Origin: Paludibacteraceae bacterium
GTDB lineage: Bacteria > Bacteroidota > Bacteroidia > Bacteroidales > Paludibacteraceae
DNA length: 52,848 nucleotides
Assembly: GCA_017938155.1 (NCBI GenBank)
Contig: JAGBCD010000008.1
Location: 1 to 52,848 of the forward strand
Reading direction: 5' to 3'
In this document: piece by piece, positions 1 through 52,848 of the stretch
Numbering within the stretch: position 1 is the first letter of the stretch
Layout of the letters: each line of letters starts with the position of its first letter
Made by a program: the position numbers and the translations under genes
The notes under the pieces: generated by a model
Database searches by the model: none
What the model was told of the DNA's origin: nothing
Seen by the model: only the letters and a program-made list of their open reading frames with translations

Positions 1-2504
1 AGGTGCGCTCTGAGTTCATCGAGAGTAGCGAGATTGAGGACCTGATGGTGACCATGACTCCACAAGGTCAACAAGTATTCGTGCGCGATATTGCCACTGT
101 GCGCGATACCATCAAAGACCTCTCGTTGGATGAGAAGACCAACGGTCGCGAAGCTGTGCGTCTGATTGTGGCTAAGCAATCGGGCTCCAACACCGTGCAA
201 GTCTGCGAGGACGTGGATAAAGCATTGAAGAAGATTCAAAAGCAACTGCCTACCGACGTGAAGATTCAAGAGATTTACAACTCGGCAGACAATATCCGCA
301 ACTCCATCAACTCGCTTGAGGAGTCAGTGCTCTACGCATTGCTGTTCGTGGTGCTCGTGGTGCTCTTCTTCCTTGGCAAATGGCGTGCGACACTCATCAT
401 CTCGCTCACTATTCCTATCTCACTGATTGTGGCATTTATCTACCTGAAGATGGCAGACTCCAGCATCAACATCATCTCGCTCTGTTCGTTGACTATCGCA
501 ATTGGTATGGTGGTGGACGACGCGATTGTGGTGCTTGAGAATATCACACGCCATATCGAACGTGGTGAGAGTCCACGCGAGGCATCTATCTACGCCACCA
601 ACGAGGTATGGGTCAGCGTTATCGCTACCACCCTTGTGCTCTGTGCCGTGTTCATTCCATTGACCATGATGGATGGTATGGCAGGTATTATGTTCGAGTC
701 ATTGGGTTGGATTGTGACGGTAGTATGCTGTACTTCCACCGTGATTGCTATCACCTTGACGCCAATGCTCTGCTCGAAGTTGCTCAAAGCGAAGAACTTC
801 AAAGTGTTGAATGGAAAATTGGTGGACGAGAGCGAGAAGAAGTCGTGGTACGACCGCACTATCGTAGCTTTCCTTGACAAAGTAGATAAAGCATACGGAA
901 AATCGCTTGCATGGTGCTTGCGCCACAAGGCATTGACTATAGTTATTCTATTTGCGTTCTTCGGAGCTTCACTCTTGCCATTCATTTTTGGCAAAGTAGG
1001 TACCGACTTTATGCAACAACAGGACAATGCTCGCTTGAGCGTAACCATTGAGTTACAACGCGGTACACGTATTGAGGAGACCCTCAAGACTGCACGCCAA
1101 TTGGAGGAGCGTTTTATGGTGCTTGTGCCTGAGATAGAGATGATTGCTACCTCTGCGGGTTCCAACGACGACGACGGTACAGGTGCTATCTTCTCCACAA
1201 CAATGAACAACACCATCTCTATGACCGTGCGTTTGAACAAGAAATGGGAACGCGAGCGCACTATCTGGCAGATTGCCGAAGTGCTTCGTCAAGAAATGGC
1301 ACAATATCCTGAAATTATTGAATATCAAGCATCTACCAGTGGTGGAGGCCCTGGTGGCGGCAATACTGTAGATATCGAAATCTATGGCTATGACTTCGAT
1401 ATTACCAACCAAATGGCGCAACAAGTCATGGCACTGACCAAGGAGCTGCCTGGTGCACGTGATGTCTATGCCGACCGCGATGATGACCGCCCTGAAATCA
1501 AAATTGTAGTGGACAAAGAGAAAGCAAGTCGTCTTGGATTGACTTCTGCCACCATATCTTCCTACCTGCGTAACCGCGTGAATGGTATGGCTGTGGGCTT
1601 CCTGAAAGAGGATGGTTCGGAGTATGATATCCTCGTTCGCCTCAAAGAAGAAAACCGCAACTCTATCAGCGATGTACTTGACTTCTCTATCCCTACCCCA
1701 ACTGGTAAGACTATCAAACTGTCAGAAGTATGCTCGGTGGACGAGTATTGGGCTCCACCTACTATCGCACGTAAGAGCCGTCAACGTATAGTGACAGTGA
1801 AAGTGACACCATATGAAACCTCCCTCGGCGAACTCGCACAAGCCATTGAGACACAAGTGCTTCCTCAAGTAGATGCCCCTGCTGGATACACTATGCGTAT
1901 CGCTGGTGACTACGAAGATCAACAAGAGACATTCGGCAAGATGGGTATGCTGGGTATGCTGATTATCCTACTCGTCTATATCGTGATGGCATCGCAGTTC
2001 GAGTCGTTCAGCAAACCTGCTATCATCATGTTCTCCGTGCCATTTGCGCTCTCGGGTGTGATTATAGCCCTATGGCTCACTAACACTTCTCTGGATATGA
2101 TTGGCGCACTGGGTCTGGTACTCCTTGTGGGTATCGTGGTGAAGAATGGTATCGTGCTTGTGGACTATATCAACCTCATGCGCGAGCGTGGACACGACCT
2201 TAACGAGGCCATCCAGATGTCAGGCGAGAGCCGTCTGCGCCCTGTATTGATGACAGCATTTACCACTATTCTCGGTATGGTGCCAATGGCAGTGAGCCAA
2301 GGTGAAGGTGCCGAGATGTGGCAACCATTGGGTATCGTCGTTATCGGTGGTTTGACCGTTAGTACCTTCTTGACATTGTATATTGTACCTGTGATCTATG
2401 GTGCGATGTCTAAGAAAGGCGAGCGCGACAAACTTAAGAAAGTGCGCGAGAACTTCATCTTCATGGACATCAAAGTGGAGGAATGCGAAGAAAAAGAAAA
2501 TTAA
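1..2504 (+). CDS. RND-family efflux permease (HAE1/AcrB-like), 5' end outside window
   Basis: This is the inner-membrane, proton-driven permease of a tripartite RND exporter. About 834 residues are visible against roughly 1030-1060 for the family, so some 200 N-terminal residues lie left of the window; the frame is open from the first base. The proton-relay Asp pair in TM4 is seen as GMVVDDAIVVLEN, and the partner Lys in TM10 as VGIVVKNGIVLVDYIN. Several hydrophobic segments flank a large periplasmic porter loop, so both the second half of the first repeat and the whole second repeat are present. The small PII-like gene follows after 79 bases. The intergenic gap holds a low-complexity stretch with repeated 'agagccaag' words and a weak inverted repeat. 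The substrate cannot be told from sequence; the adaptor and outer-membrane factor are presumably upstream. Confidence 0.95.
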   Translation, partial: VRSEFIESSEIEDLMVTMTPQGQQVFVRDIATVRDTIKDLSLDEKTNGREAVRLIVAKQSGSNTVQVCEDVDKALKKIQKQLPTDVKIQEIYNSADNIRNSINSLEESVLYALLFVVLVVLFFLGKWRATLIISLTIPISLIVAFIYLKMADSSINIISLCSLTIAIGMVVDDAIVVLENITRHIERGESPREASIYATNEVWVSVIATTLVLCAVFIPLTMMDGMAGIMFESLGWIVTVVCCTSTVIAITLTPMLCSKLLKAKNFKVLNGKLVDESEKKSWYDRTIVAFLDKVDKAYGKSLAWCLRHKALTIVILFAFFGASLLPFIFGKVGTDFMQQQDNARLSVTIELQRGTRIEETLKTARQLEERFMVLVPEIEMIATSAGSNDDDGTGAIFSTTMNNTISMTVRLNKKWERERTIWQIAEVLRQEMAQYPEIIEYQASTSGGGPGGGNTVDIEIYGYDFDITNQMAQQVMALTKELPGARDVYADRDDDRPEIKIVVDKEKASRLGLTSATISSYLRNRVNGMAVGFLKEDGSEYDILVRLKEENRNSISDVLDFSIPTPTGKTIKLSEVCSVDEYWAPPTIARKSRQRIVTVKVTPYETSLGELAQAIETQVLPQVDAPAGYTMRIAGDYEDQQETFGKMGMLGMLIILLVYIVMASQFESFSKPAIIMFSVPFALSGVIIALWLTNTSLDMIGALGLVLLVGIVVKNGIVLVDYINLMRERGHDLNEAIQMSGESRLRPVLMTAFTTILGMVPMAVSQGEGAEMWQPLGIVVIGGLTVSTFLTLYIVPVIYGAMSKKGERDKLKKVRENFIFMDIKVEECEEKEN

Positions 2505-2583
2505 GAATCAAGAACTAAGAGCCAAGAGCCAAGACTGATTTGTCTTGATTCTTGGTTCCTAGCTCCTTAATCCAAATATAATT

Positions 2584-2877
2584 ATGAAATCTGTAATGAT
2601 AGTATTCAATCAAGCCAACACCGAGCGTGTGGAGTATATGCTTGATATGTTAGAGATACGTGGTTTTACTTTCTTCGAGGAGGTCCAGGGTCGCGGTAGT
2701 AAAAATGGTGAGCCACGCCGTGGTACCCATGCATGGCCAGAGATGAACTCTTGCGTAATTACCATTGTATCTGATGAGAAAGTGCCAGCACTACTTGAGG
2801 CAGTCAAGAAACTTGACAAACGCAATGAAGAAGTTGGTGTCCGTGCTTTTATGTGGAATATAGAAGCTGTAGTATAA
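2584..2877 (+). CDS. PII-like small signalling protein
   Basis: A 97-residue protein with the beta-alpha-beta-beta-alpha-beta layout of the PII/CutA-like ferredoxin fold: MKSVMIVFNQ (beta 1), a helix around residues 12-26, GFTFFEEVQG (beta 2), a short glycine-rich loop with RGSKNGEPRRG in place of the long PII T-loop, CVITIVSDEK (beta 3), a helix around 62-75, and a final strand. Classical PII proteins are about 112 residues with a longer T-loop and a uridylylated Tyr, neither of which is visible here. It follows the RND permease gene on the same strand, and small PII-like proteins do accompany membrane transporters, so a regulatory or sensing role for the pump is plausible but inferred. The ATG start gives a full domain. 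The family call rests on fold pattern, not on a database match. Confidence 0.7.
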   Translation: MKSVMIVFNQANTERVEYMLDMLEIRGFTFFEEVQGRGSKNGEPRRGTHAWPEMNSCVITIVSDEKVPALLEAVKKLDKRNEEVGVRAFMWNIEAVV

Positions 2878-2920
2878 GAAAGGCTTAAAATAGAAGTATT
2901 AATAATCTTTTTTTTAAAAA

Positions 2921-2948
2921 AACTCTGCTGGCAAATGTCAGCAGAGTT
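2921..2948. terminator. terminator-like hairpin
   Basis: A perfect 10-bp stem (AACTCTGCTG / CAGCAGAGTT, 8-base loop) lies between the PII-like gene and the J-domain gene. On the minus strand it is followed by a T-run, giving a textbook terminator shape in that direction. On the plus strand the T-run is upstream. It may terminate readthrough from either side; its polarity with respect to real transcripts is uncertain. Confidence 0.55.
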
Positions 2949-2962
2949 GCTTGTAAGAAAAT

Positions 2963-3730
2963 ATGTCATTAACACGATGGTTATTTGGTGGTTTGGGATT
3001 CGTTCTTGGAGGACCTATAGGTGCTTTAATAGGAATTCTTTTGGCGAAGTTATTTACATACAATGAGAATGTATTGTATGAGGATGCAACTAAGAGCGAT
3101 GGCAACAATGAACAAAATAGGCGAGTTAAAAGTAATTCTCGCCCTACTGTAGGGGATATAAGGGTGTCTATTGTAGTTTTAATAGCATGTGTAATCAAGG
3201 CAGATGGCAAAGTGCTCAAGAGTGAAATAAACTACATTAAGCCTTTTTTGTTGCGAACTTTTGGTCATGAGGGAGCATTATCTGCGTTGCAACTATTGAA
3301 AGAATTACTGAATAAGGACATCAACCATATTGAGGTGGCAAACCAAATATCTAAACATGTCAATTATTCCACGCGTTTGGAGTTTGTACATTTATTGTTG
3401 GATTTGGCCTATTCTGATGGTAATGTTGCCACTCAAGAGGCAAATGTAATAAGGCAAATCGCTGATGCGATGTTCCTTCAAAAGAAGGATATTGATTCTA
3501 TATTTGCTATGTACGTTAAGGAAGATATCAATTGGGCATACAAGGTATTAGAGATTGAAGCTGATGCTACAAATGAAGAGGTGAAGAAGGCATATCGGCG
3601 TATGGCAATGAAATATCATCCGGATAAAGTAAATAATGCTGGGCAAGAAATATTCGAAAAGGCAAATGAAAAATTCAGAGAGGTAAACAAAGCATATGAA
3701 CACATAAAAGATATGCGTGGTATGAAATAG
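2963..3730 (+). CDS. TerB/J-domain protein (DjlA-like co-chaperone)
   Basis: A 255-residue protein. Residues 6-28 form a glycine-rich membrane segment (GGLGFVLGGPIGALIGILLA). Residues 55-165 resemble a TerB-like helical domain, with the repeated acidic A-ADGK/YSDGN pattern. Residues 190-255 are a J domain with the HPD tripeptide at about 219 (KYHPDK). This order matches DjlA-type membrane-anchored co-chaperones, which stimulate the ATPase of DnaK at the membrane; that role is known for the family and inferred here. The gene starts 15 bases after a strong hairpin and is convergent with the addB-like gene, whose stop is 26 bases away. There is no obvious promoter of standard form just upstream. 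Confidence 0.88.
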   Translation: MSLTRWLFGGLGFVLGGPIGALIGILLAKLFTYNENVLYEDATKSDGNNEQNRRVKSNSRPTVGDIRVSIVVLIACVIKADGKVLKSEINYIKPFLLRTFGHEGALSALQLLKELLNKDINHIEVANQISKHVNYSTRLEFVHLLLDLAYSDGNVATQEANVIRQIADAMFLQKKDIDSIFAMYVKEDINWAYKVLEIEADATNEEVKKAYRRMAMKYHPDKVNNAGQEIFEKANEKFREVNKAYEHIKDMRGMK

Positions 3731-3756
3731 TTTTTTGTTATACGTAACTATATACT

Positions 3757-6522
3757 TTATTCATCATCTGCGTCATTTGTTCTTTGGCATATACATTTGA
3801 ATGGACAATAATGTTTACAAGCTTTATCTTCTACCATTTCATAGTTAGATAAATATACGATTTGATTTACAATATCGGATAGTTTCTCTATAATCTCTTC
3901 ACGAATATCGATGTAATTCTCTATTGGTTGTTTGTTTGACCAATGTAGTTGGGATTTAGTATGGGGCTCATTTTGTGTTGTGTAATATAGAGCAGGTGCA
4001 ATAGGTTGATTATCTCCTTGCATCCCATCAGACAGGTACGCTTCGCAGTATAACAAAGTTTGTAGCATGTTTCCCTTGGTTGCATTCTCAAACAGCTCTT
4101 CTATAGTCTTGCAACTCATATTGGTACTACTATATTTCCCAGATTTATAATCCAATATACGAGTAACTTTTTGTTGGTTGATTATAACTTGATCTATACG
4201 GTCTATTCGTCCACCGATTTTAATCTTTCCTTTTTGTAAGTCCATATCAAAATAGTGTCCCTTTGGACTTTCCATTTCGATAATTGTCAGATGTGTTTTT
4301 GCAAGTTCTGCATCTGAGCGCAATACATTTTTGACGCTTCTAATGATAAAATGATTTTCAAAAATATGCTCCTCTATCTTAAAATGATTAGGTTCTTGAT
4401 ATTTTTTCTCATATTCAGTATTTAAGTTATGATAACTTTCTATTAGTGCGTTATTGATGTTGTCGTTATTGTTGATTCGGGCAATATCTTTGGTGCTAAT
4501 GGTATATGGAAAATGCCCATTAGTAATTTGATTGTATAAAATCTCTAACGTTCCATGAATGAGTGTTCCTAAATCGTTTCGCTCTAATAGAAGTCCTGTG
4601 TCACCATTATCTTTAACTTTCAAAATGTATTGAATATAGAACCTACGTGGACACGAGATATAAGTTTTGATGGCAGAAGGAGATAATGTAAATATCTCTC
4701 CAGAAGTTCGATGTAGATAGCCATCGGGTTCTAAATGCAAATCCAATCGTTTGCTAAGGTCTAATTGTATATCCTGTACCCCGACCGTTGTCGATTCAAC
4801 CAAGTTGTGTTTATGTACATTAGTGTAAGATTCGCTACTGAGAAGTTGCATTAAAAAACGCGACATGCCCTTGCTATTACCAATTCCAATAGGTGAAAAT
4901 ACGCATGTTACATGTTGACTGCGTTTTAGTAAGCGGAAAAAATTGTATGCATATATATCCGCTGTCTCATCTGCCGTTTCCATGCCATAGGATTTGCGTA
5001 AGTAGTAGGGAATAAATGATGTGGCAGATGTACTTTTAGGGACGACGCCCTCTTCTACATTTAATAATAGTAGTTTATCAAAATCAATGGTACGTGTTTC
5101 CAATACTCCCATTACTTGCATATCCGTTATGGAGTCACTATGAAGTGGCAACGTGATACTTCGCAAGTAATTGGTAACTAAATTTTTGAATATAAAGAAT
5201 GAAGAGAGGATGCGTTGCCACCTTGTTTGTTGAATTATGTTTTGCAACTGAACCATAGCATGCCTTGCTTGGTACAATGATTCTTGTTGCAATAAATCTC
5301 TCCAATTTTTGCATTCTTTTTCTTCGTCCAAAGAATCAGAAGGTTGAAGAAATGGGTCAATAAGGTTTTCTATGATTTCATTTAATAGCAATGTTTGCTC
5401 TTTGTTTGCATTGTCCTCTATATACCGAATGATATCCAAATAAATGCGTGTATTTTGCATCGGAAATCCTTTCGTAATATTGATTGTTTCGGTCTCATTA
5501 TCTATGAGTGAGATGGTTGGTAAAGCATATATAATAGGCTCTAACATGTTCTCATTGCATATAATTACGCCCACTTTTTCACCTTTATGCTTATAATGTT
5601 CTTTTAACCATGTATGAACATAAGAAACTTGTGAATGAATGTATGGGGCACTAATAATATGAATGTCTGGGTTGTTTGTTTCGTTGGATGAAATAAGTTG
5701 ATTTCCAAAATGACTAATGTTTGCTTTGACAAATCTATATGCTCTACTGTTCACGTTGAATGATTCATCGTAGTCCCAATAGAACGTAGATTGTGTACGT
5801 AGTCTCTCTAATAGTTCTCGCTCTGCAGGTAGTAAATAATTAAATCCAATAAATGCAAATTTTTCATCAAGAATAGTAGGTGCAATATCGTTCCAACGTT
5901 TCAGGACGTCTTTCATTCGTGCTCCTTCGTAACTTATGTTCAAGGTTTGAAGTTTCTCTTGGAAATGTTGATAAAAAAGTGGCAGTTTGTCCCATAAGGA
6001 TTGATAGCGTTCGCGCATTATGCGTTGTTGTGTTGTATTGCTATCTGGGCGTATGAGTTGTTCAATTCTTGTACGAACATCTTCTTCAAGTTTTACTCCA
6101 CTTAAGATATTGGCATCAACGATATTGGAAAACAATTGTTCTGCCTCTACCAATGGGTAGGCCTTGTCTGTGTTGGAAAAATCATGAATTAAGGTTTCTC
6201 CCCACGCGTAAAATGCATCTATGGACATCAAGGCATTTTCAGAATCATTATGAATCTCCAGATATACTTCATATAGCAAGCATATCAAGAGTAGTTCATT
6301 GCTGTCTTGGAATTGGCTCCATGAACTAAATAAATCGGATAGTGTGGTGATGTGAGGAGAATAGCAAGGTTTTTGATTGGACTTTTTAATACCATCAATA
6401 AGGGCTTGCTTGAGATACAAACCTGCACGTCTGGTTGGTAAAACACATGTCACATGTTCAAGATTTTCCCATCCATAGTATGCTATAAGGCTATTAGCCG
6501 CTTGTTCTATAAAACTTTTCAT
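3757..6522 (-). CDS. addB: AddB-like PD-(D/E)XK nuclease subunit
   Basis: A 921-residue partner of the upstream helicase-nuclease, acting in double-strand-break end processing. The N-terminus has a degenerate helicase-like core (HVTCVLPTRRAGLYLK). The C-terminal nuclease domain shows RIDRIDQV and ILDYKSGK around residues 770-795, the Asp/Lys signature of the RecB-type PD-(D/E)XK fold. A Cys at about 622 (SCPRRF) and a Cys cluster near residue 910 (C-x3-C-x5-C, with one extra Cys inside) fit the iron-sulfur staple known in AddB and Cas4; the first spacing is x3 rather than the usual x2. The start codon overlaps the stop of the addA-like gene by 4 bases (ATGA), so the two are probably translationally coupled. 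Length is shorter than Bacillus AddB (about 1160). Confidence 0.85.
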   Translation of the reverse strand: MKSFIEQAANSLIAYYGWENLEHVTCVLPTRRAGLYLKQALIDGIKKSNQKPCYSPHITTLSDLFSSWSQFQDSNELLLICLLYEVYLEIHNDSENALMSIDAFYAWGETLIHDFSNTDKAYPLVEAEQLFSNIVDANILSGVKLEEDVRTRIEQLIRPDSNTTQQRIMRERYQSLWDKLPLFYQHFQEKLQTLNISYEGARMKDVLKRWNDIAPTILDEKFAFIGFNYLLPAERELLERLRTQSTFYWDYDESFNVNSRAYRFVKANISHFGNQLISSNETNNPDIHIISAPYIHSQVSYVHTWLKEHYKHKGEKVGVIICNENMLEPIIYALPTISLIDNETETINITKGFPMQNTRIYLDIIRYIEDNANKEQTLLLNEIIENLIDPFLQPSDSLDEEKECKNWRDLLQQESLYQARHAMVQLQNIIQQTRWQRILSSFFIFKNLVTNYLRSITLPLHSDSITDMQVMGVLETRTIDFDKLLLLNVEEGVVPKSTSATSFIPYYLRKSYGMETADETADIYAYNFFRLLKRSQHVTCVFSPIGIGNSKGMSRFLMQLLSSESYTNVHKHNLVESTTVGVQDIQLDLSKRLDLHLEPDGYLHRTSGEIFTLSPSAIKTYISCPRRFYIQYILKVKDNGDTGLLLERNDLGTLIHGTLEILYNQITNGHFPYTISTKDIARINNNDNINNALIESYHNLNTEYEKKYQEPNHFKIEEHIFENHFIIRSVKNVLRSDAELAKTHLTIIEMESPKGHYFDMDLQKGKIKIGGRIDRIDQVIINQQKVTRILDYKSGKYSSTNMSCKTIEELFENATKGNMLQTLLYCEAYLSDGMQGDNQPIAPALYYTTQNEPHTKSQLHWSNKQPIENYIDIREEIIEKLSDIVNQIVYLSNYEMVEDKACKHYCPFKCICQRTNDADDE

Positions 6523-9500
6523 ACTCTAATCATTGTTTTATCTTGTGCATACCAAATATATCCACTGACATCGTTGTATCCCATTTGTTTGAATAATTGG
6601 ATATATTTTTTTACTTGTACCATATATGCATTGTTGTGTTTTGTTCCAAATTTGTAATCCAGAATGATGGCCCTGTCGCCTTTTATCATCACCCGATCAG
6701 GTCGGAGTTCTTGAGATGAGTCGATAAATGCTTGCTCGCATAAAACTTTGTCGTAATCATTGAACCACTCTTCTTGATTAAGTCGTTGCCAACTATCCTG
6801 CACTAAACTCCTAATATTCTTTCCTTGTTCGATAGAATCAATGATGCCTTTGTTGATGAAAGTTTGCACTATTGCATCAATATCTTCTGTTTTCTTCACC
6901 TGAGCTAATATGGAGTGGCAGATATTACCGATATCAATATGGTGTAAAATCTCTTCACTTTTAGCTATTCCTAAATGGCTGTACAAGTAGGCTTGCTGGG
7001 ATTGTCTAAAACTGATATTATTGCCATCGCTAACAAGGTAATTTATGATATCATCTGCTTTTCTAAAAGAGAATGGTTGTTGAGGCGGGGTGTTTTCTAA
7101 TGGTTTTTTGGGTGAGATAGGCATATTCTTTTCTCCGCAGGTGTATTTGTGGTAATTAGCAGCAGTCTCGTGTGAACAAATCTCAGGTATAGCTAATGTG
7201 AGTTTTTCGAAGGCTTCTTGCAATAGGGGAAATATGTCGCTTTGTACTTTTTTCCCTTTAGTAGTGCCGTATAGATACAAACTGTTTTTAGCTCGAGTAA
7301 TGGCTACGTATAGCATATTGAGGTCATCTATATATCGCATACGTTTTTCTTCTTGGTATGCTGGAGAAAATAATGTTTCTTCCAAATGTTTGTTGTAGTC
7401 AATAGGCAGGTAGGTAGGCTGTTCTTTGATGTTTAGAATGACATCTTTACACCATATTTTGCCTTTGGCAGGAGAAGAGATGTGGCTACAGAAAGGTATA
7501 AAAACGTTTTTTCCTTCCAATCCTTTGGATTTGTGGATAGTCATCAAACTGATTGCTTGTCTTTTCGGATTGGGGATAGCTTTGCAATGCAATTGGTCTT
7601 GCCAAAATTGGAGGAAATACTCTAAGCTACTGTCTTGCTGCAAACTAAAAGTTTGTACTTGATCAAGGAAATAATTGACGTAGGCCAAATCTGACAACTC
7701 TTTATTATCTGCAAGTAAATAGACTTGAATAATTTTGTGTACCAATTGGTATATGGGCATCTTGGCATCAAATTGTTCTAATGGTTCCAAATCCAGCCCA
7801 AGTGATTCTATGTATAAGGCAGAGACATGATTATGGTTGTATAGATACTGTAATGCATGAACAATTAGTTGAACGGAGGATGAAGATCCTACGAAAAAGT
7901 TATCTTCGGAGATGATTTGAAGTTCACACCCATCAATATTATTTATCTTTGAGATGTTTTGATTGAAATATTGTATGACTTGTTCTCCTTCTTTCTTAGT
8001 CCTAACAAGAATAAGCATATCGGATGGAGATTCGTGCATTTGTTCGATACGTTCATGAATACAGGTGAACATATCTTCTAAAATCAAATCTTCTGCAGAA
8101 ACGGTTTTAGTAGTATCTTGTGAATTATCATCTGTTGTTTCGTCGCTCTGAGAATTTTCACTTGTCGAGTCGTATGTTATTAATCTGACAAACCCACCTT
8201 CTTTGTCTGAATCTTCGTGATTGTAGTATTTATGTAAATGTTCCAATTCATAAGAAGTGGTGTACAGGTTTTGGACATCTTCAATTTCGCTAAGTTGATG
8301 TATATGCTTAAACACTTCTTGGGTAAACATAACAATATTTCTACGTGACCTAAAGTTGCGTTCAAGTGTCCATAATGAATTGGTGGAACTATTTTTTGAA
8401 TAGTCTTTTTCTGCTTCGTACATGATATGCCAATCACCATTTCTCCATCGATAGATGCTTTGTTTTGCATCCCCAACCATCAGTACGTTACCGCCAGAAC
8501 TTGTAATTTCGGAAATCAGAGGTTCAAACACATTCCATTGCATCCTGGATGTGTCTTGTGCCTCATCAATCATAATATGCCTATATCGGATACCAGATTG
8601 CTCCAAAATAAAATCGGCATCCCCTGTCTTCAGGATATTATACAAGCGAAAGGCTGTTTCGGCTAATAATAATGCCTGGTTGTTTTTTAGATTTTTACGT
8701 ATTTGTTCAATCACCGCACCTACAATGGACATGTTATTCAATGGCGCGATGGTGAGTTGTATGGTGACATACAGTTTTTTACACTCTTGAATAAACTCCT
8801 TAATCTCACGAAGTTGTGCTAATATTTCTTCTCGTTTTTGTGTGGGGATAGATTTGCCTAATTTGGTGTTGCCTTCCAATATGTCTTTTGAACATTGATT
8901 GGTAAAACCTTTGAAAATTTTGTCGTGTGGTATTGTGCCAGCCAAACTCTCTTGAGCATTGATAAGTGTATCTTGGTATCTTTTCCCCAACTCGTGTTGA
9001 TATGTTTGAGCAGTCGTTAAGAGTTTGTCTAATGTTTTTACACAATCTGCATTTTTCCATATAAAACTATGTAAAATATCTTTACAAGGTTTTAATATCG
9101 TTTGTTTGAACTGAAGGATGTGTTCCACACTAAGATTAACATATTTACCATTTTGTAGTACTTGAACAGATTCTTTGAATATCTCTGTTGTTAGATCAAT
9201 TAGATTTTTGCGAATGTCCCATCCTTTCTCTTCATCCATTTGTTCGGTGAGGTATCTAAGCAACGGGTCTTGTATGTTTTTGTAATCGCACAAATGGGTT
9301 GTTAGAACTTGATCTACCGCTTTGTTGATAAGGGGCATGATATCTATTTCAATTGTGTTGTTGGTACCATCTTGCAAAATCGTGAACATCCCTTGTTGTA
9401 CAGACTGTAAAAATGAATCAATGGTCATGATATGCATATGGTCCATATCTTCAACAATGTGTTTGAATAACGTGGAAGCAATCGAACGCAACTCTTCATC

Positions 9501-9755
9501 TGTTTTATTCTGATTGCGAATCATGTATCTACGAACGGTAGATAAAAATTTTTTGGTTTCTGTAGAGGTATAGTCGTGTGACAACATGTAAAGATAGGTG
9601 ACAATACGTTCCTTCATTTCAGCGGTTGCTTTGTTGGTAAAAGTGACAGCTAAAATTGAACGATAAGACTCACCGCTTAGGAGTAGGGAAATATAATATG
9701 CAGCCAAGGTGTAAGTCTTTCCTGTACCTGCAGATGCTTTGCAAACGTTTAACAT
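6519..9755 (-). CDS. addA: AddA-like UvrD/Rep helicase-nuclease
   Basis: A 1078-residue superfamily-1 helicase with a C-terminal RecB-type nuclease, the motor subunit of an AddAB-type recombination enzyme. Visible motifs are Walker A ASAGTGKT at residues 8-15, motif II DEAQD near 397, QSIYRWR (motif III region), the later helicase motif LMTIHKSKGLEGK, motif VI MLYVAITRAKNSLYLYG near 815, and the nuclease signature with RPDRVMI and AIILDYKFGT near 1030-1045. It is the first gene of a two-gene minus-strand operon with the addB-like gene (4-base overlap). A Bacteroidota promoter sits 63 bases upstream. In other bacteria this complex resects breaks for RecA loading and degrades linear foreign DNA. 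Length and motif order are complete, with no sign of damage. Confidence 0.92.
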   Translation of the reverse strand: MLNVCKASAGTGKTYTLAAYYISLLLSGESYRSILAVTFTNKATAEMKERIVTYLYMLSHDYTSTETKKFLSTVRRYMIRNQNKTDEELRSIASTLFKHIVEDMDHMHIMTIDSFLQSVQQGMFTILQDGTNNTIEIDIMPLINKAVDQVLTTHLCDYKNIQDPLLRYLTEQMDEEKGWDIRKNLIDLTTEIFKESVQVLQNGKYVNLSVEHILQFKQTILKPCKDILHSFIWKNADCVKTLDKLLTTAQTYQHELGKRYQDTLINAQESLAGTIPHDKIFKGFTNQCSKDILEGNTKLGKSIPTQKREEILAQLREIKEFIQECKKLYVTIQLTIAPLNNMSIVGAVIEQIRKNLKNNQALLLAETAFRLYNILKTGDADFILEQSGIRYRHIMIDEAQDTSRMQWNVFEPLISEITSSGGNVLMVGDAKQSIYRWRNGDWHIMYEAEKDYSKNSSTNSLWTLERNFRSRRNIVMFTQEVFKHIHQLSEIEDVQNLYTTSYELEHLHKYYNHEDSDKEGGFVRLITYDSTSENSQSDETTDDNSQDTTKTVSAEDLILEDMFTCIHERIEQMHESPSDMLILVRTKKEGEQVIQYFNQNISKINNIDGCELQIISEDNFFVGSSSSVQLIVHALQYLYNHNHVSALYIESLGLDLEPLEQFDAKMPIYQLVHKIIQVYLLADNKELSDLAYVNYFLDQVQTFSLQQDSSLEYFLQFWQDQLHCKAIPNPKRQAISLMTIHKSKGLEGKNVFIPFCSHISSPAKGKIWCKDVILNIKEQPTYLPIDYNKHLEETLFSPAYQEEKRMRYIDDLNMLYVAITRAKNSLYLYGTTKGKKVQSDIFPLLQEAFEKLTLAIPEICSHETAANYHKYTCGEKNMPISPKKPLENTPPQQPFSFRKADDIINYLVSDGNNISFRQSQQAYLYSHLGIAKSEEILHHIDIGNICHSILAQVKKTEDIDAIVQTFINKGIIDSIEQGKNIRSLVQDSWQRLNQEEWFNDYDKVLCEQAFIDSSQELRPDRVMIKGDRAIILDYKFGTKHNNAYMVQVKKYIQLFKQMGYNDVSGYIWYAQDKTMIRV

Positions 9756-9817
9756 ATTATTAGAAAAAGATGGTGCAACTATTTGTTTGTGAAAACAAGA
9801 TGGACTGTTTAGATTTG

Positions 9818-9848
9818 CAAAAATACAATAAAAACATGAATTTTCAAA
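9818..9848 (-). promoter_or_regulatory. promoter of the addAB operon
   Basis: Read on the minus strand: TTTG (9848-9845), 19 bases, then TATTTTTG (9825-9818), matching the Bacteroidota -33/-7 consensus. The addA start is about 63 bases downstream. The 390-base gap up to rpsU holds this promoter, the rpsU promoter on the other strand, and the long rpsU leader. Confidence 0.6.
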
Positions 9849-9973
9849 AATATAATGTTTTATTTGTTGGCAATTGCTAAAAGTATTTTGGAGATGTGTT
9901 CATGGATTCGCAAAATTGTAGTGGAGGTTGAAACTGAATTTTAAGTGTAAAGTTATTTTTTTTGATTAGTTAT

Positions 9974-10004
9974 TTTGTCAAATGCAAAAAAAGTACTACC
10001 TTTG
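9974..10004 (+). promoter_or_regulatory. promoter of rpsU
   Basis: TTTG at 9974-9977, a 19-base spacer, and TACCTTTG at 9997-10004, an exact Bacteroidota promoter. Transcription would start near 10011, giving an untranslated leader of about 138 bases before rpsU. Confidence 0.8.
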
Positions 10005-10133
10005 CAGTCCGTTTGAATGATACGGATTATATTTTGTGAAATATTATAGTTGTAAAATACATTAAAAGTCACGCAGAAGACCTAAAAAACTGCTATAACT
10101 CGAAGTCTCGTAAATCGGGAGAGAGTCCAAGAG

Positions 10134-10141
10134 AAGGAGGT
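10134..10141 (+). promoter_or_regulatory. strong Shine-Dalgarno of rpsU
   Basis: AAGGAGGT, 7 bases before the ATG at 10149, is an eight-base match to the anti-Shine-Dalgarno. This is exceptional in the window, where starts generally lack one. In Bacteroidota ribosomes the 16S tail is sequestered by bS21, bS18 and bS6, and a strong site on rpsU is known to allow autoregulation: ribosomes lacking bS21 have a free tail and translate rpsU. The site also fixes the start codon at 10149 rather than the upstream GTG at 10140. Confidence 0.85.
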
Positions 10142-10148
10142 GTATGCA

Positions 10149-10343
10149 ATGATTGTAGTTCCAGTTAAAGAAGGCGAGAATATTGAGCGCGCGATTAAGA
10201 AATTTAAACGTAAATTTGATAAGACAGGGGTCATCAAAGAGCTTCGTCGTCGTCAACAATTTGAGAAGCCATCAGAGCGCAAACGTGAACGTATGATGCA
10301 CGCAATCTATGTTCAACAATTGCATGCGCATGATGATATGTAA
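10149..10343 (+). CDS. rpsU: 30S ribosomal protein bS21
   Basis: A 64-residue protein beginning MIVVPVKEGENIERAIKKFK, typical of Bacteroidota bS21, followed by a very basic middle (RRRQQFEKPSERKRERM) and a short tail. It sits on the small-subunit platform near the 3' end of 16S rRNA. In this phylum it helps hide the anti-Shine-Dalgarno. The reading frame is open three codons further upstream to a GTG, but the Shine-Dalgarno spacing and family start both point to 10149. It is a single-gene unit with its own promoter and a hairpin terminator downstream. Confidence 0.95.
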   Translation: MIVVPVKEGENIERAIKKFKRKFDKTGVIKELRRRQQFEKPSERKRERMMHAIYVQQLHAHDDM

Positions 10344-10369
10344 TTTTTGTAAATAATTACGATTAAGAT

Positions 10370-10406
10370 ACACGAGAGGAACGAAAGTCTTCTCGTGTTA
10401 TTTTTA
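10370..10406 (+). terminator. rho-independent terminator of rpsU
   Basis: Stem ACACGAGA / TCTCGTGT around a 13-base loop, followed by TATTTTTA. It lies 26 bases after the rpsU stop. Confidence 0.75.
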
Positions 10407-10453
10407 TAAATCATTTTCAAAATTACTACAATTTGTCAAAATTGATACTCTTG

Positions 10454-10485
10454 CTTGCATGTTTGTAAAAAAAGTGTTATCTTTG
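10454..10485 (+). promoter_or_regulatory. promoter of the DUF6089-uppS-bamA-skp operon
   Basis: CTTG at 10454-10457, 20 bases, then TATCTTTG at 10478-10485. It lies inside the longest open frame of the next gene, so the transcript (starting near 10492) cannot carry the ATG at 10459; the ATG at 10558 is the first suitable start. Confidence 0.7.
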
Positions 10486-10557
10486 CACGCTAAAAATTGT
10501 GTATATATAGGATTGCATTACTGCGATAAGAGTATATGGCAATTGTTGTTGATATCT

Positions 10558-11229
10558 ATGCGGGTCTTTGCAACAATGTGTTTGGTGGTGGTTTCAGGTG
10601 TGGTGTCACATGCTATGGAGCCTGTGTATCATTGTGAATTGGGGTTGCAAGGAGGGTGTGGATACTATGTGGGCGATGCTTCGAATATTATTTTCAAGAA
10701 CGCAAGAGAAGCGTACGGAGTGTATTTTAGGTATCGATTTGATCAAAGGTGGGCATTGAAGGTTAATGCTGGTGGATCGCGTATTGCGGGGTATCAACCT
10801 GATGCTTTGGGGATTGCAGATAAAGAACAAGAACTTTGGACAAACCAGTTGGTGAACGTAGATGTATTAGGAGAGTTCAATTTTTTTCGTTTTGGGCCTG
10901 TACAGTATGACGATAGGGTTAAGCCTATAACGCCTTATGTGGCATTAGGATTGGGTGGCGTTTTACATAATGATTTTAAGAAAGTCACAACCTATTTGTC
11001 GTTTGCTTTGGGAATGAAGTGGCAGGTTGCCTCGAGGTGCATGCTTACTTTGGCTTGGCAAAACAATTTGTGTTTGGGGGATAATTTGGAGAATGAGCCA
11101 TTGTATGATAATATACATGGATTGAACGGAACGAATATCTTGAATAATGATCTTATCGGAGGGGTGATGTTGGGTATTTCTGTTATGTTTGCACCAGACA
11201 AAAAAGTTTGTCGTTTGTGTCAACTTTAA
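10558..11229 (+). CDS. DUF6089 family outer-membrane beta-barrel protein (PorG-like)
   Basis: A 223-residue exported protein. Starting at 10558 gives the signal peptide [19 protein letters not shown] followed by mature [14 protein letters not shown]. The rest alternates short amphipathic strands and turns ([41 protein letters not shown]), as expected for an 8-stranded outer-membrane barrel. Its position directly upstream of uppS and bamA is the same as for porG in Porphyromonas, an outer-membrane partner of the type IX secretion system; assignment to this family combines fold and neighbourhood. The longer ATG at 10459 is rejected because the promoter -7 box lies downstream of it and the added residues do not look like an export signal. 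The stop is 13 bases before uppS. Confidence 0.8.
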
Positions 11230-11242
11230 TAAGACGATATAC

Positions 11243-11980
11243 ATGGATTATAAACAGCAAATCAAAAAAGAGCGCTTGCCACGTCATGTTGCTATCATTA
11301 TGGATGGTAATGGACGTTGGGCCAAGAAACTTGGCATGATGCGAGTTTTGGGGCACAAGCAGGGAGTTAATGTTGTGCGGGAGATAACAGAAGAGGCTGC
11401 TCAATTAGGTATTCAATATCTAACATTGTATGCCTTCTCTACTGAGAATTGGAATCGTCCCAAGGAAGAGGTGGATGCTTTAATGTCGTTGCTGGTTAAT
11501 ACCATCGTGAATGAAACGGCAACGTTGATGAAAAATAATGTGCAACTTTTGTCAATAGGTGACCTGAATCGTTTGCCTGATGATGCTAAGCGTAATATCC
11601 AAGATTGCATAGCGAAGACCTCTATGAATACAGGACTAAAGTTGGTTATCGCTTTAAGTTATTCGGCACGCTGGGAAATAATACAAGCAGTAAAAAACAT
11701 AGCTCAGTCGGTTAAAAACGAAGATATACAAGTTGAACAGATAGACGAACAAGTATTTTCTGCGGCACTTACAACGAAAGAAATGCCAGATCCAGACTTG
11801 TTGATACGTACAAGTGGCGAATTGAGAATAAGTAATTTTCTGTTATGGCAATTGGCTTATGCAGAGTTGTATTTCACAGATTGCTTATGGCCAGAATTTA
11901 CGAAAGAAGAATTTTATAAAGCAATAGTTGATTATCAGGGTCGCGAGAGACGTTTTGGTAAAACAAGTGAACAAATTTAA
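11243..11980 (+). CDS. uppS: isoprenyl (undecaprenyl) diphosphate synthase
   Basis: A 245-residue cis-prenyltransferase that extends farnesyl diphosphate with isopentenyl diphosphate to make the C55 lipid carrier for peptidoglycan and other envelope polymers. The substrate-binding signature [15 protein letters not shown] is at residues 14-28, with the catalytic Asp in [24 protein letters not shown] and the C-terminal [21 protein letters not shown] are also canonical. The frame is open 18 codons upstream into the previous gene, but the ATG at 11243 gives the family start and avoids a 41-base overlap. It is the second gene of the operon, 24 bases before bamA. Confidence 0.96.
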
Positions 11981-12004
11981 CTAACTTCAATATTGAATCA
12001 ATAA

Positions 12005-14623
12005 ATGAGGAGATACGATAAAATATATTTCGTTTTGTGCATGTTGCTGACTTCTGTATCATTGTTGGCGCAGGAAAAAAATGATTCCATCTTAGAGGTG
12101 GAAAAGCCAACGATAGAATATTCCTATCAGCGTGCTACATACGAAATAGCAGACATAACGATATCAGGTGCAGATAGCTATGAGGATTTTGTGTTGATAG
12201 GCTTTTCTGGCTTGTCGGTTGGTGATAAGATAGAAATTCCGGGTGAGCAAATTACAAAGGCTTTGAAACGCTTTTGGAAGCAAGGACTATTCTCGGATGT
12301 TAAAATCTCTGCTACCAAAATTGAGGGGGATAAAGTTTGGTTAGATATTTATTTGGTTCAAAGGCCTCGTATCTCAGAACTTGTGTTTCAAGGTTTGAAG
12401 AAAAGTGAACAAGAGGAAATAGAGACCAAGGTGGGTATTGCTAAAGGAAATCAGATGACTCCGAACATTTCGGATAAAGCAAAAACCGTGATAGAAAAAT
12501 ATTTCTCTGAAAAAGGATTTCATAATGCAGAGGTTGCGGTTAAGCAAGTGGATGACTCGCAGCATCCTGGTTATGTAAAAGTATTGATACAGGTAGATAA
12601 GAAAGAAAAAACTAAAGTCGGGAAAATATGCATTACTGGTAATGAGGCATTGACTCACAACCAGATAAATCGTGCGATGAAGAAGACGAATGATAATAAC
12701 ATTCTAAATATGTTTCGCCCGAAGAAGTTTGTCACTGAGGAATATGAAAATGATAAAAAAGCGGTAATTGAAAAATATAATGAAATAGGTTATCGTGATG
12801 CATATATTGTTGCAGATAGCATTGTCCCCAATGCGGAAGATCCAACGCGAGTAGATGTTCATATGCATATTCACGAAGGAGAAAAATATTATGTGCGAGA
12901 TATCCATTGGGTAGGTAATACGGTTTATCCGTATGAATATTTGAATCGGGTTCTCAATATCAAAAAGGGTGATGTGTATAACCTAAAAGAGTTGAACAAA
13001 CGACTCAATGAAGATGACGATGCACTTTCAAAATTATATACAGACCAAGGTTATTTGTTCTTCTCTGTTGACCCTGTTGAAGTCAATGTGGAAAACGATT
13101 CAATAGACTTTGAGATGCGTATGTATGAGGGTCGACAAGCAACTATCAATAGCATCAATATCAAAGGTAATACTCGTGTGTATGAACATGTAGTACGTCG
13201 TGAGTTATATACCAAACCTGGCCAATTATATTCCCAATCAGATATTATGCGCTCACTGCGTGAGTTAGCTCAAATGGGACACTTTGACCAAGAAAATTTG
13301 GTTCCAGACATACAGCCTAATCCAGAGGAAGGTACTGTGGATATCACCTATCAACTTGAGACCAAATCTTCGGACCAAATAGAGTTCTCTTTGGGATGGG
13401 GAGCTACTGGTCTTGTGGGTAGTTTGGGATTGAAATTTACGAATTTTGCTATTCAAAACTTATTCAACAAGAAGTCTTATCGTATCGTACCACAGGGAGA
13501 AGGACAAACATTCTCCATAAATGCTCGTACGAATGGTGTATATTACAGTTCTGTGAGCATAAACTTTATGGAACCATGGTTGGGAGGTAAGCGTCCAAAT
13601 TCTTTAAGTGCAAGTATTTACTTTGCTTCTCAAACAAGATATTCGGATCGATACTATAAGGCATATCAAAGTTTGTATGATAACTACATGACATCATACT
13701 ATGCGTATGGAAATACGGATTACTATCAGCAATTGATGGAATCTGAAGCCGACCCAGATAAGTATCTACGAACATTAGGTATTAGTGTTGGGTATGGTAA
13801 GAGATTGCGCTGGCCTGATGACTATTTCTCCTTTTATGCAGAGTTGAGTTATCAAATGTATATGATGAAGGATTGGCCATACTTGTTGGTTACAGATGGC
13901 TTTAGTCACAATCTTGCATTGAATTTGCAATTGTCACGCTCCAGCATAGATAATCCTATCTATACAAGAAGAGGTTCTCAATTTGTTTTGGGGCTCAAGA
14001 TTACTCCTCCTTACTCCGCAATTATGGGCACAAAAGATGCTGAATTTGAGCAGATGTCTGTCTCGGATAGATACCGTTTGGTGGAATATTACAAAGCTAA
14101 ATTCTCTGGAAAAGTGTTTACTCCGCTGACTCCAGACTCTAAGTTGGTCTTGATGGCAAGAGCAGAATTTGGTTATTTGGGTAATTACAACAAATATACC
14201 AAATCGCCATTCGAAACATTTAGTATGGGTGGAGATGGTATGTCAGGTTATACCAGTTACTCTACGGAGTATGTTGCAATGCGTGGTTATCAATCGGGTT
14301 CACTCACTCCATTTGACAAGGTATTGGGGTACAATGCAGGATATTTATACAACAAATATACATTAGAATTGCGTTATCCTATCGCTTTGGAGCAAAACGC
14401 GACTATTTGGGCTCATGCTTTTCTTGAGGCCGGTAACTGCTTCTCTGATATAAAGGATTACAATCCTTTTGAACTCAAGCGTTCTGCAGGTTTAGGTGTG
14501 CGTATTTTCTTACCGATGTTTGGTTTGTTAGGTATAGACTGGGGATGGGGCTTTGATGAAATCAATGGATCTACCAGTTCAGGTGGTTCACAGTTCCACT
14601 TTGTATTAGGACAAGAGTTGTAA
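12005..14623 (+). CDS. bamA: outer membrane protein assembly factor BamA
   Basis: An 872-residue Omp85 protein, the central insertase for outer-membrane barrels. It has a signal peptide ending SVSLLAQ with Gln at +1, five POTRA-like repeats over about residues 45-445 (for example TYEIADITISGADSYEDFVL, ERKYYVRDIHWVGNTVYP-like segments), then a C-terminal 16-strand barrel over about 450-872. The lid-loop motif is seen as MRGYQSG. The barrel ends HFVLGQEL, so the last residue is Leu rather than the usual Phe. It follows uppS by 24 bases and is followed by two Skp-like chaperone genes, the standard Bacteroidales order, all cotranscribed from the promoter at 10454. Confidence 0.95.
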   Translation: MRRYDKIYFVLCMLLTSVSLLAQEKNDSILEVEKPTIEYSYQRATYEIADITISGADSYEDFVLIGFSGLSVGDKIEIPGEQITKALKRFWKQGLFSDVKISATKIEGDKVWLDIYLVQRPRISELVFQGLKKSEQEEIETKVGIAKGNQMTPNISDKAKTVIEKYFSEKGFHNAEVAVKQVDDSQHPGYVKVLIQVDKKEKTKVGKICITGNEALTHNQINRAMKKTNDNNILNMFRPKKFVTEEYENDKKAVIEKYNEIGYRDAYIVADSIVPNAEDPTRVDVHMHIHEGEKYYVRDIHWVGNTVYPYEYLNRVLNIKKGDVYNLKELNKRLNEDDDALSKLYTDQGYLFFSVDPVEVNVENDSIDFEMRMYEGRQATINSINIKGNTRVYEHVVRRELYTKPGQLYSQSDIMRSLRELAQMGHFDQENLVPDIQPNPEEGTVDITYQLETKSSDQIEFSLGWGATGLVGSLGLKFTNFAIQNLFNKKSYRIVPQGEGQTFSINARTNGVYYSSVSINFMEPWLGGKRPNSLSASIYFASQTRYSDRYYKAYQSLYDNYMTSYYAYGNTDYYQQLMESEADPDKYLRTLGISVGYGKRLRWPDDYFSFYAELSYQMYMMKDWPYLLVTDGFSHNLALNLQLSRSSIDNPIYTRRGSQFVLGLKITPPYSAIMGTKDAEFEQMSVSDRYRLVEYYKAKFSGKVFTPLTPDSKLVLMARAEFGYLGNYNKYTKSPFETFSMGGDGMSGYTSYSTEYVAMRGYQSGSLTPFDKVLGYNAGYLYNKYTLELRYPIALEQNATIWAHAFLEAGNCFSDIKDYNPFELKRSAGLGVRIFLPMFGLLGIDWGWGFDEINGSTSSGGSQFHFVLGQEL

Positions 14624-14632
14624 TTTTAATAC

Positions 14633-15172
14633 ATGCGTTTCATGAAAAAATTCACGTACATAACCTTATTGACCTTGTTTGGTTTGATGATGCTTTCTGT
14701 GCCTTTGAATGCTCAGAAGAATTCAATAGCATATATTGATTTGAAGTATATACTCAAAAACTTGCCACAATACGAATCGGCGAATGAACAACTATCCTTG
14801 ATATCCAAAAGATGGCAAAAAGAGATTGATGCATTGCAGCAAGAAGTACGAGTGTTGCAATCGAATTACCAGACAGAGCAAATTTTCCTTAGTCAAGATA
14901 TGAAAGCGCAACGTGAGGAGGAGATATTGGCAAAGGAAAATCAAGTCTTGGAACTTAAAAACAAGTATTTTGGTAAAGACGGTGAATTGTTCAAAAAACG
15001 CGAGGCTTTGTTGAAACCTATCAACGATGAAATATATGCGGCCATTCAGGAGATTGCGAATGAAAAGAAATATGATATAGTCAAGGATCGTTCTGCAGAT
15101 CCTGGACTGATTTATATGTCAAATAAATTGGATATTTCGGATCAAGTGCTCCAAAAATTGGGTGCTAAATAA
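14633..15172 (+). CDS. OmpH/Skp-like periplasmic chaperone, copy 1
   Basis: A 179-residue exported protein with signal peptide ending LNAQ (Gln +1) and the Skp start IAYIDLKYILKNLPQYESAN. The rest is a long helical coiled coil (about residues 55-130, rich in Q, E, K) ending in a short strand region. Skp-type proteins form trimeric jellyfish-shaped holdases that carry unfolded outer-membrane proteins to BamA. It follows bamA by 9 bases. An internal ATG at 14642 (MKKFTYITLL) is an equally plausible start and gives a more typical signal peptide. The neighbouring gene is a paralogue, so the pair arose by duplication. Confidence 0.9.
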   Translation: MRFMKKFTYITLLTLFGLMMLSVPLNAQKNSIAYIDLKYILKNLPQYESANEQLSLISKRWQKEIDALQQEVRVLQSNYQTEQIFLSQDMKAQREEEILAKENQVLELKNKYFGKDGELFKKREALLKPINDEIYAAIQEIANEKKYDIVKDRSADPGLIYMSNKLDISDQVLQKLGAK

Positions 15173-15208
15173 TAAGATAGATAATTATTAATTAAAAAAT
15201 ACAAAACA

Positions 15209-15700
15209 ATGAAGAAAATTATTTTAATGCTCGCTATGGTATTGCCTACGCTTGCAAGTGCACAAAAATTAGCTTACATCAACTCACAAGAACTATTCGC
15301 TCAAATGCCAGAGCTAAAAGTGGTAGAGCAAAAATTAGATAGTCTGAATAAGGAGTATGAGGCACTCTTGACAACCATGCAAGAGGAATATCAAAAGAAG
15401 TTAAGCGATTATCAACAAAAACAAGCTACAATGACCGATGCAATCCGTCAAATTTCTGAGGAGGAGATTATGAGTTTGCAACAACGCATCCAAACTACTT
15501 ATCAAACAGCTCAACAAGATGTTCAAAAACAAGAAAGAGAACTCCTTGTACCTATTCAATCGAAGATGGTAAAAGCTATTCAAGAAGTAGGAGCTGCTAA
15601 TGGTTATACTTATATATTTGACACAGCTGCGACGTTGTATGTTGGTGCAGATGCGATCAATTTGATGGCTGAAGTTAAGAAAGCTTTGGGCATTCAATAA
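15209..15700 (+). CDS. OmpH/Skp-like periplasmic chaperone, copy 2
   Basis: A 163-residue paralogue of the preceding protein. It has a short signal peptide MKKIILMLAMVLPTLASA followed by Gln, then KLAYINSQELFAQMPELKVV and a coiled coil over about residues 40-120 that is rich in Gln. It ends with the Skp-type strand region GYTYIFDTAATLYVG. It is 36 bases after copy 1 and is likely the last chaperone gene of the bamA operon. A division of labour between the two copies is common in Bacteroidales but cannot be read from sequence. Confidence 0.92.
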   Translation: MKKIILMLAMVLPTLASAQKLAYINSQELFAQMPELKVVEQKLDSLNKEYEALLTTMQEEYQKKLSDYQQKQATMTDAIRQISEEEIMSLQQRIQTTYQTAQQDVQKQERELLVPIQSKMVKAIQEVGAANGYTYIFDTAATLYVGADAINLMAEVKKALGIQ

Positions 15701-15754
15701 TTCCTTCTCTACAACAGTAGCCCACAGGGCGTTCTATAAACACTCAACTCCCTT

Positions 15755-15880
15755 ATGGCTGATGGTTATTTAGAGTCACACTACGCTGAATACGAAAAGC
15801 GTAAAGCAGATTGGCTCAAAAAAAAGAAAAAATTAAAGCCTCGTCCCTTGGTTGAAAAGCCAGAGGACGAAGCCTTGTAA
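15755..15880 (+). CDS. 41-residue basic/acidic small protein, unknown function
   Basis: A short frame starting MADGYLESHYAEYEKRKADW, then a lysine run (LKKKKKLKPRP), ending VEKPEDEAL. It has no signal peptide or membrane segment; the first half would be an amphipathic helix and the composition is very charged. It lies 54 bases after skp copy 2 and 54 bases before the MFS start, in the same direction. Codon use looks coding and the start has the usual Ala at position 2. I know of similar short MAD-E-K-type proteins in Bacteroidales that carry uninformative annotations, but cannot name a function. Confidence 0.55.
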   Translation: MADGYLESHYAEYEKRKADWLKKKKKLKPRPLVEKPEDEAL

Positions 15881-15934
15881 ATAATTGAAACGTTGAAACA
15901 AGCGGCTCTGCCGCATGAAACATTGAAACTTTTT

Positions 15935-17308
15935 ATGGTACAACAATTAAAAACAACTCTCCGCGACTCCGCCATTGCACGTTGGACGGTGCTTATTCTG
16001 GTGGCATCGATGATGTTCTTTGCCTACATGTTTGTGGACATCCTTTCACCTCTGGCATCCGTGCTTAACGATACCCTCGGTTGGGATCAAGGTGTCTTTG
16101 GTACTTATGCATCTGCGGAATATATCCTTTGTGTTTTTGGTTTCCTCATTTTTGCAGGAATCATTCTTGATAAGATGGGCGTTCGCTTCACGGGTTTGCT
16201 TTCGGCAGGTTTGATGGTGCTGGGTGCTTCTATCAAATATATCGGTATCTCCGACTGGTTTGATGCCAACAATATCGTATGGCTCAACTCTTGGTGGACG
16301 GCTATGCCTGGCTCTGCTAAGATGGCTGCTTTTGGTTTTATGATCTTCGGCTGCGGCTGTGAGATGGCGGGTACTACTGTTAGTAAGATTCTTGCTAAGT
16401 GGTTCAAGGGCAAAGAGATGGCATTGGCTATGGGTCTTGAGATGGCTATTGCTCGTATTGGTGTGTTCGCTGCTATGGCGTTTTCTCCTGCTATCAGTGA
16501 GCATTTCGCTGTCAATGGTCAACCCTCTGTAGTGGCTTCATTGCTTTTCGCTGCGCTTCTGCTTGTAGTGGGATTGCTCAACTTCTTCGTGTTCACCATT
16601 ATGGACACCAAGTTTGACAAGCAACTTGTGGCTATAGGCGAGGCTACTGATATGCATGACCCAGAGGATGAGTTCCATGTGTCTGACCTTGGTAAGATCT
16701 TCTCAAGCAAGATGTTCTGGATTATTGCTCTCTTGTGCGTATTGTACTATTCGGCTATCTTCCCATTCCAACGTTTTGCAACCAATTTCCTTGAGGAGAC
16801 ATTGATGATTAGCAACGCTGAGGCTTCTGGTCTGTTTAAGTGGTTCCCTATTTTGGCAATGGTGTTGACTCCATTCCTTGGAATGTTTATTGACTACAAG
16901 GGTAAGGGTGCTTCCATGATGATGATAGGTGCGGTAATTATGGTTATTTGCCATAGTATTTTTGCATTTGTCTTACCAGCATATCCAAGCAAAACGTTAG
17001 CGCTTTGTACGATTTTAGTTTTGGGTGTCAGTTTCTCATTGGTACCTGCATCCATGTGGCCGTCTGTTCCAAAGATTATTGATGAGAAGATTCTCGGTTC
17101 TGCTTATTGCTTGATTTTCTGGGTACAAAACATCGGCTTGTGCTTGGTACCCATGTTGATTGGTTCGCTCCGCGTTTCTACCGATGGTTATGTGGTGCCA
17201 ATGATTGTTTTTGCATCTTTTGGTGTATTGGCATTCTTGCTCAGCCTTGCCTTGAAGGTAGAAGACAAGAAGAAAGGTTATGGTCTGGAGTTGCCAAATA
17301 AAAAGTAA
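15935..17308 (+). CDS. MFS transporter
   Basis: A 457-residue transporter with about 12 hydrophobic helices, starting MVQQLKTTLRDSAIARWTVL with a cytoplasmic N-terminus, and ending in a lysine-rich tail (EDKKKGYGLELPNKK). TM1 begins WTVLILVASMMFFAYMFVD. A conserved charged loop between TM2 and TM3 (ILDKMGVRFTG) corresponds to the MFS G-x3-D-R motif in variant form. The substrate is not apparent. The ATG at 15935 is preferred over the upstream in-frame start at 15893, which would add a non-hydrophobic 14-residue leader. The last 45 codons plus the terminator are duplicated, about 93% identical, 2.1 kb downstream beyond a toxin-antitoxin pair. Confidence 0.9.
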   Translation: MVQQLKTTLRDSAIARWTVLILVASMMFFAYMFVDILSPLASVLNDTLGWDQGVFGTYASAEYILCVFGFLIFAGIILDKMGVRFTGLLSAGLMVLGASIKYIGISDWFDANNIVWLNSWWTAMPGSAKMAAFGFMIFGCGCEMAGTTVSKILAKWFKGKEMALAMGLEMAIARIGVFAAMAFSPAISEHFAVNGQPSVVASLLFAALLLVVGLLNFFVFTIMDTKFDKQLVAIGEATDMHDPEDEFHVSDLGKIFSSKMFWIIALLCVLYYSAIFPFQRFATNFLEETLMISNAEASGLFKWFPILAMVLTPFLGMFIDYKGKGASMMMIGAVIMVICHSIFAFVLPAYPSKTLALCTILVLGVSFSLVPASMWPSVPKIIDEKILGSAYCLIFWVQNIGLCLVPMLIGSLRVSTDGYVVPMIVFASFGVLAFLLSLALKVEDKKKGYGLELPNKK

Positions 17309-17430
17309 GGAATAAAGGAGAATGTTGCAACGTAGTTGCAACATTATAAATTCCCCTTCTAATCGCCATTTATGTTTCGGACGTAAATGGCGATTGTTTT
17401 TATCACTTATAATTCATAGTTCTTTTAGGT
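17174..17430 (+). repeat. 257-bp direct repeat, copy A (MFS 3' end plus terminator)
   Basis: Spans the last 45 codons of the MFS gene, its stop, a small TTGCAAC palindrome and the terminator. Copy B at 19283-19539 is the same length and differs at about 17 positions, mostly silent within the coding part. The copies bracket the AbiE-like pair. Confidence 0.9.
17361..17401 (+). terminator. terminator of the MFS gene
   Basis: A perfect 12-bp stem AATCGCCATTTA / TAAATGGCGATT around an 11-base loop, followed by GTTTTTAT. The same hairpin in degraded form is in the downstream duplicate near 19465-19505. Confidence 0.85.
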
Positions 17431-17468
17431 GAATCAAAATCAACATACAGCATACATAGAGGCTTTTT

Positions 17469-17506
17469 ATGCAGTAAAAGTGTTATAATTTTTCACTTTA
17501 CTGCAT
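17469..17506. promoter_or_regulatory. inverted repeat, likely operator of the AbiE-like operon
   Basis: ATGCAGTAAAAGTG at 17469-17482 and CACTTTACTGCAT at 17494-17506 are complementary over 13 bases (one extra A in the left arm) with an 11-base gap. It ends 5 bases before the -33 box of the toxin-antitoxin promoter. AbiEi-type antitoxins are known to repress their own promoter through inverted repeats, so this is the natural operator; binding is inferred. Confidence 0.6.
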
Positions 17507-17511
17507 AAATT

Positions 17512-17543
17512 GTTGCATATATCAGAAAAATATACTACTTTTG
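17512..17543 (+). promoter_or_regulatory. promoter of the AbiE-like operon
   Basis: GTTG at 17512-17515, 20 bases, TACTTTTG at 17536-17543. Transcription would begin near 17550, about 50 bases before the antitoxin ATG, ruling out the in-frame start at 17541. Confidence 0.7.
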
Positions 17544-17600
17544 CATCGAACATGTCGCTATAAGTGCATTAGTTTGCGACAAAATAATACAAATATAAAT

Positions 17601-18203
17601 ATGGAATCGGTTGAAAATAAGATTATTAGAAAGATGAAGAAATGCGGAAGAGGTTCTGTATTTTTTGTAAATGATTTTCTTGCTTATGGAACTCGCTCCG
17701 CTGTCAATAAAGCCTTAGAAAGAATGGTGCTACAGGGTACTATTCTTCGTGCTGCCAGAGGTATCTATTGCTATCCCAAATTGGAGAAAGTATATGGTTT
17801 AGGAGCTATACCTCCTTCGGGTGAAGATATAGCTGCAGCCGTGGCTAAACGAGATGGAGCACACATTGTGCCATCGGGGGCATTTGCGCAATACCAATTG
17901 GGACTTACCCAGCAAATACCACTCAATTATCACTATCTTACAGATGGTACTTCGCGTACAATTACTATTGACGACACACGAAGTATTACTTTCCATCATG
18001 TCTCTCCAAGATATTTTGCATTCCAAACAAAGTTGGCACAACTTATCACTACCGCGCTCAAGGATTGGAAAATAGAGCGACTAACGGATGAACAAATCCA
18101 AACGCTCAAAACCACGATAAATAACCAAGTTCGAATCCCTGTAGCAGACTTAAAACTAATGCCTACAGCAACAAGAGAACTAATACTGAGTTTATATGAA
18201 TAA
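17601..18203 (+). CDS. AbiEi-like antitoxin / DUF6088 family
   Basis: A 200-residue protein with an N-terminal winged-helix region (MKKCGRGSVFFVNDFL, then SAVNKALERMVLQGTILRAA and the wing RGIYCYPK), the arrangement of AbiEi-type and DUF6088 antitoxins. The C-terminal half would be the toxin-neutralising domain. It overlaps the next gene by 8 bases, as is usual for this type IV toxin-antitoxin pair, and has an inverted repeat at its promoter. Family knowledge: AbiEi represses the operon and counters AbiEii without a stable complex. The start at 17601 follows from the promoter and from MESVENKIIRK being the domain start. The pair lies between two copies of the MFS gene's 3' end, so it was probably acquired as a unit. 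Confidence 0.85.
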   Translation: MESVENKIIRKMKKCGRGSVFFVNDFLAYGTRSAVNKALERMVLQGTILRAARGIYCYPKLEKVYGLGAIPPSGEDIAAAVAKRDGAHIVPSGAFAQYQLGLTQQIPLNYHYLTDGTSRTITIDDTRSITFHHVSPRYFAFQTKLAQLITTALKDWKIERLTDEQIQTLKTTINNQVRIPVADLKLMPTATRELILSLYE

Positions 18204-19233
18204 GTTTTTGACCCTTACGGTAGAGCAACGCCGTGCTGTATTCGAAAGAGTCGGTGTAAATGTGGGGTTGCCTATGCAAGCAGTAGAGAAAGATTTTTGG
18301 GTAACACTTGTCCTTCAAACCATATTCTCTCTGCCTGTCGCTGAGCATTTGATATTCAAAGGTGGTACATCACTGAGCAAAGCATGTGGGATTATCACTC
18401 GATTCTCTGAGGATATTGACTTGGCGGTAAACCCCATCTATTTAGGAGCCAAAGAGGGTGATTTAACTAAAAAGCAAATAAAGAAGCTCCGTAAGGCTTC
18501 ATCATTGTTTGTTAGCGAACAACTAACACCTATGTTGCGCACCCGATTAGAAGAATTGGGGTTGTTTGCATTCCTGAATGTTGAAGCACAACCAGATGGC
18601 GAGGGCGATAATACTTATCCCGAACCAAGACAGATATATGTACGCTATCAGTCCGTTTTTGAGAAGCCGCTGACCTATCTCCGTCCTGATGTGGTGTTAG
18701 AGGTAAGTGCTCGTTCGCTCATAGAGCCATCTATGCCAACACATGTGCATTGCATGTTAGCCGATTATGTACCTATGCAACCCCTATGCGATGTGGCTAT
18801 CTCCACCGCCATTCCTGCCAAGACAATGGTGGAGAAGATGTTTCTCCTGCATGAGCTCTTTAGTGTGTCTGGACATGGTATGCATGCGGATCGCAAGAGC
18901 CGACATTTGTACGATTTGTACCAAATGATGCAGCAGTCATTCGCAGCAGAGGCAATTGCTGATGACACTTTATGGGAAACCATTCGCCATCATCGTGAGG
19001 TATTCACATCGGTACAAGGTGTTGATTATTCGGGAGATATACGCACCAGCATTTGTCTATTACCTCGCGAAGATATTGCTGCCATATGGCAAAGAGACTA
19101 CGAAATTATGCGCAGTTCTATGATTCATGGCTCCGCTCCCACTTGGAAAGAATTGTTAGAGCAAATATCCATACTTCAAGATAGTGTGCGAAACAGCACT
19201 AAAAACAGTAGTATAAAATGCTTATTGCATTGA
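18196..19233 (+). CDS. AbiEii/AbiGii-type nucleotidyltransferase toxin
   Basis: A 345-residue protein with the nucleotidyltransferase motif of AbiEii: FKGGTSLSKACGIITRFSED followed by IDLAV, i.e. the GG-T-S/L loop (about residue 54) and the paired metal-binding Asp residues in SEDIDL (about 73-78). In characterised AbiEii/MenT enzymes this domain transfers nucleotides, for example to tRNA acceptor ends, halting growth or blocking phage; here that is inferred. The C-terminal part is helical with HADRKSRHLYDLYQMM. It overlaps the antitoxin gene by 8 bases, so translation is coupled. Shortly after its stop, the sequence becomes the duplicate of the MFS gene's end. Length is slightly above the roughly 300 residues usual for the family. 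Confidence 0.9.
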   Translation: MNKFLTLTVEQRRAVFERVGVNVGLPMQAVEKDFWVTLVLQTIFSLPVAEHLIFKGGTSLSKACGIITRFSEDIDLAVNPIYLGAKEGDLTKKQIKKLRKASSLFVSEQLTPMLRTRLEELGLFAFLNVEAQPDGEGDNTYPEPRQIYVRYQSVFEKPLTYLRPDVVLEVSARSLIEPSMPTHVHCMLADYVPMQPLCDVAISTAIPAKTMVEKMFLLHELFSVSGHGMHADRKSRHLYDLYQMMQQSFAAEAIADDTLWETIRHHREVFTSVQGVDYSGDIRTSICLLPREDIAAIWQRDYEIMRSSMIHGSAPTWKELLEQISILQDSVRNSTKNSSIKCLLH

Positions 19234-19282
19234 TAATCTCGTTATTACTCTTGCTGGTCACCCACACTATTTGCAGAAAATT

Positions 19283-19417
19283 GTTTCTACCAATGGCTAT
19301 ATGGTGCCAATGATTGTCTTCGCGTCTTTTGGTGTATTGGCATTCTTGCTCAACCTTGCCTTGAAGGTAGAAGACAAGAAGAAAGGTTATGGCTTGGAGT
19401 TGCCAAATAAAAAGTAA
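19283..19417 (+). pseudogene. 3' fragment of the MFS transporter gene
   Basis: Encodes the last 45 residues of the MFS protein in the same frame (beginning V-S-T-N-G-Y, ending LELPNKK then TAA) with mostly silent changes. It has no start codon or promoter of its own. It is the coding part of direct-repeat copy B. Confidence 0.9.
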
Positions 19418-19539
19418 GGAATAAAGGAGAATGATGCAACGTAGTTGCAGCATTATAAATCCCTTTCTAATCGCCATTTATGTTTTCGGACATAATTGGC
19501 GATTGTTTTTATCACTTATAATTCATAGTTCCTTTAGGT
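19283..19539 (+). repeat. 257-bp direct repeat, copy B
   Basis: About 93% identical to 17174-17430, covering the MFS 3' end and a degraded copy of its terminator. Together with copy A it brackets the AbiE-like operon with a period of 2109 bases. The rest of the gap between the toxin gene and the DGR leader (19234-19600) shows no other gene. Confidence 0.9.
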
Positions 19540-19579
19540 TGGTAAAAGTTACATAATTAGCATTTTTATTCGCTTAATT

Positions 19580-19611
19580 CTTGCTCAGTTCAAAATATTT
19601 TACGACCTTTG
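19580..19611 (+). promoter_or_regulatory. promoter of the DGR operon leader
   Basis: CTTG at 19580-19583, 20 bases, GACCTTTG at 19604-19611. The -7 box keeps TTTG but lacks the leading TA, so it is a weaker match than most promoters here. The homologous leader of the BspA-like gene has a perfect promoter in the same place, which supports this assignment. Confidence 0.55.
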
Positions 19612-19616
19612 CGGTC

Positions 19617-19966
19617 GAAATGATTCACGCTGGGGCATGTGGGCGGGTATGTCTGCCTTTCACCCTAACAAGAATCTTTCAAAGACATAATTAAAAGGCG
19701 TTTATTGGCGCTTGTTTTGGCTTCGCGAAATCCGGAAAATTTCACATACCCGAAACAAGAGAGCGATAAATACCCCTTGGTATGTATTTTTCGTTGTGCT
19801 TCACAACGATTAGCATATCGGCGTGGGCATTCATTGTTTATTCTTGTATGTAGGGTCTTTCCGGAACCTCGCGAAGAAGAATAAGCAAAAAGAGGTTCCA
19901 CGCTTTTTCTATAATTATACCAACGGGACGTTTGGAGCCAACTCCCCACAAAACATTTAATAACAA
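19617..19966 (+). ncRNA. structured 5' leader RNA of the DGR operon (copy 1)
   Basis: About 350 bases between promoter and first gene, homologous to the leader at 51874-52195 on the other strand. Helices read here: ATGTCT/AGACAT (19649-19654 with 19683-19688); CTTGTTT/AAACAAG (19711-19717 with 19753-19759); CTTCGCGA/TCGCGAAG (19721-19728 with 19869-19876); TCCGGAAA/TTTCCGGA (19731-19738 with 19858-19865); ATACC/GGTAT and CGTTGTG/CACAACG hairpins near 19770-19810. The two long-range helices differ from the other copy by six compensatory pair changes. GGAACCTC at 19863-19870 can instead pair with GAGGTTCC at 19892-19899, just before a T-run, forming a terminator-like alternative. A cis-acting attenuator or riboswitch-like role is inferred; the ligand is unknown. 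Confidence 0.75.
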
Positions 19967-20377
19967 ATGAACAAGTTATTCTTATTTCTACTAAGTCTGT
20001 ACTTATGTAGTATGAGTGTACCGCTTCTTGCTCAGGATGCAGAACTTGTGCCCGCGATGGTAGTGCAAATGGCAGATGGCAGCAAAGAAATTGTGCAGTT
20101 GGACTACACTTCTGTGACAGACTTTAGTGTGTTATGCAGCAAGGGAGCACTGGCTGTAAGTGTGCCTGAGGCGGATGTGACAGGTGTGCGTAGTATTACT
20201 TTCGCCATGGTGGAGAAGGATAATACGACCACCTCTATAGAAGAAGTATCTTCTATGGACAATGCCACAACCGACAAGGTTCTATTCAATGGCAAATTAT
20301 TTATTCGTGCCACGATGCCCGACGGCACGCAAGTTTGGTATGATGTAATGGGTAATTTAGTTATGAACTATGAGTGA
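19967..20377 (+). CDS. small exported protein upstream of the DGR target, unknown function
   Basis: A 136-residue protein with signal peptide MNKLFLFLLSLYLCSMSVPLLA followed by Gln at +1. The mature part starts with the Bacteroidales surface-protein motif of a DG turn then a D/S-V-T segment (VVQMADGSKEIVQLDY) and has a second copy-like piece (VTGVRSITFAMVE). It ends KVLFNGKLFIRATMPDGTQV followed by WYDVMGN, which resembles the end of C-terminal domains that tell the protein to 'show its name and form' in this order (short beta hairpins with GK and G-N turns). It is 24 bases before the DGR target and shares the structured leader, so it is presumably expressed with it. I do not recognise a named family. 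Confidence 0.75.
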   Translation: MNKLFLFLLSLYLCSMSVPLLAQDAELVPAMVVQMADGSKEIVQLDYTSVTDFSVLCSKGALAVSVPEADVTGVRSITFAMVEKDNTTTSIEEVSSMDNATTDKVLFNGKLFIRATMPDGTQVWYDVMGNLVMNYE

Positions 20378-20401
20378 TGAGTTATAAGTAAAATTTAATC
20401 A

Positions 20402-21322
20402 ATGAATTACAATATGAAAAAGCTTTTTATGGCAGTCATCGCCCTGATGATGACGATTAGTGCTTCCGCACAGTTTTATATTTATTGTAGTGATGGTAAT
20501 GTCATCAAGGTGGATAGTATCAGCATGGTAGCTCCAGAGGAGCCAGAAGAACCTACTCCTCCCGCAGGCATTGGTGTGTTCTCTGTGTCAGCAGACAAGC
20601 GGGTAACCTTCTCTCCTGGTAATTTGCAGTACACTCGTTCTACTAACACATGGTCTTTTGCTGAAAATCAATACGACTACATCGGTACGGATAATGTCAC
20701 AGGTGGTAGTGTTACTTCTGACCCGTCTAATGGTGATAATAAATATGGTACTGCTTTGGCAGATAAGGTTGATTTGTTCGGTTGGGGCACGGGTAACAAT
20801 CCTACCAACTCAAGTACAGATTATAATGATTATCAAACTTTCGTTGATTGGGGTACGAATCAAATTGGCAGTGATGCTCCTAATACATGGCGTACATTGA
20901 CTTATTTTGAGTGGTCTCATTTGCTAAACACTCGCACGAATGCATCTTCTCTCAAGGGTGTGGCTCAGGTCAATGGCGTAAATGGTTTGATATTGTTGCC
21001 AGATAATTGGACATGCCCAGCAGGTGTTACCTTCAAGTCAGGTTTCCATAGTAACGATGGTGTTAATTATTATGCTGCTTATCAAACCTTTACCGCTGCG
21101 GAGTGGTCTAAACTCGAATCCGCAGGTGCAGTCTTCCTGCCTGCGGCTGGCGACCGCTACGGCTCGAATGTGAATTTCGTGCAGAGCAACGGCTACTATT
21201 GGTCTGCCACTGAGGACGATAGCGGCAGCGCGTACTACCTCCTCTTCTACTCGGACGAGGCGCGCATGGACTACGACGTTCGCAACTACGGGCTCAGTGT
21301 CCGTCTCGCTAAGGATTTATAG
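20402..21322 (+). CDS. DGR target: exported FISUMP-domain protein with C-terminal variable region
   Basis: A 306-residue exported protein. The signal peptide is MKKLFMAVIALMMTISASA (from the ATG at 20414, or with four extra residues from 20402) followed by Gln. A Pro/Glu linker (EEPEEPTPP) leads to a FISUMP (Fib_succ_major) domain with FSVSADKRVTFSPGNLQYT, WRTLTYFEWSHLLNTR, and GDRYGSNVNF. The last 47 residues (260-306) are the variable repeat, with YWSATED and SVRLAKDL as constant framework. In C-type-lectin-like folds used by DGRs, variable codons map to an exposed ligand-binding face, so this is probably a cell-surface binding protein whose specificity is diversified. It lies upstream of the template and reverse transcriptase and is expressed from the structured leader. 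Confidence 0.92.
   Translation: MNYNMKKLFMAVIALMMTISASAQFYIYCSDGNVIKVDSISMVAPEEPEEPTPPAGIGVFSVSADKRVTFSPGNLQYTRSTNTWSFAENQYDYIGTDNVTGGSVTSDPSNGDNKYGTALADKVDLFGWGTGNNPTNSSTDYNDYQTFVDWGTNQIGSDAPNTWRTLTYFEWSHLLNTRTNASSLKGVAQVNGVNGLILLPDNWTCPAGVTFKSGFHSNDGVNYYAAYQTFTAAEWSKLESAGAVFLPAAGDRYGSNVNFVQSNGYYWSATEDDSGSAYYLLFYSDEARMDYDVRNYGLSVRLAKDL
21140..21313 (+). repeat. DGR variable repeat (VR)
   Basis: Aligns without gaps to the template repeat at 21618-21791. In the 135-base core (21179-21313) there are 21 mismatches, all at template adenines (11 A to G, 8 A to T, 2 A to C). Fifteen of the 17 AAY codons of the template are changed. The 3' end (CAGTGTCCGTCTCGCTAAG) is invariant and acts as the likely initiation-of-homing site; the first difference past it is G for C at 21314. 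The 39 bases 5' of the core carry 11 mismatches, 6 of them not at adenines. Confidence 0.95.
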
Positions 21323-21329
21323 TAAGCAT

Positions 21330-21367
21330 CCCGATTTTGTTCGAAGCGAAGCCACGACAAAATCGGG
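21330..21367 (+). promoter_or_regulatory. hairpin just downstream of the VR
   Basis: A perfect 11-bp stem, CCCGATTTTGT / ACAAAATCGGG, with a 16-base loop, beginning 8 bases after the target's stop codon. In other DGRs a DNA hairpin immediately after the VR marks the site for retrohoming; this one is in the right place but has a longer stem and loop than the phage BPP-1 example. It could also terminate the target transcript, though there is no T-run. Confidence 0.65.
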
Positions 21368-21381
21368 TGTGATACAACTGT

Positions 21382-21420
21382 ATTTTCTGTTGCTCCCCTC
21401 GATGGGGTGCAACAGAAAAT
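21382..21420 (+). promoter_or_regulatory. second strong hairpin between VR and TR
   Basis: A 12-bp outer stem ATTTTCTGTTGC / GCAACAGAAAAT and a 4-bp inner CCCC/GGGG stem separated by one T-T mismatch, loop TCGAT. It is probably part of the folded DGR RNA upstream of the template or a processing/termination signal. Confidence 0.6.
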
Positions 21421-21460
21421 CGCATTATACAGGTCAAGGAGTGTATCGTTATCCTGAGTG

Positions 21461-21491
21461 TGAGCAATCATCTCTCCGTGAGAGTTGCTCA
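21461..21491 (+). promoter_or_regulatory. third hairpin between VR and TR
   Basis: TGAGCAA (21461-21467) pairs with TTGCTCA (21485-21491), enclosing CTCTC-CGT-GAGAG with a 4-base bulge. Together with the two preceding hairpins it fills the space where an avd gene is often found. No reading frame long enough for Avd exists in 21323-21614. Confidence 0.5.
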
Positions 21492-21617
21492 TAGTGTGAA
21501 AATTAGTAAATCCAGCATTTCGCCCATTTTGGGATATTTATAGAAAGGATCCGTTCCTTGAAGTCTATTGCATGATGCGTCTTGTAATATTCAACTAATG
21601 AAATGCTATGATAGTTG

Positions 21618-21791
21618 CCTGCCGCAGGCAGCCGCAACGGCTCGTATGTGTACAATGTGCAGAACAACGGCAACTATTGGTCTGCCACTGAGAACAATAG
21701 CAACAACGCGAACTACCTCAACTTCAACTCGGACGAAGCGAACATGAACAACAACAATCGCAACAACGGGCACAGTGTCCGTCTCGCTAAG
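21618..21791 (+). repeat. DGR template repeat (TR)
   Basis: The adenine-rich donor copy: the core at 21657-21791 holds 17 AAC/AAT codons when read in the target frame, including a run of four. Adenines in AAY codons can be replaced by any base without creating a stop, as is typical for DGR templates. The 3' end shares CAGTGTCCGTCTCGCTAAG with the VR. It lies directly upstream of and in frame with the reverse transcriptase. Confidence 0.95.
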
Positions 21792-22997
21792 CATTTACCC
21801 TACGACGATACACTCCTCACCGACCTCTTTCGTGCATACTACGATGCCCGTCGCAACAAACGCAATACGCGCTCACAATTGCGATTTGAACTGAATCTTG
21901 AAACCAATATCATTCATCTCTACCACGACTTGCGCGAGCGAAAGTATCGTCCTTCGCCCTCTATCTGCTTTGTAATAGAGGACTCGGTAAAACGCGAAGT
22001 CTTTGCCAGTGAGTTTCGCGATAGGGTGGTACATCATTTGTATTGGAACTATGTGGCGGACCTATTCGACCGCCTATTTATCTATGATAGTTACTCCTGC
22101 CGTAAGGGCAAAGGCACGCTCAAAGGTATTGAGCGTTTGGAACATCATATCCGTTCTGCAACGCACAACTTTACCCGTGAGGCGTGGGTGTTGCAGTTGG
22201 ATATTCAGGGATATTTCATGCATATCCGTCGTGAGCAATTGCGCGAGATGGTGTTGGAAGTGCTGCTGCGTTATGGCTATACCGACCCGCTGTTGCTCTA
22301 CCTGACGGATGTAATCATCTTGAAAGACCCTTTGGATGGTTGTCGCTATTGTGGTAAGCCCACGGATTGGGATGGATTGCCCGATAGCAAGTGCCTAAGC
22401 AAACAACCGCATGGGGTGGGGTTGCCTATTGGTGATTTGACCAGTCAGCTCTTTAGCAATATATTCTTGAATCGGTTGGATAGGTTTGTGCAGCATGATT
22501 TGGGTTTTCGGCACTATGGCAGGTATGTGGACGACTTTTGGTTGGTAGATACCAGCAAGGAGCGCTTGCGTAGTGCCATAGAACCTATACGCGTATTCTT
22601 ACGCGAGATGGGTATGACTTTGCACCCAAAGAAAATACGCTTGTATCTTTGTACGGAGCGTGTGGCGTTCTTGGGGGCGGTGTGTGCACCCTATTGCAGA
22701 CATGCCAGCAAACGCACTACGCAGAAGTTTCATGATAAATTGCTAATGTGGGAGAAAGATTTGGAAAATCTTTCATCAATTACTGATAAAAGAGAACGAG
22801 AACAGTGGTTAACAGACTGCCGTGCTTGTGTGAATTCGTACTTGGGATATTTAGGACATTTCAATGCAGATAGGTTGGTGTGTAGGGAACTGAGTGGCTC
22901 GAAGTTATTGGAGATGTTTGCGGTAGAGAAGACAGACAATGCGCGGTGCGGAAAGGTCAGATGTGAAAATATATGCTTTCTATCGATATTTTCCTAA
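21744..22997 (+). CDS. DGR reverse transcriptase
   Basis: A 417-residue group II intron-like reverse transcriptase. Fingers begin LPYDDTLLTDLFRAYYDARR; RYRPSP-like KYRPSPSICFVIED and VKREVFASEFRDRVVHH are typical of the family; motif 3 is WVLQLDIQGYFMHI; GLPIGDLTSQLFSNIFLNRL contains the DGR-specific GxxxSQ (residues 230-235) in place of the intron type; catalytic YVDD is at 261-264. A thumb-like helical tail follows. It copies the template RNA with errors at adenines and delivers cDNA to the variable repeat. The only ATG before the fingers is at 21744, inside the template; the frame stays open to 21615 (TTG), so a longer start cannot be excluded. No fused accessory domain is seen. Confidence 0.93.
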   Translation: MNNNNRNNGHSVRLAKHLPYDDTLLTDLFRAYYDARRNKRNTRSQLRFELNLETNIIHLYHDLRERKYRPSPSICFVIEDSVKREVFASEFRDRVVHHLYWNYVADLFDRLFIYDSYSCRKGKGTLKGIERLEHHIRSATHNFTREAWVLQLDIQGYFMHIRREQLREMVLEVLLRYGYTDPLLLYLTDVIILKDPLDGCRYCGKPTDWDGLPDSKCLSKQPHGVGLPIGDLTSQLFSNIFLNRLDRFVQHDLGFRHYGRYVDDFWLVDTSKERLRSAIEPIRVFLREMGMTLHPKKIRLYLCTERVAFLGAVCAPYCRHASKRTTQKFHDKLLMWEKDLENLSSITDKREREQWLTDCRACVNSYLGYLGHFNADRLVCRELSGSKLLEMFAVEKTDNARCGKVRCENICFLSIFS

Positions 22998-23031
22998 TTA
23001 GCAATGTTACTATGCTTAATCGAAGGACTTT

Positions 23032-23113
23032 ATGGAAAAAGTGACAAAAATATATGTTAAAATCATGGAAAAAGTGACAAAAATATATGTTAAAATCATG
23101 GAAAAAGTGACAA
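23032..23113 (+). repeat. 33-bp tandem repeat, 2.5 copies
   Basis: Two identical 33-base units (23032-23064, 23065-23097) and a 16-base partial third, each starting ATGGAAAAAGTGACAA. The array ends 3 bases before the -33 box of the next gene, so copy number could alter that promoter. Confidence 0.9.
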
Positions 23114-23116
23114 TTG

Positions 23117-23148
23117 TTTGTGTATGTCAAAGATTTTCAGTATCTTTG
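23117..23148 (+). promoter_or_regulatory. promoter of the DUF4143 ATPase gene
   Basis: TTTG at 23117-23120, 20 bases, TATCTTTG at 23141-23148. The ATG at 23171 follows 22 bases later; the in-frame start at 23114 lies upstream of the promoter and is rejected. Confidence 0.8.
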
Positions 23149-23170
23149 CCAAAAAATAAATATTTGTGGT

Positions 23171-24496
23171 ATGCTAAGGCGTAAGTTTGCGAAGTTCTTA
23201 GAATCATTTCTAAGCGAAAACCAGAATAAGATATTGTTAGTTAATGGTGCCAGGCAAATCGGTAAATCCTTTATTATTCGACATATCGGTAGCCAATTGT
23301 TTCCTAATTTTGTAGAGATTGATTTGCGTGCTGATAGTGAGAATGAACAGTTATTTGCAGATGTGAGTAGTGTGGATAGCTTTTATCTACAACTGAGTGC
23401 GTTTGCGGGCAATCGTTTAGGAGAAAAACAAGATACACTGATTTTCTTAGATGAGATACAGGTTTATCCTCGTATGCTGACATTGCTAAAATTTCTCAAT
23501 CAGGATGATAGATTTACTTATATTGCTAGCGGTTCACAATTGGGTGTTGCATTATCCCAAACGTCGTCTGTGCCATTAGGTAGTATATTGATCAAGCAAA
23601 TGTATCCATTGGACTTGGAAGAGTTCTTTTGGGCAATGGGGGTTGGTGAAGAGGCTATCAATACTGCTCGTGAATGTTTCCAAAATCAGCAAGCACTACC
23701 AGGAAAATTGCATGATCGGTTTATGCATATTTTCAAATATTATCTATTGACAGGAGGGTTACCTGATGCGGTAAATCAATTCTTGAAGGACAAGAATGTT
23801 CAGCGAATGCGTGATGTGCAACGCGATATACATGCTCTCTATGGGATAGATGCTTCGCAGTATGATCAACAAAATCGACTGAAGATTCGTCGTGTCTATG
23901 ATTTAATTCCATCCAATCTCGAAAATAAGAAGAAGCGTGTTGTTGTTAATAGGATTGAAAATAAAAAAGGTAAGCAGTTCTCTGACTACGAATATGAATT
24001 TGATTATTTGGTGCAATCGGGTATAGCATTACAAGTGGATGCGATTAGTAATCCTCGCTTCCCATTATTACAATCCGTAAAAAAGAGTTTGCTCAAACTA
24101 TACCTCAATGATGTAGGAATATTAACTGCACTTTTGTATCAAAATAATATCAATGCAGTTTTGAATGATGAGTGTAGTGTCAATCTTGGAACGGTGTATG
24201 AAGCTGTTGTTGCACAAGAATTGCGTGCACATGGTTTTGATTTGTATTACTACGACAACAAACAACACGGAGAGGTGGATTTCTTAATAGATAACTATTC
24301 TACACTATCTGTGGTTCCTTTGGAAATCAAATCGGGTAAAGATTATTATGTGCATAGTGCTCTCAATCACTTTGTCTCTAATAGTGAATACGGAATACAA
24401 AATGCGGTAGTGTTGTCTAATAATGCCGAAGTAATTCAAAAGGGAAAAATTATTTATATGCCTATCTATTATGTGATGTTTATCATTCCAAACTGA
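23171..24496 (+). CDS. AAA-type ATPase with DUF4143 nuclease-like domain
   Basis: A 441-residue protein of a family that is common and variable in Bacteroidales. The N-terminal ATPase has Walker A as NGARQIGKS (residues about 26-34) and Walker B as LIFLDEIQ; sensor region SGSQLGV. The C-terminal DUF4143 part ends in a PD-(D/E)XK-like element: GEVDFLID and PLEIKSGKDY. Function is not established for the family; roles in stress or defence are speculative. It is a single-gene unit, next to the DGR but with its own promoter, so no functional link is implied. Confidence 0.88.
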   Translation: MLRRKFAKFLESFLSENQNKILLVNGARQIGKSFIIRHIGSQLFPNFVEIDLRADSENEQLFADVSSVDSFYLQLSAFAGNRLGEKQDTLIFLDEIQVYPRMLTLLKFLNQDDRFTYIASGSQLGVALSQTSSVPLGSILIKQMYPLDLEEFFWAMGVGEEAINTARECFQNQQALPGKLHDRFMHIFKYYLLTGGLPDAVNQFLKDKNVQRMRDVQRDIHALYGIDASQYDQQNRLKIRRVYDLIPSNLENKKKRVVVNRIENKKGKQFSDYEYEFDYLVQSGIALQVDAISNPRFPLLQSVKKSLLKLYLNDVGILTALLYQNNINAVLNDECSVNLGTVYEAVVAQELRAHGFDLYYYDNKQHGEVDFLIDNYSTLSVVPLEIKSGKDYYVHSALNHFVSNSEYGIQNAVVLSNNAEVIQKGKIIYMPIYYVMFIIPN

Positions 24497-24512
24497 AAAA
24501 TATAATCAAAAA

Positions 24513-24544
24513 TTTGTATGTCACAAAAAAAAAGAGTACCTTTG
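24513..24544 (+). promoter_or_regulatory. promoter of murF
   Basis: TTTG at 24513-24516, 20 bases, TACCTTTG at 24537-24544; 32 bases before the murF ATG. Confidence 0.8.
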
Positions 24545-24576
24545 AACACTGAAATGAATAGTCAATACATAGTGCA

Positions 24577-25806
24577 ATGAATTGGGATTTTTTAATCAAA
24601 GATAAAGAATCGCTCTCTGTGAGTACAGACACACGCAATCTGCCAGCAGGTTGTGTGTATTTTGCTTTGCGTGGAGAGACCTTCGATGGAAATAAGTTTG
24701 CCAAACAAGCCCTTGAAAGTGGTGCTTCGTTGGCTGTAATCGACAACCCTGAATATGCTTTACCAGAAGGTACATTGTTGGTCCCCAATACGTTATTGGC
24801 GCTACAGGACTTGGCACGCGCTTGGCGTCGGGAATTGGGATTGCCTATCATTGGCATCACAGGTACCAACGGAAAGACGACTACCAAAGAACTCTTGGCA
24901 ACGGTTCTTTCCACTAAATACAATATCCACTATACACAAGGAAACTTAAACAACCAGATTGGCGTACCTCTCACCTTATTGCAAATCACGCGTGCGCATG
25001 AGATGGCAATCGTGGAAATGGGTGCATCGCATCCGGGCGATATCAAGGAGTTGGTGGATATAGCGGAGCCCAACTATGGACTGATTACCAACGTCGGGCG
25101 AGCACATTTGCAAGGATTTGGGTCGTTTGAAGGCGTACAACAAACCAAGCGTGAACTATACGACTACCTCGTTGCCCACGATGGCACCATCTTCCGCAAT
25201 GCCGACAACCCTTACCTGGCAGAGATGTACAAGGATACTATTGCCAATCTCCCTTCTCTTCAGGGAGGGGATGGGGGTAGGCTTATTTCTTACACCACCG
25301 GTGTAATGCCCTGTGGCACCAATCTGGTAGGTAGTTACAATGCTGAGAATGTGTCTGCTGCTATTTGTGTAGGGGAGCATTTCGGTATTGCGCGTGAACA
25401 AGCATTGGAGGCTATTCGCCAATATGTACCCACCAACAAACGCTCGCAGTTTATGCAAACACCCAAGAACAAACTGGTGGTAGATGCTTATAATGCCAAT
25501 CCTACCTCTATGTTCGCATCCATCAATGCGTTTGAGGGCGATACTTTCATCCTTGGGGAGATGAAGGAATTAGGTGACTATGCGCATCTTGAGCATCAAA
25601 ACATTGTGAATATGTTGGCAGAGCGTAAGGCTACTCAGGTTTATCTTGTGGGCAAGGAGTGGATGCAAACCACAGCACCCTATGCTTGTTTCCAAGATGT
25701 GGCTGAATTGAGAGAGTTTATCCTATCCCATCCTATACAAAATGCGCACATCCTGTTGAAAGGAAGTAGGGGCGTTCAACTTGAAAAAATAATTGACCTA
25801 TTATGA
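24577..25806 (+). CDS. murF: UDP-MurNAc-tripeptide:D-Ala-D-Ala ligase
   Basis: A 409-residue Mur ligase that adds D-Ala-D-Ala to the peptidoglycan precursor in the cytoplasm, with ATP. Residues 1-75 are the UDP-binding domain (STDTRNLPAGCVYFALRGET), the P-loop GITGTNGKTTTKE is at about 93-105, EMGASHPGDI and NVGRAHLQGFGSFE are central-domain motifs, and DAYNANPTSM marks the C-terminal domain, all diagnostic of MurF. Around residues 223-236 there is a glycine-rich insert (NLPSLQGGDGGR) encoded by a palindromic intergenic-type repeat sequence that is in frame. It overlaps the next gene by 4 bases (ATGA). It is slightly shorter than E. coli MurF (452). Confidence 0.95.
   Translation: MNWDFLIKDKESLSVSTDTRNLPAGCVYFALRGETFDGNKFAKQALESGASLAVIDNPEYALPEGTLLVPNTLLALQDLARAWRRELGLPIIGITGTNGKTTTKELLATVLSTKYNIHYTQGNLNNQIGVPLTLLQITRAHEMAIVEMGASHPGDIKELVDIAEPNYGLITNVGRAHLQGFGSFEGVQQTKRELYDYLVAHDGTIFRNADNPYLAEMYKDTIANLPSLQGGDGGRLISYTTGVMPCGTNLVGSYNAENVSAAICVGEHFGIAREQALEAIRQYVPTNKRSQFMQTPKNKLVVDAYNANPTSMFASINAFEGDTFILGEMKELGDYAHLEHQNIVNMLAERKATQVYLVGKEWMQTTAPYACFQDVAELREFILSHPIQNAHILLKGSRGVQLEKIIDLL
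25246..25284 (+). repeat. palindromic GC-rich repeat inserted in frame in murF
   Basis: The sequence CTCCCTTCTCTTCAGGGAGG is a short palindrome followed by a G-rich stretch. It has the same build as the element in aroA (45426-45465) and the intergenic palindrome at 49161-49184. It adds about 12 residues between strands of the central domain. Confidence 0.5.
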
Positions 25807-26678
25807 AAAAATCTATTGTAATTATCGTTAGTGCAGTTCTTGTGGCTATCATCGCTATCCTCGTTTGGCTCAACCTATCCCAACGAAGTGAAATGTCGGA
25901 AATGATTGAACAACTGGAGTTTGAAAAAGAGGCCTTGGAAGATGAGTACGAAGACTTATCAATACAGTTTGATGGATATCAACAAATGGATATTCGCAAC
26001 GACTCGTTGGCTGAATTGCTCTCCAAAGAGCAACAGCGCATGAGGGACTTGATGGAAGAGTTACGTATTACTAAGGTAACCAATGCAAGACGTATTGCTG
26101 AACTGAAAAAAGAGTTGGCCACTGTGAGAGCAGTCATGGTCGTTTATGTGCAACAGATTGATTCGCTCAATCGAACCAATGAACGATTGACGAAAGAAAA
26201 CCAGCAAATGCGTCAGCAGAATCAACAAATCATTCAAGCCAATACCGAGTTGGAACAGCAAAATACAGCATTGAATGAGGTGGTATCTCGAGCATCTATG
26301 CTTGAGATAGGAGATTTTAAGGTTATTCCTCTCAACAAACGGGATAGAAAAACAAGTATCTTTTCACAAATCCAAAAACTTGAGTTTCAGTACACCATCC
26401 TGAAAAACATCACTTGCGAGCCTGGTATGAAGAATGTGTATCTGCGAATTATTCGTCCAGACGGAGAAGTGATGAGTAAATCTGCGATGAATGTGATGGA
26501 CTTTGAAAATGGCACGGTGCCTTATTCTATAAAGCAAGAAATCGAATATGCAGGAGAAGAAATATCGGGTGTGATGTATTGGCCTGTGGAAGAAATCTTG
26601 CAACCGGGTATATACAATGCGGACTTTATTGTGGATAACAACCTAATAGGTAGTTTCCCATTTACGCTAAAAAAATAA
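25803..26678 (+). CDS. membrane-anchored coiled-coil protein, unknown function
   Basis: A 291-residue protein with one N-terminal transmembrane helix (SIVIIVSAVLVAIIAILVWL, residues 4-23), a long coiled coil over about 28-165 rich in Glu, Gln and Leu heptads (including QQMRQQNQQIIQANTELEQQ), and a C-terminal globular part of about 120 residues predicted to be mainly beta (LEIGDFKVIPLNKRDRKTS; MYWPVEEILQPGIYNADFIV). The C-terminal part would be outside the cytoplasmic membrane. It overlaps murF by 4 bases and is translationally coupled to it, which suggests an envelope role. Similar proteins are common next to cell-wall genes in Bacteroidales, but I know no assigned function. Confidence 0.8.
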   Translation: MKKSIVIIVSAVLVAIIAILVWLNLSQRSEMSEMIEQLEFEKEALEDEYEDLSIQFDGYQQMDIRNDSLAELLSKEQQRMRDLMEELRITKVTNARRIAELKKELATVRAVMVVYVQQIDSLNRTNERLTKENQQMRQQNQQIIQANTELEQQNTALNEVVSRASMLEIGDFKVIPLNKRDRKTSIFSQIQKLEFQYTILKNITCEPGMKNVYLRIIRPDGEVMSKSAMNVMDFENGTVPYSIKQEIEYAGEEISGVMYWPVEEILQPGIYNADFIVDNNLIGSFPFTLKK

Positions 26679-26685
26679 CGGCGCA

Positions 26686-26717
26686 TTTGCACGTTTCAAA
26701 AAAATGTAGTACCTTTG
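26686..26717 (+). promoter_or_regulatory. promoter of rpsO
   Basis: TTTG at 26686-26689, 20 bases, TACCTTTG at 26710-26717. The leader to the rpsO ATG is about 97 bases, long enough for the translational autocontrol known for S15 in other bacteria; I do not see a recognisable S15-binding fold in it. Confidence 0.8.
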
Positions 26718-26820
26718 CGCCCGCTATTGAGAAATGCTTGGTAGCATTAAATGCGACAAGGTTGTTGATCTTAGGATACATCATTGTCGTTATTGTTTAA
26801 CTAAATAAATTTAAGTCATC

Positions 26821-27090
26821 ATGTATTTGACTTCAGCGAAAAAAGAAGAAATCTTTGCTCAATATGGCAAAGATGCAAAAAACACTGGTTCTGCAGAGAG
26901 CCAAATCGCGTTATTTACGTTCCGTATTAACCACCTAACAGAGCACTTGAAAAAGAATCGCAAAGACTTCGGTACAGAGCGCGCTTTGACAGGATTAGTT
27001 GGTAAACGTCGTCGTTTGTTAGATTATCTCAAAGCAAAAGATATCGAGCGTTACCGTGCAATCATCAAACAATTAGGTATTCGTAAATAA
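26821..27090 (+). CDS. rpsO: 30S ribosomal protein uS15
   Basis: An 89-residue four-helix protein that binds the central domain of 16S rRNA. Canonical features are KKEEIFAQYGKDAKNTGSAE, QIALFTFRINHLTEHLKKN (with the conserved HL-EHLK helix), and the C-terminal GLVGKRRRLLDYLKAKDIER. Full family length. It is a single-gene unit between its own promoter and a strong terminator. Confidence 0.97.
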   Translation: MYLTSAKKEEIFAQYGKDAKNTGSAESQIALFTFRINHLTEHLKKNRKDFGTERALTGLVGKRRRLLDYLKAKDIERYRAIIKQLGIRK

Positions 27091-27097
27091 TACAGTT

Positions 27098-27126
27098 AAA
27101 GAGTGTCACCCGACACTCTTTTTTTT
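27098..27126 (+). terminator. terminator of rpsO
   Basis: A 10-bp stem AAAGAGTGTC / GACACTCTTT with a 4-base ACCC loop, followed by a run of eight T. It begins 7 bases after the stop codon. Confidence 0.92.
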
Positions 27127-27308
27127 ATATATAATCATATATATACGATTTATAATTATTTATTTAACTCGCTGGTGGAATTAAAAAAATAAATCCGTTC
27201 GGTCAAATTTTCTATCATTCAAAGAATACCTTATGATTTTTTAGTGGACAATAGAGAATCTACATATGAAAAGTAGGGTTAGTAAGCCATACCTATAACA
27301 TAATTGTA

Positions 27309-27374
27309 ATCTAACGTATATCTAACGTATATCTATCGTATATCTATCGTGTATCTATCGTGTATCTATCGTCT
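27309..27374 (+). repeat. 11-bp tandem repeat, six units
   Basis: Six head-to-tail units: ATCTAACGTAT twice, then ATCTATCGTAT, ATCTATCGTGT twice, ATCTATCGTCT. It lies in the 770-base gene-free gap between rpsO and the tRNA cluster, which otherwise holds a dispersed palindromic element (27481-27645), AT-rich filler and the tRNA promoter. A repeat this short with no spacers is not a CRISPR. Confidence 0.92.
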
Positions 27375-27480
27375 TTGTCTGCAAATAATCTGCACGAAGT
27401 TGCGATATATTTACGGAATGTTTTTTACATCAAAGAACACATTTTTTAATTCCGCCAACGAGTTTATTTATTTTACTCCT

Positions 27481-27645
27481 CCCCATCGCAAACCAAGATT
27501 TTATCTGTTTGCTATGGGGGGAGCGGAGACATAAGTCGCCCCAACGATGACGAAGTCATCGGTCCATGCGACCTTATTGTCGAACGCGAAGTCATCGGTC
27601 CATGCAACCTCGTTACCGAACGCGTGCGGAGGGGTCTGTCAATTC
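27481..27645 (+). repeat. dispersed palindromic intergenic element, copy 1
   Basis: Contains a near-perfect 13-base inverted pair (CCCCATCGCAAAC / GTTTGCTATGGGG), a CGATGAC/GTCATCG stem and CGTTACCGAACG words. It matches, in inverted orientation, elements at 49004-49136 and 52533-52730. No transposase is encoded, so it resembles a MITE or REP-type element. Confidence 0.75.
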
Positions 27646-27768
27646 ATAATTCATAATTCTCTCTGCCTCGTATACCCTTGCTATACCCTTGCTATAGGAT
27701 TACATATACCTATGTTTTGGTTATTAAATAAGTTTTTTTGTAAAAAATATGTTTTTTTTATTCAAAAA

Positions 27769-27800
27769 TTTGCATGGTTCAAAAAAAAGCCGTACCTTTG
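27769..27800 (+). promoter_or_regulatory. promoter of the tRNA cluster
   Basis: TTTG at 27769-27772, 20 bases, TACCTTTG at 27793-27800; about 55 bases before the first tRNA. Confidence 0.8.
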
Positions 27801-27859
27801 CACTCGCTTTTGGGAAATGACCAAGAGAGTGGACATTTACAAATTGGTTCCATGTTTAT

Positions 27860-27932
<73 letters not shown>

Positions 27933-27985
27933 CTAATGCAGGACCAGTGTCCTGCATTTGTTTTCTGGATAAGCATAGCAAGCCT

Positions 27986-28067
27986 GCCCAAATGGCGGAA
28001 TTGGTAGACGCGCTCGTTTCAGGTGCGAGTGTTGTGAGACGTGCAGGTTCGAGTCCTGTTTTGGGCA
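27986..28067 (+). tRNA. tRNA-Leu (CAG)
   Basis: 82 bases with a long variable arm typical of class II tRNAs. The acceptor GCCCAAA pairs with TTTGGGC; the anticodon stem CTCGT/GCGAG encloses TTCAGGT, giving anticodon CAG. T-arm GTTCGAGTC. CCA is not encoded. Confidence 0.96.
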
Positions 28068-28112
28068 CTCTGTACGAATTAAGATTATCTGGATTTGACG
28101 TATTGAAGTTAT

Positions 28113-28196
28113 GCGCAGGTGGTGAAATTGGTATACACGCTACTTTGAGGGGGTAGTGGTCGCAAGACCGTGTGAGTTCGAGTCTCATCCTGCGCA
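28113..28196 (+). tRNA. tRNA-Leu (GAG)
   Basis: 84 bases, class II with a variable arm (TGGTCGCAAGACCG). The acceptor GCGCAGG pairs with CCTGCGC; the anticodon loop TTGAGGG gives GAG. CCA is not encoded. Confidence 0.96.
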
Positions 28197-28202
28197 CATG
28201 TG

Positions 28203-28235
28203 GAGGCATCTTCTTTGGGAGATGCCTCTTTTTTT
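28203..28235 (+). terminator. terminator of the tRNA cluster
   Basis: A 9-bp stem GAGGCATCT / AGATGCCTC with an 8-base loop, followed by seven T, 7 bases after the last tRNA. Confidence 0.93.
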
Positions 28236-28341
28236 GTGATGTTTTCATAGGGAATACGAATCCAACAATAGTATTGAAAGGTATAGGTTGTTGCGTTTTG
28301 GCACAATGTTTGCAATGATTCCATAGAATATATAAAACAGT

Positions 28342-29832
28342 ATGAATATGAAGAATCTATGGAAATTTTTGGGCACGTTAATTCTTATTGCGATAGTTAG
28401 TGCCACAACAGCCTTTCTTGTACTTAAGTATGCAAGTACAAATCAATTATTCGTTTCGAACGATGAAAATGATTCCTTGAGAATCCCCGCTGCATATGGA
28501 CAGTTTGTTTCTCTTCCTAAAGCGGGTGAGACGGATTTTACCAAAGCAGCCGATTTGTCTGTGAACGCAGTGGTTCACGTCAAAACAAGCTATCGAAACC
28601 AGTCTTCTAACCAAATGATTAGCCCATTCTTTGAGTTCTTTTTTGGACGTCCAGGGCAACCTCATAAGATGCCATTACAGCAAGCTTCAGGCTCGGGTGT
28701 AATCATATCAAATGATGGATATATTGTTACAAACAACCATGTGATAGAGCGGGCAGAGCAGATCCAAGTGGTGCTGAATGATAAACGTGAATATGTCGCA
28801 CGACTCATAGGTGCCGATCCTACTACGGATATTGCTTTGCTTAAGATTGACGCTGATAGCCTACCTGTTATTTTGATGGGAAACTCTGATGAACTCAAAG
28901 TGGGAGAATGGGTTTTGGCAGTAGGTAATCCCTTCAATTTGACCTCTACTGTCACTGCGGGTATTGTATCGGCAAAGGCTCGGAATATCAACATCTTGAA
29001 TGCAGATATGAAGATAGAGTCTTTTATCCAAACGGATGCAGCGGTCAATCCTGGCAATTCGGGAGGAGCATTGGTTAATACGCGTGGAGAATTGGTGGGA
29101 ATCAATACTGCTATAGCATCGCAAACGGGTTCCTATGCTGGGTATAGTTTTGCCATTCCTACCAGTATTGTTCAAAAAGTAGTCGGGGATATTCGTCAAT
29201 ATGGCACAGTACAGCGCGCTATTCTTGGCATACAAATGAGGGAGATAACGTCCGATTTGCAGAAAGAGAAAAAACTCACTACATTGCAAGGGGCATATGT
29301 GGAACGGGTGTTTGAAGATGGAGCGGCTGATAAAGCGGGAATACAAGAGGGAGATGTGATTACTCGTGTAGATGATGCCGTTATCAAAACGGGAACAGAA
29401 TTGCAAAAACATATCGGACTGCATCGTCCAGGAGATGTAGTCTCCATTACACTGATACGAGATGGAAAAACCAAGGTGGTGGAAGTTGTACTTACCAATA
29501 GAGAGGGTGGTACCGCACTTATTTCCGCTGAAAATGATGCCTCTATTCTTGGAGCCACTTTTGATGAACTCACCGAACGTCAAAAAGAACAACTCGGCAT
29601 CCATTATGGTTTGCAAATCAAATCCTTGAAGGCCGGTAAACTGAAAAAAGCAGGTGTGCCAAATGATTTTATTATACTGAAAATTAATAATCGTCCAATT
29701 CGTACAGAAGAAGACTTGTATGAAATACTCCGTTATGCATCTGCTGCCTCCGAACGTGATAGGGTGCTCTTTATTACTGGGTGCACACCCAAAGGGCATG
29801 TTCAGTATTATGCTATTAACCTAACAGAATAA
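28342..29832 (+). CDS. Do/HtrA-family periplasmic serine protease
   Basis: A 496-residue DegP/DegQ-type protease with chaperone activity in the periplasm. The N-terminal hydrophobic segment (FLGTLILIAIVSATTAFLVL) is a signal or anchor. The catalytic triad is His133 (TNNHVIE), Asp163 (TTDIALLK) and Ser240 (GNSGGAL). Two PDZ domains follow at about residues 285-385 (GIQEGDVITRVDDAVI) and 395-495, the second more divergent. It is slightly longer than DegP (474). A hairpin terminator is located 43 bases downstream; I see no clear promoter of the usual form directly upstream. The symbol could be degP or degQ; sequence alone does not decide. Confidence 0.94.
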   Translation: MNMKNLWKFLGTLILIAIVSATTAFLVLKYASTNQLFVSNDENDSLRIPAAYGQFVSLPKAGETDFTKAADLSVNAVVHVKTSYRNQSSNQMISPFFEFFFGRPGQPHKMPLQQASGSGVIISNDGYIVTNNHVIERAEQIQVVLNDKREYVARLIGADPTTDIALLKIDADSLPVILMGNSDELKVGEWVLAVGNPFNLTSTVTAGIVSAKARNINILNADMKIESFIQTDAAVNPGNSGGALVNTRGELVGINTAIASQTGSYAGYSFAIPTSIVQKVVGDIRQYGTVQRAILGIQMREITSDLQKEKKLTTLQGAYVERVFEDGAADKAGIQEGDVITRVDDAVIKTGTELQKHIGLHRPGDVVSITLIRDGKTKVVEVVLTNREGGTALISAENDASILGATFDELTERQKEQLGIHYGLQIKSLKAGKLKKAGVPNDFIILKINNRPIRTEEDLYEILRYASAASERDRVLFITGCTPKGHVQYYAINLTE

Positions 29833-29874
29833 CCCCATCTGATTATATACATATACTTGGTGTGGAAAACATAT

Positions 29875-29910
29875 GTACATGAAGGTATTTTGATGCCTTC
29901 ATGTACTTTA
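29875..29910 (+). terminator. terminator of the HtrA gene
   Basis: An 11-bp stem GTACATGAAGG / CCTTCATGTAC with a 10-base loop, followed by TTTATATA. Confidence 0.8.
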
Positions 29911-30006
29911 TATATAGGAATAGGGCGTACTATCTAAAGGAAAATGAAACGTGATGCAATGATGATTATTCTTTGAAAAAAGATTACAAGAATCAAAAAA
30001 ATGTAG

Positions 30007-30014
30007 TACCTTTG
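30007..30014 (+). promoter_or_regulatory. -7 box of the ttcA promoter
   Basis: TACCTTTG at 30007-30014. No TTTG is found at the expected 19-21 base spacing; the nearest (29972-29975) is 31 bases away, so the -33 element is weak or absent. Confidence 0.55.
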
Positions 30015-30094
30015 TAGCGGAATTTGAAATAAGATGTGGGAAGCAAAATGATAGTAGTTGCTTTGATTATAAAATCATATCCTGTATAATATAC

Positions 30095-30841
30095 ATGAAT
30101 AGAACGCCAGAGGAAATAGAAAAGATAAAACTTCAGTCCAAACTCGTAAAAAGGTTCAACAAAGCATGTGCTAACTATCACCTAATAGAGGATGGTGATG
30201 CAATCTTAATCGGGGTTAGTGGAGGGAAAGATTCGTTGGCGCTCATTGAGTTGATGGGTAGGAGAGCAAAGATTCATGTTCCCAAGTTTACTGTCAAAGC
30301 AGTGCATGTGAGAGTAAAAGAACGAAACTATCAGACGGACCTACAATTATTAGAAGATTTTTGTCAGCAATGGGATGTCCCTCTGATCGTCGCTGATACT
30401 CAGATTGGAGAAGAAAAAGGAGATAAAGACCCTTGTTTCTTATGCTCGTGGTATAGACGAAAAAAAATGTTTGAATTGGCGAAAACATTGGGCTGCAATA
30501 AGATTGCATTAGGACATCATCTGGATGATATGGTACAAACGACGCTAATGAACCTAATTTTTCAAGGAAGCTTTGGAGGTATTGCTCCTTGTCTGCAAAT
30601 GGACAAAATGCCCCTCCAAATGATAAGACCCCTATGCCTGATTGAGGAAAACTACATTGCTCGTTATGCGGAATTATCTGGCTATCCTCAGCAATTAAAA
30701 TTATGCCCATTTGAGAAGGAGTCCAGTAGAGCGGAAGTCAAAAACATATTGACTACCTTGGAAAAACTCAATCCGCATGTGAAAAACTCAGTATGGGAAG
30801 CTATGGAAAAATATTGGAATATAAAAAACGAAACGATATAA
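30095..30841 (+). CDS. ttcA: TtcA-family tRNA 2-thiocytidine synthetase
   Basis: A 248-residue PP-loop ATPase that thiolates cytidine 32 in certain tRNAs using an iron-sulfur cluster. The PP-loop SGGKDS is at about residues 42-47. The CxxC of the cluster is seen as PCFLCSWYRRKKMF near 113, and the next motif is LGHHLDDMVQTTLMNLIFQG. A third cluster ligand is plausibly the Cys in GIAPCLQMDK, in the C-terminal part. The N-terminus is short relative to E. coli TtcA (311). It is followed 20 bases later by a DUF486 membrane protein. Confidence 0.9.
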   Translation: MNRTPEEIEKIKLQSKLVKRFNKACANYHLIEDGDAILIGVSGGKDSLALIELMGRRAKIHVPKFTVKAVHVRVKERNYQTDLQLLEDFCQQWDVPLIVADTQIGEEKGDKDPCFLCSWYRRKKMFELAKTLGCNKIALGHHLDDMVQTTLMNLIFQGSFGGIAPCLQMDKMPLQMIRPLCLIEENYIARYAELSGYPQQLKLCPFEKESSRAEVKNILTTLEKLNPHVKNSVWEAMEKYWNIKNETI

Positions 30842-30861
30842 ATGCTAAAAGTTATTAAACG

Positions 30862-31230
30862 ATGAACGGAATAAATACAATACTTCTTTTGATTGCATCA
30901 AATGTGTTCATGACATTTGCTTGGTATGGTCATCTCAAGATGGCCGAATTCAGTTGGTTCAAAACCTTACCTCTTATAGGTGTGATCGCCATCTCATGGG
31001 GCATAGCATTTTTTGAATACTGCTGCCAAGTTCCTGCCAATAGAATAGGTTTTGAAGGGAATGGAGGTCCCTTCAACTTGATGCAACTCAAGGTCTTGCA
31101 AGAGGTAATATCATTGATTGTTTTTACCTTGTTTAGTATTTTGGTGTTCAAAGGCCAAGCATTGCAGTGGAATCATTTGGTTGCATTCCTATGCCTCATC
31201 ATGGCAGTGTATTTTATTTTTCTTAAATAA
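30862..31230 (+). CDS. DMT/DUF486 family small membrane protein
   Basis: A 122-residue protein with four transmembrane helices (INTILLLIASNVFMTFAWYG; PLIGVIAISWGIAFFEYC; VISLIVFTLFSILVF; NHLVAFLCLIMAVYFIFL) and the conserved loop CQVPANRIGFEGNGGPFNL, which identifies the DUF486 branch of the drug/metabolite transporter superfamily. Four-helix members act as dimers; the substrate is unknown. It follows ttcA by 20 bases and is likely cotranscribed. Confidence 0.9.
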   Translation: MNGINTILLLIASNVFMTFAWYGHLKMAEFSWFKTLPLIGVIAISWGIAFFEYCCQVPANRIGFEGNGGPFNLMQLKVLQEVISLIVFTLFSILVFKGQALQWNHLVAFLCLIMAVYFIFLK

Positions 31231-31252
31231 AGGTGTTTATATAGGGGAAATA

Positions 31253-31284
31253 TTTGTTAATCTGCAAAAAAAGCAGTAATTTTG
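31253..31284 (+). promoter_or_regulatory. promoter of prs
   Basis: TTTG at 31253-31256, 20 bases, TAATTTTG at 31277-31284; 28 bases before the prs ATG. Confidence 0.8.
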
Positions 31285-31311
31285 TGACCCGAAACTAATA
31301 CTTATACTATT

Positions 31312-32274
31312 ATGATATTCGAAACAAGTCCATTCAAAGTTTTTTCAGGAAGTCAAGGTCAAGCATTGGCCGAACGCATTTGTGCAAAATTAGGCTGTCC
31401 ATTAGGACAAGTGAAAATTGACAGATTCTCCGATGGAGAATTTGCAGCTTCGTTTTTGGAATCTGTTCGTGGTCAATCTGTGTACTTGGTACAACCTACG
31501 ATACCAACGAGTGACAATCTGATGGAACTGTTGCTCATGATTGATGCAGCGCGAAGAGCGAGTGCGTACAAGGTAATAGCAGTTATCCCATATTTTGGAT
31601 GGGCACGTCAAGATAGAAAAGACAAACCACGCGTTAGTATTGGTGCCAAATTGGTAGCGGATATGATACAAGTGGCGGGTGCCGACAGAGTCATCACAAT
31701 GGATTTGCATGCGGACCAAATACAAGGTTTCTTTGATATCCCAGTGGACCATCTGTATGGAGCAAATACATTAGCTGCATATGTCTATGGTTTAGGACTT
31801 GACAACCTTATCGTTGCTTCGCCAGACGTAGGAGGTAGCAAGCGTGCTGCAGCATTCTGCAAGAAAATGCATATCCTTACGGACAAAGAAGTACCAATGG
31901 TTATTTGTTATAAGCATCGTCCTGATTTCAATCAAGTGAGTGAAATGCGAGTACTTGGAGATGTTTCGGGAAAGAATGTCGTTATAGTAGATGATATGGC
32001 GGATACAGCGGGTACCTTATGCAAGGCTGCGAGGGTGATGAAGGAGAATGGCGCATTATCTGTCAGAGCGGTTGTGACGCATGGTATAATGTCTGGCAAA
32101 GCATGCCAAAATATCAATGAAAGTGAATTGGATGAGTTGGTATTCACAGATTCTATACCATTTGATAATACCAAATGCCCAAAGGTTAAGATTGTTAGTA
32201 TATCTGACCCAATAGCTGAAACCATTTCTGCTATCCAAGAACATAGAAGTATTAGTGAATTGAATATTAGATGA
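31312..32274 (+). CDS. prs: ribose-phosphate pyrophosphokinase
   Basis: A 320-residue PRPP synthetase that makes phosphoribosyl pyrophosphate from ribose 5-phosphate and ATP for nucleotide, His, Trp and NAD synthesis. Canonical stretches are FSGSQGQALAERI, KIDRFSDGEFAASF, YFGWARQDRKDKPRVSIGAK, MDLHADQIQGFFDIPVDHL and the PRPP loop VVIVDDMADTAGT. Length matches the family (about 315). It overlaps the glutaminyl cyclase gene by 4 bases (ATGA). Confidence 0.97.
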   Translation: MIFETSPFKVFSGSQGQALAERICAKLGCPLGQVKIDRFSDGEFAASFLESVRGQSVYLVQPTIPTSDNLMELLLMIDAARRASAYKVIAVIPYFGWARQDRKDKPRVSIGAKLVADMIQVAGADRVITMDLHADQIQGFFDIPVDHLYGANTLAAYVYGLGLDNLIVASPDVGGSKRAAAFCKKMHILTDKEVPMVICYKHRPDFNQVSEMRVLGDVSGKNVVIVDDMADTAGTLCKAARVMKENGALSVRAVVTHGIMSGKACQNINESELDELVFTDSIPFDNTKCPKVKIVSISDPIAETISAIQEHRSISELNIR

Positions 32275-33257
32275 AAAAAATAACCTATATTTGTTTGTTA
32301 TTATGTCTAATAGGATGTAATAAAACAGTTTCCACCCACACAACATCTCCGCAAATTACTTTTTGTGCAGATTCAGCATATCGATACATACAACAGCAAG
32401 TCGCTTTTGGTCCAAGAGTTCCTGGGACGCAAGCGCATACCGAATGTGCTTTGTTCTTGTTAGAAAAACTAAGTGATTTTGGAGCGCAAGTAGTCTTGCA
32501 ACAAGGTAACATGCTCAATTATGCTGGAGAGAACCAAGATGTATTCAACGTAGTAGGGCGATTTGGAGAATCTAAACAGAATGGAACGATTCTTTTATGT
32601 GCGCATTACGACACTCGTCCATGGAGTGATGAGGAAGAGGAGTATGATGCACGATTTACTCCTATTTTGGGTGCGAATGATGGTGCGAGTGGAGTAGGTG
32701 TTCTCTTGGAGATTGCAAGACAAATAGGAATGATGTATTCCGATACTACCAAGCAAACGTATCTGCCTGCCATTGAAATCGTCTTTTTTGATTGCGAAGA
32801 CATGGGTACACCAGAGTTCTATACAGGTATTCAAAGAGAAGATACATGGTGCTTAGGTTCACAGATGTGGGCAAATGAAGTGGTCAAGCAGCAGAGAGCA
32901 TCCTTGTACCAGTTTGGTATATTGTTGGACATGGTAGGCGATCCTAACGCTGTTTTCCCTAAGGAGTTTTATTCGACACAATATGCTCGTGATTATGTTG
33001 CTAAAGTGTGGAAAAAAGCTGCTGATTTGGGGTATGGTCGCTATTTTATACAACAAGATGCTTTCCCAATCACAGACGACCATTATTATGTGAATACGTA
33101 TGCAGGCATTCCATGCTTGGATATCATACACTATGATGCGCGCACCAATACTGGTTTTGCAAATTGGTGGCACACAACGCAAGATGATATGCAAAACATC
33201 AGTACTGCTACTTTGCAAGCGGTAGGAGATGTTGTAATGGCTTGTGTATTGGATTAA
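32271..33257 (+). CDS. M28-family glutaminyl-peptide cyclotransferase-like lipoprotein
   Basis: A 328-residue exported zinc enzyme with a lipobox signal (YICLLLCLIGC). Metal ligands and active-site residues of the M28/glutaminyl cyclase fold are present: LLCAHYDTRPWSDEEE, GANDGASGVG, FFDCEDMG, LLDMVGDPN, and ITDDHYYVNTYAGIPCLDII. The WCLGSQMWA motif is typical of bacterial animal-type glutaminyl cyclases. Such enzymes turn N-terminal Gln of exported proteins into pyroglutamate. This fits well with this window, where six signal peptides leave Gln at +1. An aminopeptidase activity is the alternative. It overlaps prs by 4 bases. Confidence 0.88.
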   Translation: MKKITYICLLLCLIGCNKTVSTHTTSPQITFCADSAYRYIQQQVAFGPRVPGTQAHTECALFLLEKLSDFGAQVVLQQGNMLNYAGENQDVFNVVGRFGESKQNGTILLCAHYDTRPWSDEEEEYDARFTPILGANDGASGVGVLLEIARQIGMMYSDTTKQTYLPAIEIVFFDCEDMGTPEFYTGIQREDTWCLGSQMWANEVVKQQRASLYQFGILLDMVGDPNAVFPKEFYSTQYARDYVAKVWKKAADLGYGRYFIQQDAFPITDDHYYVNTYAGIPCLDIIHYDARTNTGFANWWHTTQDDMQNISTATLQAVGDVVMACVLD

Positions 33258-33274
33258 AATATTAGTTGAGTAGA

Positions 33275-34018
33275 ATGAAATTATTGGAAATAAAGAATCT
33301 ACATGCATCAGTGGCTGGAAAGCAGATTCTCAAGGGAATAAACTTGACTATCAATGCTGGGGAGGTGCATGCCATCATGGGGCCGAATGGAGCGGGTAAG
33401 TCAACATTATCCGCAGTTATTACTGGACATCCAATGTACGAAGTATCCGAAGGAGAAATCTTACTAAATGGAAAAGATTTATTGTCAATGAATCCAGAGG
33501 AACGTGCAAGAGAAGGAGTGTTTTTGAGTTTTCAATATCCAGCGGAGATACCTGGTGTGTCAATGGTGAACTTCATGAGAACGGCGTTGAATGAGAAACG
33601 TAAGTATCATAACCTTCCACAACTGAGTGCAACGGAGTTCTTGCGTCTAATGCGCGAGAAAAAAGCGATGTTGGCTATGGGAGATAAGTTCGCCAATCGT
33701 GCAGTGAATGAAGGCTTTTCTGGAGGAGAAAAAAAGAAAAATGAAATCTTCCAAATGGCGATGCTACAACCCGTGTTGCAAATCCTTGATGAGACAGATT
33801 CGGGATTGGATATTGATGCACTACGTATTGTGGCCGATGGTGTCAATAAACTCAAATCACAGGATAATGCTTCTATCGTTATTACCCATTACCAAAGACT
33901 ATTAGACTACATAGTTCCTGATTTTGTTCATGTTTTGGCGGATGGAAAGATTGTAGAAACAGGTACAAAAGATTTGGCACTATATTTGGAGGAAAAAGGT
34001 TACGTTGCGTATAATTAA
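33275..34018 (+). CDS. sufC: Fe-S assembly ATPase SufC
   Basis: A 247-residue ABC-type ATPase that drives the SufBC2D scaffold of iron-sulfur cluster assembly. Walker A is GPNGAGKST, the Q-loop [13 protein letters not shown], the signature [14 protein letters not shown], and Walker [17 protein letters not shown]; the SufC-specific [16 protein letters not shown] is present. The ATG at 33275 begins [11 protein letters not shown]; the TTG at 33266 is less likely. It is followed 8 bases later by a short SufD-like gene. No sufB or sufS is in the window. Confidence 0.96.
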
Positions 34019-34026
34019 GGGGTGCT

Positions 34027-34659
34027 ATGTGTGAAGAAATCGTTTTGAAGGCAAATGAGTCTCGTGATATCGTTATAGTCAATGAGCCCAATGTCCGTTT
34101 ACGCATAAGTCAGGAAGAAGGTTCTCAACTTCGTCTTCATATCATTGATTGGCAATCGGCAGACAATGATGTCCATATAGAACAAGTTGCATCCAATTGT
34201 GTAACAGAGATTTATCAGGTAGCCTACTTGAAAGATAATCAAAAGGTAACTACCCATACGAATGTGCGTCATCTTGTAGGGGGAGGAGTTTCTAAACAGG
34301 TATTACGTTTTGTGTTGTCCGAACATGCCAAGGGAGATTTTTTAGGAACACTCTATATAGCCAAAGATGCACAAAAATCATGTGCAGAACAGAGCAATCG
34401 CAATCTCTTGTTGGATGATACTGCCACCATGCGTACACGTCCACAACTTGAGATATATGCTGATGATGTGCAAGCCACTCACGGTGCTACCACTGGCCAG
34501 TTGGATGAAAATGCACTCTTTTATATGCAACAAAGAGGTATCAGCCGTCAAGCTGCCGAGCGAATGTTGATTGTTGCTTTCTTGAGTGAAGCAATTGAAA
34601 CAATCCGTAATGAGGAACAAAAGGAGAAATTACTGAATACGATTGATAGCATACTCTAA
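34027..34659 (+). CDS. sufD: short SufB/SufD-family scaffold protein
   Basis: A 210-residue protein homologous to the C-terminal half of SufD: RPQLEIYADDVQATHGATTG followed by LDENALFYMQQRGI, with the His that corresponds to the cluster-site residue of SufD, and a C-terminal helical tail (AAERMLIVAFLSEAIE) that binds SufC. Typical SufD is about 430 residues; the N-terminal helical domain is absent, and the protein starts directly in the beta-helix. There is no frame upstream to extend it. It could be a compact SufD or a scaffold of a minimal two-gene SUF-type system. The 3' end overlaps the convergent polyprenyl synthase gene by 30 bases. Confidence 0.85.
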   Translation: MCEEIVLKANESRDIVIVNEPNVRLRISQEEGSQLRLHIIDWQSADNDVHIEQVASNCVTEIYQVAYLKDNQKVTTHTNVRHLVGGGVSKQVLRFVLSEHAKGDFLGTLYIAKDAQKSCAEQSNRNLLLDDTATMRTRPQLEIYADDVQATHGATTGQLDENALFYMQQRGISRQAAERMLIVAFLSEAIETIRNEEQKEKLLNTIDSIL

Positions 34660-35622
34660 CAACATCAAAAGATGTTGCTTGATAGGAGAGTCATGGAAAA
34701 CTTGTAAAGCTTCTATGGCTCTTTTTTGATGCCATTTGATCTGTTGATATGCGTAGCGAATACCATCAAAACGAAGAACAAATGATTTTATTTCTTGTTC
34801 AATAATATCTTTGTTGATGTGTTGCGAATGGTTGGCAAGTTCTTCTGCGATAGAGCGGATGTGCTCTGCTTCTTCTTTTGAAGCACGTTTGAGTGCTATA
34901 ATTAGGGGAAGTGTGGCTTTACCATCGCGGATATCATTCATTGTGGGTTTGCCAATATCTTCTGAATCGGAATAATCAAAAATGTCGTCTTTGATTTGAA
35001 AACACATTCCCAAATGAAGTCCGAAGGTGCGAAGAGCGGTTATTTGACGCATGCTGGCACATGAAGATTCGGCTCCTGCTTCCATGCAAGCGGCAAAAAG
35101 TTTGGCAGTTTTGTTCTCAATAACGTGGTAGTATTGCTCTTCTTCAATCCACATCGAACTATTGGCATGTAGTTGCAATAATTCTCCAGAAGCCAACGAA
35201 CTTCCCAAGTCGGATATGATATTCAGAATTTTGATGTTGCGAATGTTGGCAACGATATTGATGACGCGAGATAGCATGTAGTCGCCCAGCAAAATAGCGG
35301 CTTTGTTACCCCAACGTACTTGAATCGCATCCACTCCCCTGCGTTTAGGAGATGAATCCACTACGTCATCGTGAACTAATGAGGCTGTATGAAGCAATTC
35401 CAAAGCCACTGCCGTTTGTATCGTCTTATCTGTAATACCATGGCAAATCTTTGCAGCAAAGAGTGTCAATAAAGGACGGATCTGTTTGCCTCGTTTTGCT
35501 ATTAGATAAGTCAACATGTCATGCAACAAGGGATTCTCACTTTTCAACGCTGCTTCGTATGAGCGTTCAAAAATGTGAAAATCTTCCTCTATTGGACGGC
35601 GTATTTCGTTTATAGATAGCAT
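34630..35622 (-). CDS. trans-polyprenyl diphosphate synthase
   Basis: A 330-residue synthase making the long isoprenoid chain of the menaquinone side chain or a related product. Both Asp-rich motifs are present: LVHDDVVDSS (with the linker PKRRG) around residue 80 and FQIKDDIFDYSDSE around 210. The N-terminal RGKQIRPLLTLFAAK is also canonical. The start at 35622 is preferred because the -7 box lies at 35641-35648, between it and the upstream in-frame ATG at 35670. Chain length (octaprenyl, heptaprenyl or other) cannot be told reliably from sequence. It is divergent from the kdgK gene, with overlapping promoters. Confidence 0.93.
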   Translation of the reverse strand: MLSINEIRRPIEEDFHIFERSYEAALKSENPLLHDMLTYLIAKRGKQIRPLLTLFAAKICHGITDKTIQTAVALELLHTASLVHDDVVDSSPKRRGVDAIQVRWGNKAAILLGDYMLSRVINIVANIRNIKILNIISDLGSSLASGELLQLHANSSMWIEEEQYYHVIENKTAKLFAACMEAGAESSCASMRQITALRTFGLHLGMCFQIKDDIFDYSDSEDIGKPTMNDIRDGKATLPLIIALKRASKEEAEHIRSIAEELANHSQHINKDIIEQEIKSFVLRFDGIRYAYQQIKWHQKRAIEALQVFHDSPIKQHLLMLLEYAINRIQ

Positions 35623-35640
35623 AGTCTCAAAAAAACGGCG

Positions 35641-35671
35641 CAAAGGTACGAAATATTTTGTAAACAGCAAA
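35641..35671 (-). promoter_or_regulatory. promoter of the polyprenyl synthase gene
   Basis: On the minus strand: TTTG (35671-35668), 19 bases, TACCTTTG (35648-35641). It overlaps the kdgK promoter on the other strand (35657-35687), so the two polymerases would compete. Confidence 0.8.
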
Positions 35672-35687
35672 ATAAATTGTACCTTTG
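35657..35687 (+). promoter_or_regulatory. promoter of kdgK-eda
   Basis: TTTG at 35657-35660, 19 bases, TACCTTTG at 35680-35687; 24 bases before the ATG at 35712. The in-frame start at 35685 lies in the -7 box and is rejected. Confidence 0.8.
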
Positions 35688-35711
35688 CGCTTGATACTAA
35701 ATTTTTATTGT

Positions 35712-36734
35712 ATGGCTAAAGTTGTAACTTTTGGAGAACTCATGTTGCGGTTATCTCCTTCTAATAACGACCGTTTTGTGCAATCGCACCAATTTTCTAT
35801 TCTTCCTGGGGGTGGCGAAGCCAACGTGGCAGTGTCATGTGCTATTTTGGGGCATGACGTATATTATGTTACGAAATTACCTTCCCATGAAATAGGTACA
35901 CTGGCACTTGATGCATTGCGCTCGCACGGGATAAATACTCAGTTTATTGCGCGAGGGGGAGAGCGTATAGGGTTGTACTATGCAGAAACGGGCTCTGCTT
36001 TTAGACCATCCAAAGTAATATACGATAGAGCACACTCTGCCATAGCCCAAGCTGATGCCGAAGATTTTGATTTTGATACGATAATGCGCGATGCTGATTG
36101 GTTTCATTGGACGGGTATTACTCCCGCACTTTCCCCACAATTGGCTCAAATAGTGAAGCAAGCATGTCAAGCTGCTAAGAAACATGGAGTAAAAATAAGT
36201 GTAGATCTAAATTATCGTAACAAGTTGTGGACCTCTCAGCAGGCTATTCAAACGATGCGTCCACTGATGGAGTATGTGGATGTGTGTATAGGGAATGAAG
36301 AAGATGCTGCCAAGTGTTTAGGTTATACAGTCAATGCCAATATTCAGTGCGGTGAAACAGAGCATAAGCACTACGAACCATTGCTCAAGCAAATGATGCA
36401 GGATTTTGGATTTCAACTGGTAGTAACGACCTTGCGTGAGAGTTATTCGGCTACTCATAATGGGTGGAAAGCATTGTTGTATGATGGTCACGAAATGTAC
36501 TACTCCCAATACTATGACATCAATCCTATTGTGGATAGGATAGGGGCTGGAGATGCTTTCGCCGCAGGATTGATTCATGGATTACTATCCGATATGCCAC
36601 TACAGAAGGCTTTGGATTTTGGAGTGGCTGCGTCAGCGCTCAAACATACGATTGTGGGCGATTTCAATCTCTCTTCTCAGCAAGAGATTGTGGCGCTGAT
36701 GAATGGAAATACTAATGGGAGGGTGCAGAGATGA
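35712..36734 (+). CDS. kdgK: 2-dehydro-3-deoxygluconate kinase (PfkB family)
   Basis: A 340-residue sugar kinase. The PfkB N-terminal signature is seen as TFGELMLRLSPSNNDRFVQS and GGGEANVAVSCAILG; the C-terminal signature with catalytic Asp is DRIGAGDAFAAGLIHGLL. It would phosphorylate KDG to KDPG. This is supported by the next gene, a KDPG aldolase, whose start overlaps its stop by 4 bases. The two together form the lower part of uronate and pectin breakdown. No transcription factor or transporter for the substrates lies next to them. Confidence 0.92.
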   Translation: MAKVVTFGELMLRLSPSNNDRFVQSHQFSILPGGGEANVAVSCAILGHDVYYVTKLPSHEIGTLALDALRSHGINTQFIARGGERIGLYYAETGSAFRPSKVIYDRAHSAIAQADAEDFDFDTIMRDADWFHWTGITPALSPQLAQIVKQACQAAKKHGVKISVDLNYRNKLWTSQQAIQTMRPLMEYVDVCIGNEEDAAKCLGYTVNANIQCGETEHKHYEPLLKQMMQDFGFQLVVTTLRESYSATHNGWKALLYDGHEMYYSQYYDINPIVDRIGAGDAFAAGLIHGLLSDMPLQKALDFGVAASALKHTIVGDFNLSSQQEIVALMNGNTNGRVQR

Positions 36735-37393
36735 AAACGATACAAACAGCCATGCAATATGCCATTGTACCTGTTTTTTACCACGATGATAAACAGGTTT
36801 GCCAACATGTTCTTCAAGCTTGCTATGATGGTGGCATAAGAATCTTTGAGTTTACCAATCGAGGTGAAAACGCCCGTGACAACTTCAAGTATTTGCGTGA
36901 TATCGTTTCGCAGTCTATGCCTAATCTGTATTTGGGAGTAGGTTCTTTGATTACAGAGGATGATGCACAGTATTTTATTCAAAACGGGGCAGACTTTTTG
37001 GTTAGTCCCATCTTTAGTGATGCGGTTTGGAAAGTTTGTCTTCAACAACAAGTGATATACATTCCAGGTTGTGCTACGCCTACTGAGATGGGACGAGCTC
37101 AAGCCATGGGATGTGAAATCACAAAATTATTTCCAGGAGAAGTATTTGGAGCGCAAATGGTTTCTGCTATTATGGCTCCTATGCCTTGGTCCAAGATTAT
37201 GGTTACAGGTGGTGTGATGCCACATAAGGAAAGTATTGAACAATGGTTCAAGGCTGGAGCTTATTGCTTAGGAATGGGTAGTAAGTTGTTGTCCAAGGAA
37301 CGAATCATTGCTCAAGATTGGCAAGGCATTACACAACAATGTCAACATTGCGTTGATGTGGTTCAAGCATGGGTGGCAAAGCAAGAAAAATAG
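36731..37393 (+). CDS. eda: KDPG / KHG aldolase
   Basis: A 220-residue class I aldolase splitting 2-keto-3-deoxy-6-phosphogluconate into pyruvate and glyceraldehyde 3-phosphate. The Schiff-base Lys is in CEITKLFPGE (about residue 132); other family stretches are GGIRIFEFTNRGENA, LGVGSLITEDDA, IPGCATPTEMGRA and VTGGVMPHKESI. It overlaps kdgK by 4 bases and converges on aroC with a 7-base gap. Confidence 0.95.
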   Translation: MKTIQTAMQYAIVPVFYHDDKQVCQHVLQACYDGGIRIFEFTNRGENARDNFKYLRDIVSQSMPNLYLGVGSLITEDDAQYFIQNGADFLVSPIFSDAVWKVCLQQQVIYIPGCATPTEMGRAQAMGCEITKLFPGEVFGAQMVSAIMAPMPWSKIMVTGGVMPHKESIEQWFKAGAYCLGMGSKLLSKERIIAQDWQGITQQCQHCVDVVQAWVAKQEK

Positions 37394-37400
37394 GAGACCA

Positions 37401-38381
37401 TTAGTCTTTGTTTGTTTCCCACAACCCTTGTTCGTGCATGTCCATTAGTACAAGCGCAGTCATTGCGCGAACTACGGGTAAGGCACGAATGGCTACACAG
37501 GTGTCGTGACGCCCTTTGATTTGTATGGTGTTTGGGGTGCCATCCTCGTTGAGGCATGATTGTGCTTTACTTATACTTGGCGTAGGCTTGAATACGCATC
37601 TGAAATGGATAGGACTACCATCCGATATCCCTCCGGATATTCCTCCACTTATCTGATTGCTTTCGGAACCAAGGAGATGTACTTGGTCAAATCCTGTTCC
37701 ATAATCAAATCCCTTGCATGCATTGATGCTCATGATAGCAAATGCCAAATGACTTTGTAGCTTGTCAAAAATTGGTTCACCCACTCCAATAGGCAACCCT
37801 TCTATGTCGCATGCAATGATGCCTCCTATTGATTCTCCGTTCGCTTTGGTACGTGCCAACAACTCTTCAAACTTATCAGGATTGGTTTCGTATCCTATTT
37901 GGGTTAATTGGGTTTGGATAGTAATGCCTTGGTCATGGAGCAATTGTAGTGCAATGGTGCCTGCAACTACTCGAGCTGCGGTTTCTCTGGCTGAAGCTCT
38001 ACCGCCTCCTCGCCAATCTCTGATGCCATACTTGGCTTGATAAGTGAAGTCTGCATGCCCTGGTCTATATGTATGCTTGAGGTAGTCATAATCGGCACTT
38101 TGCGCATGCTTGTTGCGAATAATAAAGGCGATGGGCGTACCTAATGTCTTGCCATCTAATACACCACTCAACCATTCTATCTCGTCGGGCTCTTGTAGGG
38201 CGCGTGGGGATACTCCATGTGTGGATGTGAAACAACCACCACGACGTTCAAGGAGGGCTTGACTAATCATCGAAAAATCAATTGAAATCCCTGCTGGAAC
38301 TCCATCCAATACCCCACCAATAGCCAACCCATGAGACTCGCCAAAGGACGTAAAGGTGAAACGTTTGCCTAAACTATTCAT
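37401..38381 (-). CDS. aroC: chorismate synthase
   Basis: A 326-residue FMN-dependent enzyme that makes chorismate, the last step of the shikimate pathway. Canonical features are GKRFTFTSFGESHGLAIGGV at the start, RRGGCFTSTHGVSPRALQEP, RPGHADFTYQAKYGIRDWRG, GRASARETAARVVAG, and RHDTCVAIRALPVVRAM. The start at 38381 fits the family; the frame is open for 16 more codons to 38429, which falls inside the promoter. The family length is about 360; the C-terminal tail here is short. It shares a divergent promoter region with the SGNH-type gene. Confidence 0.96.
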   Translation of the reverse strand: MNSLGKRFTFTSFGESHGLAIGGVLDGVPAGISIDFSMISQALLERRGGCFTSTHGVSPRALQEPDEIEWLSGVLDGKTLGTPIAFIIRNKHAQSADYDYLKHTYRPGHADFTYQAKYGIRDWRGGGRASARETAARVVAGTIALQLLHDQGITIQTQLTQIGYETNPDKFEELLARTKANGESIGGIIACDIEGLPIGVGEPIFDKLQSHLAFAIMSINACKGFDYGTGFDQVHLLGSESNQISGGISGGISDGSPIHFRCVFKPTPSISKAQSCLNEDGTPNTIQIKGRHDTCVAIRALPVVRAMTALVLMDMHEQGLWETNKD

Positions 38382-38426
38382 TTTAACTAATTTGATGATA
38401 CTTGAATATCCTTGTGGATATGTTTG

Positions 38427-38458
38427 CAAAAGTAGGCAAAAATTTGCATATTTACAAA
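38427..38458 (-). promoter_or_regulatory. promoter of aroC
   Basis: On the minus strand: TTTG (38458-38455), 20 bases, TACTTTTG (38434-38427). It overlaps the plus-strand promoter at 38443-38474. Confidence 0.75.
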
Positions 38459-38474
38459 AAATGCGCTATCTTTG
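38443..38474 (+). promoter_or_regulatory. promoter of the SGNH-type gene
   Basis: TTTG at 38443-38446, 20 bases, TATCTTTG at 38467-38474; 26 bases before the ATG at 38501. Confidence 0.8.
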
Positions 38475-38500
38475 CATGTTTTATTTAACTTTTTTTTATT

Positions 38501-39214
38501 ATGATGAAGAAGTTTTGTCTTGCAATATCTTTGCTTGTGCTAAGTATTTGTTCTGCTTATGCTCAAAAGAGCACCAATTTGTTTGTCATAGGAGATGACA
38601 TGGTTGCGAATACTGAAGTGATGGATAGCACAATTTTAGGATGGGGACATTTCCTATCCAATAATTTTGCTTCGCAAGTACATGTTCAGAATATTGCCAA
38701 AAAAGGTGCAAGTACACGTACGCTTATGGTTAGTGGTGATTGGCAAACCACATTGTCTCAGCTCAAACGAGGAGATGTGGTGATGATGCATTTAGGCTTC
38801 AACGATGCCAATCAAAAAGATACTGCGGCATATAGCAGTGTTGAGGCTTTTGAGAATAATCTAATGCTCATGATTCAGAATCTTCAAAAGCAAAAAGTAA
38901 CCCCCATCTTGTGTACACCAGTGGCTCAGCATTATTTTGTTGACTCTACTCTCGTTTTGCGTTACGGCGCATATCCTGAAGCGGTACGTCGTGTGGCTAA
39001 GCGCATGGAGGTAACGTTGATAGATGTGGAGAATCTTATGGTTGAATGGTTGAATAATTTGGGTGCTCTTCAGGCACGTGAATACTACCTTTTTGCTCCA
39101 GAGGCGACCCACTCGTTTCAATTGAATGAGGAGGGTGCACAATATGTAGCCAAACTCATAACGGAGCAAATGGTGAAACATCAAGTGAAACCGCTGTATA
39201 AGCATGTGAAATAA
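38501..39214 (+). CDS. exported SGNH/GDSL-fold protein lacking the catalytic Ser
   Basis: A 237-residue exported protein with signal peptide ending SAYA and Gln at +1. It has the layout of rhamnogalacturonan acetylesterase-type SGNH hydrolases: block I NLFVIGDDMVANTE, block II KKGASTRTL, block III HLGFNDANQKDT, block V EATHSFQLNEEGAQ. In block I the nucleophilic Ser (GDS) is replaced by Asp, and the Asp two before the block V His is Ala; Gly, Asn and His of the other blocks are kept. It is therefore probably catalytically inactive or uses different chemistry. It is followed by a PCMD-type secreted protein 26 bases downstream, which suggests a joint role in handling glycans outside the cell. 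Confidence 0.82.
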   Translation: MMKKFCLAISLLVLSICSAYAQKSTNLFVIGDDMVANTEVMDSTILGWGHFLSNNFASQVHVQNIAKKGASTRTLMVSGDWQTTLSQLKRGDVVMMHLGFNDANQKDTAAYSSVEAFENNLMLMIQNLQKQKVTPILCTPVAQHYFVDSTLVLRYGAYPEAVRRVAKRMEVTLIDVENLMVEWLNNLGALQAREYYLFAPEATHSFQLNEEGAQYVAKLITEQMVKHQVKPLYKHVK

Positions 39215-39240
39215 TAATTAAGTATTGTCTGTTGTTTTTT

Positions 39241-40215
39241 ATGAATATGATTATGAAGGTTACAAAGATAGGATTGATAGGATTGTTTTTGTTTTTCGTT
39301 GCTTCACTTGATGCTGTGGAGCGTGTGGAACCTGTGCCATTTGGAGATTTTGAAACATGGACCGTTCGCTATATCAAAGAGTCTAAACTGATAGGAGGCA
39401 ATATGCGCACATTGTACGCCATAGCTCCTACTGATACTATACACGGTAATAAACCCTATCTGTATGGTCAAAATGGCAATCCTTGGAGTATGAGTGACGC
39501 TTATGCTGTAGTTGCTGGTATTCATAAGGCAGCAGGAACAGTGTCGCCAGAGAAACGTGGGGATGGTACGTGCTGTCGAATGGATGTAAAGATATTGGAT
39601 GTTGTAGTGTTTGGCTTTTTGGATATATATGTTTTAGTCAATGGTACTATCTTTTGGGGTAAAACGATTGAGCCTGTAACCACAGCCAAAGATCCCTATC
39701 GAAACATTGATTTTGGTATTCCTTTTACCAAACGTCCCAAGTATCTTCAATTTGACTTCAAATGCAATATCTCTCCTGAACAATGGATTTGGAAAGCGAC
39801 AGGACTATCTCCTAAAAAGAAGATAGAAGGGCATGATGAATGTGAGGCATACTTGTTGTTGCAAAAACGTTGGGAGGATGAGGATGGTAAGATACATGCT
39901 CTCCGTGTTGGAACAGCCTATGAACGCTACGATGTTAGTCAACCAGAATGGGTGAATAACCACCGTATAGAAGTGAAATATGGTGACTTTACCAACGATT
40001 CTACCTACAAGGACTATATGGGTTTTGTGCGCCCATGTCGTGCGATGAACTCTAAAGGAGAGATTGTGTATATCAATGAAGAAGGGTGGGCTGATGCTGA
40101 TGAGACACCTACTCATGCTATACTAATGCTAACCTCGGGCTGCTACAACGCATTCCATGGACATGATGGAAACGTGATGTGGGTAGATAATGTTGCTTTG
40201 GTGTACGAAGATTGA
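39241..40215 (+). CDS. exported PCMD-like protein (putative carbohydrate-binding)
   Basis: A 324-residue exported protein with signal segment IGLIGLFLFFVASLDA and mature start VERVEPVPFGDFETWTVRYI. The GDFETW start, the beta-rich build and the C-terminal GCYNAFHGHDGNVMWVDNVA with a final beta strand resemble the PCMD domain, a putative carbohydrate metabolism domain of Bacteroidales surface proteins. Three ATGs lie close together (39241, 39247, 39253); the first is given. It lies between the SGNH-like gene and a glycosyltransferase on the same strand. The activity is not known for this family. Confidence 0.7.
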   Translation: MNMIMKVTKIGLIGLFLFFVASLDAVERVEPVPFGDFETWTVRYIKESKLIGGNMRTLYAIAPTDTIHGNKPYLYGQNGNPWSMSDAYAVVAGIHKAAGTVSPEKRGDGTCCRMDVKILDVVVFGFLDIYVLVNGTIFWGKTIEPVTTAKDPYRNIDFGIPFTKRPKYLQFDFKCNISPEQWIWKATGLSPKKKIEGHDECEAYLLLQKRWEDEDGKIHALRVGTAYERYDVSQPEWVNNHRIEVKYGDFTNDSTYKDYMGFVRPCRAMNSKGEIVYINEEGWADADETPTHAILMLTSGCYNAFHGHDGNVMWVDNVALVYED

Positions 40216-40231
40216 CTAAAAGAAAAATACA

Positions 40232-41410
40232 ATGAGAGAGTGGGTTGATATAGTATATTTAGAACAATATTATTGGGTAGGAGGACTGTTGCTTGTCTTC
40301 CTATTTCAAGTATATTACTATATACACTATTTGGCATCAGTTAATCGTTTGGCAAGACAAAATAGTAAATCCAAAGAAACGGAATTAGATCGTGTAGAAA
40401 CATTACCTGGAGTGTCTGTCATCCTCTCTGCGAGAAATGAAGGAGCCAATCTTAGGCCTTATTTGCAAGCGATTTTAGAACAGGATTATCCTAATTTTGA
40501 GGTCATCGTCGTCAACGATGCCAGTGAGGATGATACGCAGCAAGTATTGGATGAGTACATACCTCGTTACAAGAACCTCCATGTGACTTTTGTTCCGCGA
40601 GAAGCAAGGGTACCAAGTTCTAAAAAACTGGCATTGACTTTAGCAGTCAAGGCTGCCAATAATGAATTGTTACTATTGACGGATGCAGATTGTCGTCCAG
40701 AAAGCAAATATTGGATTCAATCAATGGTTAGGGGCTTTCGTTTAGGGGATGCTCAACAACCGGTTGAGGTAGTATTAGGTTTTGGCGCTTATTTCAAGGA
40801 CAAGACGTGGATCAATTCGCTTATTCAGTACGATACTCTTTTCAATGGGTTGCAATACTTAGGGATGGCTATACAAGGCAAACCTTATATGGGAGTAGGA
40901 CGCAACTTAGCATATCGTCGTCAAACATTTATTCAGAACAATGGGTTTATGGGAATGCTCAATGAGTTGGCAGGAGATGATGACCTCTTTGTGAATAAAG
41001 TGGCTACCAAAAGCAACACTGCTGTTGTTGTGGATGTGGATAGTATAACTTGGTCCGAGCCCAAAACTTCTTTTAGGGAATGGATTCAGCAAAAAAGAAG
41101 GCATCTTAGTGTGTCGCCTCATTACAAATTGAGCACTCGTTTTAGACTGTTACTTGAGCCATTGTCCAGAGGATTATTTTATGCTGGAGTATTGTGCGTA
41201 TGGTGCTTACAAGATTTCTATTCTTGTGTGTTTGCTTTGCTCTTGTTGTTGATCCGTCTCGTGATGCAGATGTGTATTCTCAACCGCGCAGCTTCTCATT
41301 TTGGTACTCCTAAGTTTGGAGTGGAAATCTTGTGGCATGATATTTGCCTTCCATTGATAACACTATGGATGTTGATATCCAACCCATTTAAGGCACGCAA
41401 GAAATGGTAA
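40232..41410 (+). CDS. membrane glycosyltransferase, GT2 family
   Basis: A 392-residue processive-type glycosyltransferase. One N-terminal transmembrane helix (YWVGGLLLVFLFQVYYYIHY) precedes a GT-A domain with PGVSVILSARNEGANL, VIVVNDASEDDTQ, LLLTDADCRPE (the metal-binding DxD) and a variant acceptor motif QQKRRH; GDDDLFVNKV is the general-base region. Two or three helices close the protein (RGLFYAGVLCVWCLQDFY to PLITLWMLIS). The sugar and acceptor cannot be inferred. It follows the PCMD-like gene by 16 bases. Confidence 0.92.
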   Translation: MREWVDIVYLEQYYWVGGLLLVFLFQVYYYIHYLASVNRLARQNSKSKETELDRVETLPGVSVILSARNEGANLRPYLQAILEQDYPNFEVIVVNDASEDDTQQVLDEYIPRYKNLHVTFVPREARVPSSKKLALTLAVKAANNELLLLTDADCRPESKYWIQSMVRGFRLGDAQQPVEVVLGFGAYFKDKTWINSLIQYDTLFNGLQYLGMAIQGKPYMGVGRNLAYRRQTFIQNNGFMGMLNELAGDDDLFVNKVATKSNTAVVVDVDSITWSEPKTSFREWIQQKRRHLSVSPHYKLSTRFRLLLEPLSRGLFYAGVLCVWCLQDFYSCVFALLLLLIRLVMQMCILNRAASHFGTPKFGVEILWHDICLPLITLWMLISNPFKARKKW

Positions 41411-41446
41411 AAATGAATGATGTTAAATGATTAAATTATATTGATT

Positions 41447-41743
41447 ATGGAAGAACAAAAACTTAATTTCAGTATCACCCCAGAGGTGGCTTCTGGTGAA
41501 TATGTTAACTTGGCAGTTGTTACGCATTCTTCCTCAGAATTCGTGATGGATTTTTTAAGTATGTTACCTGGCTATAAAGATCCTAATGTTAGATCTCGAG
41601 TGATTATGACACCTGAGAATGCTAAGAAATTGTTAATGGCTCTTCAGAATAATGTAACCAAATACGAACAACAGTTTGGTAGAATAAACATCAATACGCC
41701 ATCTTCATCTGCTCCAATGTCCTTTGGTGGTGGAGAAGCATAA
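41447..41743 (+). CDS. DUF3467 protein
   Basis: A 98-residue protein starting MEEQKLNFSITPEVASGEYV. SEFVMDFLSMLPG, RVIMTPENAKKLLMALQ and the final glycine-rich tail (MSFGGGEA) match DUF3467, a short conserved family of Bacteroidota. It has a beta-strand-rich first half and a helix, and is presumed cytoplasmic. Function unknown. In this order it is often found near RNA polymerase genes, which is not the case here. The ATG at 41447 is preferred; an in-frame ATG at 41441 adds two residues. Confidence 0.85.
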   Translation: MEEQKLNFSITPEVASGEYVNLAVVTHSSSEFVMDFLSMLPGYKDPNVRSRVIMTPENAKKLLMALQNNVTKYEQQFGRININTPSSSAPMSFGGGEA

Positions 41744-41832
41744 GATGCAAGGAGGGTAACACCTTTGATATTGTTGTTCAGCGACTATAATAAGTGGAAT
41801 AACAGCGCCATGTGCGCAAAAAAATCAATACT

Positions 41833-42711
41833 ATGAAAAAACAATTTCCAGCAAGTCAATTGATAATCAATGATGATGGTACAATATTCCATCTTCATCT
41901 TCGTCCCGAACATTTAGCGGATAAAGTGATATTGGTAGGTGACCAAGGTCGCGTGAATATGGTAGCTTCATTCTTCGATGAAGGCAGCATTGAGTGCGAC
42001 ATCCAAAGTCGTGAGTTTCATACCATTACCGGCAAGTACCACGGCAAACGTATCTCTTGCATCTCTACAGGTATTGGCACCGACAATTGCGATATCGTAC
42101 TCAACGAACTCGATGCCCTTGCGAACATTGATTTCGCTACTCGCACCGAGAAAGAAGAACACCGCACCTTAGAGATTGTGCGCATCGGCACATGCGGAGG
42201 CATGCAAGAGGATATCCCTCTCGGCACTTTCCTCGTAAGCGAGAAATCCATCGGTTGGGACGGCCTCTTGGCTTTCTACGAAGGCCGTGATGAGATTGCC
42301 GACCTTGGTTTTGAGGATGCACTCGTGGACTTCATCCACTATCCTGCCAAAGCGGCTCGCCCCTATGTGGTAGCTGCTAATCCTGAGTTAGTGAACCGCA
42401 TTGCAGGCGATGATATGATGCGTGGCTGCACCATCGCTGCCAATGGTTTTTATGGTCCGCAAGGACGTGTGTTGCGTTGCGATTTAGCGATAAAAGACAT
42501 CAACGACCGCATTACCGACTTCCGTTACGAGGGACAGCGCATTACCAACTACGAGATGGAAGGTAGTGCTATCGCAGGCCTCAGTCTGCTGATGGGGCAT
42601 AAGGCTATGACTGTTTGCTGTGTTATCGCACAACGCAAAGTCGAAGCCGCCAACACCGACTACAAACCTCGTATCAAACAATTGATTCAAGAAGTGCTTG
42701 ATAGAATATAG
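41833..42711 (+). CDS. nucleoside phosphorylase (uridine phosphorylase-like)
   Basis: A 292-residue enzyme of the NP-I family, which cleaves nucleosides with phosphate. Conserved pieces are VILVGDQGRVNMVA, ISCISTGIGTDNCDIVLNEL, RIGTCGGMQEDIPLGTF (phosphate/ribose site) and the C-terminal YEMEGSAIAGLSLLMGHKA with the ribose-binding Glu. Closest by pattern to Bacteroidales uridine phosphorylase-like proteins; base specificity is uncertain. The start at 41833 gives MKKQFPASQLIIND; a GTG at 41812 is less likely. GC content rises from here on relative to the preceding genes. Confidence 0.9.
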   Translation: MKKQFPASQLIINDDGTIFHLHLRPEHLADKVILVGDQGRVNMVASFFDEGSIECDIQSREFHTITGKYHGKRISCISTGIGTDNCDIVLNELDALANIDFATRTEKEEHRTLEIVRIGTCGGMQEDIPLGTFLVSEKSIGWDGLLAFYEGRDEIADLGFEDALVDFIHYPAKAARPYVVAANPELVNRIAGDDMMRGCTIAANGFYGPQGRVLRCDLAIKDINDRITDFRYEGQRITNYEMEGSAIAGLSLLMGHKAMTVCCVIAQRKVEAANTDYKPRIKQLIQEVLDRI

Positions 42712-42738
42712 AATTTTAATATACAACGATTTAGATAG

Positions 42739-44715
42739 ATGAAAAAATCAATCCTATTTGGCATGGCGCTCGTAGCACTCAGCGCATGCTGCAAACAAGA
42801 ACAAACATTTGACTACACCGTGGACAAGTTTTATGACCTCGAGATTCTGCGCTACCAAGTGCCAGAGTTTGACTCACTGAGTCTGCAACAAAAGACCCTC
42901 GTTTATCACCTCACCGAAGCCGCTTTGCACGGTCGTGATATCCTCTATGATCAAAACGGTCGTTACAACCTGCGCATCCGTCGCGCACTTGAAGCCCTAT
43001 ACACTCAATACAAGGGCGATAAGACAAGCGAGGAATTTCTCAACTTCGAGAAATACCTCAAACGCGTATGGTTCGCCAACGGTATTCATCACCACTACGC
43101 TTCCGATAAGTTCCAACCAGAGTTTTCGCAAGAGTGGTTCGTTGCTGCATGTGCCGAAGCGGGTGTGACCTACGACGAGGCCATCCTGCCAGTGATGTTC
43201 GATCCAACCGTAATGCCTAAGAGCTTGAGCCTTGAGGGCGAAGATTTGCTTTTGGCATCTGCCAATAACTATTACGAAGGTGTGACTCAAGCTGAGGCTG
43301 AAGCATACTACGAGGCACACAAAGACACCTCTGCAGAACCATTGTGGATCGGTTTGAACAGCAAACTCGTCAAGGAGAATGGCGAAGTGGTAGAACGCGT
43401 GTTTAAGGTAGGAGGCATGTACGGCGAAGCACTCAGCCATGTGGTAGAACACCTTGAAAAAGCGTTGCCTTTCGCAGAGAACGAACAACAACGCCTCGTT
43501 ATTGAGAAAATGATTGAGTTCAACAAGACTGGCGACCTCCGCGCCTTCAACGAATACTGCATCGCTTGGGTCAAAGACCTTAACAGCCGTGTGGATTATA
43601 TCAATGGTTTTACTGAGACATACGCTGATCCTCTGGGTATTACAGGTACTTGGGAATCAATGGTGAACTTCAAAGACATGCGTGCTACTCACCGCTGTCA
43701 AACCATCTCCGACAATGCACAATGGTTTGAGGACAACTCCCCAACTGACAAGAAATACAAGAAAGCCGAAGTGAAAGGCGTGAGCGCAAAGGTTATCACC
43801 GCTGCTATCTTGGCTGGCGACTGCTATCCTGCTACTCCTATCGGTATCAACTTGCCTAACGCCAACTGGATTCGCAAAGACTATGGTTCGAAGTCCGTCA
43901 CTATCGACAACATCACCCACGCCTACAACGAAGCAGCCAAAGGTAATGGCTTCAACGAGGAGTTCATGATTAGTCAAGAAGTGATAGAAATGTACAATCG
44001 TGCTGAGGCCTGCGGCGACTTGCATACCGACCTCCACGAGTGCGTAGGTCACGGTTCGGGTAAACTCATGCCTGGCGTTACCAAAGATGCGCTCAAGGAG
44101 CACGCTTCTACGATTGAGGAGGCACGTGCCGACTTGCTTGGTCTCTACTATATGGCTGACCCTAAATTGGTAGAACTTGGCTTATTAGAGGATGAAGAGG
44201 CATACAAAGGCTTCTACTACCAACAGATGATGAATGGTCTGATGACCCAACTCGTGCGTATCGAGCCAGGCAAAGACATCGAGGAATCACACATGCGCAA
44301 CCGTCAGTTGATTGCCCTTTGGGTATATAAGAATGCTCAAAACAAAGAGGTAGAGATTATCGAACGCGATGGCAAACACTACCTCCAAATCAATGATTAC
44401 GAGGGCGTTCGCCGCCTCTATGGTGAGTTGCTCCGCGAGATTCAACGCATCACCTCCGAAGGTGATTACCCTGCTGCCAAAGCGATGGTAGAGGAATATG
44501 CAGTGAAGGTAGATCAAGACTTACACAAAGAGATTTTGGAGCGTTACGAGAAACTCAACCTCGCACCATACAAAGGCTTCGTCAACCCTGTTTATACTGC
44601 GCACTACGATGCAGAAGGCAATATCACGGATGTTACTCTCGACTACACCGAGGGTTATATTGAGCAGCACCTCCGCTACTCACGCGACTATTCGTTCTTG
44701 CCAGATGTAAACTAA
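42739..44715 (+). CDS. dipeptidyl-peptidase III family (M49) lipoprotein
   Basis: A 658-residue zinc peptidase that removes dipeptides from peptide N-termini. The zinc motif HECVGH is at residues 433-438 and the third ligand is in EEARADLLG near 460, both characteristic of M49. A lipobox signal (MALVALSACC) places it in the periplasm or outer-membrane inner leaflet. Length is close to that of the characterised Bacteroides enzyme (about 675). It follows the nucleoside phosphorylase by 27 bases. The gene has the higher GC of its neighbours. Confidence 0.94.
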   Translation: MKKSILFGMALVALSACCKQEQTFDYTVDKFYDLEILRYQVPEFDSLSLQQKTLVYHLTEAALHGRDILYDQNGRYNLRIRRALEALYTQYKGDKTSEEFLNFEKYLKRVWFANGIHHHYASDKFQPEFSQEWFVAACAEAGVTYDEAILPVMFDPTVMPKSLSLEGEDLLLASANNYYEGVTQAEAEAYYEAHKDTSAEPLWIGLNSKLVKENGEVVERVFKVGGMYGEALSHVVEHLEKALPFAENEQQRLVIEKMIEFNKTGDLRAFNEYCIAWVKDLNSRVDYINGFTETYADPLGITGTWESMVNFKDMRATHRCQTISDNAQWFEDNSPTDKKYKKAEVKGVSAKVITAAILAGDCYPATPIGINLPNANWIRKDYGSKSVTIDNITHAYNEAAKGNGFNEEFMISQEVIEMYNRAEACGDLHTDLHECVGHGSGKLMPGVTKDALKEHASTIEEARADLLGLYYMADPKLVELGLLEDEEAYKGFYYQQMMNGLMTQLVRIEPGKDIEESHMRNRQLIALWVYKNAQNKEVEIIERDGKHYLQINDYEGVRRLYGELLREIQRITSEGDYPAAKAMVEEYAVKVDQDLHKEILERYEKLNLAPYKGFVNPVYTAHYDAEGNITDVTLDYTEGYIEQHLRYSRDYSFLPDVN

Positions 44716-44878
44716 TCTCGTTTAGTGAACGCGGCAGAGTTGCTACTGTTTAGAGAGTATTGCTTCGTTTTGGCTCACTCATATAGCATGTTGCATTCTT
44801 TGGAACCAAAAACGAAATACCCTTTGAATTGACAATAATTGACGCCCCTTATTGACGCTAATTGTCTTTTAGAAATCA

Positions 44879-46783
44879 ATGCTCATTGAACTGCCAATTT
44901 CGAAATCCATTGCAAATCGCCTATTGATTTTGCAAGCCATACACGGAGACGGTCTTATGCCCGTCTCCGCTACTTTGCCCGAAGATGTGCAGATTCTCCA
45001 TCGCGCCTTAACTACTATTAAAACATTTAGAACTTCTAAAATTCTTTCAACCCCATGTGTTGACGTGGGTAACTGTGGCACTGCGATGCGATTCTTAACT
45101 GCCTACGCAGCACAATTGGAAAATAAGATCACGATTCTGGATGGTGTAGAACGCATGCATCACCGACCTATAGGGCAGTTGGTAGATGCTTTGCGTGAGA
45201 TAGGTGCAGATATAGAGTATTTGGGTGAAGAGGGTTTTCCGCCTCTCCGCATTAAGGGATGTATATTGGATAAGCATAGGATAGTTACTCTCGATAATCC
45301 TCAATCCACACAGTTCGTATCTGCCCTGCTCCTCATCGGCGCTAATGTCCAAACCAACAGCACCTCCCCTTACATCACCCTCACCCGTGCGATGATTGAG
45401 CAATGGGGTGAAGATGCTGAATATATCTCTCCCCTTTTAGGGGGAGTTGGAGGGGGCTTGATCGAACGGGACTGGTCTTCCGCCGCATTTTGGTACGAGT
45501 ACATCGCCCTTTATGGAGGAGAAATAACGCTCCCAGGACTCTCTCTCGACTCGTTGCAGGGAGACAAGGTGGTAGCGGACATTTTCGCCCAACTCGGTGT
45601 AACGACTCAATATACAGAGGAAGGCATACAGATATGCCGCAGTCAAGCAATTCTTAATTCAAAAATCTTAATTCAAAATTTTAGCGCCTGCCCCGACCTT
45701 TATCCTGCTGTTGCGCTCACCTGCGAGCGTTTGGGCGTTGCGTTACAAGCCACAGGCATAGATTTTTTGCCATTGAAGGAGTCCGACCGCTTGCGCGCTG
45801 TGCGTGAGCATCGCACGGATGCCGACCACCGCATGGCAATGGCATTGTTGATTGCTGGTTACGAAGTGGATGACACCGCCTGCATCAGCAAATCCTATCC
45901 GCAGTTCCTCGGAGAATACCGCAAACTGAAACACCCTAATATAACCATCGTCATCCCTCGACGAGGAATAAACGATGAAGGGAAGGGCAAGAAACATGCC
46001 CTTTATCGCCTTATCTCTGCGGTTCAAACAGAATATGTGTGGATGTTAGACGATGATGTAATTTCTCCAGTAGTTATATTTACTGAAGATTCAGCGACGA
46101 GCATGCACAGGAGCGGTGGTAATAAAATCGGCAGCGTAGAAAATAAGATTAATTTAGATTTCTTGCCCAAAGGGCATAGGAACTACATGCCTGATTTATT
46201 GATCCTACCTTTGCGGATGGAGTCGGAGAGGGAGAAACCATCGCTATTGGAGCGATTGCAGATTGCCGAGTATGCTGCCATTCAGCAACTGACCATCGAA
46301 ACAGCCAAACGTGGGCATGCCGTTATGTGTAGTGGCGCGAACCTAATTGCCAAGCGCGATAGATGGTTGGAATCCTATTCCGATTTGCACCCTGAGATAC
46401 CGAGTGGCGATGATATGTTTCTCTTGGAGTCGTTCAAACGTCGCGGACTAAAGATCGCTGTCAGCGAGAGTGAAGAACTGACCGCTATCGTTCGCCCTCA
46501 CACCGAGTGGCGCGCATTCTTCCGTCAACGCATGCGTTGGGCAGGCAAGGCACCTAAATATACAGACAAGGACATATTGCTTTGTGGGGCTATTATCTTG
46601 ATGGCAAATCTATTGCAATTGCTTTGTCCGCTGGTGTTACTTGTTAAGTTCCCCATGGAGTATTCTCTAATAAAAAAGAGAGACCACTCTGTGTCTCTCT
46701 CCGTAGCAATCTTGTTGGAATTGCTTTATCCTTGGTACTTACTCATTAGTTTAATAGGCGGACTTTTCCGCCGCCAATGGTAG
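44879..46783 (+). CDS. aroA: EPSP synthase fused to a GT2-type glycosyltransferase
   Basis: A 634-residue fusion. Residues 1 to about 353 are EPSP synthase (5-enolpyruvylshikimate 3-phosphate synthase): LPISKSIANRLLIL, VGNCGTAMRFLTAY, HRPIGQLVDALREIGADI, LKESDRLRAVREHR and TDADHRMAMALLIAG are all present. From about residue 357 the chain becomes a glycosyltransferase 2-type catalytic domain: ITIVIPRRG, GKKHALYRLISAV, YVWMLDDDVISP, SGDDMFLLESF and RQRMRWAGK (QxxRW type), with two C-terminal membrane segments. The roughly 50-60 residues that normally separate the first strand (with the nucleotide-binding Asp) from GKKHAL are absent. There is no stop or frameshift at the joint. Two repeat-like sequences are inserted in the EPSP synthase part. 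Fusion, not two genes, is what the sequence shows; its function as one protein is unproven. Confidence 0.85.
   Translation: MLIELPISKSIANRLLILQAIHGDGLMPVSATLPEDVQILHRALTTIKTFRTSKILSTPCVDVGNCGTAMRFLTAYAAQLENKITILDGVERMHHRPIGQLVDALREIGADIEYLGEEGFPPLRIKGCILDKHRIVTLDNPQSTQFVSALLLIGANVQTNSTSPYITLTRAMIEQWGEDAEYISPLLGGVGGGLIERDWSSAAFWYEYIALYGGEITLPGLSLDSLQGDKVVADIFAQLGVTTQYTEEGIQICRSQAILNSKILIQNFSACPDLYPAVALTCERLGVALQATGIDFLPLKESDRLRAVREHRTDADHRMAMALLIAGYEVDDTACISKSYPQFLGEYRKLKHPNITIVIPRRGINDEGKGKKHALYRLISAVQTEYVWMLDDDVISPVVIFTEDSATSMHRSGGNKIGSVENKINLDFLPKGHRNYMPDLLILPLRMESEREKPSLLERLQIAEYAAIQQLTIETAKRGHAVMCSGANLIAKRDRWLESYSDLHPEIPSGDDMFLLESFKRRGLKIAVSESEELTAIVRPHTEWRAFFRQRMRWAGKAPKYTDKDILLCGAIILMANLLQLLCPLVLLVKFPMEYSLIKKRDHSVSLSVAILLELLYPWYLLISLIGGLFRRQW
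45426..45465 (+). repeat. palindromic G/C-rich repeat inserted in frame in aroA
   Basis: CTCCCCTTTTAGGGGGAG, a palindrome, followed by TTGGAGGGGGC. It encodes SPLLGGVGGGL just before the conserved EPSP synthase IE-DWSSAAF segment. It resembles elements in murF (25246-25284) and intergenic ones. Confidence 0.55.
45648..45686 (+). repeat. AATTC-rich repeat inserted in frame in aroA
   Basis: CAATTCTTAATTCAAAAATC and its repeat, encoding AILNSKILIQNFSA. The same 'aattc(tt)aattcaaaa' words occur in intergenic DNA at 49249-49285, 52470-52490 and 52770-52800. Confidence 0.5.
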
Positions 46784-46794
46784 TACGATATTGC

Positions 46795-47130
46795 TTATTC
46801 GCCTGCGCTTTCAGTTTGGAAATCTGCTGCAGATGGTTGTGGCAAAGCTTCAGCAGCTTCTTCAACTTGTTTGGTGATAGCACTTTCGTGGGTATCAGCT
46901 GTTGTTTGTGATTTGTTCACTCCAGCAGCTATGATGCTCAACAAAACGATAACGATAGCCAAAGTCCAACTTGCTTTCTCCAAGAAGTCAGCCGTTTTAG
47001 GTGCTCCCATTACTTGGTTACCGCTTGAGAAACCAGCAGCAAATCCGCCACCTTTGCTATTTTGTACAAGAACCAAAAGTACAAGCAAGACAGCAGCAAT
47101 TACGATTAGGGTAGTAAGTAAATAGTACAT
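46795..47130 (-). CDS. secG: preprotein translocase subunit SecG
   Basis: A 111-residue protein with two transmembrane helices (MYYLLTTLIVIAAVLLVLLV and WTLAIVIVLLSIIAAG) separated by the conserved cytoplasmic loop LVQNSKGGGFAAGFSSGNQV followed by MGAPKT. SecG assists SecYE in protein translocation. The acidic, Ala/Pro-rich tail (EEAAEALPQPSAADFQT) is usual in Bacteroidales. The start at 47130 is preferred; the in-frame ATG at 47184 lies in the leader beyond a good promoter's transcription start. Confidence 0.95.
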   Translation of the reverse strand: MYYLLTTLIVIAAVLLVLLVLVQNSKGGGFAAGFSSGNQVMGAPKTADFLEKASWTLAIVIVLLSIIAAGVNKSQTTADTHESAITKQVEEAAEALPQPSAADFQTESAGE

Positions 47131-47192
47131 AGTATTATAGTTTTTTAATGTTTTATACTGTTTTATCAGGTCACAAGGAACCAATCAGCCGA

Positions 47193-47224
47193 CAAAGGTA
47201 CACTTAAATTTTGATATATGCAAA
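47193..47224 (-). promoter_or_regulatory. promoter of secG
   Basis: On the minus strand: TTTG (47224-47221), 20 bases, TACCTTTG (47200-47193). About 63 bases to the secG ATG at 47130. Confidence 0.8.
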
Positions 47225-47237
47225 TTTTTTTCTTTTT

Positions 47238-47750
47238 TCACCATCGTGCAACCGTATCATTGTAGATGCTTTCTGCTATTTCTGTTACCATGGTGTTGCA
47301 TAATTCTTCTTGTACGTCGGTTAGTAGTTTAGTGGCGTCAAACACTTGGAAGGCGGAGTACGTACGTTCGAAACTTTCTTCAGGCGCTACGTTGTTGGTA
47401 AAACTAACTTTGACTGTCAACGTTAGTTTGGTTTCTGAAGCATAGCTGTCAGCAGAGATGGCCATAGGGGTTAATTCGTATCCCACGATCTCTCCTTCCA
47501 ACTCCAGGTTTCCGCCTTTGGTGAGTACTTGTAGTCGTGTTTGTCTGACGTATTGGTCACGTATAGTCTCGCTAAGCATGTTGCTCAATTGTGGGTAAAC
47601 CAATGCAGCATTGTTCGGAAAGTCCGCGATGGATATGCTCTTGGTTGTTTGGTAATTGATGCTGGCACCGTTGAACTTATAGCTAACGGAGCATGCTTGC
47701 ACGACGAGAAGAAGTGTTAGCAATAGGATATGTTTGTAGTTATAGCCCAT
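47238..47750 (-). CDS. lptE: LptE-family outer-membrane lipoprotein
   Basis: A 170-residue lipoprotein with lipobox LLLVVQAC (Cys at residue 20) and the start SVSYKFNGASINYQTTKSIS typical of the Bacteroidota LptE family, which plugs LptD and inserts lipopolysaccharide. The fold is alternating strands with two helices (YPQLSNMLSETIRDQYVRQT). It overlaps the upstream sigma-54 regulator gene by 11 bases and precedes secG on the same strand, an order I know from other Bacteroidales. The assignment as LptE is by family and neighbours. Confidence 0.82.
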   Translation of the reverse strand: MGYNYKHILLLTLLLVVQACSVSYKFNGASINYQTTKSISIADFPNNAALVYPQLSNMLSETIRDQYVRQTRLQVLTKGGNLELEGEIVGYELTPMAISADSYASETKLTLTVKVSFTNNVAPEESFERTYSAFQVFDATKLLTDVQEELCNTMVTEIAESIYNDTVARW

Positions 47751-48921
47751 ATTTTTCTATTTTTCGATACAATGTTCGTTCGGAGAAACCTAATGCTATA
47801 GCGGCTGCTTTTCTATTGCCTTTGGCACGCTCCAAAGCTTTGCGTATGGTTTCTTTCTCTATATCTTCTAACGTTTTTGTTTCTTCCTCTTCTTTATATT
47901 CTTCAGCCATTTGGTAGTCGTCATCTTGCTGTAGAGGTTGTAAGGAATGTTTAGGAGCAATGTTTTGGTTGGTAGTGTTGTTGTTTTGTATCAAGTTGTC
48001 CAATTGCTCTTTGAGTAAGTCTATCTCTCGTTTCATGGCACCCATCATATTGTACAGCATGGTCCGCTCTTCCATAGACATGTCTTGTGATGGCTGCTTA
48101 ACCAATGCCAACCCGCGGTTCATTTGATGAGCGGGTAGGTAGTGCTGTAGTATGTCTGGGGTTATGTCGCGTTGTTGTTCGATGAGACTGATTTGTTGTG
48201 CTACGTTCTTGAGTTGTCTGACATTGCCTTGCCAGTAGTAGGCTTTGAGCATCTCGGTTGCTTCTTCGTTCAAACGGATAGCGGGCATACGATATTTCTC
48301 GGCGAAGTCCACAACGAACTTTCGGAAGAGCAAGGGGATATCTTCTTTTCTTTCGCGCAAGGGAGGGAGTTTTATTTCTATCGCATTGAGTCGGTAGTAT
48401 AAGTCTTCACGGAACCGCCCCTCTTCTATTGCTTTGGGGATATCCAGGTTGGTGGCTGCCACGACGCGCACATTGGTTTTGAGCACTTTGGAGTCTCCCA
48501 TGCGAATAAACTCACCTGACTCGAGTACGCGCAATAGTCGTGCTTGGGTAGGGAGGGGGAGTTCTCCCACTTCATCCAAGAAGAGTGTTCCGCCATCAGC
48601 GATTTCAAAATATCCTTTTCTCTCGCTCTTGGCATCCGTGAAGGCACCTTTGGTATGACCAAAGAGCTCGGCATCGATTGTTCCTTCAGGAATAGCGCCG
48701 CAGTTAATAGCAAAATACGGACCATGCTTGCGTGGCGAATGTTGGTGAATAATCTTAGGGAAATGTTCTTTACCCACACCACTTTCTCCTGTCACGAGCA
48801 CACTGAGGTCTGTGATGGCAACTTGCATCGCTATTTCGATGGCTCGGTTGATTTTGGGACTCGTTCCAATGATACCGAATCGTTGTTTAATAGCTTGTAT
48901 GTTTTCTTGTGTATTGTTCAT
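47740..48921 (-). CDS. sigma-54-dependent transcriptional activator (AAA+ / Fis type)
   Basis: A 393-residue enhancer-binding protein without an N-terminal receiver domain. The AAA+ domain starts near residue 15: GIIGTSPKINRAIEIA, Walker A TGESGVGKE (44-52), ELFGHTKGAFTDA (the sigma-54 contact loop at 92-97, here GAFTDA rather than GAFTGA), Walker B GGTLFLDEVGELPL and RFREDLYYRLNAIEI. A Glu/Gln-rich linker leads to a Fis-type helix-turn-helix (KGNRKAAAIALGFSERTLYR). It would activate sigma-54 promoters in response to an unknown signal. It heads an operon with lptE. Confidence 0.94.
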   Translation of the reverse strand: MNNTQENIQAIKQRFGIIGTSPKINRAIEIAMQVAITDLSVLVTGESGVGKEHFPKIIHQHSPRKHGPYFAINCGAIPEGTIDAELFGHTKGAFTDAKSERKGYFEIADGGTLFLDEVGELPLPTQARLLRVLESGEFIRMGDSKVLKTNVRVVAATNLDIPKAIEEGRFREDLYYRLNAIEIKLPPLRERKEDIPLLFRKFVVDFAEKYRMPAIRLNEEATEMLKAYYWQGNVRQLKNVAQQISLIEQQRDITPDILQHYLPAHQMNRGLALVKQPSQDMSMEERTMLYNMMGAMKREIDLLKEQLDNLIQNNNTTNQNIAPKHSLQPLQQDDDYQMAEEYKEEEETKTLEDIEKETIRKALERAKGNRKAAAIALGFSERTLYRKIEKYGL

Positions 48922-48955
48922 AGGACATATTTACCCAAGTAAATAATTCTGCGTG

Positions 48956-48987
48956 CAAAATTACGAAATATATCTCGAATAACCAAA
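48956..48987 (-). promoter_or_regulatory. promoter of the sigma-54 activator-lptE operon
   Basis: On the minus strand: TTTG (48987-48984), 20 bases, TAATTTTG (48963-48956). 35 bases to the ATG at 48921. Confidence 0.75.
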
Positions 48988-49003
48988 TATTTTTGTGGAA
49001 GTG

Positions 49004-49136
49004 ATTGACAGTTGCGTTCGGTAACGTCGCGTTCGGTAACGAGATTGCATTGACCGATGACTTTGTCATCGTTGGGGCAACTCGTACCTCCGCTTTTCCC
49101 CATAGCAAACAGATAAATCTTGGTTTGCTATGGGGG
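49004..49136. repeat. dispersed palindromic intergenic element, copy 2
   Basis: Contains CGTTCGGTAACG words, the CGATGAC/GTCATCG stem and a perfect 13-base inverted pair CCCCATAGCAAAC (49098-49110) / GTTTGCTATGGGG (49123-49135). It is in the opposite orientation to copy 1. It is part of a 480-base gap (48922-49406) that also holds a nested palindrome, AT-rich microsatellite and a terminator. Confidence 0.75.
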
Positions 49137-49140
49137 TAAG

Positions 49141-49204
49141 AGACCCCTCCGCCCTTTGGGCACCTCCCCTAATTAGGGGAGGTGGCTGTAAGCCAGAGGG
49201 GTCT
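49141..49204. repeat. nested palindrome with 24-bp perfect core
   Basis: An outer pair AGACCCCTC (49141-49149) / GAGGGGTCT (49196-49204) encloses a perfect palindrome CACCTCCCCTAATTAGGGGA-GGTG at 49161-49184. It could form a cruciform or a bidirectional terminator. It shares CTCCCCT/AGGGGAG with the coding inserts in aroA and murF. Confidence 0.8.
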
Positions 49205-49344
49205 GTTAATTCTTATCTCGCATGCGCTCAAACGATTGCTACAAAATTCAAAATTCAAAATTCAAAATTCTTAATTCTTAATTCCTGACGGGTTGTCTAT
49301 GTTCATTGCAGCGAATGTTATTCGCTATTTTCAAGAGAAAACAA

Positions 49345-49372
49345 CAGTCCACACCCAAAAGGATGTGGACTG
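49345..49372 (-). terminator. terminator after the BspA-like gene and small peptide
   Basis: A 9-bp stem CAGTCCACA / TGTGGACTG with a short G/C inner pair; on the minus strand it is followed by TTGTTTTCTC. It is 35 bases after the peptide's stop. Confidence 0.65.
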
Positions 49373-49406
49373 GATATATAATTAATCGGTTTAATGTTTA
49401 TACGTA

Positions 49407-49526
49407 TTACCATCCTTCAATGTTATCCATGGGGATGTCATTGATATAGATGCTTGCGCACAAAAATGTGCTTGGTTCCAAATCAACTACTTGTGTGTTA
49501 GGAATTTGATATACATTCTTTTTCAT
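49407..49526 (-). CDS. 39-residue peptide downstream of the BspA-like gene
   Basis: A short frame encoding MKKNVYQIPNTQVVDLEPST followed by FLCASIYINDIPMDNIEGW. It has a basic start, the 'P-T-x-V-V-x-L' segment, a Cys-Ala-Ser centre and an acidic/aromatic end. I know similar short proteins (MKK-Y--P-TEVV-L-----LC-S) in several Bacteroidales genomes, often near surface-protein genes. There is no signal peptide or membrane helix. It starts 43 bases after the BspA-like gene's stop and ends before a hairpin terminator, so it is likely expressed with it. Function unknown; a secreted or modified peptide is only speculation. Confidence 0.6.
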   Translation of the reverse strand: MKKNVYQIPNTQVVDLEPSTFLCASIYINDIPMDNIEGW

Positions 49527-49569
49527 ACTATGGTGATATATTTATTATCGTTTTACATCTATTTTATCT

Positions 49570-51873
49570 TTATAGTGCAACGAATACTTTCTTGCCGTTG
49601 ATGATATAGAAACCACTTACAGTTGGAGCATCTACTTTGCGGCCAAGAATGTCGTACACACCTTCTTGCATTGGTGCAACGATGGATTCGTCGGTGATAT
49701 TATCCAACGCAGTCGTTGCGTTCTCTTCGGAGTAATCCATGCTCACACGTTTGATGCCTGGTATAGCAGGGTGATCTTTGTCGGATATCTCATCCAAAAC
49801 TATGTATGCACGATTTGCAGCCAAGGAGCAGCCATCTCCACACAATACCATCCTATTGCCGGCAACAAGGTACTTTCCTTTCAAGAGATTAGAAGCCGCT
49901 GTGATGCCATCGAAGGTACCATGCAAACCATTATGTGAAAGAGGTACGGCGCTCGTGGTGTTATCGTAATAGATAGTCACCTCAGTGCTATGAGGATAGA
50001 AGATATAAGGTTTACCAGCCTCCAATGTTTTCACTTCGTCAAAGAAAATCTTCTTTTTGTTTTTGAGGATGTGTGCTATCTCATAGAAGGTCGCTCCTGT
50101 GAAGTGAATTGCACCATGAGGCAAGCAAATGGTGTTGTAACCGATACGCACGGTGCGACTATAGAAACCATAATCTCCAATTTCTTCAAACTCTGCTGCG
50201 AGTTCTATGTCTTCATTCACGGTCAATGTGCGTGGGTTGTCAGTGTTGCCGTCTGACCATTGAGAGAAGAAATAACCATCGTTTGGAGTAGCAACAATGA
50301 TAGCAGGTGTACCACAAGCAGGCTCTTGTGTGATGGTTGCACTACCCATTGAATTGTCTGAGGATGAGAGTGTCAACGTGTATTCATAGGTCTCTATAAA
50401 CGACTTCATATAATTTGCCCAATCGGATGCCTCGTATGCAGCCTTCGTGCCGCAAGGGATATAGCAAGTAGGTGAACTCGAGAACTGTCCATAACCCGTC
50501 CTGTCCATTACAGCAGGTTCTTGAGCATTGAAATAGACTGTTTCTATAGGCGACATAATGAATGCTCCTTCTTCTACGCTATTCACTCCTTTGCCTATTA
50601 TCACAGATGTAAGGGCATCACAAAAGGCGAAAGCAAAGCCTTTTATGGCTGTTACACCATCAGGGATTGTAATTGAGGTAAGTGATGTACATTCGTTGAA
50701 AGCATATTCTCCTATGCGTGTCACACTATTGGGGATTGCAATAGAGGCAATGTGCTTTCTACCACGGAATGCATTTGGTGATATAGCCGTTATTCCCTCG
50801 GGAATAATGGTATTGTTACTACCTGCAAGCAAGGTATTCGTACTCGTGATGATGATGGCATTACAATTGTTGCGACTATCATATTTAGGGTTACCTTCTT
50901 CTACTACAATAGTCGAAAGTGGGCAGCCACTGAATGTGGCGTCACCCATTGAAGTCACACTCTTTGGAATGACTATAGAAGTTAAGGAACAGCCTCCAAA
51001 GGTATATGTTCCAATATTGGTGACAGTATTCGGAATTGTTATCTCTTTAAGTGAGGAGCAGCCCCAGAAGGCATGGTCTATATTCGTCACACCATAAGGA
51101 ATGATTGTATTCTGGCAACCAGTGATAAGTCGATTCGCTGCTGTTTCGATGATGCCATTACAATTGTTTCGACTATCGTATTTAGGATTATTTTCATCTA
51201 CAACGATAGAGGTAATGCCAGGACATGCATCAAAAGGATTTCTGCCTATACTTGTTACACTACTTGGAATAAAAACTGAAGTTAAAGATGGACAACCCCT
51301 AAAGGCCTCACCACCTATTTTCATTACACCATTGGAAATCGTAACATTGGTTAATGCTTTGCAATCCATGAAAGCCGAACCTCCGATACTCGTCACACTA
51401 TTAGGAATGGTCACTGAGGTCAAAGAGGAGCAACCCCAGAAAGCATGATCTCCGATACTCGTCACGTTATTAGGAATCGTAATTGAAGTCAAAGAGGAGC
51501 AATGATTGAAAGCATAATCTCCGATGCTCGTCACGCTGTTAGGAATGATAATTGATGTTAAAGAAGAACATTCCGAAAACGCAGAACTTCCGATACTCGT
51601 TACACTATTAGGAATAGTGATTGAAAACAAGGAAGAACATCGAAAGAAAGCCTGACTTCCAATCCCCGTCACTGCATAAGTAATGCCGTTATACGTAACA
51701 GACGATTGGATTGTAATATCCCCGGAATATTTAGTATTTCCACTTGTTACCTCCACTGTATAGGGGGCAACATTGCTGGTAATGGTATAATACAGATCTC
51801 CCGATTGAAAATCGTATGCCCAAAGCATAACGGAGGTCATTAGGGTTAGAAAAAGAGTAAAAAACTTTTTCAT
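49570..51873 (-). CDS. BspA-like leucine-rich-repeat surface protein
   Basis: A 767-residue exported protein. The signal peptide is MKKFFTLFLTLMTSVMLWA. About 15 LRR_5 (BspA/TpLRR) units fill residues 60-470, with the repeat SLTSITIPNSVTSIGDYAF. A Cys-containing spacer is followed by an InlB-B-like beta domain near 515-565 (GYFFSQWSDGNTDNPRTLTV), then a beta domain and a C-terminal sorting-type domain ending GVYDILGRKVDAPTVSGFYI plus INGKKVFVAL, which resembles type IX secretion or surface-anchoring signals of this phylum. BspA-like proteins bind host proteins and other bacteria. The gene is preceded by a structured leader homologous to that of the DGR operon. Confidence 0.92.
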   Translation of the reverse strand: MKKFFTLFLTLMTSVMLWAYDFQSGDLYYTITSNVAPYTVEVTSGNTKYSGDITIQSSVTYNGITYAVTGIGSQAFFRCSSLFSITIPNSVTSIGSSAFSECSSLTSIIIPNSVTSIGDYAFNHCSSLTSITIPNNVTSIGDHAFWGCSSLTSVTIPNSVTSIGGSAFMDCKALTNVTISNGVMKIGGEAFRGCPSLTSVFIPSSVTSIGRNPFDACPGITSIVVDENNPKYDSRNNCNGIIETAANRLITGCQNTIIPYGVTNIDHAFWGCSSLKEITIPNTVTNIGTYTFGGCSLTSIVIPKSVTSMGDATFSGCPLSTIVVEEGNPKYDSRNNCNAIIITSTNTLLAGSNNTIIPEGITAISPNAFRGRKHIASIAIPNSVTRIGEYAFNECTSLTSITIPDGVTAIKGFAFAFCDALTSVIIGKGVNSVEEGAFIMSPIETVYFNAQEPAVMDRTGYGQFSSSPTCYIPCGTKAAYEASDWANYMKSFIETYEYTLTLSSSDNSMGSATITQEPACGTPAIIVATPNDGYFFSQWSDGNTDNPRTLTVNEDIELAAEFEEIGDYGFYSRTVRIGYNTICLPHGAIHFTGATFYEIAHILKNKKKIFFDEVKTLEAGKPYIFYPHSTEVTIYYDNTTSAVPLSHNGLHGTFDGITAASNLLKGKYLVAGNRMVLCGDGCSLAANRAYIVLDEISDKDHPAIPGIKRVSMDYSEENATTALDNITDESIVAPMQEGVYDILGRKVDAPTVSGFYIINGKKVFVAL

Positions 51874-52195
51874 AGTTTTACATTTTGTAGGACATCGGTT
51901 CCAAATGACCTAATAAATATACGAAAAGCGTGGAACCTTACTATTGCTTATTCTCAGTTCCGAGGTTCCTGCAAGACCCTACATACAAGAATAAACAATG
52001 AATGCCCACGCCGATATGCTAATCGTTGTGAAGATACAACGAATTAAACACACCATGGGGCATTTACCGCTCTCTTGTCTCGGGTATGTGAAATTTTGCA
52101 GGATTTCGGAACTCCAAAACAAGCGCCAATAAACGCCTTTTTATATGTCTGCTACCCTCCGCCAGCAATGTCAGACATCCCTCGGCGCAGGTTTA
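51874..52195 (-). ncRNA. structured 5' leader RNA of the BspA-like gene (copy 2)
   Basis: About 320 bases, homologous to 19617-19966. Pairs in minus-strand reading: ATGTCTG/CAGACAT (52178-52172 with 52151-52145); AGTTCCGA (52113-52106) with TCGGAACT (51963-51956); TCCTGCAA (52103-52096) with TTGCAGGA (51974-51967); CTTGTTT with AGACAAG (one A-U replaced by G-U). The alternative GGAACCT (51969-51963) / AGGTTCC (51938-51932) pair precedes CGCTTTT. Both leaders end close to the start codon. The segment GCATATCGGCGTGGGCATTC is identical in both. Regulation by attenuation or a ligand is inferred. Confidence 0.75.
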
Positions 52196-52201
52196 CGGCC
52201 G

Positions 52202-52233
52202 CAAAATTACTCTTTTTATTTTATATGTGCAAA
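52202..52233 (-). promoter_or_regulatory. promoter of the BspA-like gene leader
   Basis: On the minus strand: TTTG (52233-52230), 20 bases, TAATTTTG (52209-52202). A perfect match, placing the transcript start near 52195. Upstream (52234-52435) I see only short direct repeats such as ACATTATCAAG and CCGACGGTCAA. Confidence 0.8.
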
Positions 52234-52435
52234 AAAAAATTGTCTTCCATCACATTGTTATAAATGCTCCATACATTGTAATTCATAATTATTATCAAGA
52301 CATTATCAAGACATTATCGAGTCATTCCCGACGGTGAGCCGACGGTCAACCGACGGTCAACGCTTTTGAGACAGACCCCTCTAAGGAGAATGGGTTCTAT
52401 ATGTGCGTTCCTAATCATGGCGTTCCTTCACCAAT

Positions 52436-52534
52436 CATGAGCAAGCTCCTATCTCCTCTCTTTTCGTCGAATTCAAAATTCTTAATTCTCTTCCCTTGCG
52501 TATATGCATCTTTTGTCTACTTCGGACATCTGCG
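52436..52534. repeat. direct repeat D, copy 1
   Basis: A 99-base segment starting CATGAGCAAGCTCCTATCTC and ending ACTTCGGACATCTGCG. It recurs at 52736-52848 and is followed by dispersed element copy 3, giving a tandem unit of 300 bases. Confidence 0.9.
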
Positions 52535-52730
52535 TCGCGTTCGACAATAAGGTCGCATTGACCGATGACCTCGTCATCGTTTGGGCGACTTCTTAGCCCA
52601 CAAGGGGCACGATCTAAAGGTATGATGTCTCCGCTTCTCCATCTCCCCATAACAAACAGACAAAGTCTTGGTTTGTTCCGGGGGCCCCGTTTTTTTGCAA
52701 ACAGACAAGTCTTGGTTTACTATGGGGGCC
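52533..52730. repeat. dispersed palindromic intergenic element, copy 3
   Basis: In the same orientation as copy 2: CGTCGCGTTCG, CGATGAC-CTC-GTCATCG, then two degenerate versions of the CCCCATAnCAAACAGA...GGTTTnCTATGGGGG inverted pair. It carries an extra segment (CCCACAAGGGGCACGATC). Confidence 0.75.
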
Positions 52731-52735
52731 CCACA

Positions 52736-52848
52736 CATGAGCAAGCTCCTATCTCCTCTCTTTTCGTCGAATTCAAAATTCAAAATTCAAAATTCTTAAT
52801 TCTCTTCCCTTGCGTATATGCATCTTTTGTCTACTTCGGACATCTGCG
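52736..52848. repeat. direct repeat D, copy 2, continuing past the window
   Basis: Same as copy 1 apart from 14 extra bases, i.e. two more CAAAATT units in the AATTC tract. The repeat reaches the window edge, so a third unit may follow. Confidence 0.9.

Follow-up and report, generated by a model that had tools for sequence, protein, structure and literature searches.

Most diversity-generating retroelements (DGRs), though not all, carry an accessory gene (Avd, MSL, or HRDC). The DGR of BPP-1 has the order mtd - bbp7 - TR - brt, with one gene, bbp7 (which we take to be avd), between the target and the template repeat (TR), and with a spacer between the TR, which ends at 2320, and brt, which starts at 2465. 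In its published description, this spacer recruits bRT-Avd, the mechanism requires both Avd and the RNA spacer 3' of the template, and the repair frequency falls to about 1e-9 without Avd (PMC12875486). Also among the closest known systems are the structural group 3 cassettes of Schillinger et al. 2012 (PMC3521204); the present element differs from them in that the sole plausible ATG of its reverse transcriptase (RT) lies inside the TR. Related RTs occur in Bacteroidales DGRs of the MSL and MSL-Avd types (L037 to L040, L061, L062, L064, and L065). Those aligned have FISUMP-like targets, as here, but these DGRs bear MutS-like and/or Avd helpers, which the cassettes of our host and its sister species lack.

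The window analyzed here, 52,848 nt of a contig from a Paludibacteraceae bacterium, contains a DGR of a known kind, one of many reported in Bacteroidetes, with an unusual build. It shares with BPP-1 the order of variable repeat (VR), TR, and RT, the adenine-specific differences between VR and TR, a homologous RT, and a hairpin past the stop codon of the target. Unlike in BPP-1, no gene lies between target and TR, only ∼25 nt separate the TR from the conserved start of the RT, and a folded leader lies 5' of the TR. We are highly confident that this is a chromosomal DGR with an RT, a template that overlaps it, two targets, and a 5' leader, working as proposed below. The initial annotation had placed the element at 19967..22997, an interval that does hold the DGR parts but whose start belongs to a separate 136-aa protein next door. 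A counterpart of that protein lies directly upstream of the sister species' target as well. The features, all on the forward strand, are as follows.

19967..20377, +, neighbor gene for a 136-aa exported protein, probably outside the DGR mechanism (open reading frame [ORF])
20402..21322, +, target gene 1, a 306-aa exported protein with a FISUMP-like C-terminal half and the VR at its end (ORF, TIGR02145)
21138..21319, +, VR1, with an adenine-only core at 21179-21313 (repeat alignment)
21330..21367, +, hairpin after the target stop, 11-bp stem and 16-nt loop with GCGAAGC (DNA fold)
21382..21420, +, second strong intergenic hairpin (read directly from the sequence)
21452..21615, +, folded RNA leader next to the TR, with a distant resemblance to RT-7 (RF03028) (covariation, covariance-model match)
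21616..21797, +, TR (repeat alignment)
21744..22997, +, RT of the DGR, probably starting at ATG 21744 within the TR, open frame from 21615 (ORF, motifs, profile, tree)

As first annotated, 21179-21313 and 21657-21791 align over 135 nt without gaps and differ at 21 positions, always where the second copy has an adenine (11 changed to G, 8 to T, and 2 to C). Changes thus hit 21 of 48 adenines and none of the 87 other sites (hypergeometric P = 1.1e-11). All 17 AAY codons reported for the core are in frame with the target, and neither other frame has any. The gap-free homology is wider than this core, pairing 21138-21319 with 21616-21797 (182 nt), and over its full length VR1 and TR differ at 26/58 adenine and 7/124 other sites. 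Six non-adenine sites differ in the 5' 41 nt, three of them common to both VRs, which implies drift either of the TR's 5' end or of how far homing extends. The absence of any other substitution, as annotated for the core, holds there. Recent activity in the VR1 core is plausible.

A second target on another contig bears VR2, which was mutated independently from the same TR. Its core differs from the TR at 20/48 adenines and 3/87 other sites, and the whole 182 nt at 24/58 and 7/124, respectively. In total, 36 template adenines were altered in at least one of VR1 and VR2, with an identical base in both at only 4. The three non-adenine changes in the VR2 core imply that this repeat was last rewritten earlier, or drifted; they were counted against the DGR as best explanation.

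The sister species has the same cassette (RT, 88% identical), with one template and two targets of its own. Its TR differs from its two VRs at 27/63 adenine and 4/122 other sites and at 34/63 and 12/122, whereas the templates of the two species differ from each other at only 2/58 adenine and 12/124 other sites. The check suggested at the outset, a comparison of VRs between related genomes, therefore came out as anticipated in host and sister species, with changes mainly at template adenines and the template adenines themselves kept. Among the same-genus RT loci, 16 of the 17 examined (out of 33 listed places) had a VR/TR pair with adenine-biased differences; the best 80 of 325 genome relatives were used. 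Together, the adenine-only core, the second VR, the sister cassette, and the grouping of the RT bear out the proposed adenine-specific mutagenic homing.

The RT carries YVDD and GDLTSQ (GxxxSQ) in translation, as annotated. The description of the TR as directly upstream of the RT was right about adjacency but not about simple upstream position, because the frame 21615-22997 is open across the TR, which lies inside it and in frame with the RT. The sole ATG ahead of the conserved RT start is at 21744, inside the TR, and is the likely start codon. Thirteen further loci among 68 rows compared (two row pairs share sequence) also have their sole RT ATG inside the TR. In a profile comparison with solved structures, the RT had its best score with PDB 8ub7, presumably the BPP-1 DGR RT, at 8.2e-46, and the top group II intron maturase at 2.6e-18. 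In a tree of 68 of the 107 extracted RTs, rooted on group II introns and built without a retron row, it grouped with DGR RTs. Both lines place it on the DGR side and not with introns, the outcome that the annotation expected. Scores were 101.6 bits for the group II intron model TIGR04416 (cut-off, 300) and 38.4 bits for the retron St85 model (cut-off, 235).

Between host and sister species, amino acid identity of the RT was 0.75 to 1.00 in 11 of 12 bins (0.30 in the last, C-terminal bin), while fourfold sites were 0.44 to 0.85 identical, so the RT is constrained at the protein level. Because the RT gene might itself conceal a spacer, we compared its codons between the two species: the identical fraction was 0.84 over the first 80, a stretch that includes the TR, but also 0.85 at codons 400 to 439, and the conservation is thus uninformative.

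The leader (21452-21615) had changes on both sides at 28 of 46 pairs, and 92.5% of cells were paired, against 37 to 46% when slid. Single-sequence folding was unconvincing alone (z = -1.76 and -1.10); the case for the leader rests on covariation, which is strong. It is RT-7-like and not a filed member of that family: like RT-7 RNA (RF03028) it aligns over the full model (1-191 of 191, in the host and 4 of the 6 relatives tried) and stands before a TR, but its score of 30.0 bits (E = 1.9e-4) is far below the gathering cut-off of 116.8. Three loci (L064, L065, and L067) exceeded the curated cut-off, with the RNA directly ahead of the TR. When the search was started from RT-7, 12 of 18 matches lay beside DGR parts, and all 6 others were in one genome. 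The RT-7 search of genomes, which used stricter filters and scored at most 8 candidates per genome, gave no match in the genome studied here. Outside the training set, 14 loci had a leader match and a mapped repeat, and in 10 of these (two of which, L107 and L114, share sequence) the match ended ≤10 nt from the TR start. A leader search with E up to 1 found none in 65 of 97 related DGR sources, a point on the other side. We infer the function of the leader from its position; RNA of the RT-7-like type most probably makes up the 5' portion of the DGR template RNA. The terms "RT-7 RNA," "RT-7 motif," and "RF03028" did not occur in the part of the literature covered, and an earlier notice of the link is possible.

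The locus lacks any Avd, MSL, or HRDC helper gene, and searches elsewhere in the genome (G000; 93% complete assembly) turned up no convincing candidate; no Avd or MSL gene was found in the sister genome (G067; 90% complete). The absent helper was counted against the DGR as best explanation, given the need of BPP-1 for Avd. The one match of an MSL alignment lies within an 889-aa frame, the size of a MutS protein. The MSL-Avd alignment matched the genomes of all five relatives (one by the MSL half only, and two by construction, their rows having been supplied) but gave 25.6 bits in G000, on a 119-aa IVP protein on contig C16, and 14.9 bits across 23 positions in G067. With the 156-aa HRDC helper of L051 as query, G000 yielded just two frames (731 and 838 aa), which are too long; G067 yielded, besides L051's own gene, a frame of 735 aa. 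L051 (G067:C40) is a second, distant DGR of the sister genome, and only beside it does that genome have an HRDC helper.

A helper may nevertheless be supplied in trans, from an unassembled part of the genome or by the C16 protein acting as Avd, and we consider this quite possible, though short of an even chance. The assembly is incomplete, the helper gene has moved in relatives from this RT clade (upstream of the target in L061 and L063, downstream of the RT in L062, and elsewhere in the genome in L084), and the sister species has its HRDC gene beside L051. The C16 protein, of the 23S-IVP type, reached about 30 to 31 bits with the bAvd profile, and PF05635 resembles Avd according to a review (PMC10053308). 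Its match to PF05635 is nonetheless far stronger (119 versus 31 bits), making it a plain IVP protein; its gene neighbors are, by eye, apparent sugar and cell-envelope genes, and a bAvd search of the sister genome found no counterpart. The lack of Avd and MSL in the sister genome also argues against this reading, since the probability of a chance absence from both assemblies is roughly 0.07 x 0.10, assuming independence, as do the excessive lengths of the HRDC frames in G000. The same lack of a helper, together with the non-adenine divergence of the 5' part of TR and VR, could mark a fading relic in which diversification is over. We find this quite unlikely given an intact RT frame with its motifs and protein-level constraint, a VR1 core free of non-adenine changes, and template adenines conserved across both species.

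A position ahead of the RT message, and an Rfam typing of RT-7 only as an sRNA gene, would also suit a leader that is an attenuator or riboswitch-like regulator of RT expression and no part of the template RNA. This reading is unlikely: where the two starts are far apart, the leader's 3' end tracks that of the TR and not that of the RT (in L271 and L277 the RT match lies 568 and 555 nt past the RT-7 end, and the TR start ≤6 nt from it), and several loci have tandem leader and template-like units with a single RT. Ordinary divergence or gene conversion is already refuted by the adenine bias and has a negligible chance of being correct. Several FISUMP paralogues do exist in the genome, but the four VRs, two per species, changed mostly at template adenines, and none of 6 paralogue loci compared had an adenine-only pattern. 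Two paralogues (L285 and L286) showed a mild adenine excess with many other changes and were not counted as extra targets.

Under the DGR reading, leader, template, and RT message would form a single transcript; the RT would copy the template, misreading adenines, and the leader might help recruit the RT or halt it at the 5' boundary of the template. Mutated cDNA would then take the place of the VR beside the hairpin past the target's stop codon. The host lineage seems to lack Avd and the 3' spacer; in their stead, a covarying RNA fold precedes the template. As a tentative possibility, RT-7 would in many Bacteroidales form the structured 5' portion of DGR template RNA, and here RNA and RT might suffice for two targets without an Avd, MSL, or HRDC gene of their own or a 3' spacer, a single RNA being both template and RT message. 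The HRDC helper beside the second DGR of the sister genome makes this possibility slightly less probable. If correct, an orphan RNA family would gain a concrete job, the leader would mark DGR templates without knowledge of the target, and the way would point to targeted diversification of proteins with fewer components.

The hairpin at 21330-21367 (DNA fold z = -5.28) is, by position 3' of the VR and by predicted structure, the counterpart of the DGR target-site hairpin. The sister species retains its 11-bp stem with changed bases, and at VR2 the 5' arm and loop are retained but not the full stem; among six clade hairpins folded, that of L060 was weak (z = -1.65). The hairpin at 21382-21420 is almost identical in the sister species. 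Template position C21792 is G in both host VRs and both sister VRs, a fixed mismatch that we liken to IMH*/IMH and that may mark the 3' boundary.

Target 1 matched TIGR02145 at 5.4e-05 (23.9 bits, below the cut-off of 41.65), and found no match in a Pfam search and no relative among solved structures at E up to 1. The VR occupies its C-terminal end, the position it has in the C-type lectin-fold targets of DGRs. By eye, target 1 starts like a signal peptide and the remote target like a lipoprotein, from which we infer a location at the cell surface; the products would be exported C-terminal domains varying at asparagine-codon positions. The host is a gut bacterium of the Bacteroidales, related to Bacteroides, and the sister species is recorded as Paludibacteraceae.

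The locus in the window is a real diversity-generating retroelement (DGR), read correctly by the initial annotation; it has a second target and is unusually built. The repeat positions and differences given in that annotation were borne out: the variable repeat that ends target 1 (VR1) differs from the adenine-rich template repeat (TR) over 21657-21791 on adenines alone, with changes at 21 of the 48 adenines and none of the 87 other bases. Homology between VR1 and TR reaches 182 nt without gaps (21138-21319 versus 21616-21797). At the 3' edge, TR has a C at 21792, while VR1 and the variable repeat of the second target (VR2) have a G, and the same mismatch occurs in the sister species (C in TR, G in both VRs). 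A constant mismatch of this kind at the 3' boundary is how the IMH*/IMH pair of Bordetella phage BPP-1 looks. The DGR itself is ordinary; its RNA leader and its absent helper (the accessory gene Avd, MSL, or HRDC) are out of the ordinary.

We searched the window's own genome (1.96 Mb, 45 contigs, 93% complete) with TR, which matched in three places: TR, VR1, and contig C18, positions 53409-53589 on the minus strand (VR2). VR2 forms the end of a protein of 498 aa whose start looks, by eye, like that of a lipoprotein and whose FISUMP match is weak; its changes relative to TR fall on 24 of the 58 adenines and 7 of the 124 remaining bases. VR1 and VR2 share a base at only 4 of the 36 template adenines altered in at least one of them, so the two were rewritten independently. 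None of the six other FISUMP loci of this genome that we compared with TR had the adenine-only pattern; two had a mild adenine excess. The FISUMP gene ends of L285 and L286 (contigs C14 and C18 of this genome) are closer, by eye, to the DGR repeats of relatives L060 to L062 than to the window TR and are perhaps targets of a second DGR, lost or unassembled.

Searching the genus for the reverse transcriptase (RT) gave matches at 33 places in 20 of 178 genomes, including the window's own. An A-biased VR/TR pair was present in 16 of the 17 genus loci fetched; in the exception, L036, a FISUMP-looking gene is truncated by the contig end. The closest relative is the sister species G067, a Paludibacteraceae MAG from water buffalo caecum (record JAFYSB010000029.1). 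Between its template and that of the window, 2 of the 58 adenines and 12 of the 124 remaining sites differ, and its two VRs differ from their own template at 27 and 34 of 63 adenines and at 4 and 12 of 122 other sites. Between the window and G067, the expectation that variable repeats vary at template adenines while the template is kept held true. The remote target of G067 (L057:2790-7775, minus strand) is a 1,662-aa protein that combines a signal-like start and a ubiquitin domain (PF00240, 1.4e-18 for the first 130 aa) with two FISUMP-like parts, InlB B-repeats, and BspA leucine-rich repeats; it is odd to see a ubiquitin-like domain exported as part of a diversified protein.

When a profile was made from seven RTs, its best match was PDB 8ub7 (8.2e-46), entered as "Reverse transcriptase" and presumably the RT of BPP-1, followed by group II intron maturases (2.6e-18). 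We placed 68 RTs in a tree by a quick method, rooted on two group II intron RTs, with long branches flagged (BPP-1, VHML, and L051 among them). The window and G067 RTs formed a pair (support, 100) nested in a ten-row clade (99) inside the DGR part of this tree.

The interval of roughly 290 nt between VR1 and TR is conserved in G067 and contains no helper-sized frame. Across 19400-23200, cmscan at an open threshold returned a single match, full-length RT-7 RNA (RF03028) at 21452-21613, with 30 bits (E, 1.9e-4), well under the curated cut-off of 116.8. Four of six relatives also matched at the open threshold (23.8 to 26.5 bits; E, 0.022 to 0.12; individually weak), L063 and L084 did not, and 3 of 21 sources (L064, L065, and L067) matched at the curated cut-off with 142 to 159 bits. 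In all eight cases (the window, the four relatives, and these three sources), RT-7 ended within 7 nt of the independently mapped TR start.

We built a model, R1, from six leaders of the clade (46 pairs). Both sides had changed in 28 of the 46 pairs, 92.5% of cells were paired versus 37 to 46% with slid partners, and none of 500 shuffles reached the covariation score; the weakest element was the long-range closing helix 2 (78.6% of cells paired). Searched against 97 sources (1.03 Mb, both strands, E up to 1), R1 gave 59 matches, every one on the RT strand: 6 in training loci and 53 in 26 others, among which L107 and L114 share sequence. The remaining 65 sources had no match at this threshold. 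Pairing in 52 matches aligned to R1 was above all controls, with the alignment itself fitted to the structure. A match ended within 10 nt of a TR start in 10 of the 14 nontraining loci that had both a match and a mapped repeat, the misses being L063 (90 nt), L065 (99 nt, with an R1 match shorter than that of RT-7), L121 (54 nt), and L109 (145 nt or more). Since the remote target loci L005 and L057 gave no R1 match, the leader goes with templates, not targets.

We also searched 295 genomes of the order with RT-7 without reference to DGRs. The 18 matches obtained came from 11 genomes, and none of them passed the curated cut-off. A DGR-like RT was next on the same strand for 11 matches, an A-biased repeat started within 8 nt of the RT-7 end for 9, and 12 of the 18 had one or the other. 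We conclude that the 5' part of the DGR template RNA is very probably this RT-7-like RNA, which may recruit the RT or end the cDNA at the template's 5' edge. All six misses belong to one genome, G470 (L267:8798-15594, L268, and L278; four of the six inside 7 kb). On that strand, the fetched stretch has no RT downstream of them, and no TR was mapped at these matches.

Several loci (L074, L076, L078, L085, L094, L100, and L109; Alistipes, Rikenella, and Prevotella records) have a single RT accompanied by three to six units, each joining an RT-7-like leader to a template-like FISUMP end; the units lie upstream of the RT and, in L109, on both sides. Some units look already mutated at asparagine codons. 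DGRs carrying several TRs have been reported (PMC6642488); we found no description in the literature of a leader on each unit.

A helper-size ORF lies past the target and before TR (before the RT in L051) in 15 of the 16 genus loci whose repeats were mapped; the sole locus without one is G067's copy of the present cassette. Six of ten such ORFs submitted had Pfam matches (E ≤ 0.01): Avd-like in L037, L041, and L047; MutS domain I in L037, L038, and L040 (weak in the latter two); and HRDC in L051. Those of L039, L042, L043, and L044 had none. An MSL or Avd match was returned by tblastn for 72 of 98 sources, a count that includes the query loci and three source pairs sharing sequence, with queries covering part of the Avd types and several loci ending at contig edges. 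Within the window's RT clade the helper is displaced, preceding the target in L061 and L063 and following the RT in L062; that of L084 is elsewhere in the genome. Four helper queries found nothing convincing in the window's genome, and no Avd or MSL was found in G067; the chance of such a gene being absent from both assemblies (93% and 90% complete) is about 0.7% if independent. The best candidate in the window's genome, encoded on C16 and 119 aa long, belongs to the ordinary 23S-IVP proteins (119 bits versus 31 for bAvd). The HRDC helper of G067 adjoins its second, distant DGR (L051, contig C40; RT 34% identical); in that DGR, the 3' end of the RT gene and the mapped TR overlap.

An open RT frame runs from 21615 across TR, and the only ATG ahead of the first conserved RT residues, at 21744, lies in TR. 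Among 68 rows with a mapped repeat (66 once L035/L059 and L107/L114 are merged), 13 resemble the window in having an ATG in TR while lacking one between TR and RT; GTG or TTG follows TR in 4 of those 13 (L122, L126, L132, and L136) and also in L112. Overlap of TR and the RT ORF was already noted in 2012 (PMC3521204). In BPP-1, the TR-RT spacer folds and recruits the RT-Avd complex, and repair falls to about 1e-9 upon Avd inactivation (PMC12875486); in contrast to BPP-1 as described there, the window has no room for a TR-RT spacer or Avd.

Efficient homing in BPP-1 needs a hairpin after the target stop codon (Guo et al. 2011; PMC3240598). The window has the following feature at this place:

21330-21367, hairpin of 11 bp after the target 1 stop codon (DNA fold z, -5.28)

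The 11 bp persist in the sister species with altered bases, and VR2 keeps the 5' arm and loop with an incomplete stem. Shuffled sequences folded less well than the clade hairpin in five of the six cases folded (z, -3.7 to -5.7); for L060 the difference was not clear (z, -1.65). The long loop here contains GCGAAGC or GCGTAGC, and sequences of this form, GCGNAGC, are very stable DNA mini-hairpins. Phage DGR hairpins, as described in PMC3240598, have GRNA loops.

Elsewhere in the window, an AbiEi/AbiEii toxin-antitoxin pair (17541-19233) is flanked by two copies (17174-17430 and 19283-19539, 93 to 95% identical) of the 3' end of a transporter-like gene with the sequence that follows it, as though insertion of the pair had brought along a copy of that gene's tail. 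Two perfect 33-bp tandem copies and a partial third (23032-23097) lie directly ahead of an AAA/DUF4143 ATPase gene.
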